Shown here piece after piece: positions 1 to 48,847 of a stretch of DNA of 48,847 nt. The notes beneath the pieces were generated by a model. It did no database searches, was not told the origin of the DNA, and saw only the letters and a program-made list of their open reading frames with translations. The stretch is from Firmicutes bacterium HGW-Firmicutes-21 (GTDB lineage Bacteria > Bacillota > Clostridia > Oscillospirales > CAG-382), in contig PGZT01000003.1 in NCBI GenBank assembly GCA_002841455.1, forward strand, positions 1 to 48,847. The letters are read 5' to 3'. The first letter of the stretch is position 1. Every line of letters begins with the position of its first letter. The position numbers and the translations under genes were made by a program.

Positions 1-74
1 GGAGCAGTTTAACACCACTCCGGATCATGTAGATTTATTTTAGGTTTTCTTTACCCCAACTATTGACATAGAGC
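1..74 (+). mobile_element. Right end of an insertion sequence (ISL3-like), cut by the window edge
   Basis: The minus strand read from 74 begins GGCTCTATGTCAATAGTTGG, which resembles the terminal inverted repeats of ISL3-family elements as I remember them; no alignment was run. A short open frame entering from the window edge stops at 41-43, about 30 bases before this putative end, as expected for the 3' end of a transposase. The rest of the element lies outside the window, so the family call is tentative. The element abuts the terminator of the ABC operon and explains why the contig could end here. Confidence 0.4.
2..43 (+). CDS. C-terminal fragment of a putative transposase
   Basis: An open frame enters from the left edge and ends at TAG 41-43. 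Only 13 residues are visible, ending TPDHVDLF. No domain can be recognised in so short a piece. The call rests only on its position just inside the putative insertion-sequence end at 74. It could equally be random sequence. Confidence 0.25.
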   Translation, partial: EQFNTTPDHVDLF

Positions 75-96
75 CGAAAAATAAAATGCTCCTCGC

Positions 97-133
97 AAAA
101 AATAATCCCCTTCCGATTAAACGGAGGGGGATT
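97..133 (-). terminator. Rho-independent terminator of the seven-gene ABC operon
   Basis: On the minus strand a 12-bp stem (arms at 133-122 and 115-104, one A-C mismatch, 6-base loop) is followed by a U-rich tract (102-97). It lies 19 bp past the stop codon of the last permease gene and closes the operon that begins near 12.6 kb. Confidence 0.85.
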
Positions 134-151
134 ACTGTGTTTTGTGCTGTT

Positions 152-1225
152 TTATCCTGTAATACCGCTTCGCTCAACGCCTTCGATAAGCGTTCTTTGA
201 GCGAACAGATATATTAAAACGAGCGGTGCAAGAATTAAAAGTCCGCAGGTGTTCCTAATCGCCGCTTCATAGGTCTCCTTTGAAGATTCCGATGTAGCAA
301 GCGAAGCCGGAATTGAAACTATGTTTGGTAACAGTACATTCTTTGTCTTGTCGGTAAAGAACAGCGAGGTGTAAAACATATCCGACCATTGCCATGAGAA
401 TGCAAACATAAATATTGTAACAAGCATAGGTATGGACATCGGCAGAATTATTCTGGCGAAGGTCTTTATTATACCGGCTCCGTCAACATAAGCAGCTTCC
501 TCAAGCTCATCAGGTACTCCGTTAAAGTACTGCCGCATTATGTAAATAAATAAGCCGTTCTTAAAAGCAAGACCCGTTATAGAAATTATTCCGAGAGGCC
601 AATAAGAATTAAGCAAATTATCAATTGCGGGCGTAGCTTCGGTCGAACCGAGCAGCTTCTTGATAAAGCCTACAATCCCCCAAATATCAAAATACCTGAA
701 CTTCATAAACATAGAAAGCTGTAATGTTTCATGCGGGATTATCATTGTGAGTATAACAAGCACAAAGATAATACCTTTGAAGCGGAACTTGAATTTTGAG
801 AATCCATAACCGATTATTGCGCAGGTAAGCATCTGACTCACGCCGCATAATACCGATAATGTTGCCGAATTGAACAACGCTTGAAAATATTTGTTGTCGT
901 TTATTATCGCTTTGTAGGTATCAAATGTCGGATACCTCGGTATCAGCTTAACCGTCTGGTCGACAAAATCCTCGGGGCTCATAAACGAGCCTGCTATTTT
1001 TGCGAAATAAGGAAACAGAATTACATAGGAGATACCAATCAGCAGTACCAGCCGGAAAATAATCCATATGAGCTGTTTACCGAAATAAGCGGTTAAATAC
1101 TTATATCTTAAACGCATTAAAAAAGGAGTTTTTTCCTGAGCCTTTATGCGTCTTATCGCTTCTTCCTTTTTCTGAAGCCGTTTAAGCTCCTTTTCTGCTT
1201 TCTTGTTAGAAACAGACATATTCAT
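152..1225 (-). CDS. Carbohydrate ABC transporter permease, MalG type (pair A)
   Basis: This is an inner-membrane permease subunit of a CUT1-type sugar importer. Of its 357 residues, the first 45 or so are a lysine/arginine-rich, probably cytoplasmic helix. A membrane segment at about 52-75, a periplasm-facing loop and further membrane segments follow. The ATPase-docking EAA loop is visible at 242-251 (EEAAYVDGAG), followed by the usual LPMSIPML. The length exceeds the family's usual 280 or so because of the N-terminal extension and an insertion around 185-205. It is the last gene of the operon, 15 bp after its MalF-type partner, with a GGGGGG-rich ribosome binding site. No ATPase is encoded nearby, so energy presumably comes from a shared MsmX/MsmK-type ATPase elsewhere (inference). 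The substrate is unknown. Confidence 0.9.
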   Translation of the reverse strand: MNMSVSNKKAEKELKRLQKKEEAIRRIKAQEKTPFLMRLRYKYLTAYFGKQLIWIIFRLVLLIGISYVILFPYFAKIAGSFMSPEDFVDQTVKLIPRYPTFDTYKAIINDNKYFQALFNSATLSVLCGVSQMLTCAIIGYGFSKFKFRFKGIIFVLVILTMIIPHETLQLSMFMKFRYFDIWGIVGFIKKLLGSTEATPAIDNLLNSYWPLGIISITGLAFKNGLFIYIMRQYFNGVPDELEEAAYVDGAGIIKTFARIILPMSIPMLVTIFMFAFSWQWSDMFYTSLFFTDKTKNVLLPNIVSIPASLATSESSKETYEAAIRNTCGLLILAPLVLIYLFAQRTLIEGVERSGITG

Positions 1226-1240
1226 AATTCTTCCCCCCTT

Positions 1241-2248
1241 TTATGTGTCGCGCTTTTGATAGAATACATACGCCGACATTATTCCGCCGATGACTAATAA
1301 AACAATTATAACTATCAGAAAGTATATCCATGACATTGCGGTAGCTCGAACATTTCCGTCGGTTTTACCATAAATTTCCGCTATGTATGTCATAACCGTG
1401 TTTGATTTTGATGTGAACGAGTCAATAACCGTATAAACCGTATTAACGAGTATCATCGGGCTTATCATCGGGAATGTAATCTTCCAAAATGTCTCCCAGG
1501 ACGAAGCTCCGTCAATATGACAGGATTCATATATCGCAGGTGAGATTGATTGCAGACCCGCAAGGAAGATAAGCATCTGAACACCCGATTTGTTTATAAT
1601 TCCATAAACATTTTGAACCATTTCGGTAACATAGGTTACCAATCCTTCTCCGACCTTCATACCGGCGAAGAACCTTGATACATCGACTGCGGAAATAATC
1701 TGGCTGCCTACATCGGTAGTGTTCATTCCTCCCTCGTTTAACGAGGTTACGCCTTCCATTGCCTGAGCTATGGCATTTTGATAATCGATAGACTCAATTA
1801 TTCCGGTTGAAACGATAACGGGAATAAAGAATATCGCTCTGAATACCGCTCTTCCCTTCATCTTCTGATTCAACAGCACCGCCATAAATAATGAAAATAT
1901 TACTATTGCCGGTATATTAAAGATTAAATCCTTAACGCTTGAAACCAAAATTTGATAAAACTTCGGATCGTCGAGCAGAGCATATCTGTAGTTATCCCAG
2001 CCGACAAACTCAAGAATGTAACCGCCGCCGCCCTGTATTTTTATTTTGTTAAATGAAAATACAAGTGATTCGTAAATCATCGGAAGATATATCAGAAAGA
2101 ATCCGATCAGAAACGGTGCGATAAACAGCCAGCCCATTCGTGCTTTCTGCTTTTGCAGGGAGATAGCCTTGCGTATCTTACCCTGCTTTTTCGGAGTTAA
2201 GGGTTTATCTCCGGCTTTCTTTACTTTTTTCTTAACTGCCTTATCCAA
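1241..2248 (-). CDS. Sugar ABC transporter permease, MalF type (pair A)
   Basis: This is the partner permease of the MalG-type protein just downstream. It has 335 residues: a basic N-terminus (1-37), a first membrane segment at about 40-60 and several more after residue 105. The EAA loop is degenerate (YESCHIDGA at about 240-248), but the following FPMISPM is retained. A roughly 60-residue insertion at about 152-215 between two membrane segments is unusual for the family and should face outside. The start codon is TTG with GGAGGAGGG about nine bases upstream. It lies 15 bp after the DUF5696-like gene. It is one of two MalF-type permeases in the operon, and the two differ clearly in sequence and length, so they are not a recent duplication. 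Confidence 0.9.
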   Translation of the reverse strand: MDKAVKKKVKKAGDKPLTPKKQGKIRKAISLQKQKARMGWLFIAPFLIGFFLIYLPMIYESLVFSFNKIKIQGGGGYILEFVGWDNYRYALLDDPKFYQILVSSVKDLIFNIPAIVIFSLFMAVLLNQKMKGRAVFRAIFFIPVIVSTGIIESIDYQNAIAQAMEGVTSLNEGGMNTTDVGSQIISAVDVSRFFAGMKVGEGLVTYVTEMVQNVYGIINKSGVQMLIFLAGLQSISPAIYESCHIDGASSWETFWKITFPMISPMILVNTVYTVIDSFTSKSNTVMTYIAEIYGKTDGNVRATAMSWIYFLIVIIVLLVIGGIMSAYVFYQKRDT

Positions 2249-2263
2249 CTTTTACCCTCCTCC

Positions 2264-5143
2264 TTATCCTATTTTCCCGTTGATATCGACTTTGATAAAG
2301 TCTTCTGCGGGAATCGTGAATGTCTCGTTTCCGATTGTAACGGTATAGTCCTTTAATAAGTAGTTTATCAAGAAGTATGTACCGTTCTCATAGGTAACTT
2401 TTACGACCTTATTTTGATTGTCAAGGAACATATGTGATACTATCGGGCACTGCTTTAAATCCTTGAACGCATTATTAAGCCTGTGGTAAGTATCTATCAT
2501 ATCCTTAACCCAGATGTTATACCTTACCGAATAATACTTCTCAAAAGGCTGATAATAATACTGCTTCAGCTCAGAGGTGTTCTCGTATGCTATAACAAAA
2601 TAGGGAGATGCACCGTTCTCGATTGATTTAAGCAGTGTATACCGGTAATCGCCTGCAAGGTTGATCGCTGTGCCGGCATATTCCTTATATCCATGCAGTA
2701 CCATGCCCATAAAGGGTATTGTTGCCGAGGAATACTTGTATCTGGAGTCGTCAAGCGGTATATCGAGTATATCGGTGGCATATTTAAGTGTGTATGCATT
2801 TCCACCCGATACCATTACCTTGCCGTTATCCTTTTGTATCTGGTCAAGCAGCTTGGTTACCAGCTTCTTTGAGTCCTCTCTGTGCAATGTATCCTTTGTG
2901 TTGAAGTCGGAGGATAGTGAATCTCCGAGTGAGGCAACCGAAATTGCTCCCACATTGTATTTTTTATACTCATTATATGTATTGGTATAAAAACGAGACA
3001 TTGCATTAGGTGAAATAATACCTAAACGAGAATAATTGTAGCCCTGGAATAGAGGGTCGTATACCTTTTGACCGGCAGGCCTCTCGTCAATGGTTTTTGT
3101 CATATCCTTTGAGGGATTAAAGCCATCGAATGCTTTTTTTGTCATTGCATAAGCAAACTCGAAATCAGGATAAATAGTAACCTCATTTTTGGAAGCATAA
3201 TCAAGTAGCTTATAGAATCCCTCGTCCCCGCCCAAAACATCCACAATATCCACACCGTTGGGGACCCGCGAGATCATACCGTCATTTGCCCAGCCCTTTA
3301 GCTTCACATTAACATTGCTGATACCGTTATCCTTAAGTAAATTAAGGATATCAATTGTATCGTCAAAGCTTGTCATCGAAATGGTTTTTGTAACAGGTAT
3401 ACCCAGTACCCTCTTCATGACCTCAAGAGCTCCGAGTGTCTCGATATAAAGAGGAATGTCCTCGGTTGTTATTTCAAGCTCGGTCAAAACTCCTTGTTTT
3501 ATCAGGTAATCCCTGTAAACATTCGCCATTCCCGAATAGGAAATGTCATCGGAAAGTATAAAATATCTAAGCTTGTAATCGCCCGTATATTTACGCTTTG
3601 ACTCCACCGTCCACATAGCTTCGGTCGATGAAGTGGCGGAAATACCACCGCTCAATACATATGAATCCTTAGGTCTTGGGTTGAACGAGGTATATACAGA
3701 GGTAAACATATGCAAGGCTCCACCGTTATCCACCGTTATATTTGCGAGTGAATCACCGCTTTCAATAACGGCAAGGTAGCCGATTTTAAGGTCGTGCATA
3801 ACCGTCTCAAGAGAAGTGGTTTCCTCACCTGTCTCCTCGTCAACTACCGTAATTTCTTCAATAGTTGAATATTGATCCTTGACTATTTCCACAACACCGA
3901 AAACAGGTAAACGCATAAGCTCCTTATTAGCACCGAGTATTTTATGGAATGCGTAATCCTGCCCGTACAGCGAGTTGGTGGTCTTGAATCCCACTCCCTT
4001 TATGTTTTCAAAATTGATCAATGCACCCGAACCGTCGGGTGTAAACACATATCCGCTGTTGTTTACATTACCGCTCCCCGCATAGGGTAGCAGCGTTACA
4101 TTGGACAGCTTATAGCTCGAGGAGTCGAAACGGATATTTCCCGCATTACATCTTACGGACAATCCCATTTCATCGATTGTATACTCGAGAGCAAGCTTAA
4201 ACAACGGAGGTGCTTTATCATTGGATGTATAATCGGTCTCCGCATGGTCGGTATCCAGCTGTTCAAACGAATAATTTGTGTACAGCTTAACCATCTTCTC
4301 AAGTCTCATAAGCTCCTTGGGAGTAATATGGGGCTCGCAGACATAAACAGGAAACTTCTCACTGATAGGATAGGTATTAAGCATTTCCACAACAGTCTTT
4401 TTAGTTAAGTTGGTATCACTGGGGTCCTTCAATTGATAGAACGCCATAAACTGCCTGTTGTCTCTTGCCACAGGAGAATTTGCCAATATCTGATCTCTCA
4501 GCTCCTCAAGCTTCTCCGATCTGATAAGTCGAGGTACGAGGTATTCAATTTCCTCGCGTCCCAATGTGTATTCAATTCTAATGCCGCTTCTTATCGCTTT
4601 TATTACTATTTGATCGTTTTTAGCCGCATCGACAAATGATTCAAAGCTTGCAGAGGTATCATTCTCTGAATAATCGACAATGACCTGCGAATACAGTTTG
4701 CTTTTAATCGAATCGGTTGTCTTTGTACCGGTTGAGGACTGGCTGGAACCTATGTTATACGGGTTTGTAGAAAAGTAACCTATATATTTATAAATTCCGT
4801 CGGCATCCAGCTCATATTCCCCGTCGTCGTTGGGTTCCGTGAGCTGTAATATAACAACCTCGGCGGTCAGCGAATCAACATATAACGCATAACCGTCCTT
4901 GACAAGCATACAGACCATCGGCGAAATTAATTCGTTGCCTTTGATTCTGTCATTGATTGACTTAAAGCCGGTCGACATATATGCCGGAGTCAGAGCCTTC
5001 CAGATGTCTTCCTCGTCTATGCTCTCCAAGGCGGATGACGCAGCACCGGATTCCTCGGCAAAAACATCGAGTGACATTACCGGGACAAGTATTGTCAGAC
5101 ATATAAGAAGTGCCGTCAGCTTTTTAAATAAATCTTTTTTCAT
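2264..5143 (-). CDS. Large secreted DUF5696-like protein
   Basis: I recognise this as resembling the DUF5696 proteins found beside sugar ABC permeases in Clostridia and Paenibacillus; the match is from memory. It has 959 residues. The start at 5143 gives a clean signal peptide (MKKDLFKK, then a hydrophobic stretch, ending near VFAEES) and an AGAGGAG site eight bases upstream; a GTG nine bases further upstream overlaps that site. There is no lipobox cysteine. The middle is beta-rich. The region at about 580-900 has alternating strand/helix character and acidic residues (YPDFEFAY, GDSLSSDFN) that recall a TIM-barrel glycosidase, but no catalytic pair can be assigned. Position between two permease pairs suggests it works on the imported substrate outside the cell (inference). 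Confidence 0.75.
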   Translation of the reverse strand: MKKDLFKKLTALLICLTILVPVMSLDVFAEESGAASSALESIDEEDIWKALTPAYMSTGFKSINDRIKGNELISPMVCMLVKDGYALYVDSLTAEVVILQLTEPNDDGEYELDADGIYKYIGYFSTNPYNIGSSQSSTGTKTTDSIKSKLYSQVIVDYSENDTSASFESFVDAAKNDQIVIKAIRSGIRIEYTLGREEIEYLVPRLIRSEKLEELRDQILANSPVARDNRQFMAFYQLKDPSDTNLTKKTVVEMLNTYPISEKFPVYVCEPHITPKELMRLEKMVKLYTNYSFEQLDTDHAETDYTSNDKAPPLFKLALEYTIDEMGLSVRCNAGNIRFDSSSYKLSNVTLLPYAGSGNVNNSGYVFTPDGSGALINFENIKGVGFKTTNSLYGQDYAFHKILGANKELMRLPVFGVVEIVKDQYSTIEEITVVDEETGEETTSLETVMHDLKIGYLAVIESGDSLANITVDNGGALHMFTSVYTSFNPRPKDSYVLSGGISATSSTEAMWTVESKRKYTGDYKLRYFILSDDISYSGMANVYRDYLIKQGVLTELEITTEDIPLYIETLGALEVMKRVLGIPVTKTISMTSFDDTIDILNLLKDNGISNVNVKLKGWANDGMISRVPNGVDIVDVLGGDEGFYKLLDYASKNEVTIYPDFEFAYAMTKKAFDGFNPSKDMTKTIDERPAGQKVYDPLFQGYNYSRLGIISPNAMSRFYTNTYNEYKKYNVGAISVASLGDSLSSDFNTKDTLHREDSKKLVTKLLDQIQKDNGKVMVSGGNAYTLKYATDILDIPLDDSRYKYSSATIPFMGMVLHGYKEYAGTAINLAGDYRYTLLKSIENGASPYFVIAYENTSELKQYYYQPFEKYYSVRYNIWVKDMIDTYHRLNNAFKDLKQCPIVSHMFLDNQNKVVKVTYENGTYFLINYLLKDYTVTIGNETFTIPAEDFIKVDINGKIG

Positions 5144-5158
5144 GTTTGACACTCCTCT

Positions 5159-7369
5159 CTAAGTCCAGTATCGGTATTTCAACTCAACGAATATATTATA
5201 TCCGAAGGTAAATACCTTAGTTAAAAGATATGAGAACAATACGCCGATAAACATTATAAAGGCAACACCTATAATTGTTCCTATGGTTGTTAAAATATTC
5301 TTTCCGAGTGTATAATCGTGAATAACCATCATCGCAAAGAATATCAGCAATCCTAACCATGTAAACGCCATTGTGCCTATCATTACTAAAATGGGAATCT
5401 CGTCACCGATTACGAAGTTTGACAGAATAACTGTCGGGAATATCAATAAAGGAACCGGAACGATGGCATAGCACGATGCGATATATACATCCTTAAAGGT
5501 TCCCTCGCCGTCAAACAGGGTTGTAAGACACCAGTTAGCTATAGCCCAGAGGAACAACGGAAGCACTACGGAAAATATCTCAAATATATATGAGCTTCCG
5601 TATGGGTTCTGATCTGCCAGGTATCCCTGCCCCATTGACTGGTATAGGAATACAAAAACCGTCAGTCCCAGCCAGAAGGTACCTCCCCTGACCGACCCTC
5701 GATTCTCGTGCTTTAAATCCCAGAATCCGTCGAACGGATGGAAGATGACATGAAAACCGTATAAAATCTCAGAAGCGAAGGTGCGTTTCTTCGTCAGCTT
5801 CTGCCCTTTTTTGTTATATGTGTTAACAAACTTGAAGAACTTGCTCAACAGAATAATTAAAAGGACTACGATTAACGGCACTACCCAAACATTATTCTCT
5901 ATCCATTCCTTGCGGTACATACCGTATGCCATTGAATAGTTCTTCGTATCATATGCATTCTTGAAGTATTGCATTGCCGCAAGATATTCACCGTCACGAT
6001 ACAGGCTCTGTCCGATTCCTACATATGCACTGTCATAGTTATTGTTATATTGGAGAATGCTTATATAGTAATCAACGGCAGCTTCGTAATTCTTATCCTC
6101 GATGTTTTGAATAGCAGACGCAATTAGGTCGCCGTATGCGGTTCTCTTATAAACCGTAATCGAGCTTGAGGCTCTGTCAAGAAGTAAAATGTTCGAGCCT
6201 TGATATGTAATAGCCGCAAGTGATTGATTATTACCTATCTGATCACCGAAATCGCCGAATACATAGAGCAGGTTTCCGTTGCTGTCATAAGTAAATATTT
6301 TGCTACGCTTACTGTCTATTATACTCCAGGTGTTGTTTGGCCCGAGCGCTACATCAACGATTGTAGAAGGTCCGTTAATAGGAAACTCCGGAGTCGGTCT
6401 CATATTGACCTTAACCTCGCCGGAAGGCGGCCAGAATCCGTTACGGTTCATTACATCGCTTCCGTTGGGGTTCAGCTTTTTAACGGGAGCGTAATCACCC
6501 GATTTTGATTTGCCTCGAATTGCCGCTAAAACATCTTCGGCATCTATCGAAGCGGTGGTTACATAAAGGAATCCATCCTTGTCGATTGTAAGGTTGTTAT
6601 ACTCCGTGGGAACATACTGTATGCTCTTTGCTTTTTGCTCATATGTCTGGAATCTGCGCCAGAACAGCTCAATCGCACTGTATGTAACCTTCTGAGGTCC
6701 TATAAATCCGTTAAAGGAGCCGTCTCGGTTAAGAGAAATTACTCCGTAATGGGTTGTTGAGGAAACTACATATACACGACCCGCTCTGTCCGCCGCTACA
6801 GCTACGGGCTTATAAATGCTGTTGTCGGGCATAACATCACTGGAAGGCTCCGGGACTATATCCACGAAATTACCCAGCTTGTCAAAGACAACGATTCTTG
6901 ATTTCTCGGTATCCGCAACATATATCTCGCTGTCGGTAACAAATACACCCTTCGGTCCGCTGAGTACATCGGGAATTCCGTTATTATTGGTAAATGTACT
7001 GATAATAAGCCGGATATTGTAATTCTCATCTAAACCGACTATGCGGTTGTTGCCTGAATCGGCGATATAAACATGCTCTAAATCGTCAACATATATGTCC
7101 ATCGGGCCGTTGAGATCCAGCATATCCGTAAACTCGTACTTCTGCCTTGTTATTTCACTCGCACCGTTGTTATACGAATACTTGATTGATCTTGAATCAA
7201 TAACGGTAAGAGGAACATATGCATCCGGGCTCCGCTGCATCCAGCCGTATACATCATATGTATAGGTTGTATAGGGAACGATTGCAACCGCACTGAAAAT
7301 GCTTCCGGATAGCAATATAAAACATATTGTAAGAAGTACAATTCTAATAAGCTTGGTTTTGTTTCTCAT
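5159..7369 (-). CDS. NHL-repeat / TPR / Yip1-domain membrane protein
   Basis: This is a 736-residue modular membrane protein. A membrane anchor lies at about 8-30. An extracytoplasmic beta-propeller of NHL-type repeats spans about 85-400 (YIADSGNNRIVGLDE, VTDSEIYVADTEKSRIVVFD and similar). Two TPR-like helix pairs follow at about 416-480 (NYEAAVDYYISIL, GEYLAAMQYFKNA), then a membrane segment at about 493-513. A C-terminal Yip1-type domain from about 545 has around five membrane helices (FHPFDGFWDLKHENRGS at its start). Propellers and TPRs usually bind proteins or glycans, so a scaffold or sensor role for the transporter is plausible, but I know of no experimental function. It lies 17 bp after a permease and 6 bp before the start region of the DUF5696-like gene, with AAAGGAG as ribosome binding site. 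Confidence 0.85.
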   Translation of the reverse strand: MRNKTKLIRIVLLTICFILLSGSIFSAVAIVPYTTYTYDVYGWMQRSPDAYVPLTVIDSRSIKYSYNNGASEITRQKYEFTDMLDLNGPMDIYVDDLEHVYIADSGNNRIVGLDENYNIRLIISTFTNNNGIPDVLSGPKGVFVTDSEIYVADTEKSRIVVFDKLGNFVDIVPEPSSDVMPDNSIYKPVAVAADRAGRVYVVSSTTHYGVISLNRDGSFNGFIGPQKVTYSAIELFWRRFQTYEQKAKSIQYVPTEYNNLTIDKDGFLYVTTASIDAEDVLAAIRGKSKSGDYAPVKKLNPNGSDVMNRNGFWPPSGEVKVNMRPTPEFPINGPSTIVDVALGPNNTWSIIDSKRSKIFTYDSNGNLLYVFGDFGDQIGNNQSLAAITYQGSNILLLDRASSSITVYKRTAYGDLIASAIQNIEDKNYEAAVDYYISILQYNNNYDSAYVGIGQSLYRDGEYLAAMQYFKNAYDTKNYSMAYGMYRKEWIENNVWVVPLIVVLLIILLSKFFKFVNTYNKKGQKLTKKRTFASEILYGFHVIFHPFDGFWDLKHENRGSVRGGTFWLGLTVFVFLYQSMGQGYLADQNPYGSSYIFEIFSVVLPLFLWAIANWCLTTLFDGEGTFKDVYIASCYAIVPVPLLIFPTVILSNFVIGDEIPILVMIGTMAFTWLGLLIFFAMMVIHDYTLGKNILTTIGTIIGVAFIMFIGVLFSYLLTKVFTFGYNIFVELKYRYWT

Positions 7370-7386
7370 TTATCATACTCCTTTCG

Positions 7387-8307
7387 TTAATCCTTCATTC
7401 CGGATGTTGACATCGTCTGGATAACATTGCTCTGTGCTACAATAAATACCGTAATCGGAACAATCATCATAACAACCGTGGAAGCGGCTCCTACACCCGA
7501 ACGGGCTATACCGGAGGTTACGAGCTGACTTATTGCGTAGTTAAAGGTCTTTAGCTGCTCGCTGTATATGTACATATTCGCACCCGTATTCCAAAGATCC
7601 CTGAAGGCGAATATAACAAGTGTTACCCAAGCGGGTTTTACCATCGGCATCGCTATTTTCCAGAAAATCTTGTTCTCGTTCGCGCCCTCAAGCCTTGCGC
7701 TCTCGAGTACCGCGTTGGTAACATTTGTCTCCATAAACTGCTTCATTAAATAAAGACCGAATGTGGTACAAAATGCGGGTACGATAATTGCAAGATATGT
7801 GTCAACCCAGCCTAACAATGACATTGTGATGAAGTTGGTAATGCCGGTTACGGTTGCGTTGAACATCAACGAATAAATAATAATACTGAACAAAAACTTT
7901 CTGCCTGGGAATGCAATTTTTGCGATTGCATATGCCGCATATGACGAGAACAATACATTTCCTGTTGTTCCCACTACCGAAATAAGCACTGTATTGAAAA
8001 TGTATCTTGAGAACGGTACCCACGAGCTGCCCATAAGTCGGAACAGATCCCTAAAGTTCTTCATGGTTGGGTTTACAACGAAGAATCGGGGCGGGAACAC
8101 CCATAACTCGTCAAGCGGTTTTAAAGACTGTGCGACAGCGTATACCATCGGTAAGACCATTATTGTTGCAACGATACCGAGCAATATGTATATACCGACA
8201 TCGCCGCCCGCCGAGCGGGTTACCGAACGCTTGAAAGCGTTATGTCCCTTGTTCTTCTGTCTTTGCTCCCAATAAGCTCTGAGCTTTGCGGTTATCTTTG
8301 AAATCAT
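7387..8307 (-). CDS. Carbohydrate ABC transporter permease, MalG type (pair B)
   Basis: This is the second MalG-type permease of the operon, with 306 residues, close to family size. A basic N-terminus is followed by about six membrane segments. The EAA loop at 199-210 (AVLESARLEGAN) is followed by IAMPMVKPAW, the usual ATPase contact region. Its GGTGGG ribosome binding site lies inside the last codons of the preceding MalF-type gene. The two genes are only 3 bp apart, so translation is probably coupled and the two proteins likely form a heterodimer. The substrate is unknown. Confidence 0.92.
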   Translation of the reverse strand: MISKITAKLRAYWEQRQKNKGHNAFKRSVTRSAGGDVGIYILLGIVATIMVLPMVYAVAQSLKPLDELWVFPPRFFVVNPTMKNFRDLFRLMGSSWVPFSRYIFNTVLISVVGTTGNVLFSSYAAYAIAKIAFPGRKFLFSIIIYSLMFNATVTGITNFITMSLLGWVDTYLAIIVPAFCTTFGLYLMKQFMETNVTNAVLESARLEGANENKIFWKIAMPMVKPAWVTLVIFAFRDLWNTGANMYIYSEQLKTFNYAISQLVTSGIARSGVGAASTVVMMIVPITVFIVAQSNVIQTMSTSGMKD

Positions 8308-8310
8308 ATA

Positions 8311-9246
8311 TTATGAACCCACCTTTCTCAGCATTTTGGTTACCAAAAGGTTAGCTCCTATCATCATAAAGAACAATATAGTTGCTATTGCGGAGGCGTA
8401 TCCCATTTCAAAACGAGCTCCTCCGTAGTCATCCAAATGATGCATTATCGTATGCGCAACATAGTTCGGGCTGGGGAAACCGACAAGTGCCGTAATATGT
8501 CCTCCGAATCCGAAGGAACCCGTTATAGCAAGTATGGCACCGAGCATCATCTGAGGACGCATTGTGGGAAGAGTTATAAACCATAGCTCCTGCCACCTAT
8601 TCTTTACACCATCAACGGCACCTGCCTCGTAGAGCTCCTGATTTACAACCTGGAAGCCTGCGATGAAGGTAAGGAAGGATGCGCCGAGCGAGGTCCACAG
8701 AGCAACCGCTACTATAAGCCCGAATATGTACTTCTCATCCTGAAACCATAAAATCGGTTTGGGTATTAAATTCAGCTTCAAGAGCCATGCATTTGCGAAG
8801 CCGTATTGGTCGGATGAAAAGAAGATGTTCCAAATAAGATAAACACTGCCCGAAATCGACGGTGCGTAGAACATAACCGTAACAATCGCACGAATTTTCG
8901 GTCTTAGCTCATTTATGAACCATGCGAAGAACAAGCTTAAAAGATACGAACCCGGTCCCGTTATCGAAGCGAAAACGAGTGTATTTTTTATAGCAAGCAG
9001 GAAAATATCATCATCCAGGAGGAGACGAATATAATTATCGAAGTAAATTAATGTAGGAAACTCCAACAGGTTGAAGGTTGTAAAGCTGAGTATTACCGAT
9101 AAAAGCACCGGAACTACCGTAAATATGAAGAATAACAGGAAGAAGGGAAGAATCATTACATAGCCTACCCAGTTTTTCTTCATTTCTATTATTGTCCATC
9201 TTGCTTTTGAAATGTCGCTTCTTATTATCGCTTTTTCTTTTGGCAT
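8311..9246 (-). CDS. Sugar ABC transporter permease, MalF type (pair B)
   Basis: This 311-residue permease has about six membrane segments; the first is at about 28-55. The EAA loop at 204-213 (ELYEAGAVDG) is followed by ITLPTMRPQM. It has the ordinary size and layout of CUT1 MalF-like proteins without the extended first domain. It follows the solute-binding protein gene by 18 bp and has a GGGGGGAG ribosome binding site. Adjacency to the binding protein suggests that pair B is the primary partner of that protein. Whether pair A also docks the same binding protein is an open question. Confidence 0.92.
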   Translation of the reverse strand: MPKEKAIIRSDISKARWTIIEMKKNWVGYVMILPFFLLFFIFTVVPVLLSVILSFTTFNLLEFPTLIYFDNYIRLLLDDDIFLLAIKNTLVFASITGPGSYLLSLFFAWFINELRPKIRAIVTVMFYAPSISGSVYLIWNIFFSSDQYGFANAWLLKLNLIPKPILWFQDEKYIFGLIVAVALWTSLGASFLTFIAGFQVVNQELYEAGAVDGVKNRWQELWFITLPTMRPQMMLGAILAITGSFGFGGHITALVGFPSPNYVAHTIMHHLDDYGGARFEMGYASAIATILFFMMIGANLLVTKMLRKVGS

Positions 9247-9264
9247 TGTGTATCTCCCCCCTTT

Positions 9265-12200
9265 CTATTGCTTATCACTCAGATTTTTTTCGAACGCCGC
9301 AAAGTCCTCTGCCGTTGGTAAACCGAACTCTCTGCGTTTTCGTGTTAGCTCGTTGTTTATATCAATTATATATGACAGCAGTTTTTCAACCGGTTCATCA
9401 CCGTCGTTGTATACTCCAAGGAACGCGAAGTTTGCATAACGACCGATAATATAGCTTCCCGGGAATTCGGGGACGCATTGTACCGCGTTGAACTGCGCTC
9501 TGAGGTTATCGTATTCATCTTTAGACCAAGCCATGTTCTCGAGAGCCTCAAGATTTGCCGTATTCTGCTTTGCGGACGGACCGAGCAACGCAACCATTTC
9601 GTTTCCGTATGCGCTCTGAACCTGCGCACTGGTCCACCACTGCATATATGTCCATGCGGAGAAAGCGTTTTCATCGGTTACCGATCTCATCATTATCATT
9701 GTTGAAATCGAACCTAAGGTTGTGTTGTTAATGCTCCCGTCGGGTGACAGTGTTCCGGGTAACGGGGTAAACTCCCACAGACCCTTTATTTCCGGTGCAA
9801 AAACGATGAGCTGGTTATATGATGTATAATCCATAATTGCGAGCGGCATCGTTCCCTGACGGAAACGGTTCGGGAAGCTGTAAACAACAGGGAAATCATA
9901 CATTGTAAACAACTGACAGACCTCTTTAAAGGATGCGAGTGAAATATCGGAATCAAGGTTTATTTTCATTCCGTCGGTTTTGGGTTTTAAATTACCCTCA
10001 ATGTCCGTATAGGTATAACCCAAATCCTTAAGACTCTCGTCCGTATAACCGTTTTTATAGTATAGATCCATATAACGGTCGTAATCGCCCATACCAAACA
10101 GCGTATCGTTTTGCTGGTACATAAGAATCATAGAGCCGGCAGTACCTGCAGGGAACCCTATATCAAGCATATTCGCTTGGAGTGTATATATAATATCGTA
10201 GAAATCGTCCCATGTGTTAGGAACATCGATACCGAGCTCGACAAATATATCCTTGCGATAGAACATCATAGAGAAGCTCATATTCTCGGGTAACGCATAT
10301 GTCTCGCCGTAAAGGGTTATCGGTGTCATAGTAGCGGGTGCAAAACGTTGTTTTGCGACATCAAAGCTGTCTACATCATCTATAAACGAGCTGTAAATCG
10401 GGTGATCCGCCCATTGCGATAAATCATTAAAATTATAACCTATGTTTGTGTTACCGGTTGTTGTATTCAGCGATTTAACCGCCGATCTAATAGCGTAGTT
10501 AACCGGATCACCGGGTCCGTTACCCATGGAAACATCGGGTCCTGTTCCGGCAAGCGTTGCGGGGAGGAGTGTTCCGCCCACAACCAATTTAACGGTAACG
10601 GGAATATTGTATTTTGCCGAGAAATTGTCGTCCACCAAAGCTCTTATTATCTGAGCCTGTTCTCTTGAGGTTGCTGTCCAGACCTCTATTGCAACCGCTT
10701 CCACATCCGCAGATGTAATTCCCTCGGCAAGGGTGCCGATTGAGTTATAATCCGCAAAGAAGGACATAAAGAACTTTTGAATCTCTCCCCAAAGCGATTT
10801 GAAGAATCCGGGCTCCGCAACGGGTGGGTCGGCATTAACCGACTGTATACATATATAATCCAAATAGAGCGGTTGATTTTGTGTTGAGGTCAACCAGGTA
10901 CCCAAAGCACCCAGGTAATCCTTAAGCGTAGACATACTTCCCGCTATTGTTACGGGGTATGTTCCCATTCGCTCAAGATAAACGGCTATTTTATTAAGGG
11001 TGGCGGTATGTTCGCCTTTATCTCCGGTTATCTGTCTGAGCTTGTCGGAGACCTCGTTAAGAATTTCCGCCTGCGCTTTCAGACCCTTTACAACATCGGG
11101 GATAAGCCTCTCGAATCTGTAATCACGGTATTCGTCCGGCTTGGGACCTGTGATCATTAATATTTTACGGTAATGAGCATTTATCTGCGTCAGGCTGTTT
11201 TCAACTATGCTTAAAATCTCTGCCATATCGCCCAAAACAACCTCGAGGCGAATAGTTCTCTTACCCTTCTCAAGATAAAATTTAAATTCACGGCTACCGT
11301 CTCCGAGCGGCTTGGTCTGCCAATTATCGGAGAAGCTGAAACGCAAATAGGAAGCCTCCTCAAAAGGAACGCTGCCGTCTATATATATTCTTCTCGAAAC
11401 ATACGATCCGTCATATATGTTCTGCTTAGAACGGGGAATTATGTTATAGAATCCGTCCTCCGGAACATCAATTACCCATTCAATCCACTGACCTACATAC
11501 TGCCACTTATCGCCGCCGATTTGGTTAAGTCTGATAAGTGCGGCGTCCTGCGGTATGGTAATGGTTGAGGATCTGTCGTTAAGCTGATATATTGTTCTCT
11601 CGGAAACAATTGTAGGATACTCTGCCTGTATCATAACAACCTTGTCACCGTCATAGTCCGAAGCATTTGCATTCTGCTCCAAATATTCGTCATAGGTGGG
11701 AATAGCCTCTGACTTCATAAGAACTATCTTTTTTACAGCCATCGGCTCTTTTATTGTTTGCAGCGTTAATAGATTTGCACCCTTTTTAAAATAGAATTTA
11801 AGCGGGTTGTTATAATAACCTGTGGAATCATATAAAAAGCTGTCTGTCCAGGTAGAGAGTAAGGCTTTGTCCGGTCTTATTTCGTTGCCGTTGGAATCCT
11901 TTAAGAAAAGACGCTCGCTACCGTCGATATTATTCTCGTATTTAAGTATTAAATCTATAAATTCCTGAGTGTTTGACTTATAGAAGGTTTTTTTGCCGTT
12001 TTCATCGAGTATCGGCTTACCGTTCTTGTCAACGTGTGTGTATTCATCCGCCCATTCCTTTGTAAGAACGATCGACCGTGCCTCTTTAAACGGAACTTTG
12101 TTGTCGATAAGCACCATACGCTCAATGGAGGTGGACTTACCTTCGCTCACTATGTTCCCTTCGTCGTCGGCAACTTCAATATTACCGGAATAGTACTCGA

Positions 12201-12603
12201 TAAAGATGCTGTAAAGAGCATCTTCCTCGATATCCACATTCCAGCTGATTTTTCCGTCGTCACCTATAAGCAGCACTATACCGTCCGCACCGCCGTACCC
12301 GTTTATTGCGTTAACGGTAGCGGTAGTTTCATCGCTTATGTAGTCGGCAAGCGCTAACTGTATCTCGGTTTCGCCATCCTTGACATCGGCGTGCAGCTTT
12401 AAATAATCGCTGTAAACCACAGAGGTCAAAATGTTTTTAATCTCTGCCAAAGAGGTGCGAACCAAGGAATCGGAGCCGCCCACGCTCTCCACAAGAGCGG
12501 ATGCGGCATATCCACCCGCATCATATAAGGCACCGGTAGCAAGCAATGTAAATGCCAGCATACCGACCAACAATCTTGTTGATATTTTTTTGACTTTGGT
12601 CAT
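9265..12603 (-). CDS. Giant extracellular solute-binding protein with carbohydrate-binding-like modules
   Basis: This 1112-residue exported protein is about two and a half times the size of ordinary sugar-binding proteins. A signal peptide covers about 1-35. Two beta-sandwich-like regions follow (about 50-300 and 320-470), with similar features such as WNVDIEEDALYSI and WVIDVPEDGFYNI that resemble carbohydrate-binding modules. A helical linker comes next (about 475-610). The C-terminal third (about 630-1090) reads as a family 1 solute-binding domain (GTGPDVSMGNGPGD, NTWDDFYDIIYTL, AFSAWTYMQWW). There is no lipobox cysteine, which is unusual for a monoderm binding protein, so retention may depend on an uncleaved anchor or on glycan binding. 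It is the first gene of the operon, with GGGAGG upstream of ATG. Confidence 0.9.
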   Translation of the reverse strand: MTKVKKISTRLLVGMLAFTLLATGALYDAGGYAASALVESVGGSDSLVRTSLAEIKNILTSVVYSDYLKLHADVKDGETEIQLALADYISDETTATVNAINGYGGADGIVLLIGDDGKISWNVDIEEDALYSIFIEYYSGNIEVADDEGNIVSEGKSTSIERMVLIDNKVPFKEARSIVLTKEWADEYTHVDKNGKPILDENGKKTFYKSNTQEFIDLILKYENNIDGSERLFLKDSNGNEIRPDKALLSTWTDSFLYDSTGYYNNPLKFYFKKGANLLTLQTIKEPMAVKKIVLMKSEAIPTYDEYLEQNANASDYDGDKVVMIQAEYPTIVSERTIYQLNDRSSTITIPQDAALIRLNQIGGDKWQYVGQWIEWVIDVPEDGFYNIIPRSKQNIYDGSYVSRRIYIDGSVPFEEASYLRFSFSDNWQTKPLGDGSREFKFYLEKGKRTIRLEVVLGDMAEILSIVENSLTQINAHYRKILMITGPKPDEYRDYRFERLIPDVVKGLKAQAEILNEVSDKLRQITGDKGEHTATLNKIAVYLERMGTYPVTIAGSMSTLKDYLGALGTWLTSTQNQPLYLDYICIQSVNADPPVAEPGFFKSLWGEIQKFFMSFFADYNSIGTLAEGITSADVEAVAIEVWTATSREQAQIIRALVDDNFSAKYNIPVTVKLVVGGTLLPATLAGTGPDVSMGNGPGDPVNYAIRSAVKSLNTTTGNTNIGYNFNDLSQWADHPIYSSFIDDVDSFDVAKQRFAPATMTPITLYGETYALPENMSFSMMFYRKDIFVELGIDVPNTWDDFYDIIYTLQANMLDIGFPAGTAGSMILMYQQNDTLFGMGDYDRYMDLYYKNGYTDESLKDLGYTYTDIEGNLKPKTDGMKINLDSDISLASFKEVCQLFTMYDFPVVYSFPNRFRQGTMPLAIMDYTSYNQLIVFAPEIKGLWEFTPLPGTLSPDGSINNTTLGSISTMIMMRSVTDENAFSAWTYMQWWTSAQVQSAYGNEMVALLGPSAKQNTANLEALENMAWSKDEYDNLRAQFNAVQCVPEFPGSYIIGRYANFAFLGVYNDGDEPVEKLLSYIIDINNELTRKRREFGLPTAEDFAAFEKNLSDKQ

Positions 12604-12610
12604 TCGTTTT

Positions 12611-12617
12611 TCCTCCC
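12611..12617 (-). promoter_or_regulatory. Ribosome binding site of the solute-binding protein gene
   Basis: GGGAGGA on the minus strand lies seven bases before ATG 12603. It fixes the start of the first operon gene. Confidence 0.85.
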
Positions 12618-12691
12618 ACGAAAAAAATGCGAAAACATACGCACAATACTTAAATTAAGCAGACAGTATTATGCAATTATTTATATGATTT

Positions 12692-12720
12692 ATACTAACA
12701 TGATAGCTTAAATTTGTCAA
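12692..12720 (-). promoter_or_regulatory. Promoter of the seven-gene ABC operon
   Basis: On the minus strand a consensus TTGACA (12720-12715) and TAGTAT (12697-12692) are separated by 17 bp. The transcript would have a leader of roughly 80 bases. I see no convincing catabolite-responsive element overlapping it. No other promoter of this quality is evident within the tightly spaced operon. Confidence 0.75.
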
Positions 12721-13206
12721 GAGTGCATATATAAGCTTGTACTTTTTTAGTGATTTTTCACCTAAAAAGCGGTAAAATCGCATAGCTTAACGAATTATTA
12801 ATAATGCACACTGTCATTTATTATGGTACATTTGCCATATTGATTTTTTTAAGGAAACTTTAAGCCTTTAATTATTGCACATACTTATAATGAGTAAAAC
12901 AAGCAAAAAAGCCTTATATAAGGCTATTTCTATAAATTTTGATATGGCCAAAATACCAAAAAGTGATATTTTTGTTATTATTTTTTATTGAACATAAATT
13001 TATATATATTTTCTTGCTTCAGTCATATGCTGTTATTTGGGAACATTTTGTTAAAATAAATGCGAGCGGTTTGTGCATTTTCCACATATTTAACGGCGCT
13101 GTTTTTACGCAATGTGTTATTCTACAAAACATTTGTTCCGTCGGTATGTTTATCGTTATCGACTAAAATTGTACTGTTTCGACATATTTTTTGGAAAATC
13201 AAGGGC
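12721..13206. other. AT-rich gene-free stretch
   Basis: Together with the promoter and leader, about 600 bp between the ABC operon and the VanY-like gene hold no convincing gene. Two short plus-strand frames (75 and 101 codons) lack ribosome binding sites and look random. The only structure I can support is a palindrome that may terminate minus-strand transcription. The A+T richness and length would allow a small RNA, but none is recognised. Confidence 0.6.
12905..12925 (-). terminator. Possible terminator downstream of the VanY-like gene
   Basis: The palindrome AGCCTTATATAAGGCT (12910-12925) is followed on the minus strand by a run of six U. It lies about 280 bp after the end of the VanY-like gene, so it would end a long 3' untranslated region or an unrecognised small transcript. 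Confidence 0.5.
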
Positions 13207-14184
13207 TTAATTACCGACCGAAACGGTAATAATAAAACCGTCTCTGTTATTGCCCGAAACAGTGTATTGAAGTTCACTCGGAACGCTTATCATAGTAGAC
13301 ACACCGCTCCCTGCCGCAGCGTAATAAATCAGGTATGTATTCCCGCTGTCCTGATCGGTATATGAAAGCGGATTGCGATAATCGTAGCTCTTTATTAGTT
13401 CATTATACTCATCCAGGCATAGATTGTTCGCTTTCATAAATTTCGCGTGAGGAATTCCCACATACCTATAAATCGCCGACGAGGAGGCAGCTCCTGTATA
13501 CTCTGTTTTATCGGACGGATATCTTAAAACATAACCGTAGTTCTGACAATGGTCGGCTATCCATAAATAAACACCCTCTCCCATTTTTCCGTTCTCGGAC
13601 GGGAACACGGTGAGCCGTACCGCTCTGCCCGACGCAAGGTCGGCGTTAGTAGCAAGCGTTTTTTTGCTTAAAAGACTCTCCAGTTCGGTATACGAGTCGT
13701 TAACCATAATATCGGTTACACCGGTAGAGTCATGGAAAGCCTGTAGCATCCGGTTAAGGGCGGCAAGCGCTTCCTTCTCCAGCGTCAGCTTTGAGCCGCT
13801 GAGCTTATATATTCCCTTCAGCCTGTTGTCATAAATATTAACCAGCTCTAATTTGCTTTTATCAGGTGCGATTGCAGCTTCCGTATTTTTGACAATAATC
13901 AAATCACCCTCGGATAAGGAGGAGCTCTGTATTGCTATTTCTTTATACCCCTTGATAATAACAGTTTCAGCTTCGCTCGCTTCAACCGATTCATCGCTAA
14001 TATCTTCGCTTGATACAGCGTACGGAATACTGACCGACGATATAATGATACCGCTTTCCTCATCGGCAAATATATTGCCGAACATCAACACCGCCGCAGT
14101 TATAATAACTATAACAATGCAAATCGCAGCGGTTATAAGATACATATACAGATATTTATCCTTTTCCATACTCTTTTTAGCCAC
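13207..14184 (-). CDS. Membrane-anchored VanY-like (M15B) protein, probably catalytically dead
   Basis: This is a 325-residue protein with one membrane anchor at about 13-37 and an extracytoplasmic C-terminal half. The final 150 residues keep the scaffold of VanY-type D,D-carboxypeptidases: NYGYVLRYPSDK at about 213-224, the following TG, RYVG after the second motif, and LCLDEYNEL. The first metal motif, normally SxHxxGxAxD, aligns to ADLASGRAVR, losing His and Asp. The second, normally ExWH before xRYVG, aligns to SSAI, losing Glu and His. A peptidoglycan-binding or regulatory pseudoenzyme is therefore likelier than a peptidase (inference). The start is GTG with AAGGAG upstream. It lies 70 bp after nifJ and may be co-transcribed with it. 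Confidence 0.75.
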   Translation of the reverse strand: MAKKSMEKDKYLYMYLITAAICIVIVIITAAVLMFGNIFADEESGIIISSVSIPYAVSSEDISDESVEASEAETVIIKGYKEIAIQSSSLSEGDLIIVKNTEAAIAPDKSKLELVNIYDNRLKGIYKLSGSKLTLEKEALAALNRMLQAFHDSTGVTDIMVNDSYTELESLLSKKTLATNADLASGRAVRLTVFPSENGKMGEGVYLWIADHCQNYGYVLRYPSDKTEYTGAASSSAIYRYVGIPHAKFMKANNLCLDEYNELIKSYDYRNPLSYTDQDSGNTYLIYYAAAGSGVSTMISVPSELQYTVSGNNRDGFIITVSVGN

Positions 14185-14217
14185 TTAACTCTCTCCTTCC
14201 TCCGGTTTTAATCAGGG

Positions 14218-14240
14218 CAGCGTACGCAATGCGTACGCTG
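14218..14240 (-). repeat. Perfect inverted repeat between nifJ and the VanY-like gene
   Basis: Two perfect 11-bp arms (14218-14228 and 14230-14240) flank a single central base. Three further G-C pairs are possible outside after two unpaired bases. In RNA this forms a strong hairpin 15 bases past the nifJ stop codon. There is no U-tract on the minus strand, so it is more likely an mRNA-stabilising or partial-termination element than a full terminator. Confidence 0.6.
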
Positions 14241-14254
14241 TCCCCGAACCGATT

Positions 14255-17200
14255 TTATTCCTCTGATTTTTTCTTCAGCATCGCATATTTCTCTTTTGCG
14301 TATTTATCCGCAATATTAAACAGCTGAGTAGCTCTCTCCGGGAAGGAAATTCCAAGCGAGCTGTATCTGGTCTCCGACTTGATGAAGTCCATATAGGACG
14401 CTGTCGGTTCCTTACTGTCGAGAACAAAGGGATTCTTTCCCTCTTCCGCGAGCATCGGATTGTAACGGAAGTTATGCCAGTATCCTGCGGCTACGGCAGC
14501 CTTTGTCTCCAGCATGCTTGTACCGAGTCCCTTTTTAATGCCGTGGTTGATACAAGGCGCATATGCGATAACCACGGACGGTCCGTTATATCTTTCCGCT
14601 TCGATAAGCGATTTGATCGACTGATTATAATCGGCACCCATCGCTATCTGCGCAACATAAACATATCCGTAAGACATTGCAATGGCAGCCAAATCCTTTT
14701 TCTTCTGTACCTTGCCGGATGCCGCAAACTGCGCTACCGAGCCTGTCGGAGTTGCCTTTGACGCCTGACCGCCTGTATTGGAATAAACCTCCGTATCGAA
14801 CACGAAGATATTAACATCCTCGCCCGTTGCGATAGTATGGTCGAGTCCTCCGAAGCCGATATCATAAGCCCAGCCGTCTCCGCCGAATATCCATACGGAT
14901 TTCTTTATAAATAAATCCTTCATCGCAAGTGCTTTTTTATAAAGCGAATCAAACTCGCATCCGCAGCTTCCGCATTCCTTAACCGCCTGTTCAATGGCAG
15001 CGATGAGCTTCTCGGAGGCAGCCTTTGACGCATCTCCGTCGTCCTTGACAGCAAGCCACTCTTTAGCGGGAGCGTTAATTACATCGTAGCCGCTTGAGGC
15101 AAACTTCTCGATTATCTCGGTGAGCTTTTCTCTTCTGTGTCTGATAGCGGTCGCCATTCCCAGTCCGTACTCGGCATTGTCCTCAAACAGCGAGTTCGCC
15201 CATGCCGGACCGTATCCGAGCCTGTTAACCGTATACGGTGTGGAAGGAGCCGAACCGCCCCAAATCGAGGAGCATCCCGTTGCATTCGCAATAAACATTC
15301 TGTCGCCGAAGAGCTGGGTAATAAGCTTTGCGTAAGGTGTCTCTCCGCAGCCCGCACATGCGCCCGAGAACTCGAGCAACGGTTGCTTGAATTGGCTTCC
15401 CTTAACCGTTTCGGGCTTGAATTTTGCCAGTACCTCGGCATTATCCGCATATTTGTATGCGGTATCGAAGAACTTCTGCTTTGGTATCTGAGTATCTATA
15501 GGCTGCATAACAAGAGCCTTTTCGCCTTTTTTACCGGGGCATATCGACGCACACGAGCCGCAGCCCATACAGTCAAGCGCAGATACAACGATACCGAACT
15601 TATATCCGGGCATTCCGGTCATATCAAGGAGAGTCATGTCAGAATGCTCTTTTGCCTGTTCTTCGGTCAATGCAACCGGTCGTACCGTTGCGTGAGGACA
15701 TACATATGAGCAGAAATTACATTGTATACAATTCTCAGGAATCCACTGTGGAACATCAACCGCAACACCTCGCTTCTCATATGCGGAGCTGCCCTGTGGG
15801 AATGTTCCGTCCGCATCCTTTGAGAAGGTGGATACAGGCAGAGCGTCTCCCTTTTGTGCGTTGACGGGGATAAGAATATTCTCAACAAAATCAACTATCT
15901 CGGCTCTGCCCTCGATTTTGTTCTTAACGATATTATCCTTTATATCAGCCCATCCTGCGGGAATCTCGATTTTTACGGCTGCATTCGCACCTGCGTCTAT
16001 TGCAGCATAGTTCATATTTATAATAGCCTCGCCTTTTTTGAAAAAGCTCTTGTATGCTGCTTCCTTCATATACTTAATGGCATCGGCTTCGGGAATGATA
16101 CCCGCAAGCTTGAAGAATGCGCTCTGTAAAACGGTGTTTGTTCTTCCGCCCAGACCAAGCTCCTTGGCTATTGAGGTAGCGTCAACTATATAGAAATTGA
16201 TTTTCTTCCCAGCAAGGTCTCTTTTTACCTTTGCGGGCAATCTCTCGTCCAGCTCCTCGGTGGTCCACTGACAGTTGAGCAGGAATGTACCGCCCTCGAC
16301 CAAATCCTCGGTTATATCATATCTGTCTATATAAGAGGGGTTGTGGCAAGCGACAAAATTCGCATGAGATACATAATAGGTAGAGCGAATAGGCTTATCG
16401 CCGAAACGAAGGTGGCTTATGGTAATACCGCCGGACTTCTTGGAGTCATAAGCAAAATAAGCCTGTATAAGTTTATCGGTATGGTCGCCGATTATTTTAA
16501 TTGAGTTCTTGTTTGCGCCGACCGTACCGTCCGCACCCAATCCCCAGAATTTGCAAGAAACGGTTCCCTTTGGTGCCGTGTTCGGAGACGGCTCCAACGC
16601 AAGTGAAAGGTTGGTAACGTCATCCACAATACCTATTGTAAAGCCGTTGAGCGGTTTTACGGCATCAAGATTCTTAAAGGTAGCTATAATAGAAGCGGGT
16701 GTTGTATCCTTGGAACCGAGTCCGTATCTGCCGCCGACTATAAGACATTTGTCAAACTCGCTGCCGTGCAGAGCGTTTACAACATCCATATACAGGGGCT
16801 CGCCGATAGCTCCGGGTTCCTTCGTTCTGTCAAGAACGGCTATCCTCTTAACCGTTTTGGGTATTTCCTTTATAAAGCGATCTATCGCAAACGGACGGTA
16901 GAGCCTTACCTTAAGCAGGCCTAACTTCTCGCCCTTTGAGTTGAGATAATCGATTGTCTCCTCGATTGTATCGCATACCGAGCCCATTGCAATAATAATT
17001 TTGTCCGCATCGGGTGCGCCGTAATAATTAAACAGCTTGTAATCGCTGCCGATTTTAGCGTTTATTTTTGCCATATATTCCTCGACCAAAGCGGGAACGG
17101 CGTTGTAATATGCGTTTGATGCTTCCCTCGCCTGGAAGAAAATATCCGGGTTCTGTGCGGTTCCTCGTAAAACGGGGTGCTCCGGGTTTAAAGAACGGTT

Positions 17201-17812
17201 TCTGAATGCGTCAACCGCATCCATGTCAAGCATCTCCTCAAGGTCGGCATAATCCCACGCTTCAACCTTTTGAACCTCGTGTGATGTCCTGAAGCCGTCA
17301 AAGAAATGAAGGAAAGGAACTCTTCCCTTTATGGAAGTAAGGTGAGCCACCGCTCCGAGATCCATAACCTCCTGAACATTACCGGCGCAGAGAAGGGCAA
17401 AGCCTGTCTGTCTGCACGCCATAACATCGGAATGGTCTCCGAAAATGCTCAAAGCATGAGAGGCAAGCGCTCTTGCCGAAACATGAATAACACCGGGGAG
17501 AAGCTCACCGGCTATTTTGTACATATTGGGTATCATCAGGAGCAAGCCCTGAGAAGCAGTATATGTGGTGGTCAAAGCACCTGCCGCAAGTGAACCGTGT
17601 ACCGTACCGGCAGCTCCGGCTTCGGATTGCATTTCGACAACCCTAACCTCCTGACCGAAAATGTTTTTTCTGCCGTCAGCAGACCATTTGTCCGTAACCT
17701 CAGCCATATTGGATGATGGTGTAATCGGATAAATGCCGGCAACCTCGGTAAACGCATACGATACATGCGCCGCCGCCGTATTGCCGTCCATAGATATCTT
17801 TTTTCTTGGCAT
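14255..17812 (-). CDS. nifJ: Pyruvate:ferredoxin (flavodoxin) oxidoreductase
   Basis: This cytoplasmic single-chain enzyme converts pyruvate and CoA to acetyl-CoA and CO2 and reduces ferredoxin. Its 1185 residues are the full length for the homodimeric type. Domains run in the usual order: a pyruvate-binding N-terminal domain (TPSSNMAEVTDKW near 30-45, GDHSDVMACRQTGFA near 120), the gamma-type domain (about 415-630), two 4Fe-4S motifs (CIQCNFCSYVCPH near 695, CMGCGSCASICPG near 747), and a C-terminal TPP domain (CAGCGETPYAKL near 816, FGGDGWAYDIGFGG near 960). Its ribosome binding site AGGAGGT and its own promoter fit high expression. Together with PpdK, encoded to the right, it points to anaerobic central metabolism around pyruvate. 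Confidence 0.97.
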   Translation of the reverse strand: MPRKKISMDGNTAAAHVSYAFTEVAGIYPITPSSNMAEVTDKWSADGRKNIFGQEVRVVEMQSEAGAAGTVHGSLAAGALTTTYTASQGLLLMIPNMYKIAGELLPGVIHVSARALASHALSIFGDHSDVMACRQTGFALLCAGNVQEVMDLGAVAHLTSIKGRVPFLHFFDGFRTSHEVQKVEAWDYADLEEMLDMDAVDAFRNRSLNPEHPVLRGTAQNPDIFFQAREASNAYYNAVPALVEEYMAKINAKIGSDYKLFNYYGAPDADKIIIAMGSVCDTIEETIDYLNSKGEKLGLLKVRLYRPFAIDRFIKEIPKTVKRIAVLDRTKEPGAIGEPLYMDVVNALHGSEFDKCLIVGGRYGLGSKDTTPASIIATFKNLDAVKPLNGFTIGIVDDVTNLSLALEPSPNTAPKGTVSCKFWGLGADGTVGANKNSIKIIGDHTDKLIQAYFAYDSKKSGGITISHLRFGDKPIRSTYYVSHANFVACHNPSYIDRYDITEDLVEGGTFLLNCQWTTEELDERLPAKVKRDLAGKKINFYIVDATSIAKELGLGGRTNTVLQSAFFKLAGIIPEADAIKYMKEAAYKSFFKKGEAIINMNYAAIDAGANAAVKIEIPAGWADIKDNIVKNKIEGRAEIVDFVENILIPVNAQKGDALPVSTFSKDADGTFPQGSSAYEKRGVAVDVPQWIPENCIQCNFCSYVCPHATVRPVALTEEQAKEHSDMTLLDMTGMPGYKFGIVVSALDCMGCGSCASICPGKKGEKALVMQPIDTQIPKQKFFDTAYKYADNAEVLAKFKPETVKGSQFKQPLLEFSGACAGCGETPYAKLITQLFGDRMFIANATGCSSIWGGSAPSTPYTVNRLGYGPAWANSLFEDNAEYGLGMATAIRHRREKLTEIIEKFASSGYDVINAPAKEWLAVKDDGDASKAASEKLIAAIEQAVKECGSCGCEFDSLYKKALAMKDLFIKKSVWIFGGDGWAYDIGFGGLDHTIATGEDVNIFVFDTEVYSNTGGQASKATPTGSVAQFAASGKVQKKKDLAAIAMSYGYVYVAQIAMGADYNQSIKSLIEAERYNGPSVVIAYAPCINHGIKKGLGTSMLETKAAVAAGYWHNFRYNPMLAEEGKNPFVLDSKEPTASYMDFIKSETRYSSLGISFPERATQLFNIADKYAKEKYAMLKKKSEE

Positions 17813-17841
17813 AATTCTACCTCCTGTTTTTCATCCTTATA

Positions 17842-17870
17842 ATCATATCACTTTTTCTCGGTAGTGTAAA
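17842..17870 (-). promoter_or_regulatory. nifJ promoter
   Basis: On the minus strand TTTACA (17870-17865) and TATGAT (17847-17842) are separated by 17 bp. The -10 box ends about 30 bp before the nifJ start, and AGGAGGT precedes the ATG. Confidence 0.75.
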
Positions 17871-17971
17871 TACATATTTTTAATTTTTTTTATCATTTTT
17901 GGCATTAAGAGGCGAAAAAAATGATTTTTCGCAAAAACTGGTGTATTTTGTAAATTGTTTGTCTTTTAATA

Positions 17972-18000
17972 TTGAAAAAGCTCATAATTTGTGTTATCCT
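17972..18000 (+). promoter_or_regulatory. Promoter of the YifB/ComM-type gene
   Basis: TTGAAA (17972-17977) and TATCCT (17995-18000) are separated by 17 bp. The transcript would begin around 18007, leaving a very short leader before ATG 18021 and about 30 bases before ATG 18039. Confidence 0.65.
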
Positions 18001-18038
18001 ACATATATATAAAATAACAAATGAATTATGGTGTAAAT

Positions 18039-19589
18039 ATGTTCAGCGTGTTTTATTCAGCCGCCATAAACGGAATCGACGGTCTTATAGTTAATGTAGA
18101 GTCCTCCGGAATCGGCTCTCCGCAACCGAGGCTTGACATTATAGGGTTGCCGGACGCCGCCGTTAAGGAGGCAGCCGGTAGGGTTCGTTCCGCCGCAAGA
18201 AGCTGTTCTCTCTCATTAAAAAAGGGGTTGCTGACCGTAAATTTAGCTCCCGCCGATATAAAAAAGGAAGGCTCGTCCTACGACCTTCCCATTCTGCTGT
18301 CATTGATTGATCATCCCACCTTGACACGAATGGATTTTTCCAAGAAGTGCTTTGTCGGCGAATTATCGCTGTCGGGCGAGCTCCGTTCGGTAAGCGGCGC
18401 CCTGCCGATGGCTATTGCGGCACGGGATGCCGGCTTCAGGGAATTATACCTTCCTGCCGCAAACGCTCTCGAAGCATCGGCGGCTATAGGAATAAAGGTG
18501 TTCCCCGCAGAGAACGCCAGACAGGTGTTCGATCATCTGTTAGGCGGAAAGCCCATTATACCCGTTGAGTTCTCGGAGCAGGATTTTTTCGGTGCTTCAC
18601 AGGTCTGCACACTCGATTATTCCGATGTAAAGGGACAGGAAGGCGCAAAAAAAGCGCTCGAAATCGCCGCCGCCGGCAGCCATAATATCCTGCTTATAGG
18701 TCCGCCCGGCTCGGGAAAGAGTATGCTCGCCTCAAGACTGCTCGGAATTATGCCGCCCATGACGCTTGAGGAATCGATAGAATCCTCCAAAATACATTCA
18801 ATCGCAGAGCTGACAAGCGAGTTAAAGCCCTTGTTGACCCACCGCCCCTTCCGTGCTCCGCATCATACGCTCTCGCACATAGCGCTGACGGGCGGCGGCT
18901 CGTATCCAAAGCCCGGCGAGATTTCTCTCGCAAATAACGGGGTTCTTTTCCTTGACGAATTCCCCGAGTTTGACAAGCGGTCCAGAGAGGTGCTACGGCA
19001 GCCAATCGAGAACCGCGAGGTTGTAATAACAAGGGTTAACGGTACCGTTACATACCCCGCTTCCTTTCTGCTCGTATGTGCAATGAATCCGTGTAAATGC
19101 GGTTATTTCGGGCATCCAATCAAGGAATGTGTTTGCTCGGTAAGCACAAGGAAGGCTTATATCTCCAAGCTGTCCGGACCGATTCTTGACCGTATCGATT
19201 TGCAGGTTGAGGTGGGTGCGCTGGAGTTCAACGAGCTTGACACCTCCGTTTCCGCCGAGAGCAGTGTCGAGATAAGAAAACGGGTATGTGCCGCTAAGGA
19301 ATTTGCGCTCAGCCGATTCGACGGCGAGAGGCTCGCAAACGGAAAAATGCTGACCTCAAACGCTTTAATGCAGCCTAAGCATATACGCAAATACTGTACG
19401 ACCGACGAGGCGGGAAAGGAACTGCTTTATGCGGCGTTCAACCGCTTGAATTTGTCCGCCAGAGGATATGACAAGGTTCTTAAGGTAGCTCGTACAATTG
19501 CCGACTTTGATAAAAGCGAGTTGATAAAAGCACCGCATATAGCATTTGCGGTACAGCTCCGCAGCCTTGATAAAAAGTACAACCGTTAA
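18039..19589 (+). CDS. YifB/ComM-type Mg-chelatase-like AAA ATPase
   Basis: The 516-residue product belongs to the YifB/ComM family, whose ComM member is a hexameric helicase that promotes branch migration during natural transformation. Three parts are visible: an N-terminal Lon-like S5 fold (from MFSVFYSAAINGIDG), the AAA core with Walker A GPPGSGKSMLASR near 220 and Walker B LFLDEFPEF near 310, and a C-terminal domain with the short cysteine cluster NPCKCGYFGH. I chose ATG 18039 because family members begin MFSV; an ATG at 18021 adds six residues. Neither has a good ribosome binding site. It is divergent from nifJ and monocistronic. In Clostridia the role is usually assumed to be recombination-related, and no competence genes are nearby. 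Confidence 0.9.
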   Translation: MFSVFYSAAINGIDGLIVNVESSGIGSPQPRLDIIGLPDAAVKEAAGRVRSAARSCSLSLKKGLLTVNLAPADIKKEGSSYDLPILLSLIDHPTLTRMDFSKKCFVGELSLSGELRSVSGALPMAIAARDAGFRELYLPAANALEASAAIGIKVFPAENARQVFDHLLGGKPIIPVEFSEQDFFGASQVCTLDYSDVKGQEGAKKALEIAAAGSHNILLIGPPGSGKSMLASRLLGIMPPMTLEESIESSKIHSIAELTSELKPLLTHRPFRAPHHTLSHIALTGGGSYPKPGEISLANNGVLFLDEFPEFDKRSREVLRQPIENREVVITRVNGTVTYPASFLLVCAMNPCKCGYFGHPIKECVCSVSTRKAYISKLSGPILDRIDLQVEVGALEFNELDTSVSAESSVEIRKRVCAAKEFALSRFDGERLANGKMLTSNALMQPKHIRKYCTTDEAGKELLYAAFNRLNLSARGYDKVLKVARTIADFDKSELIKAPHIAFAVQLRSLDKKYNR

Positions 19590-19639
19590 GGTGATGAATT
19601 TGTAAGCAGGTTTACATAAAACAGCTAATTTATAATGAA

Positions 19640-19736
19640 TTATACACATAAAAGCGTGGATAACTCGGTGGACAATGTGAAAATACTGCTATTTGGGCAA
19701 AAGTTATCCACAAAATGCGGATAACAGTGTGCATAA
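19640..19736. promoter_or_regulatory. Cluster of five DnaA-box-like 9-mers
   Basis: Matches to TTATNCACA: TTATACACA at 19640-19648 (+), TTATCCACG at 19655-19663 (-), TTATCCACA at 19704-19712 (+), TTATCCGCA at 19716-19724 (-) and TTATGCACA at 19728-19736 (-). Three are perfect and two differ at one position. A weaker sixth lies at 19668-19676. An AT-rich stretch follows (19745-19815). The density far exceeds chance, but dnaA, dnaN and rpmH are not nearby. Confidence 0.65.
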
Positions 19737-19769
19737 CTTTCCGTTGGTATGTTTTTTGTAAGTATTATG

Positions 19770-19775
19770 TATAAT
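19770..19775 (+). promoter_or_regulatory. Putative -10 box of the following membrane-protein gene
   Basis: A consensus TATAAT lies about 50 bp before ATG 19827 and just downstream of the DnaA-box cluster. No good -35 box is present at 16-18 bp, which would fit an activator- or DnaA-influenced promoter (inference). Confidence 0.4.
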
Positions 19776-19826
19776 GATTGTAAAGATTAATATATTTTTG
19801 TGCAATTTTGAGAGGAACTGGGTAAA

Positions 19827-20660
19827 ATGGATTATAAAGGGAATCAATTTGAGGACGATGACGAGGACGAGGGGTATCCCAATAAATCAAAAACAGGAAA
19901 ACGAGTAAAAAAGATATTCAAGTATCTAATGTATTCGATTTCGTTTCTCATTTACGCAGTCGTATTGTTTTCTATATTCTCGACCTGTGACCCCGGTATG
20001 ATAACGAAGATGCATTTTTCCGACCAGGCTCGTGAGATGGCGGAAAGGAACCCCGATAATTTTGTAGTTTACAGCGTTAAACCGGCAAAATTTATGGATT
20101 ATTACGGCACCGTTCAGCTAAAAAGCATTTATTATGCCGAAACGGCAAACGAATTTGAGATAGGAATACAGTTCAATCTGCAAAAAATCTCCGACGGCAA
20201 GGTTGACGACGCTCTTGTTTTTGTTTTAACCGACAATGAAGGGAATTATTATCCTGTGGTTAATATCGTTACCGGTTCCAACCGGAAGTATGGTTACGCA
20301 AGGGTTAGCTTTGGCGGAGTATCACTTGCTTTGGAGGAGAATAAGTATATAAAATCCGCAGAAACGAGCCGCGATTTTGAGAGTGACTATGAGGAGATGT
20401 TTATCAGCAAGGCTGAAAGCACCTTAAGCGACGATATAAATGACGAAAGCGAAGATAAGGAAGAAATAGGTACAGGTGTAAACTATAAATTGAGTATTTA
20501 TTCATACGACAAAATTATAAAAAAGGGATATGCCTCTGTAACAAACGGCTTGGTAAACATTGATTACGAGAGCTTTTTAAACGATCCGGTTGCTCCGATA
20601 ACAACGCTGAGAGTGTATAACAATAACACCGTTGTTTATTTAGAGGATTATAAGCGTTAA
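19827..20660 (+). CDS. Single-pass membrane protein of unknown function
   Basis: This 277-residue protein is not one I recognise. It starts with a very acidic stretch (FEDDDEDE, residues 8-15) and then a basic stretch (GKRVKKIFK). One membrane helix at about 33-52 is followed by an extracytoplasmic domain of about 220 residues. That domain alternates predicted strands (FVVYSVKPAKFMDYYGTVQL, EFEIGIQFNL) with an acidic linker (DDINDESEDKEE) near 205. There is no cysteine pair or catalytic signature. The start at 19827 has GAGAGGAA about ten bases upstream. It is followed at 78 bp by another unknown membrane protein on the same strand, so the two may act together. Confidence 0.8.
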   Translation: MDYKGNQFEDDDEDEGYPNKSKTGKRVKKIFKYLMYSISFLIYAVVLFSIFSTCDPGMITKMHFSDQAREMAERNPDNFVVYSVKPAKFMDYYGTVQLKSIYYAETANEFEIGIQFNLQKISDGKVDDALVFVLTDNEGNYYPVVNIVTGSNRKYGYARVSFGGVSLALEENKYIKSAETSRDFESDYEEMFISKAESTLSDDINDESEDKEEIGTGVNYKLSIYSYDKIIKKGYASVTNGLVNIDYESFLNDPVAPITTLRVYNNNTVVYLEDYKR

Positions 20661-20738
20661 ATGTACTTTTTACAGAGTATCACGAATATAAAATATTAGG
20701 TTTTTCAGATACAGAACGGTAACGAAAGGGATTTTATT

Positions 20739-21764
20739 ATGTTTAAAAGAGAGTTTCATGTAAAAAAGGGTTCGGGTGCATTTATGATAAAAGGTTTGTT
20801 CTACCTTCTTATGATGCTATTGGCTCTGCTGTGCTGCCTGTTCCCAAAGCTCTATAATATCGCAGCCGAATATAGAACCTATATCGTTGCAATAGGATTT
20901 TCCGCTTGTCTGTATTTCACCTTCATGTTCGTTTTTACCGTTTATACGGGAATAAAGCCGTTTGACGCGCTTATTCTGACCGATAACGGTATTTATGATT
21001 TTGTAAATTATCCACGAAAAGGAATATTTATCGATTGGGCGAATGTTTCCTCCGTAAAAATATTCGGCTCGCAGAAAGCACCCCTGCTCGGGATAGAGTT
21101 ATATGACACCGACGCTTTAATAGAAACCGTTAAAAAATCAATAGGTAACGATATTCGCACCAATGTAGAGGCAGGGCTGCCGGCAATTGTAATAAAGCAA
21201 TCCGAGATAGCGCCAAGGCTCTCGCAGATATTACCCGCTTTTAACGATATTATATCCGCAACCCGACCGATTCCGATAACAAACGGCTTTTCCGACTTTG
21301 ATGACTCCGGGGATGAACCGATTATGGTCGTATCCGACCATATAGAGAAGAATACCCCAGAAACGCAGGCTGTTTTCGACGAGATTAATACAAAGACAGT
21401 AAGAGCTGCGAAAAAGACAATGGAGGAGGTCTTTGTACTCCCGAATAAAAACAATACGGAAAAAAGTGCTCCCCTGCCGGCTTTTCCCGAATTTGCGATG
21501 GAAAGCGAGCCGATAAAACAGCCTGACAATAAAACAGTTGACGAGGAAGCAAAGACAAAGGAAATGCCGATAGTTGACCTTGCTAAAAAAATCGCCGACT
21601 CGCAAAAGTCACCGATTATTCTACCAAACGACAGTAAAAAAGATCCCTCCGACTCTAAAGATAATAAAGAAAAGAATAAAGAGGAAATCAAATCGCTCGA
21701 CGAGCTTCTAAACAGCTTTTCAATTCCGATTGGTTCAAAAAAGGAAAACGGAGAGACGGTTTAA
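20739..21764 (+). CDS. Two-helix membrane protein with PH-like domain and acidic tail
   Basis: This 341-residue protein has two close membrane helices (about 15-36 and 44-66), a cytoplasmic domain (about 70-170) and a long lysine/glutamate/proline-rich, probably disordered tail (about 185-341). The segment LILTDNGIYDFVNYPRKGIF followed by IDWANVSSVKIFG resembles the small bacterial PH-like fold of the STM3941 family, where a tryptophan-containing strand follows the first hairpin. That assignment is from memory and tentative. The ribosome binding site is AAAGGG. No function can be assigned; its position after another membrane protein suggests a shared envelope role. Confidence 0.8.
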   Translation: MFKREFHVKKGSGAFMIKGLFYLLMMLLALLCCLFPKLYNIAAEYRTYIVAIGFSACLYFTFMFVFTVYTGIKPFDALILTDNGIYDFVNYPRKGIFIDWANVSSVKIFGSQKAPLLGIELYDTDALIETVKKSIGNDIRTNVEAGLPAIVIKQSEIAPRLSQILPAFNDIISATRPIPITNGFSDFDDSGDEPIMVVSDHIEKNTPETQAVFDEINTKTVRAAKKTMEEVFVLPNKNNTEKSAPLPAFPEFAMESEPIKQPDNKTVDEEAKTKEMPIVDLAKKIADSQKSPIILPNDSKKDPSDSKDNKEKNKEEIKSLDELLNSFSIPIGSKKENGETV

Positions 21765-21827
21765 CCCGTATTATAACATTTCATAAAATTGACATTTTGC
21801 GATTTGTAATTTATTTTTGTTTAGCAC

Positions 21828-21856
21828 TTGACAAACGCATTTGTGTATGCTATATT
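21828..21856 (+). promoter_or_regulatory. Promoter of the cold-shock gene
   Basis: A perfect TTGACA (21828-21833) lies 17 bp before TATATT (21851-21856), which is extended by TGC immediately upstream. The predicted leader is about 120 bases, as is typical of temperature-responsive csp messages. Confidence 0.85.
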
Positions 21857-21983
21857 GTTATTGTATTCCGAATGTATCTATGAACTCACAGTACTGCTGA
21901 AGGTCATTGTTCGTTTAGATGATTTTAGTGTATTGCGGGTTTTTTGTTTTTTTGGAGTATGAATATTTATTTTGGAGGTACCA

Positions 21984-22196
21984 ATGAATAAAGGTACAGT
22001 AAAGTGGTTTAACGCAGAAAAGGGATTTGGATTTATTTCCAACGATGCAGGCGGAGACGATGTTTTCGTTCACTTCTCGGCAATTCAGTCTCAGGGCTAC
22101 AAGGCTTTGAACGAAGGTCAGAAGGTTATGTTTGATATCGAGAAGGATCCTAAGGACACACGCAAGCTCAGAGCTGCAAATGTAACAATCGCGTAG
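21984..22196 (+). CDS. Cold-shock protein (CspA family)
   Basis: This 70-residue single cold-shock domain is an RNA/ssDNA-binding chaperone. RNP1 (KGFGFIS, about residues 14-20) and RNP2 (VFVHFSAI, about 28-35) are intact. ATG 21984 is chosen because GGAGG (21974-21978) lies five bases upstream and the protein then begins [10 protein letters not shown] like its family. A longer frame starting TTG at 21972 would run through the ribosome binding site. It is monocistronic, with its own strong promoter, a leader of about 120 bases and a perfect terminator. The long leader suggests post-transcriptional, temperature-dependent control (inference from csp genes in general). Confidence 0.95.
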
Positions 22197-22284
22197 AACC
22201 CTTTTTTCAAAAACACTGCTTTCACAGAGTGTAAACACTGCTTTATAAGCTCTAACTTATATATCTTTGATTATTGTGTTTTGA

Positions 22285-22317
22285 CAGGGACGGATTACTC
22301 CGTCCCTGCTTTTTTTT
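22285..22317 (+). terminator. Terminator of the cold-shock gene
   Basis: A perfect 10-bp GC-rich stem (22285-22294 with 22299-22308) and a four-base loop are followed by eight T. It lies between the convergent cold-shock and ABC ATPase genes. Confidence 0.95.
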
Positions 22318-22325
22318 GCTCTTTT

Positions 22326-23015
22326 TTATTGTTTTTTTATATCCAAATTAATCTTTCCATCTGTTATTTCAATAATCCTGTCAGCTTTTTCCGCTATGTG
22401 CCTGTCATGGGTAATAATTATAAAGGTTGTTCCGTATCTTTCGTTAATATCTCTGAGCAGGTTATAAATTGTCTCTGTGGAATTGGAATCGAGGTTGCCT
22501 GTCGGCTCGTCGGCAAGAATAATCTGCGGGTTGTTTATTAATGCTCTTGCTATTGCTGTCCGTTGCTGTTGACCTCCCGACATTTTTGTGGAATTGTTGT
22601 TAATCACCTTTTCCAATCCCACAAGACGCATATATTCAACAGCCTTTTCCCTCATCTCCTTTGTAACCGCTCCGTTTTCTATTCTGTACGGGAGCAGAAC
22701 ATTTTCAAGCGCAGTAAACTCGGGAAGAAGATAATGGAATTGAAAAACAAACCCGATGCTCTTATTCCTTATTTCGGACAAACGGTTTTTTGTCATACGA
22801 GCGATGTTTATACCGTTTATTATAACCTCTCCGGAGGACGGCTTGTCCAATGTACCCATTATATTAAGCAGGGTGCTTTTTCCGCTACCCGACTGCCCGA
22901 TAATTGAGTTGAAGGAGCCTGACTCGAAGCTAAGGTTTATGTTATTTAGCACCTGCGTTTTTATTGTGCTTCCGTAGATTTTGTTGATGTTTTTCAATTC
23001 AAGAATATTATTCAT
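22326..23015 (-). CDS. ABC transporter ATPase (MacB/LolD type)
   Basis: This 229-residue cytoplasmic ATPase has Walker A GQSGSGKSTLLN near 38-49, the signature SGGQQQR near 144-150, Walker B IILADEP near 163-169 and the switch histidine in ITHDRH near 201. It belongs to the MacB/LolD/FtsE branch, which powers mechanotransmission-type transporters acting on the outer face of the membrane rather than importers. It is 11 bp after the FtsX-type permease gene and has a GAGGGGG ribosome binding site. It is the last gene of the operon headed by a cobalamin-binding protein. The substrate is unknown. Confidence 0.93.
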   Translation of the reverse strand: MNNILELKNINKIYGSTIKTQVLNNINLSFESGSFNSIIGQSGSGKSTLLNIMGTLDKPSSGEVIINGINIARMTKNRLSEIRNKSIGFVFQFHYLLPEFTALENVLLPYRIENGAVTKEMREKAVEYMRLVGLEKVINNNSTKMSGGQQQRTAIARALINNPQIILADEPTGNLDSNSTETIYNLLRDINERYGTTFIIITHDRHIAEKADRIIEITDGKINLDIKKQ

Positions 23016-23026
23016 CGGCTACCCCC

Positions 23027-24193
23027 TCAGTTGTTTCTAATTATATCAATAGGATCTAATTTCGACGACCTTCTTGCCGGTATCATGGCTGCAATAAGGC
23101 ACGCCAGCACCGCAATCAAACCCGACACCATGATAAACGAACTGTTTATGTAAAGAGCGATAACCGGTGTCCCGTCCGGATTCAAGGCGAAAGCCGTAAA
23201 GGATGCCGAGAGCCCGATACCTATTGCGATTCCGGCAAGCGCTCCGAACACGCCGAGCATAAGCCCCTCCGACAGGAATATGAGGCTTGCCTGTCTGCTT
23301 TTTATGCCCATTGCTTTTAGTATACCGATCTGCCTTGATTTCTGCATTACGGTTATCGCAAGCACACTGGCAATGCCCAGAACCACCGATATCATTACAA
23401 AGACCTGTATCATCAGACTGGAAATACTCTGCCCCTGTAACCCGCTGAGCAGTTGCTCGTTCTGTCCCTTCCAATCGGTAATCCTCAACCCTTGATTGTC
23501 CAGCCGCTCCCGTAGATTCTCTGCGATAATATCGGCATTGAATATCTCTGAGGAGGCAACCTGCATCTCAATTGCGCTTACCTTGTCCCCGATACTAAAA
23601 ATCTCCTGTGCCGATGCTATGGTCGTTACACACCAGCTGCCGTTTAATGCCGCCACCTTGAAGTCAAAAAAACCGGATACCCGACAAACTACCGTCCTTT
23701 TATCTGCGGTTATAAGGCTGATGGTATCGTCTATCTTCAAGCCATATTTATCCTTTATGGCAGTACCCAGCATAACCTCGCCGTTGTTCATGGGAAAAGC
23801 GCCCTCTGTGATATACTCAGAGAATTTATAAATACCCTCTGCTTTCTGTCTGTCAAAGCCTCGTACGACAACCGATTGCGAAGCACCACCGCTTTCAAGA
23901 AATGCCGGATTATCAAGCACGGGAGAAATGTTTATGATACTGTCTCCGCCATCAATGGCTTTTTGCATAAGTGTTGTATAATCCTCCAGCAGCTCGTTAT
24001 CAGCGGAGGCGGTTATGGTTATCTGCGAGGAGTTCCCGATTGTGGAGTTTACAAGGCTGTTTTGCAATCCTTGTATCAGAGAGCCAATGAAAATCTGCAC
24101 AGATACTCCGATACCGATTCCCAGAATTATTATTATTGTTTGCAAAACATTGGACCTTAGGAATCTAAGGGCAATACTAAAGCTGAGCTTCAT
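23027..24193 (-). CDS. ABC transporter permease, FtsX/MacB type
   Basis: This 388-residue permease has the MacB/LolE layout: a membrane helix at about 20-40 (IIIILGIGIGVSVQIFIGSL), a roughly 220-residue extracytoplasmic MacB_PCD-like domain, and three C-terminal helices (about 265-290, 310-335, 355-378) with the FtsX-type sequence MQKSRQIGILKAMG between the first two. Its start codon overlaps the stop of the upstream cobalamin-binding gene in an ATGA arrangement, so the two are translationally coupled. It would form a homodimer with two copies of the downstream ATPase. Possible roles include lipoprotein, peptide or antibiotic handling; the sequence does not decide. Confidence 0.92.
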   Translation of the reverse strand: MKLSFSIALRFLRSNVLQTIIIILGIGIGVSVQIFIGSLIQGLQNSLVNSTIGNSSQITITASADNELLEDYTTLMQKAIDGGDSIINISPVLDNPAFLESGGASQSVVVRGFDRQKAEGIYKFSEYITEGAFPMNNGEVMLGTAIKDKYGLKIDDTISLITADKRTVVCRVSGFFDFKVAALNGSWCVTTIASAQEIFSIGDKVSAIEMQVASSEIFNADIIAENLRERLDNQGLRITDWKGQNEQLLSGLQGQSISSLMIQVFVMISVVLGIASVLAITVMQKSRQIGILKAMGIKSRQASLIFLSEGLMLGVFGALAGIAIGIGLSASFTAFALNPDGTPVIALYINSSFIMVSGLIAVLACLIAAMIPARRSSKLDPIDIIRNN

Positions 24194-24849
24194 TCCCTCC
24201 CCTCCTTTAATACCGAGGTTATGCTTTTAATATCCTCAAAGGTATGCGCATAATAATCGGCATTAATCTTACTAATATTTTCGCTGTTTGCGACAAAAGC
24301 ACTGCCCCCGATTATAATTCTTGTATTCGATGGTGCTTTTTTTCTCAAATCCTCCACTAACTTTTTTGTTACTATAATGTTATAGAAATTACTTACGCTT
24401 ATGGCTACAAAGTCGGGAGCGATAATATCCACCGCTCCGATAAAATCATCGTACGGGGTGTCGCTCCCCACAAAAACCGCATCTATTCCGCATAAAACAA
24501 AATAATCCGCTACCATTCTCGCCCCGAGGTCGTGGTGTTCCTGCGGTGGGCATAATACCACTGCTTTACCGTATATTTTAGTTTCCTGACGGTTGAGCTG
24601 TTCCAGTACATACGGATAACAGCACTCCACAACTGTCCTTACAATTGCTGTACGAACATGCTCTTTCCATACGCATATGCGCTTATCTTTAAGCGAGCAC
24701 GCCATTCCGTTAAGCGCAGGTGTTAGTATTTCGGTATAAAGACCGACAACATCCGTCTTCTTGCTGCTCAAGAGTTCTAAAACAAACTCGACAGCCTCTT
24801 TTTTGTTCTCTTTTTCGAGTATTTCCGTAAACTTCTCATAATACTCCAT
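24190..24849 (-). CDS. Stand-alone cobalamin (B12)-binding protein
   Basis: This 219-residue protein has an N-terminal helical bundle (about 1-90, with EHVRTAIVRTVVE like the B12-binding-2 helical cap) followed by a Rossmann-like B12-binding domain (about 90-215). The lower-ligand loop reads EHHDLG (about 103-108), matching DxHxxG with Glu for Asp. GSDTP and IIGGSAFV sit at the expected later positions. It resembles the light-sensing half of CarH/LitR regulators, but the DNA-binding domain is missing. The tryptophan of the CarH Wx9EH motif is replaced by Leu. Translation is coupled to an FtsX-type permease. A sensor or corrinoid-carrier role is inferred, not shown. Confidence 0.88.
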   Translation of the reverse strand: MEYYEKFTEILEKENKKEAVEFVLELLSSKKTDVVGLYTEILTPALNGMACSLKDKRICVWKEHVRTAIVRTVVECCYPYVLEQLNRQETKIYGKAVVLCPPQEHHDLGARMVADYFVLCGIDAVFVGSDTPYDDFIGAVDIIAPDFVAISVSNFYNIIVTKKLVEDLRKKAPSNTRIIIGGSAFVANSENISKINADYYAHTFEDIKSITSVLKEGRE

Positions 24850-24893
24850 ATCAGAAATCCACCGCCTTTGCTGTTTATTTTACTTATATTGAC

Positions 24894-24922
24894 ATAATAG
24901 CATACAATAAATGCTTTTGCAA
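24894..24922 (-). promoter_or_regulatory. Promoter of the B12-binding/ABC operon
   Basis: On the minus strand TTGCAA (24922-24917) and TATTAT (24899-24894) are separated by 17 bp, about 45 bp before the start codon. It separates this three-gene operon from the methionine operon upstream. Confidence 0.7.
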
Positions 24923-24936
24923 CAATCATTTGCAAT

Positions 24937-24969
24937 AAGAAAAAGCCTTTGGGCGTTACCCCTCGGCTT
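24937..24969 (-). terminator. Terminator of the metE-metF-lysR operon
   Basis: On the minus strand AAGCC and GGG pair with CCC and GGCTT around a small internal loop, followed by a U-rich tract. It lies 15 bp past the lysR stop codon. Confidence 0.75.
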
Positions 24970-24983
24970 CTTCGTATAATTAT

Positions 24984-25904
24984 TTATTCAAGATCCAATC
25001 CGTTTTCGGAGATGATACTCTTTAGCTCCTCGATATAAGCCGCTCCCAGCTTGCTGAGCGTCATATCTCTGTGCGATATCCACCCTACGGAGATATATTC
25101 GTCCGCTTTAAGCGGAACCGAAACAATATCTGTTCCGTTCAGCTCGGCACTTAGTATACCCGTTGAAATCGTGTAGCCGTTCAGACCTATTAACAGATTA
25201 AAAAGCGTTGCTCTGTCGCTTACAACAATGTTTTTTTTACGATAAACCGTGCTGAGAATTTCCTCCGAAAAATAAAACGAATTGTATGTCCCCTGCTCAA
25301 AGCTCAGATACGGATATTCCGCAAGGTCGTCGAGAGTTACGAACTCCTTCTTTGACAACGGGTTGTGCTTGCTGACAAAAATATACGGATTGGCGGTAAA
25401 AAGCGGATTATAGGACAGGCTGTTCTCCTTAAAGAGCTTGTTCATAACCTTATTATTAAACGAACTTAAGTAAAGAATGCCTATCTCGCTCCTAAGGCTC
25501 TTTACATCCTCGAGAATCTCGTAGGTTCTGGTCTCTCTTAGGTTAAAGTCGTATTCCTCAAAGCCATATTTCTTGATAAGCGAAACAAAGGCGTTTACCG
25601 CAAACGAATAATGCTGGGTAGAAACCGAAAAGCTTGCATGTGCGGGCTGTGAGCTGAGATACCTCGCCTCCATTAGCTCGGTCTGCTCGACAATCTGACG
25701 GGCGTAACGAAGGAACTCGTTACCCTCAACCGACAACACCACGCCCTTGTTTGTACGCAGGAATAGGGTTATTCCTATCTCCCGTTCAAGCTCCTTAACA
25801 GCGTTTGAAAGGCTGGGCTGAGATATATAAAGCCTTTTTGCAGCCTCGCTCATCGAACCGCTGTTGACGATTTCTATTATATACTTAAGCTGCTGTAAAG
25901 TCAC
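24984..25904 (-). CDS. LysR-family transcriptional regulator
   Basis: The 306-residue product has an N-terminal winged helix-turn-helix (about 1-60: MTLQQLKYIIEIVNSGSMSE, then AAKRLYISQPSLSNAVKELE). A periplasmic-binding-like effector domain (about 90-295) follows. It is the third gene of an operon with metE and metF, 18 bp after metF. The obvious inference is that it senses methionine-cycle or sulfur status, as MetR or CysB relatives do, and controls metE. A TACTATA-N9-TATAGTA inverted repeat at the metE promoter is a candidate operator. Being co-transcribed with its probable targets would create autoregulation. The effector cannot be read from sequence. Confidence 0.92.
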   Translation of the reverse strand: MTLQQLKYIIEIVNSGSMSEAAKRLYISQPSLSNAVKELEREIGITLFLRTNKGVVLSVEGNEFLRYARQIVEQTELMEARYLSSQPAHASFSVSTQHYSFAVNAFVSLIKKYGFEEYDFNLRETRTYEILEDVKSLRSEIGILYLSSFNNKVMNKLFKENSLSYNPLFTANPYIFVSKHNPLSKKEFVTLDDLAEYPYLSFEQGTYNSFYFSEEILSTVYRKKNIVVSDRATLFNLLIGLNGYTISTGILSAELNGTDIVSVPLKADEYISVGWISHRDMTLSKLGAAYIEELKSIISENGLDLE

Positions 25905-25922
25905 CTTATCTCTCTCCTTTTT

Positions 25923-26786
25923 CTATTTTAGCAAGCTCGAGAAGCCGGAATAAATCCGCTCCGCAATAACCGGATTGTTCATTATATAGAGATGAACTCC
26001 GTCCACTCCCTGTGAAATAAGGTCGATTATTTGATCTATCGCATAAGCAATTCCGGCATCGGTCAGCGCCTCCGGCTTATCCTCGTATTTATCGATTATC
26101 CTCTTGAACTTTGGCGGCAAGCTCGCTCCGCAAAGAGTAACCATGCGTTCGATTTGCTTTTTGTTAACGACTGGCATTATACCCGCATCAATCGGAACAG
26201 CGATACCGGCAAGCTTTGCTCTGTCCAAAAAGGAATAAAAAAGGTTGTTGTCAAAAAAGAGCTGTGAGATGAGATGTGTCGCTCCCGACTCCACCTTTTT
26301 CTTTAAATTTAGCGTGTCCTGTACAAGGCTCTCGGATTCCGGATGACCCTCGGGATAGCAGGCGGCAGAAACGATAAAATCACCCTGAGTGTGTATATAA
26401 TTAACAAGGTCGCCCGCATATGTAAAATCCTTTTTCGGGGGATTGTCAGGATTTATGTCCCCTCTCAAAGCGAGTATATTTTTCAGTCCGTAAGCCTTTA
26501 ACCGCAATAGTATCTCATCGATGTCCTCCTTTGAGTGGCTAATGCAGGTTAGATGCACTAACGGTTCAATACCGAAATCATCCTTAATCGAACGGGCAAT
26601 CTCCCATGTGGACGCATTGACTCCGTTACCGCCCGCACCGAAGGTAACGCTGATATACCCGGGCTTTAATGTCGCAAGGCTCCTTATCGTCTCGTTGAGA
26701 TTGACCAATGAGCCGTCCCTCTTCGGGGGGAAAATCTCAAAGGAAACCACCGGACTTTTATGTGTAAAAAGTGAGGAAATGCTCAT
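25923..26786 (-). CDS. metF: Methylenetetrahydrofolate reductase
   Basis: This cytoplasmic flavoenzyme reduces 5,10-methylene-THF to 5-methyl-THF, the methyl donor for MetE. Its 287 residues match the bacterial MetF length. The N-terminal SFEIFPPK contains the catalytic glutamate, VTFGAGG and LTCIS follow in order, and LALRGD near 113 and HLISQLFFD near 180 are typical barrel segments. It starts two bases after the metE stop, so translation is coupled. Together with MetE it completes cobalamin-independent homocysteine methylation from one-carbon units. Confidence 0.96.
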   Translation of the reverse strand: MSISSLFTHKSPVVSFEIFPPKRDGSLVNLNETIRSLATLKPGYISVTFGAGGNGVNASTWEIARSIKDDFGIEPLVHLTCISHSKEDIDEILLRLKAYGLKNILALRGDINPDNPPKKDFTYAGDLVNYIHTQGDFIVSAACYPEGHPESESLVQDTLNLKKKVESGATHLISQLFFDNNLFYSFLDRAKLAGIAVPIDAGIMPVVNKKQIERMVTLCGASLPPKFKRIIDKYEDKPEALTDAGIAYAIDQIIDLISQGVDGVHLYIMNNPVIAERIYSGFSSLLK

Positions 26787-26788
26787 TG

Positions 26789-29071
26789 TTAATTCAGCTC
26801 GTTTCTGACTTTTTTAGCGGCGTTTACAAGATTAATAAGGCTCGGAACCGTTTCCGCTTCTCCCCTTGTTTTCAGTCCGCAATCGGGGTTTACCCACAGC
26901 TTTTCCTTCTTGATTCGGTTTCCGTCGAGCATTCTGTTTATCGCTCCGATTATCTCGCCCTCCGAGGGAATCCTTGGCGAATGTATGTCATAAACTCCGG
27001 GTCCTGTCTGAGTTCTGAAATTCTCTCTTAAAAGCGCGTCAACAATCAACAGCTTAGAGCGGGATGCCTCGAAGGAAATAACATCGGCGTCCATATTATC
27101 GATGTCTCTTACAATCTCGTAAAATTCGCTGTAACACATATGCGTGTGTATCTGTGTTTCCGCTTTAACTCCCGAGTGTACCAAACGGAAGGCGGGTATT
27201 GCCCAATCGAGGTATTCGGTATGCCAATCCTCTCTTCGTATAGGCAGTTTTTCCTTTAACGCAGCTTCATCCACTTGGATAACGCGTATCCCAGCCGCTT
27301 CAAGGTCCTGCACCTCATCCTTTATGGCGAGCGCTATCTGCATAGCCATTTCTCTGCCCGTTATATCCTCACGGGGGAAGGACCAATTTAGTATTGTTAC
27401 AGGACCGGTCAGCATACCTTTTACGGGTTTGTCTGTCAGCGACTGTGCAAAAACGCTGTACTCGACCGTTATCGGATTCTTTCGTTTAATATCGCTCCAA
27501 ATGATAGGCGGCTTGACGCAACGAGTCCCGTAGGACTGTACCCATGCCTTGGCGGTAAACAAAAAGCCATCTAAATTCTCTCCGAAGAATTCCACCATAT
27601 CATTGCGTTCAAACTCTCCGTGCACAAGCACATCCAGTCCTATTTCCTCCTGGAGCTTAATGCAGGAGGCGATTTTTGCTTTGACATTAGCCTTGTATAC
27701 CTCGGTGGTTATCTCCCCCTTTTTGAGCTTTGCACGGTTAGCCTTAACCTCTGCGGTCTGCGGGAAGGAACCAATTGTAGTTGTGGGGAGCAACGGCAGA
27801 CCGAGCGCCTTCCGTTGTATCTCCTCACGGGCAGTAAACACCGGTAACCGTATAAAGTCGCTGTCATTCAACGATGATATCTTCTGTTGTACGGCTTTAT
27901 CCGCAAAAGCGGCTCGCTGCTTGACAAGCTCTGTGTTCTTTATATATATTTGGCTGTTCTTTGCATTTTTGTCCAAAAACAATGCCTTTATTTCACCAAG
28001 CTCGTCGAGCTTCTCCTGTGCAAACGAGAGCTGCGACTTCTGCGAAGCCGACAGAGATTCATTCTCTATCGTGTAAGGAACATGCAGCAGCGAGCAGGAG
28101 GTGTTTATAACAATATCCTCCCTGTCAACATATTCGCTTATTTTTTTAAGCAGCGACAGTGTCTCTTCGTAATTATTACGCCAGATATTCTTGCCGTTTA
28201 CAACACCGGCAAACAGCTTTTTACCCTTAGGAAAACCATATTGCTCTATTAAAGAAAGGCTCTTTTTTCCTTCAATAAAATCGAACCCGAAGGCGTCGAA
28301 ATTCAGAGAAACAACATCGGTATAAATATCTCTTATATCGCCAAAATATGTTTGCAGCAGTATTTTTATACCCTTCTTCTCGTTTAACAGCTGCCTGTAA
28401 AGCTCGGTGAACAACGCCTTGTCATCCGCTGTAAGGTCTGTAACAAGGCAGGGCTCGTCAAGCTGTATCCACTCCGCTCCGAGAACGGTAAAACCGCTTA
28501 TTATATTTTTATATGCCTTAACGGCGGAGGTTACGAAATCGCTCGCTTTTCTGCCGCCGCTGTAATCAGACAGCTTAAGCAGGGTGAACGGCCCTATTAT
28601 TACGGGCTTTGTTTTAATCCCCAGAGCCTTTGCCTGGTTATAATCATCAAACGGCTTGCTTCCTATTAATGAGAACTGGGTTTTTTCGTCAAACTCCGGA
28701 ACGATGTAATGGTAGTTGGTGTTAAACCACTTTTTCATGGGCAGCGCCTTTACATCACCCTTATCTCCCTGATAACCCCTCGCCATCGCAAAATATGTTG
28801 TAAGCGAATCGGCACCGAGTGCCTTGTATCTCTCGGGGATAACTCCCAATAAATATGCGGTGTCAAGAAGGTTATCGTAAAACGAAAAATCGTTTGAGGG
28901 AATATAGTCTATTCCCTTCCCTGCTATATACCTCCACTGCTCCGCTCTGAGTTCGCCCGCTTTATGCTCAAGCTCGGAACCGCTTATGCTCTTTTTGAAA
29001 TAGCTCTCGGTCAGGAACTTCAACTCACGAAGTCCGCCGATTCTTGGGTAGCCTATTATAGAATTCTTCAT
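26789..29071 (-). CDS. metE: Cobalamin-independent methionine synthase
   Basis: This enzyme transfers the methyl group of 5-methyl-THF (polyglutamate) to homocysteine without B12. The 760 residues are the full two-barrel length. The C-terminal barrel carries the zinc ligands: His and Cys in HTHMCYSEF near 645, and Cys in NPDCGLKTR near 732. The motifs TTIGSFPQT near 437 and VHGEFERNDMVEFF near 490 are present. It is the first gene of metE-metF-lysR. No SAM, cobalamin or T-box riboswitch fits in the short AT-rich leader, so control is probably by the LysR protein. The presence of a B12-binding protein gene just downstream contrasts with the B12-independent enzyme. Confidence 0.97.
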   Translation of the reverse strand: MKNSIIGYPRIGGLRELKFLTESYFKKSISGSELEHKAGELRAEQWRYIAGKGIDYIPSNDFSFYDNLLDTAYLLGVIPERYKALGADSLTTYFAMARGYQGDKGDVKALPMKKWFNTNYHYIVPEFDEKTQFSLIGSKPFDDYNQAKALGIKTKPVIIGPFTLLKLSDYSGGRKASDFVTSAVKAYKNIISGFTVLGAEWIQLDEPCLVTDLTADDKALFTELYRQLLNEKKGIKILLQTYFGDIRDIYTDVVSLNFDAFGFDFIEGKKSLSLIEQYGFPKGKKLFAGVVNGKNIWRNNYEETLSLLKKISEYVDREDIVINTSCSLLHVPYTIENESLSASQKSQLSFAQEKLDELGEIKALFLDKNAKNSQIYIKNTELVKQRAAFADKAVQQKISSLNDSDFIRLPVFTAREEIQRKALGLPLLPTTTIGSFPQTAEVKANRAKLKKGEITTEVYKANVKAKIASCIKLQEEIGLDVLVHGEFERNDMVEFFGENLDGFLFTAKAWVQSYGTRCVKPPIIWSDIKRKNPITVEYSVFAQSLTDKPVKGMLTGPVTILNWSFPREDITGREMAMQIALAIKDEVQDLEAAGIRVIQVDEAALKEKLPIRREDWHTEYLDWAIPAFRLVHSGVKAETQIHTHMCYSEFYEIVRDIDNMDADVISFEASRSKLLIVDALLRENFRTQTGPGVYDIHSPRIPSEGEIIGAINRMLDGNRIKKEKLWVNPDCGLKTRGEAETVPSLINLVNAAKKVRNELN

Positions 29072-29100
29072 TTATATGACCTCTCTTAATTGTTTTGTCT

Positions 29101-29129
29101 ATTATACTATATTGTTTTGTTATAGTAAA
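29101..29129 (-). promoter_or_regulatory. metE promoter with overlapping inverted repeat
   Basis: On the minus strand TTTACT (29129-29124) and a perfect TATAAT (29106-29101) are 17 bp apart. The inverted repeat TACTATA-N9-TATAGTA (29105-29111 and 29121-29127) overlaps both boxes, and another TATAGT occurs at 29152-29157. This is the arrangement expected of a LysR-type regulator site, though the regulator-site pairing is inference. Confidence 0.55.
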
Positions 29130-29195
29130 TACTTTATTATTTATGCTTTGGTATAGTTTTTTCTTATATCTGTTTTTTATTCAATACTTAGAGTA

Positions 29196-29210
29196 TGTGA
29201 CTTTGTCACA
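29196..29210. promoter_or_regulatory. Palindromic operator-like site upstream of the ccdA redox operon
   Basis: TGTGACTTTGTCACA is a perfect inverted repeat with five-base arms... TGTGA-N5-TCACA, similar to Crp/Fnr half-sites but with a spacer one base short of the usual six. It lies 61 bp before the ccdA start, near a TATAAT at 29230-29235. Confidence 0.4.
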
Positions 29211-29270
29211 GCAAAGCAATTGTTAATTTGTATAATTAAATTCATGGAACGAGAAGTGAGGGGGTAAAAA

Positions 29271-29936
29271 ATGCAATATCTGCTTACCTTTTTAGAAGGT
29301 CTTATTTCCTTTGTCTCACCCTGCATTCTTCCTATGCTGCCTGTATATGTCTCCTACCTTGCGGGTAATAAGGAGGATGAGAAAATAACAAGAACCCTTA
29401 AAAATTCGGTCGGCTTTGTACTCGGATTTATGACGATTTTTATCACACTCGGTCTTTTTGCGGGTACGGTAGGTTCTTTTTTAAACAGGTACAGCACTGC
29501 TTTTAATATTATATCGGGGTTAATTGTGATAGTCTTCGCATTGAGCTACCTCGGAGTGTTCAATATATCCTTTTTTGATATTTCAAGCAAAAAGCGAAGA
29601 ATTGACAATCTCGGCTTCTTATCTGCTATTATCTTCGGAATGGTGTTTTCGATCAGTCTTACCCCGTGTGTGGGAGCCTTTCTCGGTACGGCTCTTATGC
29701 AGGCGTCCCTTCAGGGAAGCGCATATAAGGGCGCACTTATGCTGGTATTTTACTCACTCGGTCTGGGTGTACCGTTTATTTTAAGCGCTTTATTGATAAA
29801 TCAGCTCAAGGGTGCGTTTGACTTTATAAAGAGGCATTATAAAGTAATAAGAATTGCTTCCGGTGCTTTTTTAATAATTGTGGGAATACTTATGATGAGC
29901 GGATATATGCGTGTTCTTTTTTCACTCTTGACATAA
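29271..29936 (+). CDS. CcdA-type thiol-disulfide transmembrane electron carrier
   Basis: This 221-residue six-helix membrane protein moves reducing equivalents from cytoplasmic thioredoxin to extracytoplasmic thiol proteins. The two conserved cysteines are present in helices 1 and 4: SPCILPMLP near residue 17 and LTPCVGAFLG near 134. Length fits the short CcdA branch rather than DsbD. The start has GAGGGGG upstream. It heads a plus-strand cluster with a TrxR-like flavoprotein 35 bp downstream and a membrane-anchored TlpA-like thioredoxin, which together make a plausible electron path across the membrane. No cytochrome c biogenesis genes are in view, so a general oxidoreductase role is likelier. 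Confidence 0.92.
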   Translation: MQYLLTFLEGLISFVSPCILPMLPVYVSYLAGNKEDEKITRTLKNSVGFVLGFMTIFITLGLFAGTVGSFLNRYSTAFNIISGLIVIVFALSYLGVFNISFFDISSKKRRIDNLGFLSAIIFGMVFSISLTPCVGAFLGTALMQASLQGSAYKGALMLVFYSLGLGVPFILSALLINQLKGAFDFIKRHYKVIRIASGAFLIIVGILMMSGYMRVLFSLLT

Positions 29937-29971
29937 ACAAATATAAAAACATAAAAAGGAAGGTAATTTAT

Positions 29972-30844
29972 ATGAAGGATGTTATTATCATCGGGAACGG
30001 CCCCGCAGGGCTATCTGCCGCACTTTATACCTGCCGTGCGGGGTTGTCCACCACAATAATCGGTCTTGACAACGGAGCGCTGGAGAAGGCGGAGCGAATA
30101 GAGAATTATTTCGGTCTGACAAACCCTGTCTCCGGACATGATTTAGTAGCAACCGGTATCGAACAGGCTAAAAGGTTGGGAGCGGAGCTGATCAACGACG
30201 AGGTGCTTGATATTTCGTGGATGGACAGCTTCACAATAACGACCAAGAACACGGTTTTGCAGGCGGAATCGGTTATAATAACCACGGGTGCATCAAGAAA
30301 AAAGCTAAAAATCAAGGGTATAGAGAATTATGAAGGCAAGGGCGTAAGCTATTGCGCTGTATGCGACGGCTTTTTTTACAGACAAAAACATATTGCCGTA
30401 ATCGGAAGCGGTGAATATGCTCTTCACGAGGTGAACGAGCTGCTCCCCATTGCATCAAGTGTAACACTCCTTACAAACGGAGCGGAATTAAATGCCGACT
30501 TCCCTTCTGTCGTAAAAATAATAATAACCCCGATTTCGGAGTTATACGGGGGCAATATGGTGGAGGGTATTGAATTTGTTGACAATAGCAGAATTTCCGT
30601 TTCCGGAATATTCATTGCAATCGGAACGGCGGCCGCCGCCGACCTTGCACGCAAGCTGGGTGTCGAAACAAACGGAAGCAGTATCGCCGTTGATGAAAAA
30701 ATGAGTACCAACATACCCGGTTTATTCGCTGCGGGGGATTGTATAGGCGGAGTAATGCAGATTTCGGTAGCTGTCGGAGAGGGTGCAAAGGCATCTTTAT
30801 CCGCAATAGAGTTTATAAGGAACAAGAGGAAGGATGTAGGATAG
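29972..30844 (+). CDS. Thioredoxin-reductase-like flavoprotein without NADPH motifs (candidate FFTR)
   Basis: This 290-residue flavoprotein is shorter than the usual 310-320 for NADPH-thioredoxin reductases. FAD-binding GNGPAGLSAALY (about 8-19) and the C-terminal FAD segment GLFAAGDCIGGVMQIS are intact, as is the redox disulfide CAVC (128-131). The second nucleotide-binding region is altered: GSGEYALHE (about 144-152) replaces GGGDSA, and no HRRxxxR basic motif follows (VTLLTNGAEL instead). Loss of these motifs is a hallmark of the clostridial ferredoxin-dependent flavin thioredoxin reductases, so ferredoxin may be the donor here. It lies between ccdA and tlpA-like genes, with a GGAAGG ribosome binding site. 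Confidence 0.88.
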   Translation: MKDVIIIGNGPAGLSAALYTCRAGLSTTIIGLDNGALEKAERIENYFGLTNPVSGHDLVATGIEQAKRLGAELINDEVLDISWMDSFTITTKNTVLQAESVIITTGASRKKLKIKGIENYEGKGVSYCAVCDGFFYRQKHIAVIGSGEYALHEVNELLPIASSVTLLTNGAELNADFPSVVKIIITPISELYGGNMVEGIEFVDNSRISVSGIFIAIGTAAAADLARKLGVETNGSSIAVDEKMSTNIPGLFAAGDCIGGVMQISVAVGEGAKASLSAIEFIRNKRKDVG

Positions 30845-30876
30845 AGCCGCCCTTCCTCACGGAAAGGACGGGTTTT

Positions 30877-31440
30877 ATGAACAAGAAAACACAAGTAATA
30901 ATAATTTTCTCGGTAATACTGTTTTTTTTAGTGGTCGGAACATTGCTATATAATTATATCGGAGCTGATTATACTCCCGGTATTATTGCGGTGAGCGGTC
31001 CTGATAAATCGGAGATCTACCAGACAAACACCGCTCCTGATTTTACCGTGCTTGATAAAGACGGAAACAGTGTTTCGTTATCCGATCATTTTGGCAAACC
31101 GATTCTGATAAACTTTTGGGCGACCTGGTGCGGACCGTGCCTTAGCGAAATGCCGCATTTTGAGACCTTATTTAGGGAATATGGTGATGAGGTTGTATTT
31201 TTAATGGTTAACCTAACCGACGGTACGGCAGATACGGTTGATTCTGTTAAGAATTTTGTCGAGAAAAACGGTTACAGCTTCCCTGTATATTTCGACACCC
31301 AAAAAAACGGTGCGAGAGCATATTCGGTAACAAGCATTCCCATTACCTACGGAATTGATAAAAACGGTAATGTCATTAAGCGGCACATAGGCTCCTTGAG
31401 AGAGAGCAGGCTGCTGGAGATAATAGAATCGATAAAATAG
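30877..31440 (+). CDS. Membrane-anchored TlpA/ResA-like thioredoxin
   Basis: The 187-residue product is an extracytoplasmic thiol-disulfide oxidoreductase. An N-terminal anchor (about 7-27) is followed by a thioredoxin fold from about 47 (APDFTVLDKDGNSVSLSDHF), with active site WCGPC near 85 in FWATWCGPCLSEMPHF and the cis-proline in SIPITYG. It is presumably reduced through CcdA, encoded upstream. ATG 30877 is chosen for GGAAAGGA (30861-30868) and the immediate signal anchor. A longer frame from 30739 would overlap the flavoprotein gene. The real gap to that gene is 32 bp. Confidence 0.92.
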   Translation: MNKKTQVIIIFSVILFFLVVGTLLYNYIGADYTPGIIAVSGPDKSEIYQTNTAPDFTVLDKDGNSVSLSDHFGKPILINFWATWCGPCLSEMPHFETLFREYGDEVVFLMVNLTDGTADTVDSVKNFVEKNGYSFPVYFDTQKNGARAYSVTSIPITYGIDKNGNVIKRHIGSLRESRLLEIIESIK

Positions 31441-31480
31441 ACAGTTAGAGCGAAACAAATTAACAATTTTTTATTTAAAG

Positions 31481-31509
31481 TTGACATCGGTCGAATAAAA
31501 TGGTATTAT
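31481..31509 (+). promoter_or_regulatory. Promoter of the CBM9-like/deacetylase genes
   Basis: A perfect TTGACA (31481-31486) and TATTAT (31504-31509) are 17 bp apart, about 46 bp before ATG 31555. Confidence 0.8.
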
Positions 31510-31554
31510 TGTCTTGTAAGCATATATTTAACTTTTGAGAGGGCTTTTACTCAT

Positions 31555-32151
31555 ATGTCCGTATACAATGTGCTAACTAAGGAAAAAGCGGATTTCTCTG
31601 ATGTTCCTATAGCGGAGATTAAATGTTACAAATGGGCAAGCGACTACACGCCAAGGGCATACGGTCAGCTTGTATTGATAAAAGAAAGCGGATTTGCGTT
31701 AAAAATGACCGCATATGAGGAAAACCCAAAAGCGGTTCACACCGAATACGGGCAATCCGTATATGAGGATAGCTGCCTTGAGTTTTTTGTACGATTTAAT
31801 AAGGACAGCCCGTTATATATGAACTTTGAGATGAACTCGAACGGAGCGTTCCTCGCTTCCGTCCGCACAGAGAGAAAAAACAAAACAAATATACACGAGC
31901 TGACGCAGCTTCCTGTCGTAAGAGCGGAGATATTTGATAACCGCTGGACAGTAGAGACATTTTTTTCGTTAGAAATGATCGAGGCTCTGTTCGGCAAATG
32001 CGATTTTGAAAAGGGAAGCGTTTTCTGCGGCAACTTTTATAAATGCGGCGATAAGACAACGCAACCCCATTTCGGAATGTGGTCTTCCATTGATTCGGAT
32101 AGAGCCGATTTCCACCGCCCCGAATTTTTCGGACAGTTTATCATTGTTTGA
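31555..32151 (+). CDS. Carbohydrate-binding family 9-like protein
   Basis: This 198-residue protein has the beta-sandwich signature of CBM9/DOMON-like domains: YEDSCLEFFVRF near 64-75 with the usual acidic pair, NFEMNSNGAFLASVR near 84-98 and a late FFGQFIIV. No signal peptide or membrane helix is visible, so it appears cytoplasmic, as stand-alone members of this group in Clostridia often are. The biological role is not established for the family. It is followed at 37 bp by a dockerin-bearing deacetylase and probably shares its transcript. Confidence 0.8.
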   Translation: MSVYNVLTKEKADFSDVPIAEIKCYKWASDYTPRAYGQLVLIKESGFALKMTAYEENPKAVHTEYGQSVYEDSCLEFFVRFNKDSPLYMNFEMNSNGAFLASVRTERKNKTNIHELTQLPVVRAEIFDNRWTVETFFSLEMIEALFGKCDFEKGSVFCGNFYKCGDKTTQPHFGMWSSIDSDRADFHRPEFFGQFIIV

Positions 32152-32188
32152 TTATAAATTATAATAAATATACGAACGGAGATACGGA

Positions 32189-33328
32189 ATGAAAAAGCTA
32201 TTATCGTTACTGTTATGTTTTGTGTTGATGCTCTCCATGTGCTTGGGTGCCGTAGCCGCATATACCCAGGATAACACAATTAGGAGCATTGTACCGGGTA
32301 CTACTGTTTCCGGATTGAAGGATTTACTGGCATCGGTGCAGAATGTTTCCAAAGACGGCTTTGTGTTACCGGGAAGCGAGCCGGTCGGTACCGGTTATAA
32401 CATTATCCGCAGTGACGGAACCTTTAAAGCGGTCGTGCTTGCGGATGTTAACGGAGACGGCAGAATCACAGCCGCCGATTATCTGATTATCAAGCGACAC
32501 TTCCTTGGTACATATGTGCTTGAAAACGAATATCTGCTTGCAGCCGATATAGATGAGGACGGTGCGATAAGGTCGATTGACTATCTTGCGGTTAAGCGGC
32601 ATTTTATGGGTACTCACGACATCGGCTCTTCCGATAATGCGTCAGAGGTTCCTATATTGCTCTATCATCATATTTTATTGGATGCGGATAAGGACAGCTC
32701 GCAGTGGCGGAACAACGATATCACCATTTCCGTAACCGAGTTCAGACGGCATATGCAATTGATTAGGGATATAGGCTATACGGTAATAACAATGGAGGAA
32801 GCGGTTGACTACATAAAGGGAACCCGTACAATTCCTGTTAAAAGCGTTGTATTATGCTTTGATGACGGTTACAAGTCAAATACCGAATATGCGGCTCCTA
32901 TTCTGCGTGAGTTTGGGTATCAGGCTACTATTTTCAGTATAATACAGCCCTTCTTCGGTACATATCAGCCGGTCTATGACCCGACAAAGCTCCAGCATAT
33001 AACTCAACAGGATTTATTGTTGAATGCCGATGTTTTCGATCAGCAGTGCCACACCTTCTCCAATCATAATAATCTGCCTCAGCAGTCGTATAATTATGTG
33101 TATAACGACTTAATGCAGAGCCAGAACGCATACCCCTCAAAATTCTTTGCATACCCTTACGGAGATTATAACACTACGGTTATCAATGCGGTTATCGCAG
33201 CCGGCTTTGAAGCCGCCTTCACAACCGTTCAAAGAGCTGCCGTTGTGGGCGAGAGTATATACGAGATACCGAGGTATACTATAACAACACCCCTTACGGA
33301 CCAGGCATTCCTTAATTTCTTCAATTAA
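32189..33328 (+). CDS. Secreted polysaccharide deacetylase with N-terminal dockerin
   Basis: This 379-residue exported enzyme has a signal peptide (about 1-26). A dockerin pair of calcium-binding F-hands follows (DVNGDGRITAADYLIIKRH near 87-105 and DIDEDGAIRSIDYLAVKRH near 123-141). A CE4/NodB deacetylase domain starts near 152 (VPILLYHHI), with metal-site CFDDGYKSN near 223, HTFSNH near 288 (His-x4-His) and FAYPYGDYN near 316. CE4 enzymes remove acetyl groups from peptidoglycan, chitin-type or xylan sugars; the substrate is not evident here. The dockerin implies attachment to a cohesin scaffold, cellulosome-style, but no cohesin is encoded in the window. GGAGATACGG precedes ATG. Confidence 0.93.
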   Translation: MKKLLSLLLCFVLMLSMCLGAVAAYTQDNTIRSIVPGTTVSGLKDLLASVQNVSKDGFVLPGSEPVGTGYNIIRSDGTFKAVVLADVNGDGRITAADYLIIKRHFLGTYVLENEYLLAADIDEDGAIRSIDYLAVKRHFMGTHDIGSSDNASEVPILLYHHILLDADKDSSQWRNNDITISVTEFRRHMQLIRDIGYTVITMEEAVDYIKGTRTIPVKSVVLCFDDGYKSNTEYAAPILREFGYQATIFSIIQPFFGTYQPVYDPTKLQHITQQDLLLNADVFDQQCHTFSNHNNLPQQSYNYVYNDLMQSQNAYPSKFFAYPYGDYNTTVINAVIAAGFEAAFTTVQRAAVVGESIYEIPRYTITTPLTDQAFLNFFN

Positions 33329-33350
33329 CGCTTTGTAATACTCATAAAAA

Positions 33351-33393
33351 CCATACAAAAAAGGATACCGCCGAGGTATCCTTTTTTGTATGG
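33351..33393. terminator. Bidirectional terminator shared by the deacetylase and tRNA-Arg
   Basis: A perfect 19-bp inverted repeat (33351-33369 and 33375-33393) surrounds a five-base loop. The inner stem ends in six A/T pairs that give a U-tract in either direction. It ends the plus-strand deacetylase message and the minus-strand tRNA. Its outermost three bases are the encoded CCA end of the tRNA. Confidence 0.93.
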
Positions 33394-33467
33394 CACGCCG
33401 TGAGGGATTCGAACCCCCGACCTACTGGTTCGTAGCCAGGTACTCTATCCAGCTGAGCTAACGGCGC
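33391..33467 (-). tRNA. tRNA-Arg (anticodon ACG)
   Basis: The 77-base cloverleaf is on the minus strand with CCA encoded. The acceptor stem pairs GCGCCGT with ACGGCGT (one G-U). The D arm contains TAGCTCAGCTGGATAGAG, the anticodon loop is CTACGAA and the T arm contains GGTTCGAATCC. The outer anticodon-stem pair is a C-U mismatch. A34 is expected to be deaminated to inosine, to read CGU, CGC and CGA. Confidence 0.96.
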
Positions 33468-33483
33468 GTATGCAACATTTAGT

Positions 33484-33512
33484 ATAATAGCACACAGCAG
33501 GTGCTTTGTCAA
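33484..33512 (-). promoter_or_regulatory. tRNA-Arg promoter
   Basis: On the minus strand a perfect TTGACA (33512-33507) and TATTAT (33489-33484) are 17 bp apart, ending 16 bp before the tRNA 5' end. Confidence 0.85.
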
Positions 33513-33632
33513 TACTAAAAAATCAACTGTTATATATGCAAAGAATTATACCATTTTTTAATTTCCATATTGTGTTTTAGCGTCATTTATTATATAATAA
33601 CGGCAATATAAAGAACAGGAAGGCATAACAAA

Positions 33633-34469
33633 ATGAAGCTAAAATATCTTGGAACAGCGGCTGCGGAGGGCTGGCCCGCTGTGTTTTGCAAATGCGACCA
33701 CTGCGAGAGAGCAAAGCAAGCAGGGGGACGCAATATCCGTACACGCTCACAGACTCTGATTAATAACGACCTTTTAATCGATTTCCCATCAGACACGAAT
33801 TATCATATGTTGAAATATGGCCTTGATCTGTCGGCGATAAAGTATTTACTTGTCACCCATTCGCATCTTGACCACTTTGCGCCCATAGATTTATTTTTTC
33901 GTTCAAAGAGCTATTATGCACATAATCTGTCGGAGGAAAAAATGTATATATACTCCAACGAAGCGGTGCTCGAGCAATACAATAAATTAATCTCGGATTA
34001 TCCCGTAGAACCCACGGATCAAAACATTATTTCAGCATTTTTACCTTTATATACACCCACTAAGCTCGGGGACTATACCGTTACCGCTCTCAGAGCCAAC
34101 CATGCGCCGGAGCAAACCGCATACATATATCTCATTGATGACGGTAAGCGCACTCTGCTCTATCTTCACGACACTGGCAGACTTTACGACGAGGTGTATG
34201 ATTATCTTATAAATAATGATATTAAAGCAGACCTTGTCAGCTTTGACTGCACCTATGTATTGAATAAGAGCGGCGGCGGACACCTCGGACTTGATTCCTG
34301 CTGTGTCGAGAGAGATAAGCTGCTTGAAAAGGGCATTGCCGGTAAAAATACCCGTATGATAATAAACCACTTCTCACACAACGGCAGAGCTATTCACGAT
34401 GAGCTTGTGCCCATTGCCAAGGAATTAGGTTTTGAGACCTCATATGACGGAATGGAAGCCGAGTTTTAA
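33633..34469 (+). CDS. Metallo-beta-lactamase-fold hydrolase (PhnP-like)
   Basis: This 278-residue cytoplasmic hydrolase carries the metal motif THSHLDHF (HxHxDH) near 76-83, HAPEQ near 151, LHDTGR near 175 with the bridging aspartate, and NHFSHNG near 248. An N-terminal cysteine cluster, CKCDHCERA near 20-28, is like the zinc site in PhnP and related phosphodiesterases that cleave cyclic ribose phosphates. No phosphonate genes are nearby, so the substrate is open. AGGAAGG precedes the ATG. It appears monocistronic, with its own terminator. Confidence 0.9.
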   Translation: MKLKYLGTAAAEGWPAVFCKCDHCERAKQAGGRNIRTRSQTLINNDLLIDFPSDTNYHMLKYGLDLSAIKYLLVTHSHLDHFAPIDLFFRSKSYYAHNLSEEKMYIYSNEAVLEQYNKLISDYPVEPTDQNIISAFLPLYTPTKLGDYTVTALRANHAPEQTAYIYLIDDGKRTLLYLHDTGRLYDEVYDYLINNDIKADLVSFDCTYVLNKSGGGHLGLDSCCVERDKLLEKGIAGKNTRMIINHFSHNGRAIHDELVPIAKELGFETSYDGMEAEF

Positions 34470-34478
34470 CAAATTAAT

Positions 34479-34511
34479 GGCTGCGGAGGATATTTTCCGC
34501 AGCCTTATTTT
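34479..34511 (+). terminator. Terminator of the MBL-fold hydrolase gene
   Basis: A perfect 9-bp stem (34479-34487 with 34496-34504) and an eight-base loop are followed by TTATTTTTT. It lies between two convergent genes. Confidence 0.9.
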
Positions 34512-36455
34512 TTATATTTTCAACGCCGTCCTTGCGCCCTCGTATATGGCTTCGACCGCCGAACGGGCTTCCTTGGCGTCGCCTATTATATATACCTCGG
34601 GTGCCAAATCCTCCGCATCCCTGAACGGATTGTATGCGTCCGCTCCGAGTGCGAGAATTATCGAATCATATCTGTTTAGGGTGACGGTTTTCCCTTTTCT
34701 GTCGCAAATAACGCCATCCTCGGTAAACTCCAATATTTTGGTATCGGTGAGTATCTCCACCCCTTCCTTTTTGAAGCGTTGGTAGAGGCTGTCCCTTACC
34801 GTCATAAACAAATCCAAGCCTATGAACGAGGTCATCTCCGCAACCGTTACCCTGTCGCAGTAATCGGTGCAATACTCGGCTGTTTCGACTCCGACAACAC
34901 CTCCTCCGACAACCAAAACGCTTCCGGACACAGGCTCGCCTAAAAGAACCTCGTTAGCGAACTTTATCCTCGGTCCGTCTATTCCTGTTATATTCGGCTT
35001 CTTCTGTGTTGCTCCCGTTGCAATGATAAGGACATCGGGCTGCATATTCCGAACAAACTTCTCGTCAACCTCTTTTTCAAAAACCATCTCCACGCCGTAT
35101 TTCTCACACATATATAGATAATGTCGTATGGCACGGGTAAGCTCCTGCTTATACGGAGGATATGCGCCTATCAGGAACTGACCTCCCGCTCTCGACATAG
35201 GATTTCTGTCATATAAAGCTACCTTATGCCCCCTTCTGGCGGATAACCAAGCCGCTTCCAATCCTGCCGGACCTGCTCCGACCACCATTACCCTCTTTTT
35301 CGTTTTTGCGGGTATTATGTCAACTTCACGGCGGGCGTTGCTCATTGGGTTAAGCATACAGGATATACCCATATCACCCTCCATCAGTTCACCCGGGTCG
35401 TTGAAGCTCATACACCGCTGCGTACAGCTTATACAGGGTATAATATCCATCAGCTGACCGGAGAACATTTTGTTTGGGAACTCCGCATCGGCAATCGACT
35501 GACGGCCTGTCGAGACGAAATCCGTGTCCCCCCGAGAGACGGCCATATCGATAACATGAGGGTCGGTAAACCGTCCGACCGCAATTACGGGTACATTCAG
35601 AGCCTGTTTTATCGTTCTTGTCGCTTCAAGGTTCCATGCATACTGATAATCGGGCGGCGGCACTATAATATCCCAGCAGCCGTAGGTTCCTGCCGAGAGA
35701 TGCAACGCATCCGCACCATATTCCTCTATCAGACATGCCTGTATAACGGCTTCGTTCTCCTCCACTCCTCCTATGCGGTGCTCGTTTGTGCTAATTCTCA
35801 CAATTACGGGGTAATCCTCTCCGCACCGGAATTTTATTCCCTCAATAATAAGCTTCAGAAAATAGGTTCTGTCATAGATACTGCCGCCGAACTCATCTAT
35901 GCGTTTGTTTGAACGGGGGCTCAGGAACTGTGCCGCCATATATCCGTGTGCGGCATGAATCTCCACCCCGTCATACCCCGCTTCCTTCGCCCGCACAGCG
36001 GAATCTATATAAGCCTCTATAAGGTCATATACCTCCTCGGTTGTAAGCTCATGCGGAGTCTCTCTGTTCACGGGACACGGTACTGACGACGGTGCGACAG
36101 GTTGTCCTCCCGCTAACGCCGTCACGGTTTCCCGTCCGGCATGGTGCAGCTGTATAATCGCTCTGCTTCCGTTGTTTTTAATGCCGTCCGCAAGCGCCTT
36201 TAACCCCGGAATGTTTTCGTCCCTGGAAATATCTATCTGGCAGGGCATTCCAACTCCACGCCTGTCAACTGCGGCGATTTCAACGATTATCATCCCGTAA
36301 CCGCCCTTTGCCCTCGCAGCGTAGTAGTCGACGGCTAATTCATCTACAGAGCCGTCCGATCTTGCCATTCCCGAATCCATGGCGGGAACGATTAAACGGT
36401 TTTTCACAAACATGTTTCCTATATACATAGGTGTAAAGGTCGCTTCAAAATTCAT
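34512..36455 (-). CDS. NADH:flavin oxidoreductase / enoate-reductase-type flavoprotein
   Basis: The 647-residue product belongs to the 2,4-dienoyl-CoA reductase/enoate reductase/BaiCD group: an FMN barrel (about 1-340), a 4Fe-4S cluster (CISCTQRC near 342 and a further Cys in GISCMLNP near 369), and a two-nucleotide-binding module (GAGPAGLEAAW near 390 for FAD, GGGVVGVETAEY near 530 for NAD(P)H). Such enzymes reduce activated C=C bonds in unsaturated acids, steroids or aromatics; the substrate is not predictable. ATG 36455 is chosen because AAGGGGAAG lies four bases upstream and the protein then starts like its family. A longer frame adds seven residues. It is monocistronic. Confidence 0.93.
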   Translation of the reverse strand: MNFEATFTPMYIGNMFVKNRLIVPAMDSGMARSDGSVDELAVDYYAARAKGGYGMIIVEIAAVDRRGVGMPCQIDISRDENIPGLKALADGIKNNGSRAIIQLHHAGRETVTALAGGQPVAPSSVPCPVNRETPHELTTEEVYDLIEAYIDSAVRAKEAGYDGVEIHAAHGYMAAQFLSPRSNKRIDEFGGSIYDRTYFLKLIIEGIKFRCGEDYPVIVRISTNEHRIGGVEENEAVIQACLIEEYGADALHLSAGTYGCWDIIVPPPDYQYAWNLEATRTIKQALNVPVIAVGRFTDPHVIDMAVSRGDTDFVSTGRQSIADAEFPNKMFSGQLMDIIPCISCTQRCMSFNDPGELMEGDMGISCMLNPMSNARREVDIIPAKTKKRVMVVGAGPAGLEAAWLSARRGHKVALYDRNPMSRAGGQFLIGAYPPYKQELTRAIRHYLYMCEKYGVEMVFEKEVDEKFVRNMQPDVLIIATGATQKKPNITGIDGPRIKFANEVLLGEPVSGSVLVVGGGVVGVETAEYCTDYCDRVTVAEMTSFIGLDLFMTVRDSLYQRFKKEGVEILTDTKILEFTEDGVICDRKGKTVTLNRYDSIILALGADAYNPFRDAEDLAPEVYIIGDAKEARSAVEAIYEGARTALKI

Positions 36456-36552
36456 ATACTTCCCCTTGATCAGCATTTATTTTATACTGTTAATTATTCG
36501 CTTTACAGAGCTTTTTTATGCACATATCAGGTATATGGCTCAATTCTGTCTT

Positions 36553-37146
36553 TTATCCGGAGAAGTAAAAGCCCGTATATGGATACAGCCCTTTATCCAT
36601 TGAAATTTTGGAGATACACCAGAACCCGTCCTCGTTTTGCACAACGGTGAGCATTGCCTTGTATTCGTCTGCCGCACCTGAGGATGTGGCGGTTTTGATT
36701 AATATAAGTATGATAACCTTATTATCATCGTTGGTTCTTGCCGTATTTACTATTTCATAGCCGTCAACTGATGGGCTTGACGCCCCCACAACCCAATCAG
36801 GAGCGGTTACATTTAGATTGAGTAGGTATTCCTCGGTAAGCTCATTGCTCATTACTGACAATTGCATAGCCGCGTTCCGTTGTACAAGACCTTCCCCCCA
36901 CACCTCCGCCGCACCTTGGGAAGAGCATACACCTATCTGCTTAACTGCGTTAAGGAGCAGGTCGCACCTTGTTTGGTATATATTTTCTTCGTCGAGATTA
37001 TCGTTGTTTTTATTTTTCCCCGCAAAAAACAGACCTGTCAAGGTTAGTACAATAATATGTAACAGAATTAAAAAAACCACAGCAAGAGTTAATCTCTTTT
37101 TATGCTCTGTTAGAGTGCTTTTTAAGCGTTCGAGGATGTTTTTCAT
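36553..37146 (-). CDS. Membrane-anchored protein of unknown function
   Basis: This 197-residue protein has a basic N-terminus, one membrane helix at about 19-43 and an extracytoplasmic domain of about 150 residues. The helix-strand pattern ending in YKAMLTVVQNEDGFWCISKI is reminiscent of NTF2/SnoaL-like small alpha-beta folds, where such a hairpin closes the cone; this is a guess from pattern, not a family match. AGGAG lies upstream of ATG. It stands alone between the flavoprotein and zinc-ribbon genes, and nothing around it indicates a role. Confidence 0.75.
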   Translation of the reverse strand: MKNILERLKSTLTEHKKRLTLAVVFLILLHIIVLTLTGLFFAGKNKNNDNLDEENIYQTRCDLLLNAVKQIGVCSSQGAAEVWGEGLVQRNAAMQLSVMSNELTEEYLLNLNVTAPDWVVGASSPSVDGYEIVNTARTNDDNKVIILILIKTATSSGAADEYKAMLTVVQNEDGFWCISKISMDKGLYPYTGFYFSG

Positions 37147-37231
37147 TGTGTTTTTCTCCTGTTTTAGTTTGTTGGAATTATATTAGCCGTTATATTATAT
37201 TAGCGGATGATGATTTTAAGGATGCTTTATA

Positions 37232-37264
37232 AAAAACAACCTCGGGAATCTAGAACCGAGGTTG
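37232..37264 (-). terminator. Terminator of the zinc-ribbon gene
   Basis: A 9-bp stem CAACCTCGG/CCGAGGTTG (37237-37245 with 37256-37264) and a ten-base loop are followed on the minus strand by U-rich sequence. It lies 24 bp after the zinc-ribbon stop. Confidence 0.8.
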
Positions 37265-37288
37265 TAAAATATAGTATTTGGGAATATA

Positions 37289-37474
37289 TTACAGGTTATT
37301 GCCATTTCTGCTCTCGCAAATCGGGCATATCTCACGCCCCTCCGGAACAATTGCCCCGCAGCAGACGCAATGCTCTGCGTTGTCTGTTCTTGCTTTGATT
37401 ATAATTTTATTCTCCGCTCCGCTTTGCCCGGCTTGGTTATTGTTGTTTTTCCTTTCATCGCTTGACAAATACAT
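37289..37474 (-). CDS. Small zinc-ribbon protein
   Basis: This is a 61-residue protein. The C-terminal half holds CVCCGAIVPEGREICPIC, two CxxC knuckles that form a typical zinc ribbon; the N-terminal half is polar and probably disordered (NNNNQAGQSG). Small proteins of this shape are common in Clostridia and in phages, without assigned function. A strong GGGAGG lies eight bases before ATG and the gene has its own terminator, which argues that it is real despite its size. Confidence 0.75.
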   Translation of the reverse strand: MYLSSDERKNNNNQAGQSGAENKIIIKARTDNAEHCVCCGAIVPEGREICPICESRNGNNL

Positions 37475-37607
37475 TTATAATTCCTCCCGTCAATAAAAAA
37501 GCTCGTAATTTCCCTCTTTGCTCTTTGTCATAATACTGTATAGTTGTCCGTACATATCATTTATATGCTGTTATTAAAAGATTAATTACTATTTTAATCA
37601 GTTAAAT

Positions 37608-37645
37608 AAAAAATTCAGCTCCCCCGTAAAATCAGAGAGAGCTGA
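37608..37645 (-). terminator. Terminator of the pth-mfd-prsA-tyrS operon
   Basis: On the minus strand TCAGCTC (37645-37639) pairs with GAGCTGA (37621-37615) and is followed by six U. It lies about 50 bp past the tyrS stop codon. Confidence 0.75.
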
Positions 37646-37695
37646 GAAAATTGTGTTTTTTCTGTGTTTTTTACAAATTGCTGTCACAGAGCCTT

Positions 37696-38865
37696 TTAAT
37701 CGATATTGAACCTTGCGAATTTATTCTTGCCCTTGCTTATTATATAGCTGCCTGTTTTGTCGATAACGGTGTTTACATCGGAAATCTGAACACCGTCAAT
37801 CTTTATTCCGCCGCCCTGTATCAGCCGCCTTGCCTCGCTCATAGAAGGTGCAAGCCCCGCCGTTACAAGCATTTCGGCTATTCGAGTGCCTGCGGAAGAG
37901 GTAAACTCCTCGATGTTATCGGGTACACCGCCCTTAGCCACGCTTTTATACCGCTCAACAGCGGGTGCTACGGCACTCTCACCGTGATACATCCTGACAA
38001 TGGTCTCGGCGTACAGAAAATGCGCCGCTCTTATATCCCTGTCAATCAGCTCCTTATATTCGCTCTCCTTTAAATCGGTTGTCAGGTTGAAATAATCCAG
38101 CATCAGATTATCCGGAACCTTCATGCATTTCTCATACATAAGCTCCGCAGGCTCGTCGATACCGATATAGTTGTCAAGTGATTTGCTCATCTTCTCTACG
38201 CCGTCAAGACCCGGCAGCAGCGGAAATGTAATAACCTCCTGCGATTCCTGTCCGTAATCCTTCTGCAGCTCTCTGCCCACCAAAAGGTTGAATGTCTGGT
38301 CTGTGCCGCCAACCTCTATGTCGGCGCTCAACGCAACAGAATCATATCCCTGCATAAGCGGATAAAACAGCTCGTGTAGGCCTATCGGCTGGTAATCATT
38401 ATATCTTTTTTGAAAGTCGTCCCTCTCTAAAATTCGGGCAACGGTATATTTACCGGCAAGGGATAAAACATCCGCAAAGCTCATCTTCCCAAGCCATTCG
38501 GAGTTGTATGTTATTGTTGTTTTTTCCTTGTCGAGTATCTTTGTTACCTGCTCGTAATAGCTCTCTCCGTTTTTTCTTACCTGTTCAAAGCTCAGCGGGA
38601 CACGGGTCTTGCTCTTACCCGAGGGGTCGCCTATCATACCCGTAAAATCACCGATTACAAATATAATCTCGTGCCCAAGCTCCTGAAACATTTTTAGCTT
38701 CCGCAGCACCACCGAATGCCCAAGATGCAAATCGGGTCTGCTCGGGTCGGCGCCCATCTTTATTTTTAGCTTTTTTCCGCTCTCAAGCCTTACCCTCAAG
38801 CCCTCCTCGGAGTAAACCGAGACGGAATCTCTCAGTATATTGTCAAATACTTCTTTATTTGTCAT
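37696..38865 (-). CDS. tyrS: Tyrosyl-tRNA synthetase
   Basis: This class I aminoacyl-tRNA synthetase charges tRNA-Tyr. The 389 residues include the HIGH-type motif HLGH near 47-50, [14 protein letters not shown] near 72-85 and the KMSKS motif (EKMSKSLDN near 226). A C-terminal S4 RNA-binding domain spans about 325-385 ([20 protein letters not shown]). It is slightly shorter than Bacillus TyrS and closer to the TyrZ-type branch. It is the last gene of the pth-mfd-prsA operon, 23 bp after prsA. There is no room for a T-box leader, so expression follows the upstream genes. Confidence 0.96.
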
Positions 38866-38888
38866 ATTTATTAATTATAACTCCTATT

Positions 38889-40325
38889 TTAATAATAATA
38901 CGGGAAGGAAACCGTTGTTATTATATCGAATTTATCAAATTCTTCCTGATTTACAACAATAGAGTCGAAAAAGGTCTCGATATAAATGTAGAAAGCCTCA
39001 TTTATCAGTTTATCCTCGACTTCTTTATAATTATTGTTTACATCAACATCGGTCAGCTCTGTTCTTCTGATGATATAATAACCGGATTCCACGCCCTGAT
39101 AAACAATTTTATGAAGAACAATCTCCCCGATTTCCATTTCGGTAATCAAGTCCTCAAGCTCGTCTCCATTCATTTCACCATCGGTAAAAACCGCATCTGG
39201 GAAGAAATAATATTCGGCGTCATCCTCGCTCTTAACGAACTCCGCCTTGCCAGAGAGCAATTTTTGGTACATAGCCTCTGCGACTGCGGTCATGCGGTCC
39301 TTGCTTATTGCTTTATTAACCTCCGCAAGCTTTCCCTCAAAATCCTTGTCGTCAATTTCGAGCTTGTTGATTATATGAAAACCAAATTCTGTTTCGACAA
39401 GCCTTATATCGCCGACCGCCATTTCAAAGGATGCCTCCTCGAATTCATCCACCATTGCGCCATAGGTGAATACATATTCGGTGCCGGAATCCTCGTTATC
39501 CGCTTTCTTATCCTCGAACGAAGCCTCGCCGGCGATTATAGCATTATATGCCTCTGTAGCCTTCTGCTTTGCAAGTGCGACTTCCTCATCCGATAATGCG
39601 TTTCCGCTTCTGTCAACTGTCGAATATAATATATGCTGTACCTTCACATACTTCTCGTCAAAATACTCGCGTGCTTCCTCCTCGGTTATTTCCTTATCCA
39701 TTTTGAATTGATTGCTGCTGTCAAAGAAGCTGTAAAACATAACATCAACTTTATAATAATTCTCGAGGAAGGATGCCTTGACCTTGCTCTCGGGTATCTT
39801 CATATCACCCTTTTCGCCGTACCAATAATCCTTTAATAACTTTATACGCTCATAGCTCTCATAATAATGACGCAGCTCCTTAATTGTGATGCCGTATTTA
39901 GCCAATTCAATAGAGAGCAGATCCTCGCCGCCGAAGTCATTGATTATGTCTTCCATCAGTTTATCTAAATCCTTTATAACCGTTTCGTCGATAATCTCCA
40001 ATTTATAAAGATTGCAGAAATAGTCGGTTATAATTATAAGCTTGCAAAACTCCAGAGCACCGTTTTCGGCAACCTCAGAATAAGGCTTGCCGTCGCTCAT
40101 TGTTTGCCAAAAGGTTAAATCCGAGGAGACATCTTTACCTGTATAGTCATAATAGCTGTCTACTATCTGTCCCTTTCTCTCGGCGAGCGCAAAGGCATAT
40201 TGAGCCGATGAAAAGGTCATCCCCTCATATGATAACAAAACCGGCTGTGCCTTGGCACATGCCGAAAAAGTGAGTAATAAAACCGCCGATATTATCAGGC
40301 AGAGCATCTTAGACATTTTTCTCAT
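38889..40325 (-). CDS. PrsA-like peptidyl-prolyl isomerase lipoprotein
   Basis: This 478-residue exported foldase carries a lipoprotein signal (MRKMSKMLCL to LLTFSAC, lipid-attachment Cys near 21). A SurA-like helical region follows, then a parvulin (PPIC) domain (about 222-320, VKVQHILYS to FGFHIINKL) and a C-terminal extension rich in aspartate and glutamate. ATG 40325 is chosen because it puts the signal peptide at the N-terminus. The open frame extends 47 codons upstream without signal-like sequence, and another ATG lies at 40337. It is 154 bp after mfd by this start and is probably co-transcribed. It would assist folding of secreted proteins outside the membrane. Confidence 0.9.
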   Translation of the reverse strand: MRKMSKMLCLIISAVLLLTFSACAKAQPVLLSYEGMTFSSAQYAFALAERKGQIVDSYYDYTGKDVSSDLTFWQTMSDGKPYSEVAENGALEFCKLIIITDYFCNLYKLEIIDETVIKDLDKLMEDIINDFGGEDLLSIELAKYGITIKELRHYYESYERIKLLKDYWYGEKGDMKIPESKVKASFLENYYKVDVMFYSFFDSSNQFKMDKEITEEEAREYFDEKYVKVQHILYSTVDRSGNALSDEEVALAKQKATEAYNAIIAGEASFEDKKADNEDSGTEYVFTYGAMVDEFEEASFEMAVGDIRLVETEFGFHIINKLEIDDKDFEGKLAEVNKAISKDRMTAVAEAMYQKLLSGKAEFVKSEDDAEYYFFPDAVFTDGEMNGDELEDLITEMEIGEIVLHKIVYQGVESGYYIIRRTELTDVDVNNNYKEVEDKLINEAFYIYIETFFDSIVVNQEEFDKFDIITTVSFPYYY

Positions 40326-40479
40326 TAAATAATCCATTCTCCGGCGAGGTAAACTTGTATATATTTTACCGTCTGTCGCCGGACAAACGGTTATTCCGTC
40401 AGTAAATTTAAATTCAGCCAAAAAGACAAAAAGACTTATCTTTTGTTGATTATATAATATTCCCAACTGTTTGTCTATA

Positions 40480-43400
40480 CTATTTTTGTGATAATTTTGT
40501 GTAAATATTTAATATTCTCTTTATAATGTCAAGATTATTGTCGCCGCCTCGCAGTCTGCAGGCAATGTGCGGTTTAGCTCCCGCAGACAACATTATTGTA
40601 CCTTTTAGATCGTTTTCCGCCGCAATTGCAGATGCCGCATTTAAGTTAAGCGTACGATTGTAAAGTGAAATAATGTTTCCCTTCTGCTCGACCGAGGAAA
40701 ATCCCAAGATACTTGCGGCGTTGCGTATCAACGAAATGTTTATTAAGTTCCCGACGGATACGGGCAGGTCGCCGAATCTGTCTGTCAGCTCGTCCAAAAG
40801 GTCGTCTCTGTCCTCGTCATTCTCGATATTGGCAATCTTTCTGTAAACATCAATCCGCAGCTTCGGCGAGAATATATATTTCTCGGGTATAAATGCGTCG
40901 ACCGCAATATCGACCGTGCAGTCGTTCTTTGCCTTTGGCGGTATTCCTCTTTGCTCGTTTACTGCTTCCTCAAGGATTTTTATATAGAGGTCGTAGCCGA
41001 TAGCCTCCATATGCCCGCTTTGCTCCGCACCGAGGATGTTGCCCGCACCTCTCAACTCCAGGTCACGCATGGCGATTTTAAAGCCAGAACCGAATTCGGT
41101 AAATTCCCTTATCGCTTCCAACCGTTTTGCCGCTATTTCGCTTATTAACGAGCCGCTCCGATAGGTTAGATAAGCATATCCCTTGCGTGTGGAACGCCCG
41201 ACCCTGCCCCTTATCTGATGCAGCTGAGACAAGCCCATACGGTTTGCTTCCTCTATTACCAGCGTATTGGCGTTGGGGACATTCACTCCCGTTTCTATTA
41301 TGGTTGTGCATACAAGAATATCTATTTTCCCGTCAATCATTGCCGCCCAGACATCCGATAACTGTTCCTTTTCCATCTTTCCGTGAGCGACGGCGATATT
41401 TGCCTCATCAAAAACCTCGGCAAGCTTTGCCGCTTTCGTGTATATGGAATCCACAAAGTTGTGAAGGTAAAAAACCTGACCTCCCCTGCGCAGTTCCTTT
41501 CTGACGGCTTCATTTATAATTTCATTGTCATGCTCAAGAACATAGGTCTGTACCGGCACCCTGTCAGCGGGAGCCTCCTCCAGCACCGACATATCACGAA
41601 TACCCGACAACGCCATATTGAGCGTCCTCGGTATCGGGGTTGCCGTCAGTGTCAACACATGAATATTGCTTGCAAGCTGCTTGAGCCGTTCCTTATGGGT
41701 AACACCGAACCGCTGTTCCTCGTCTACGATCAAGAGCCCCAGATCGTCAAACTCTATATCCTTTTGCAGGAGCCTGTGTGTCCCCACGACAATGTCAATA
41801 TTACCTCTTTTGCAATCCTTTATTATCTGTGCTTGTTCCTTTTTACTGACAAAACGGGAGAGCATCGCAATGGATACGGGGTACCCTCTGAAGCGTGCCT
41901 GAAGTGTCTGATAATGCTGCCAGGCAAGAATGGTCGTGGGTACGAGTATCGCAGCCTGCTTTCCGCCGAACACGCATTTAAAGGCAGCTCTAAGCGCAAC
42001 CTCGGTCTTTCCGAACCCTACATCGCCGCACAAGAGCCTGTCCATAGGTACTGGGTGCTGCATATCCTGCTTTATTTCATTTGATGCGGTAATCTGTCCG
42101 TCCGTCTCGGTGTACTCGAACAGAGCCTCAAATTCATCCTGCATTTCATCGTCCGGACCAAAGGCATAGCCCTGTCTCCGCTGTCGTTCCGCATAAAGCT
42201 TTATTAATTCCTTGGCTATATCCGCCGCTGCCGACTTTGCTCTCGCTTTTGCTCTCTTCCACTCCGCCGAGCCCATTTTTGAGAGCTTTACGGTGTCCTT
42301 GCCGCCTATAAATTTACTGACCATATCGAGCTGATTGCACGGAACATATAATATTCCGTTATCGGCGTAAACAATCTTTATATAATCCTTGGAAACACCC
42401 TCGCTTACAAGGTTCTGAATCCCCATAAACTTTCCGATGCCGTGGTTTGTATGCACCACGAGGTCCCCGAGTGCAAGGTCGGCATAAGATGCGATTTTTT
42501 CGCCTTTTTTTATTTTAAGACTCTTACCCGAGCCCAGCTTAGATACGCTGCCGTTCTCCCGTACCGAATCCGCATCGGTGAGCAGAGCAAAGCCGGCTCT
42601 TATAAGCTCGAACCCGGCTATCGGATTCGCCGACTGAAGGACTCCGACGGCAACCGTTCCCGCATACAACGCTCCCGAAAAAAAGTGTGCCGATATTTCC
42701 TTCCCCTCAAGGTTCTCGACCAAATTCCGTGCGGCTCGCTCGTTCCCTGTCAATATCAGTATTTTAAGATGTGATTTTATATAGTTATACAGATCGTCAT
42801 ATAAGAGCTCAAGATTTCGGCTGAAGGAGGTAACGCTCTTTGCGACAATGTTATATTGAGCTTTATAATCGAACAGCTTTCCGGCCGCCATAAAAAGGTC
42901 AACCGCAATAACCCTCCGACCCAATTTCTCAAATAAATACTCGCCCACTAACGCAATATCCGCTGTTTTATATGAGCAGCTGCCTGCGGAAACCAAGGAA
43001 TCTATATTCTGCCCGAGTGTGAAATCAAAGCCCTTTTTACGCTCCCTTACTCGTCCGCTCTCGATAACGAAAGCGATGTAATCACCCATATAATCAAGCA
43101 GACATTCCTTGTCCGTATAAACAAGAGAAAAAAACCTGTCGGCAAAGGCAATACGCTCTCCGCTTTCAGCCGCTTCAAGCTCTCTTTTTAAGCTGTCCCG
43201 CTGCTTATCCGTTCCCTTGAAAACACTTATAAGCCTTTGCAATTCGTTTTTTATTCGTTCTCTTGAATTCTCGTCGATTGCAAGCTCACTTGTGGGAATA
43301 ACCGTCAGTTCGGTGACATTTTCGTTTCGCCGTTGAGTTATGATATCAAAGAAGCCGATGAGGTCAACCTCATCCCCAAAGAAATCCACTCTGAACGGTT

Positions 43401-43962
43401 CCTTGTATTGAGGAGAAAAAACATCCAGAATACCGCCCCGCAGAGCAAACTGCCCCGCTCCCTCAACCACCTCGGTGCGGGAATAACCCATCCGCAGCAG
43501 TCGCTCGCACACCTCGGAAACAGGGATGCTCTTACCTCTCGCAAGAGTGAAAACGCTCTCCCGCAGTATTCTCCTCGGCATTGTATATTGCGATAGCGCA
43601 TCAGGAAGCGTGATAATAATATCATATTCGCCGCTGTCAATGCTTTGCAGCACCGTAAGCCGCTCATGCTCCCATTCCTTTGAATAGCTCTTTATATTAT
43701 CAAATACAAAATCCCTTGACGGATACACAAAAACCCGTTCAAAGAACAGTTCAAAATCGCTTTTGAGACGATACGCCTCTTTTTCGTCCGAAACAAGCAC
43801 AAGCCCCTTTGAATGCGTGTCCTTGAGCAGTGCCGAAATTAAAAATGGGCGTGCGGAATCGCATATACCGTTAACCATACAGGGTATATTGTTCTCCCTA
43901 ACACCCTCAACGAGCGCCTTGTATTCACTGTCCGAACCGAATTGGGATAAAATCACTTCCAT
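40480..43962 (-). CDS. mfd: Transcription-repair coupling factor
   Basis: Mfd displaces RNA polymerase stalled at DNA lesions and recruits UvrA. The full length of 1160 residues is present: a UvrB-like N-terminal part (about 1-450), the RNA-polymerase-interacting CarD-like domain (about 490-560, DLVVHTNHGIGKFMGIQ), an SF2 translocase with Walker A GDVGFGKTEVALR near 645 and DEEQ box VDEEQRFGV near 745, RecG-like helicase segments (RIRGRVGRS near 930) and the C-terminal TRCF domain. It lies 14 bp after pth, the usual pth-mfd order in Firmicutes. The ribosome binding site is weak, which suggests coupling to pth translation. Confidence 0.97.
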   Translation of the reverse strand: MEVILSQFGSDSEYKALVEGVRENNIPCMVNGICDSARPFLISALLKDTHSKGLVLVSDEKEAYRLKSDFELFFERVFVYPSRDFVFDNIKSYSKEWEHERLTVLQSIDSGEYDIIITLPDALSQYTMPRRILRESVFTLARGKSIPVSEVCERLLRMGYSRTEVVEGAGQFALRGGILDVFSPQYKEPFRVDFFGDEVDLIGFFDIITQRRNENVTELTVIPTSELAIDENSRERIKNELQRLISVFKGTDKQRDSLKRELEAAESGERIAFADRFFSLVYTDKECLLDYMGDYIAFVIESGRVRERKKGFDFTLGQNIDSLVSAGSCSYKTADIALVGEYLFEKLGRRVIAVDLFMAAGKLFDYKAQYNIVAKSVTSFSRNLELLYDDLYNYIKSHLKILILTGNERAARNLVENLEGKEISAHFFSGALYAGTVAVGVLQSANPIAGFELIRAGFALLTDADSVRENGSVSKLGSGKSLKIKKGEKIASYADLALGDLVVHTNHGIGKFMGIQNLVSEGVSKDYIKIVYADNGILYVPCNQLDMVSKFIGGKDTVKLSKMGSAEWKRAKARAKSAAADIAKELIKLYAERQRRQGYAFGPDDEMQDEFEALFEYTETDGQITASNEIKQDMQHPVPMDRLLCGDVGFGKTEVALRAAFKCVFGGKQAAILVPTTILAWQHYQTLQARFRGYPVSIAMLSRFVSKKEQAQIIKDCKRGNIDIVVGTHRLLQKDIEFDDLGLLIVDEEQRFGVTHKERLKQLASNIHVLTLTATPIPRTLNMALSGIRDMSVLEEAPADRVPVQTYVLEHDNEIINEAVRKELRRGGQVFYLHNFVDSIYTKAAKLAEVFDEANIAVAHGKMEKEQLSDVWAAMIDGKIDILVCTTIIETGVNVPNANTLVIEEANRMGLSQLHQIRGRVGRSTRKGYAYLTYRSGSLISEIAAKRLEAIREFTEFGSGFKIAMRDLELRGAGNILGAEQSGHMEAIGYDLYIKILEEAVNEQRGIPPKAKNDCTVDIAVDAFIPEKYIFSPKLRIDVYRKIANIENDEDRDDLLDELTDRFGDLPVSVGNLINISLIRNAASILGFSSVEQKGNIISLYNRTLNLNAASAIAAENDLKGTIMLSAGAKPHIACRLRGGDNNLDIIKRILNIYTKLSQK

Positions 43963-43976
43963 TAAAATTCCGCTCT

Positions 43977-44570
43977 TTAATTACAATTATTCATCGCCTT
44001 ATCTATTTCACCGTTAAGTATAAGCTCTATCGCTGTAAAAACCTTGTCGAAGTCGGCGCTTATTTTTGAATATTCATTTGCCGTAAGCTTGGACAAAACA
44101 TAATCGGCAAGCTCATATTCGGGGTGCGGCTTTGCTCCTATGCCGATTTTTATCCTGGGAAATCCGTCACCCATATGCTGTATTATACTCTTCAGCCCGT
44201 TATGACCGCCGTCGCTTCCCTTGCGTTTTATTCTTAGCTGACCAATATCAAGAGATATGTCGTCAAATATTACTATTATGTTTTCCGGTGCGATATTATA
44301 ATACGACGCCGCATCGGCTACCGCTTCTCCCGAGTTGTTCATATAGGTCTGCGGCTTCATCAGTAATACGCTCGTATCGCCTATACTGCCCTTACCCACC
44401 ATAGCCATATGCTTTAATTTTTTTATCGGGATGCCTACTCTGCCGGAAATATAGTCGAGCGCCATAAACCCCGCGTTATGCCTTGTTCTTGCATATTTCT
44501 CGCCCGGATTCCCCAGCCCGACTATTAAATATTCGCAGAGCGTTTTCTTTTTATTACCGAAAAATCTCAC
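43977..44570 (-). CDS. pth: Peptidyl-tRNA hydrolase
   Basis: This 197-residue enzyme releases tRNA from prematurely dropped peptidyl-tRNA. The motif VGLGNPGEKYARTRHNAGF near 17-35 holds the catalytic histidine. MKPQTYMNNSGEAV near 75-88 and FDDISLDIGQLRIKRKGSDGGHNGLKS (split here only for description) near 105-131 carry the other conserved residues, including the catalytic aspartate and GGHNG. The start is GTG, with AGAGG about nine bases upstream, and about ten residues precede the usual family start. It is the first gene of pth-mfd-prsA-tyrS. Confidence 0.95.
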   Translation of the reverse strand: MRFFGNKKKTLCEYLIVGLGNPGEKYARTRHNAGFMALDYISGRVGIPIKKLKHMAMVGKGSIGDTSVLLMKPQTYMNNSGEAVADAASYYNIAPENIIVIFDDISLDIGQLRIKRKGSDGGHNGLKSIIQHMGDGFPRIKIGIGAKPHPEYELADYVLSKLTANEYSKISADFDKVFTAIELILNGEIDKAMNNCN

Positions 44571-44602
44571 CGCTTTAACCTCTGTACAAATTTATCGTAA
44601 GT

Positions 44603-44631
44603 AGTTTACCGATATAAACGGTGTTTGTCAA
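44603..44631 (-). promoter_or_regulatory. Promoter of the pth-mfd-prsA-tyrS operon
   Basis: On the minus strand a perfect TTGACA (44631-44626) and TAAACT (44608-44603) are 17 bp apart, about 32 bp before the pth start. Confidence 0.75.
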
Positions 44632-44707
44632 TATAAATATTTTCGGGTTATGATTAATGTTTTTTGTAAATATTATATTAATATGAAGATAAACCTGTCG
44701 AAAGCTA

Positions 44708-44735
44708 TAGACAAACAGGAAAAATATGTTATAAT
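44708..44735 (+). promoter_or_regulatory. ppdK promoter
   Basis: TAGACA (44708-44713) and a perfect TATAAT (44730-44735) are 16 bp apart, about 57 bp before ATG 44793, divergent from the pth promoter. Confidence 0.75.
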
Positions 44736-44792
44736 AGCTTGGTTGAGGATTTAATAAACCTATAATTCAATAATGGAGGATACAAAAATTTT

Positions 44793-47426
44793 ATGAGTAA
44801 AAAGTTCGTATATCTTTTTTCCGAGGGCAATGTTTCCATGCGTAACACCTTAGGCGGCAAGGGCGCTAACTTAGCCGAAATGACACTTCTCGGAATGCCT
44901 GTACCGCAGGGCTTTACCATTACGACTGAAGCGTGCAACAAGTATTATGAGGATGGTGAGGTTATTTCCGAGGATTTGGAAAAAGAGATTCATCTTTATA
45001 TTTCCAAAATGGAGGAGATAAATAACAAGAAGTTCGGCGACATAAACAATCCGCTGCTCGTTTCGGTTCGCTCCGGTGCGAGAGCATCAATGCCGGGCAT
45101 GATGGATACCATTCTTAACCTCGGACTTAATGACGAGGTTGTTGCGGGGTTGGCAAAGCTTACGGGGAACGACCGTTTCGCTTATGACTCCTACCGACGC
45201 TTTATACAGATGTTCTCCGATGTTGTTATGGGTGTTGAGAAGAAGAACTTTGAGGTTATTATAGATAAACTGAAGGAAGAGAAGGGCGTTAAGCTTGATT
45301 TGGATTTGGACGCTGAGGATATGAAGCGTTTGGTCAAGGAGTTTAAGGCTTACTACAAATCGAAAAAAGGCACGGACTTCCCCACCGACCCGAAATCGCA
45401 GCTCATTGAAGCGGTTAAGGCTGTTTTCCGTTCATGGAACAACGAACGGGCAATAGTATACAGAAGAATGAACGATATACCCGTTTCCTGGGGTACGGCG
45501 GTAAATATACAGGCAATGGTCTTTGGAAACATGGGCAAGACCAGCGGTACGGGTGTCGCCTTTACAAGAGACCCCTCCACAGGCGAGAAGAAGCTGTACG
45601 GTGAATATCTTATGGACGCACAGGGCGAGGATGTTGTGGCGGGAATCCGCACACCGCTGCCTATTTCATCGTTAAAGGATGTTATGCCCGAGGTTTATGA
45701 GCAGTTCGTTGAAATAGCGGACAAGCTCGAGCGGCATTACAGAGATATGCAGGACATGGAGTTTACCATAGAGAACGGTAAATTATTTATGCTCCAGACC
45801 AGAAACGGCAAGCGTACCGCAGCGGCGGCACTTAAAATCGCCGTTGACCTTGTTAACGAAAAAATGCTTACCATAGACGAGGCTATTCTTAAGGTTGACC
45901 CTAAGCAGTTGGATGCGCTCTTACATCCGCAGTTCGTTGCAAGCGAGATAAACAAGGCAACCATTGCGGGAACAGGCTTAGCAGCATCCCCCGGTGCCGC
46001 TTGCGGAAAGGTATACTTCTCAGCCGAGAAAGCAAAGGAGCACGGAACCGAGAAGAAGGAAAAGGTCGTGCTTGTCCGTCTCGAGACCTCTCCCGAGGAT
46101 ATTGAGGGTATGTATGCCTCCGAGGGTATCCTAACCGTCAGAGGCGGCAAAACCTCCCATGCGGCGGTTGTCGCAAGGGGAATGGGCAGATGCTGTGTTG
46201 TCGGCTGTGGCGATATAGTTATGCGCGAGGAAGAGAAATACTGTATTATCGGCGGTAATTGTGTCCGTGAGGGAGATTATATATCGCTCGACGGCTCTAC
46301 CGGTAATGTATATATAGGACAAATCCCTACCACGGAGGTCAGTATCTCAGGTGATTTCGAGACCTTTATGAGCTGGGCGGATCAAAGGCGTGTTCTCAAG
46401 GTGCGTGCCAACGCCGATACTCCGCTTGATGCCGCTCAGGCAATTAATTTCGGTGCGGAGGGTGTCGGTCTCTGTCGTACGGAGCATATGTTCTTTGAGG
46501 CGGACAGAATAAGCGCAATGCGTGAGATGATAGTTTCCAAAACCGCCGCTCAACGCCGTGCCGCTTTAGACAAGCTTCTGCCTATGCAGAGAAGTGATTT
46601 TGAGGGCATTTTCAAGGCGATGAAGGGCTACCCCGTTACAATCCGCTTTTTGGATCCCCCGCTGCATGAGTTCCTTCCGAGCGACGATGAAGATATAGCC
46701 GTTCTTGCAAAGGAAATGGGCATTAGCTTTGACGAGCTAAAGGCTACCGTCATTTCTCTGCACGAGCTTAACCCGATGATGGGACACAGAGGCTGCCGTT
46801 TGGCGGTCAGCTACCCCGAGATAGCGGAGATGCAGACGAGAGCTGTTATCGAGGCTGCGATTGAGGTTAATAAGGACGGCTGCGGCGTTATTCCCGAGAT
46901 AATGATTCCGCTTGTCGGCGATATCAACGAGCTTAAATATGTCAAGAGTGTTGTGGTAAAGACCGCCGATGAAATAATTTCCGGCGCAGGCATAAAGCTC
47001 GAATACAAGGTCGGCACAATGATAGAGATTCCCCGTGCGGCGCTTACCGCCGATGAAATTGCAAGCGAAGCGGAGTTCTTCTCCTTCGGTACAAATGACC
47101 TTACGCAAATGACCTTCGGCTTTTCGAGAGATGACGCAGGCAAGTTCCTTGAGGCTTATTATAAAAAGGGTATTTTTGAGAGCGATCCTTTTGCAAAGCT
47201 CGACCAAATCGGTGTCGGCAGGCTTGTAAAAATGGCTTCTGAGCTTGGACGCTCTGTACGCCCCGATATAAAGCTCGGTATCTGCGGCGAGCATGGCGGA
47301 GACCCCTCCACCGTTGAGTTCTGCCATACTGTCGGACTTGATTATGTATCCTGCTCTCCCTTCAGAGTACCGATAGCCCGTCTTGCCGCCGCACAGGCTG
47401 CTGTTAAAGACGGAAAGAGCAAGTAA
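44793..47426 (+). CDS. ppdK: Pyruvate, phosphate dikinase
   Basis: This cytoplasmic enzyme interconverts PEP + AMP + PPi and pyruvate + ATP + Pi. In anaerobes it often serves as a PPi-linked glycolytic step. The 877 residues match the full length: an N-terminal ATP-grasp domain (SVRSGARASMPGMMDTI near 91-107), a central phosphohistidine domain with the swivelling His in GGKTSHAAVVARG near 451-463, and a C-terminal PEP barrel (GHRGCRL near 660, CGEHGGDPS near 831 with the catalytic Cys). GGAGGA lies upstream of ATG, with a somewhat long spacer. It is monocistronic with its own promoter. It acts at the PEP-pyruvate node beside NifJ. Confidence 0.97.
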   Translation: MSKKFVYLFSEGNVSMRNTLGGKGANLAEMTLLGMPVPQGFTITTEACNKYYEDGEVISEDLEKEIHLYISKMEEINNKKFGDINNPLLVSVRSGARASMPGMMDTILNLGLNDEVVAGLAKLTGNDRFAYDSYRRFIQMFSDVVMGVEKKNFEVIIDKLKEEKGVKLDLDLDAEDMKRLVKEFKAYYKSKKGTDFPTDPKSQLIEAVKAVFRSWNNERAIVYRRMNDIPVSWGTAVNIQAMVFGNMGKTSGTGVAFTRDPSTGEKKLYGEYLMDAQGEDVVAGIRTPLPISSLKDVMPEVYEQFVEIADKLERHYRDMQDMEFTIENGKLFMLQTRNGKRTAAAALKIAVDLVNEKMLTIDEAILKVDPKQLDALLHPQFVASEINKATIAGTGLAASPGAACGKVYFSAEKAKEHGTEKKEKVVLVRLETSPEDIEGMYASEGILTVRGGKTSHAAVVARGMGRCCVVGCGDIVMREEEKYCIIGGNCVREGDYISLDGSTGNVYIGQIPTTEVSISGDFETFMSWADQRRVLKVRANADTPLDAAQAINFGAEGVGLCRTEHMFFEADRISAMREMIVSKTAAQRRAALDKLLPMQRSDFEGIFKAMKGYPVTIRFLDPPLHEFLPSDDEDIAVLAKEMGISFDELKATVISLHELNPMMGHRGCRLAVSYPEIAEMQTRAVIEAAIEVNKDGCGVIPEIMIPLVGDINELKYVKSVVVKTADEIISGAGIKLEYKVGTMIEIPRAALTADEIASEAEFFSFGTNDLTQMTFGFSRDDAGKFLEAYYKKGIFESDPFAKLDQIGVGRLVKMASELGRSVRPDIKLGICGEHGGDPSTVEFCHTVGLDYVSCSPFRVPIARLAAAQAAVKDGKSK

Positions 47427-47609
47427 GTATTTTCCCGAAAACATTGCACTTTTCAACTCAAACCCATGTCCTATTCCGTTTCACAATAGATTGCGAAGAA
47501 ACCAAAGCTTTTGGCAAAGAAACCGGAGGGTGTCTCTGGTAATTGAAATGGAAGAATTTAGAGGTCGAGGTAGATTATTTTGTAAAATAGAAATCCCTTG
47601 TTCGCATTA

Positions 47610-47680
47610 TGAACTGCACCTAAAAAGCTAGACATGTGATATAATAGGCACATGAATAACTAAAGAGGTGCAGTTTTATT
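47610..47680 (+). mobile_element. Left-end remnant resembling an IS3-family element
   Basis: The sequence from 47610 (TGAACTGCACC, then AAAAAGCTAGACA) resembles IS3/IS150-type left ends as I remember them. The inverted octamer CTGCACCT/AGGTGCAG (47614-47621 and 47666-47673) brackets a TATAAT, as in the short leader of such elements. No transposase frame follows, so only the end would remain. No database check was possible. Confidence 0.4.
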
Positions 47681-47689
47681 GTGTTAAAA

Positions 47690-47755
47690 ATGGATACAAA
47701 ACAAAAAAATATAGTTTGGTTTTAGCAAATAGTAGTAGAGGATATGCCTTTGGAT
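47690..47755 (+). pseudogene. Possible N-terminal remnant of a PEP-synthase-like gene
   Basis: From ATG 47690 the frame reads MDTKQKNIVWF, a TAG stop, then QIVVEDMPL. With the stop ignored this resembles the N-terminus of phosphoenolpyruvate synthases (WF-x-x-[IL]-x-x-x-D-[VI]-PL before VGGKNASLGEM), but the glycine-rich continuation is missing. It is too short to be sure, and chance similarity is possible. Confidence 0.25.
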
Positions 47756-47797
47756 AAAAAAACTTCGGTCCATAAGAATAAATCTTACAGATCGAAG
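47756..47797 (-). terminator. Terminator of the collagen-like gene
   Basis: On the minus strand a 15-bp stem (47797-47783 with 47777-47763; one mismatch, two G-U pairs) and a five-base loop are followed by seven U. It starts 9 bp after the stop codon. Confidence 0.9.
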
Positions 47798-47806
47798 AAA
47801 TTGATT

Positions 47807-48847
47807 TTACGGACTTAATTTTTGAATTAATATTGAAGCGTTTGAGTTTATCCGTGTTCCTCCAGCTAATAATTGCAGCGTAACACCGGCACTACTTGTA
47901 TGATTTCTGACAGTTAGATTATCACCAGCGGCCGCTCTTACAATGACCATACCTGGATTCGGTTGAGTCCCTGCACCTGAGCCATATATGCTACCAGCAA
48001 CAGTAGCACCGTTTTGAAATAGAGTAAATTGATTTGGTTCTACTCCTGCAACATTAAACCATACAGCATAATCGCCGGTACTACCAAGTTCTATTTGAGC
48101 AGTCCCTGGTGCATGAGAAATTGCACCAACTATAATTCCATTCGTACTAAACAAGATATCGGATTCTAAAGCTACAACCTGCGCATCTAAATTATAAATA
48201 TACGCATATGCGGATAATCCATTTGTGCCTGAAGGGCCTTGCGGACCAACTGGACCTTGTGGGCCAACATCACCTTGCGGACCGGTGGGACCAACAGCGC
48301 CTTGAGGACCTGTGTCACCGGCAACACCTTGCGGACCCGTCTCTCCAGTGGGACCTTGCGGACCGGTGGGACCAACAGCGCCTTGAGGACCTGTGTCACC
48401 TGCAACACCTTGCGGACCCGTCTCTCCAGTGGGACCTTGCGGACCAGCTGGGCCAACAGCGCCTTGCGGACCTGTGTCACCTGCAACACCTTGCGGACCC
48501 GTCTCACCAGTAGGACCTTGCGGACCGGCTGGGCCAACAGCACCTTGCGGACCTGTGTCACCTGCAACACCTTGCGGACCTGTGTCACCAGTAGGGCCTT
48601 GCGGACCGGCTGGGCCAACAGCACCTTGTGGACCTGTGTCACCGGCAACACCTTGCGGACCCGTCTCACCAGTAGGACCTTGTGGACCGGCTGGACCAAC
48701 TGCACCTTGAGGACCTGTGTCACCGGCAGGACCTTGTGGACCAGTCGGACCAACAGCACCTTGCGGACCGGCTATACCAGTAGCGCCTTGCGGACCAGCA
48801 GGACCAACAGCACCTTGCAGACCGGTGGGACCGGCAGCACCTTGCGG
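47807..48847 (-). CDS. Collagen-repeat (BclA/BclB-like) surface protein, 5' end missing
   Basis: The C-terminal 346 residues of a collagen-like protein run in from the right edge. Residues 1-210 or so of the visible part are uninterrupted Gly-X-Y triplets rich in GPQ, GDT, GET, GPT and GVA. A globular C-terminal domain of about 135 residues follows (from [13 protein letters not shown], with [20 protein letters not shown] and ending ILIQKLSP) of the type that trimerises exosporium filament proteins such as BclA and BclB. Such proteins decorate spore or cell surfaces. The codon and base composition of the repeat differ from neighbouring genes. Next to it are mobile-element remnants, which suggests acquisition by transfer (inference). 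The signal or N-terminal targeting sequence lies beyond the window. Confidence 0.9.
48230..48847 (-). repeat. 81-bp tandem repeats encoding collagen triplets
   Basis: The anchor word TGTGTCACC recurs at 48311, 48392, 48473 and onward every 81 bp, which is nine Gly-X-Y triplets. About five near-identical copies occupy 48237-48720; more degenerate triplets continue to the window end. Differences are mainly synonymous or swap GET/GDT. Such arrays change copy number by slippage or recombination, and may have been mis-assembled. Confidence 0.9.

Follow-up and report, generated by a model that had tools for sequence, protein, structure and literature searches.

Uncultured Firmicutes degrade much of the plant fibre in animal guts, and their sugar uptake is poorly known. 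In the SusCD-type uptake of Bacteroidetes, surface capture proteins feed one importer. Among the CUT1 importers with a shared MsmX/MsmK ATPase are YesOPQ, GanSPQ and AraNPQ of Bacillus subtilis (PMC7658222, PMC5730181), and the residues D77, R104, E110 and K154 are reported to be common to multitask NBDs (PMC7658222). In Anaerocellum bescii, the cello-oligosaccharide permease pair of Athe_0595-0598 is served by two substrate-binding proteins (SBPs) and an unlinked MsmK, and all oligosaccharide ABC transporters of this species are reported to share one multitask ATPase (PMC12838199).

Here we analyse a seven-gene locus of this general kind that is found in the window, by which we mean the whole stretch of 48,847 nucleotides analysed. 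It corresponds to contig C69 in an assembly of 1.55 Mb (92 contigs, 91% complete). A first-pass annotation had listed seven tightly spaced genes, and the ORF list of the window bears this out: seven minus-strand ORFs lie at 152-12603 in the order given by that annotation, with spacings of 3-18 nt. Together with the signals that flank them, these are:

103..134, minus strand, intrinsic terminator just 3′ of MalG_A (13-bp stem, 6-nt loop, TTTTTT)
152..1225, minus strand, MalG_A, CUT1 permease subunit of pair A (Pfam BPD_transp_1; EAA-type loop ELEEAAYVDGAGIIKTFARIILP)
1241..2248, minus strand, MalF_A, CUT1 permease subunit of pair A (BPD_transp_1; EAA-type loop AIYESCHIDGASSWETFWKITFP; TTG start uncertain)
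2264..5152, minus strand, DUF5696 protein of 962 aa, predicted to be secreted (Pfam 4e-157; GTG start uncertain)
5159..7369, minus strand, NHL-TPR-Yip1 protein (NHL 2e-12, Yip1 8e-12; TPR weak, 0.013)
7387..8307, minus strand, MalG_B, CUT1 permease subunit of pair B (BPD_transp_1; EAA-type loop AVLESARLEGANENKIFWKIAMP)
8311..9246, minus strand, MalF_B, CUT1 permease subunit of pair B (EAA-type loop yEA.a.DG.kNRwQELw..TlP.M)
9265..12603, minus strand, giant SBP of 1112 aa (PF01547 genome search; predicted MalE-like fold)
12692..12720, minus strand, putative sigma-70 promoter TTGACA-17-TAGTAT with TG before the second hexamer (10/12 consensus)

The same annotation had read one promoter and one terminator. 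The terminator, with its 13-bp stem and TTTTTT, stands. The TTGACA-17-TAGTAT site, about 90-117 nt 5′ of the SBP start, is a plausible operon promoter, in a class that is not above chance (39 promoter-like matches found in the region, 37.8 expected). An Rfam search of the window matched a tRNA only, and no regulatory RNA was found. Immediately upstream of the operon, positions 13207-14184 of the minus strand encode a 325-aa protein without a Pfam match, and about five relatives have similar proteins upstream.

Conservation of the locus

DUF5696 is above cut-off in 104 of the 197 genomes of the window's order and in 39 of the 398 of a phylum sample. Among 156 loci fetched via DUF5696 (56 in the order, 20 in the phylum) or via MalF_B (80 named, some of which are contigs already among the DUF5696-fetched ones), 104 have the order SBP, MalF_B, MalG_B, NHL-Yip1, DUF5696, MalF_A, MalG_A with a fused NHL-Yip1, and 28 have the full order with NHL-TPR and Yip1 as two genes. 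The remaining loci are nearly all contig-end cuts or have a broken or undetected gene. Genes other than those used for fetching were assigned by profiles built on the order set and the window. All 56 fetched loci of the order have an identical gene order except for contig cuts. The search for co-occurring neighbours, which the first-pass annotation had set as a test that could refute it, thus finds the genes conserved together.

Most of the named carriers are uncultured Clostridia and Oscillospiraceae that come from the gut of ruminants, rabbits, horses and chickens. Of the sampled genomes of a large gut order, about half carry the locus. It also occurs in many further families of Firmicutes, where the carriers apparently include Paenibacillus-like and Caldicellulosiruptor-like genomes. 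One carrier family is probably Caldicellulosiruptor, judging by an adjacent GH26 mannanase that has a CBM matching PDB 1pmh, and another, with genomes of 6.5-7.3 Mb, appears to resemble Paenibacillaceae. The composite locus is real and widespread, and apparently old. In five genomes of 2-3 Mb from families f71 and f86 (G258, G236, G277, G330, G360) we found about four to five B-type permease loci each together with additional A-only blocks, in part accompanied by LacI regulators and glycosidases; these read as specialised paralogous copies.

The literature searched holds no described system of the same composition, in agreement with the first-pass annotation, and no mention of DUF5696. Searches for YIP1 with an ABC permease, for NHL with Yip1 and for a CBM35 binding protein found nothing relevant there.

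Two permease pairs and an unlinked ATPase

All four permease subunits of the operon are of the MalF/MalG type of CUT1 importers, with BPD_transp_1 and a kept EAA-type loop. The window genome has nine BPD_transp_1 proteins, four of them in the locus and the remainder on three other contigs, where the neighbourhoods indicate a Pst-like pair, an Opp-like pair and one amino-acid-type permease. Furthermore, a MalF_B profile search of the window genome and of two further genomes of the same genus, G116 and G597, found no MalF-like protein beyond the two of the locus; at 91% completeness, the assembly of the window's genome may lack others, and the two further genomes, at 93% and 97%, agree.

The first-pass annotation had proposed either one SBP common to the A and B pairs or mixing of the two. 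Both pairs do lie in one apparent operon and are conserved together, and the operon of the window's lineage has only one SBP gene. We nevertheless consider it unlikely that, as a basic design, A and B subunits form one heteromeric channel or the giant SBP feeds both pairs, although in the window's lineage pair A might use the giant SBP as well. The A block (NHL-Yip1-DUF5696-MalF_A-MalG_A) occurs without the B block at L111-L113 and, in an additional region set, with no B block in view at L210-L214 and L219. MalF_A would pair with MalG_A, since the block stands alone with both permease subunits. The order of the blocks can also be swapped, with A before B at L115, L118 and L120. In many other lineages, moreover, pair A is followed by its own SBP, which argues against a single shared one: a conventional SBP lies directly after MalG_A at L111, L211, L212 and, among others, at the complete loci L108, L110, L114, L215, L217, L238, L239, L242, L251 and L252, where it has about 440-490 aa, so that each pair there has its own candidate SBP. 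Conventional SBPs also follow in tandem, three at L107 and two at L116. Using eight seed sequences (five from the outside-order set and three from the window genome), we found that 18 loci outside the order have a conventional SBP on their own strand at a distance of up to 600 nt, compared with 3 of 124 primary loci inside it, besides which one secondary in-order locus, L220, also has a flanking conventional SBP. A and B are, by their genes, most likely two separate CUT1 permeases.

The closest relatives of pair B outside the system are at L247-L250 in family f39, with 383-390 bits to the MalF_B profile, compared with 170-195 bits for the best ordinary CUT1 permeases. These loci (L247:9798-17091 and its counterparts at L248, L249 and L250) combine a B-like pair with a CBM35/CBM6 protein and two OB_MalK ATPases, and neither DUF5696 nor a recognised binding protein is in view there. 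We rejected them as the same system, given the two MalK-type ATPases and the lack of DUF5696 and a giant SBP in view; they are possibly a related minimal importer.

As the first-pass annotation had noted, no ATPase gene lies inside or adjoining the operon, a situation that proves ordinary. The genome encodes a single OB_MalK protein, an orphan of 371 aa on contig C37 beside ABC-F-like and S4-like genes. Over its whole length it can be aligned with B. subtilis MsmX (6yir, 458 bits), and counting along this alignment shows that D77, R104, E110 and K154 (MsmX numbering) are kept. It therefore has both marks of the multitask MsmX/MsmK proteins, the four signature residues and a gene unlinked to a transporter, and as a predicted shared ATPase it would supply the MalK-type component that CUT1 importers have in the operon or share. 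The missing ATPase is probably, on these sequence features, this lone multitask MsmX-type protein encoded elsewhere in the genome. With the EAA loops kept, an unlinked MsmX-type ATPase present and OB_MalK ATPases beside the nearest pair-B relatives, the operon without an ATPase is no anomaly. OB_MalK is above cut-off in 164 of the 197 genomes of the order, and some genomes of the order with DUF5696 (e.g. G024, G034) have no OB_MalK match.

It has to be weighed whether the energy comes instead from a dedicated LolD-type ATPase pair upstream of the SBP, as family f26 might suggest. At most of the f26 loci L202-L208 (e.g. L202:10716-12351), two ABC ATPase genes lie directly upstream of the giant SBP gene or overlap its start; the second ATPase carries an AbrB/MazE-like C-terminal tail. 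This arrangement is confined to that one family, whose genomes also encode an OB_MalK ATPase, and in genus g35 the MsmX-type gene lies a few kb further upstream of the ATPase pair. The closest B-type permease relatives, furthermore, come with OB_MalK ATPases. We regard a LolD-type motor in place of MsmX as very improbable, and rejected such ATPases as the general motor, as they are seen upstream of the operon only in f26.

Binding proteins and surface proteins

As a whole protein, the giant SBP has no Pfam match at E<=1, and a genome search with PF01547 recovers it (2.6e-14). Its AF2 model (pLDDT 87) contains a MalE-like domain at 634-1096, with Z of about 31 to MalE-type SBPs by structure comparison, which is the binding-protein part of a CUT1 importer. 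The model has two CBM35-like beta-sandwiches (about 90-300 and 320-456) and a helical bundle (458-578) as well. The profile of its N-terminal-half family matched, among PDB sequences, the cycloisomaltooligosaccharide glucanotransferase 5x7g (E 3e-8, profile positions 312-410). The Pfam family CBM_35 matches 16 of 20 relatives (best 1.3e-6) and the window protein below cut-off (0.036). The protein has a signal peptide without a lipobox, unlike the dispersed SBPs of the genome.

SBP_bac_1 has 9, 12 and 8 matches in the three genomes of the genus (window genome, G116 and G597). Without the giant SBP and a Pst-linked match, the window genome has seven scattered SBP-like proteins of 432-506 aa, six of which carry a lipobox and three of which are above the Pfam cut-off, the others being weaker. 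One, on contig C54, adjoins sugar-isomerase-like and dehydrogenase-like genes, and none of the seven lies beside an evident sugar-hydrolase cluster. At seven or more scattered sites, the window genome (L230-L235), G116 and G597 encode binding proteins of 430-510 aa, mostly lipoproteins, without permeases. Since the genus has only these CUT1 permeases found, and yet 7-11 unlinked SBPs, the locus may be a shared hub for them, with pair A a likelier port than pair B. On the simplest reading, the conventional SBPs would have left the operon in the window's lineage, and the permeases would have stayed as a hub.

In the NHL-TPR-Yip1 protein, the NHL and Yip1 profiles match above cut-off, and an NHL propeller (about 40-410) is followed by TPR, a TM helix at 494 and a Yip1 membrane domain (539-708). 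Hydropathy gives an N-terminal helix before the propeller/TPR region and a basic stretch after helix 494, and this stretch suggests that the propeller and TPR face outside. In about 30 relatives, NHL-TPR and Yip1 are separate genes; there the NHL protein retains two helices and the Yip1 protein mostly has four or five, so the fusion in the window joins two proteins that are distinct neighbours in other genomes.

The window's DUF5696 protein has PF18952 as its only Pfam match. Its AF2 model (pLDDT 88.5, pTM 0.85) consists of a beta-supersandwich, a (beta/alpha)8 barrel and a C-terminal sandwich, and is best matched by the GH129-type structures 5opq_D and 5wzq_A (Z 29.8 over 569-587 residues), with GH101 and amylases well below (Z 19). 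The overall fold is accordingly that of GH129 (Z 29.8, 587 residues). PF11308, the GH129 family profile, has no match in the window genome, and the DUF5696 profile matched only NagBb among PDB sequences, weakly (E 0.008). Comparing the DUF5696 family by hhalign with the only GH129-profile protein of the phylum sample gave a significant alignment in the C-terminal domain only, besides a weak one around R758.

In NagBb, the GH129 nucleophile position is occupied by D435, which is conserved as D486 in ZGAL_3152 (PMC5698469). This position corresponds to about residue 740 +/-1 of the DUF5696 protein in a register that rests on motif alignment with a GH129-profile protein, not on superposed coordinates (GAWLIDGVTS compared with GAISVASLGD, and a conserved Arg 18-19 residues on). 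Because hhalign gave no significant barrel alignment, we made the statement on catalytic residues independent of the register. The window protein has V739-A740-S741-L742-G743 at strand 4 and M780-V781-S782-G783-G784-N785 at strand 5, and no acidic residue at 739-743 or 780-785, so that the GH129 catalytic Asp is not found; with neither D nor E throughout 739-743, the strand-4 result is independent of a register error of 1-2 residues. Likewise, none of the aligned DUF5696 proteins of family f1, the window's included, is acidic at strand 4, and most have no acid at strand 5.

These features suggest that DUF5696 of the window's family is a glycan-binding pseudo-enzyme, which would bind and not cut. 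With a probability that we put well below one half, the protein may instead be active at the surface as a GH101/GH129-clan glycosidase, cutting captured chains down to importable size, and the machine one that captures and processes. The GH129-type fold of the model favours this, as does the acid found at 740/741 in 18 of 31 sequences of the outside-order set (which includes L220, actually from the order), ten of the 18 also having an acid at 782/783. Inside the window's order, only 12 of 125 have the acid at 740/741 (Fisher p 3e-8, a value that ignores shared ancestry), and the window's own family speaks against activity at both strands. Acids are well conserved elsewhere in DUF5696, at E571, D663, D749 and E845, so an unusual mechanism is conceivable. 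Short DUF5696-like proteins of about 580-600 aa, unlinked to the transporter genes, also occur (L221:4010-5740 and 9429-11180, and other matches of about 600 aa); some of them lie close together.

Outside the order, the locus is flanked by GH3, GH26, GH42, GH10, GH5, GH27 and apiosidase genes, and 28 of 97 flank proteins there are binding proteins. Within the order, the flanks are mostly housekeeping genes, which would fit a reading in which NHL-Yip1 and DUF5696 form a glycan sensor or a polysaccharide assembly unit with the permeases secondary, as would a pseudo-enzyme-like DUF5696 and a membrane protein of unknown role. We give this reading little weight in view of the near-invariable linkage to permeases and binding proteins and of the sugar-hydrolase neighbours outside the order. 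In the window itself, positions 32189-33328 encode a polysaccharide deacetylase with a dockerin domain, and elsewhere in the window genome L230:1-1605 encodes a GHL10 protein with a weak dockerin; the organism may assemble enzymes in cellulosome fashion.

A proposed uptake system and its known counterparts

Taken together, we favour, with a probability of roughly 0.6, a two-importer surface uptake system for plant-type oligosaccharides that is driven by an MsmX-type ATPase, holds glycans through the SBP and DUF5696, and acts as a hub in the genus. It builds on the computed gene content, conservation, module separation, folds, ATPase type and absence of other CUT1 permeases. Importer B would consist of the giant CBM35-MalE binding protein with MalF_B/MalG_B, and importer A of MalF_A/MalG_A, which are always encoded with NHL-TPR-Yip1 and the secreted GH129-fold DUF5696 protein. 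The Yip1 domain would hold the extracellular NHL-propeller/TPR part in the membrane, and the propeller/TPR protein would be the dock for secreted proteins at the channels. Glycan chains would be kept near the cell surface by the CBM-like domains and the DUF5696 barrel, and the single unlinked MsmX-type ATPase of the genome would drive both permeases via their MalK-docking loops. In the window's genus, both permeases may also serve 7-11 dispersed binding proteins, pair A being the likelier port. The assembly of these parts, surface capture, the sharing of the ATPase and of binding proteins, and the substrate class, plant-type oligosaccharides, are what we infer. Of the surface capture-and-process machine proposed at first, the single gene unit is upheld, and capture fits the parts (a CBM35-like/MalE-like SBP, a propeller/TPR protein and a GH129-fold protein). 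More tentatively, and as a possibility that we hold less likely than its opposite, the operon could be the cell's sole oligosaccharide gate, with two CUT1 channels, a multitask ATPase, a DUF5696 protein turned receptor after loss of its catalytic acids, a propeller/TPR/Yip1 scaffold and many unlinked SBPs, and would then represent an undescribed Gram-positive class.

The locus places DUF5696, bacterial Yip1 and NHL-TPR proteins in a first concrete context. As some genomes have no CUT1 channels but these two, it becomes testable how an orphan SBP finds its channel, and the Caldicellulosiruptor-like relatives should permit genetic tests.

SusCD-type uptake is alike in concept only: it shares no homologous parts with this locus, which encodes ABC importers in a Firmicutes envelope. 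YesOPQ, GanSPQ and AraNPQ are closer, as they have a MalF/MalG-type pair, a MalE-type SBP, an operon without an ATPase gene and an orphan multitask ATPase with the same signature residues; unlike them, the operon described here has two permease pairs, a 1112-aa CBM35-like SBP, NHL-TPR-Yip1 and DUF5696. Athe_0595-0598 is a precedent for SBP sharing and differs in its one permease pair and separate SBPs, with no scaffold or GH-fold protein described (PMC12838199). The DUF5696 protein shares its three-domain fold with NagBb (5WZN) and ZGAL_3152 (5OPQ; PMC5698469), at Z 29-30 over 570-590 residues; unlike these, it has 10-15% identity to them, no PF11308 match, a catalytic Asp that is not found in the window protein and a place in a transporter operon. 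The channels and the motor are of known kinds. The novelty lies in their regular association with a giant SBP that bears CBM domains, a propeller/TPR/Yip1 membrane protein and a GH129-fold protein, and in the indications that some genomes have no CUT1 gate besides this locus.
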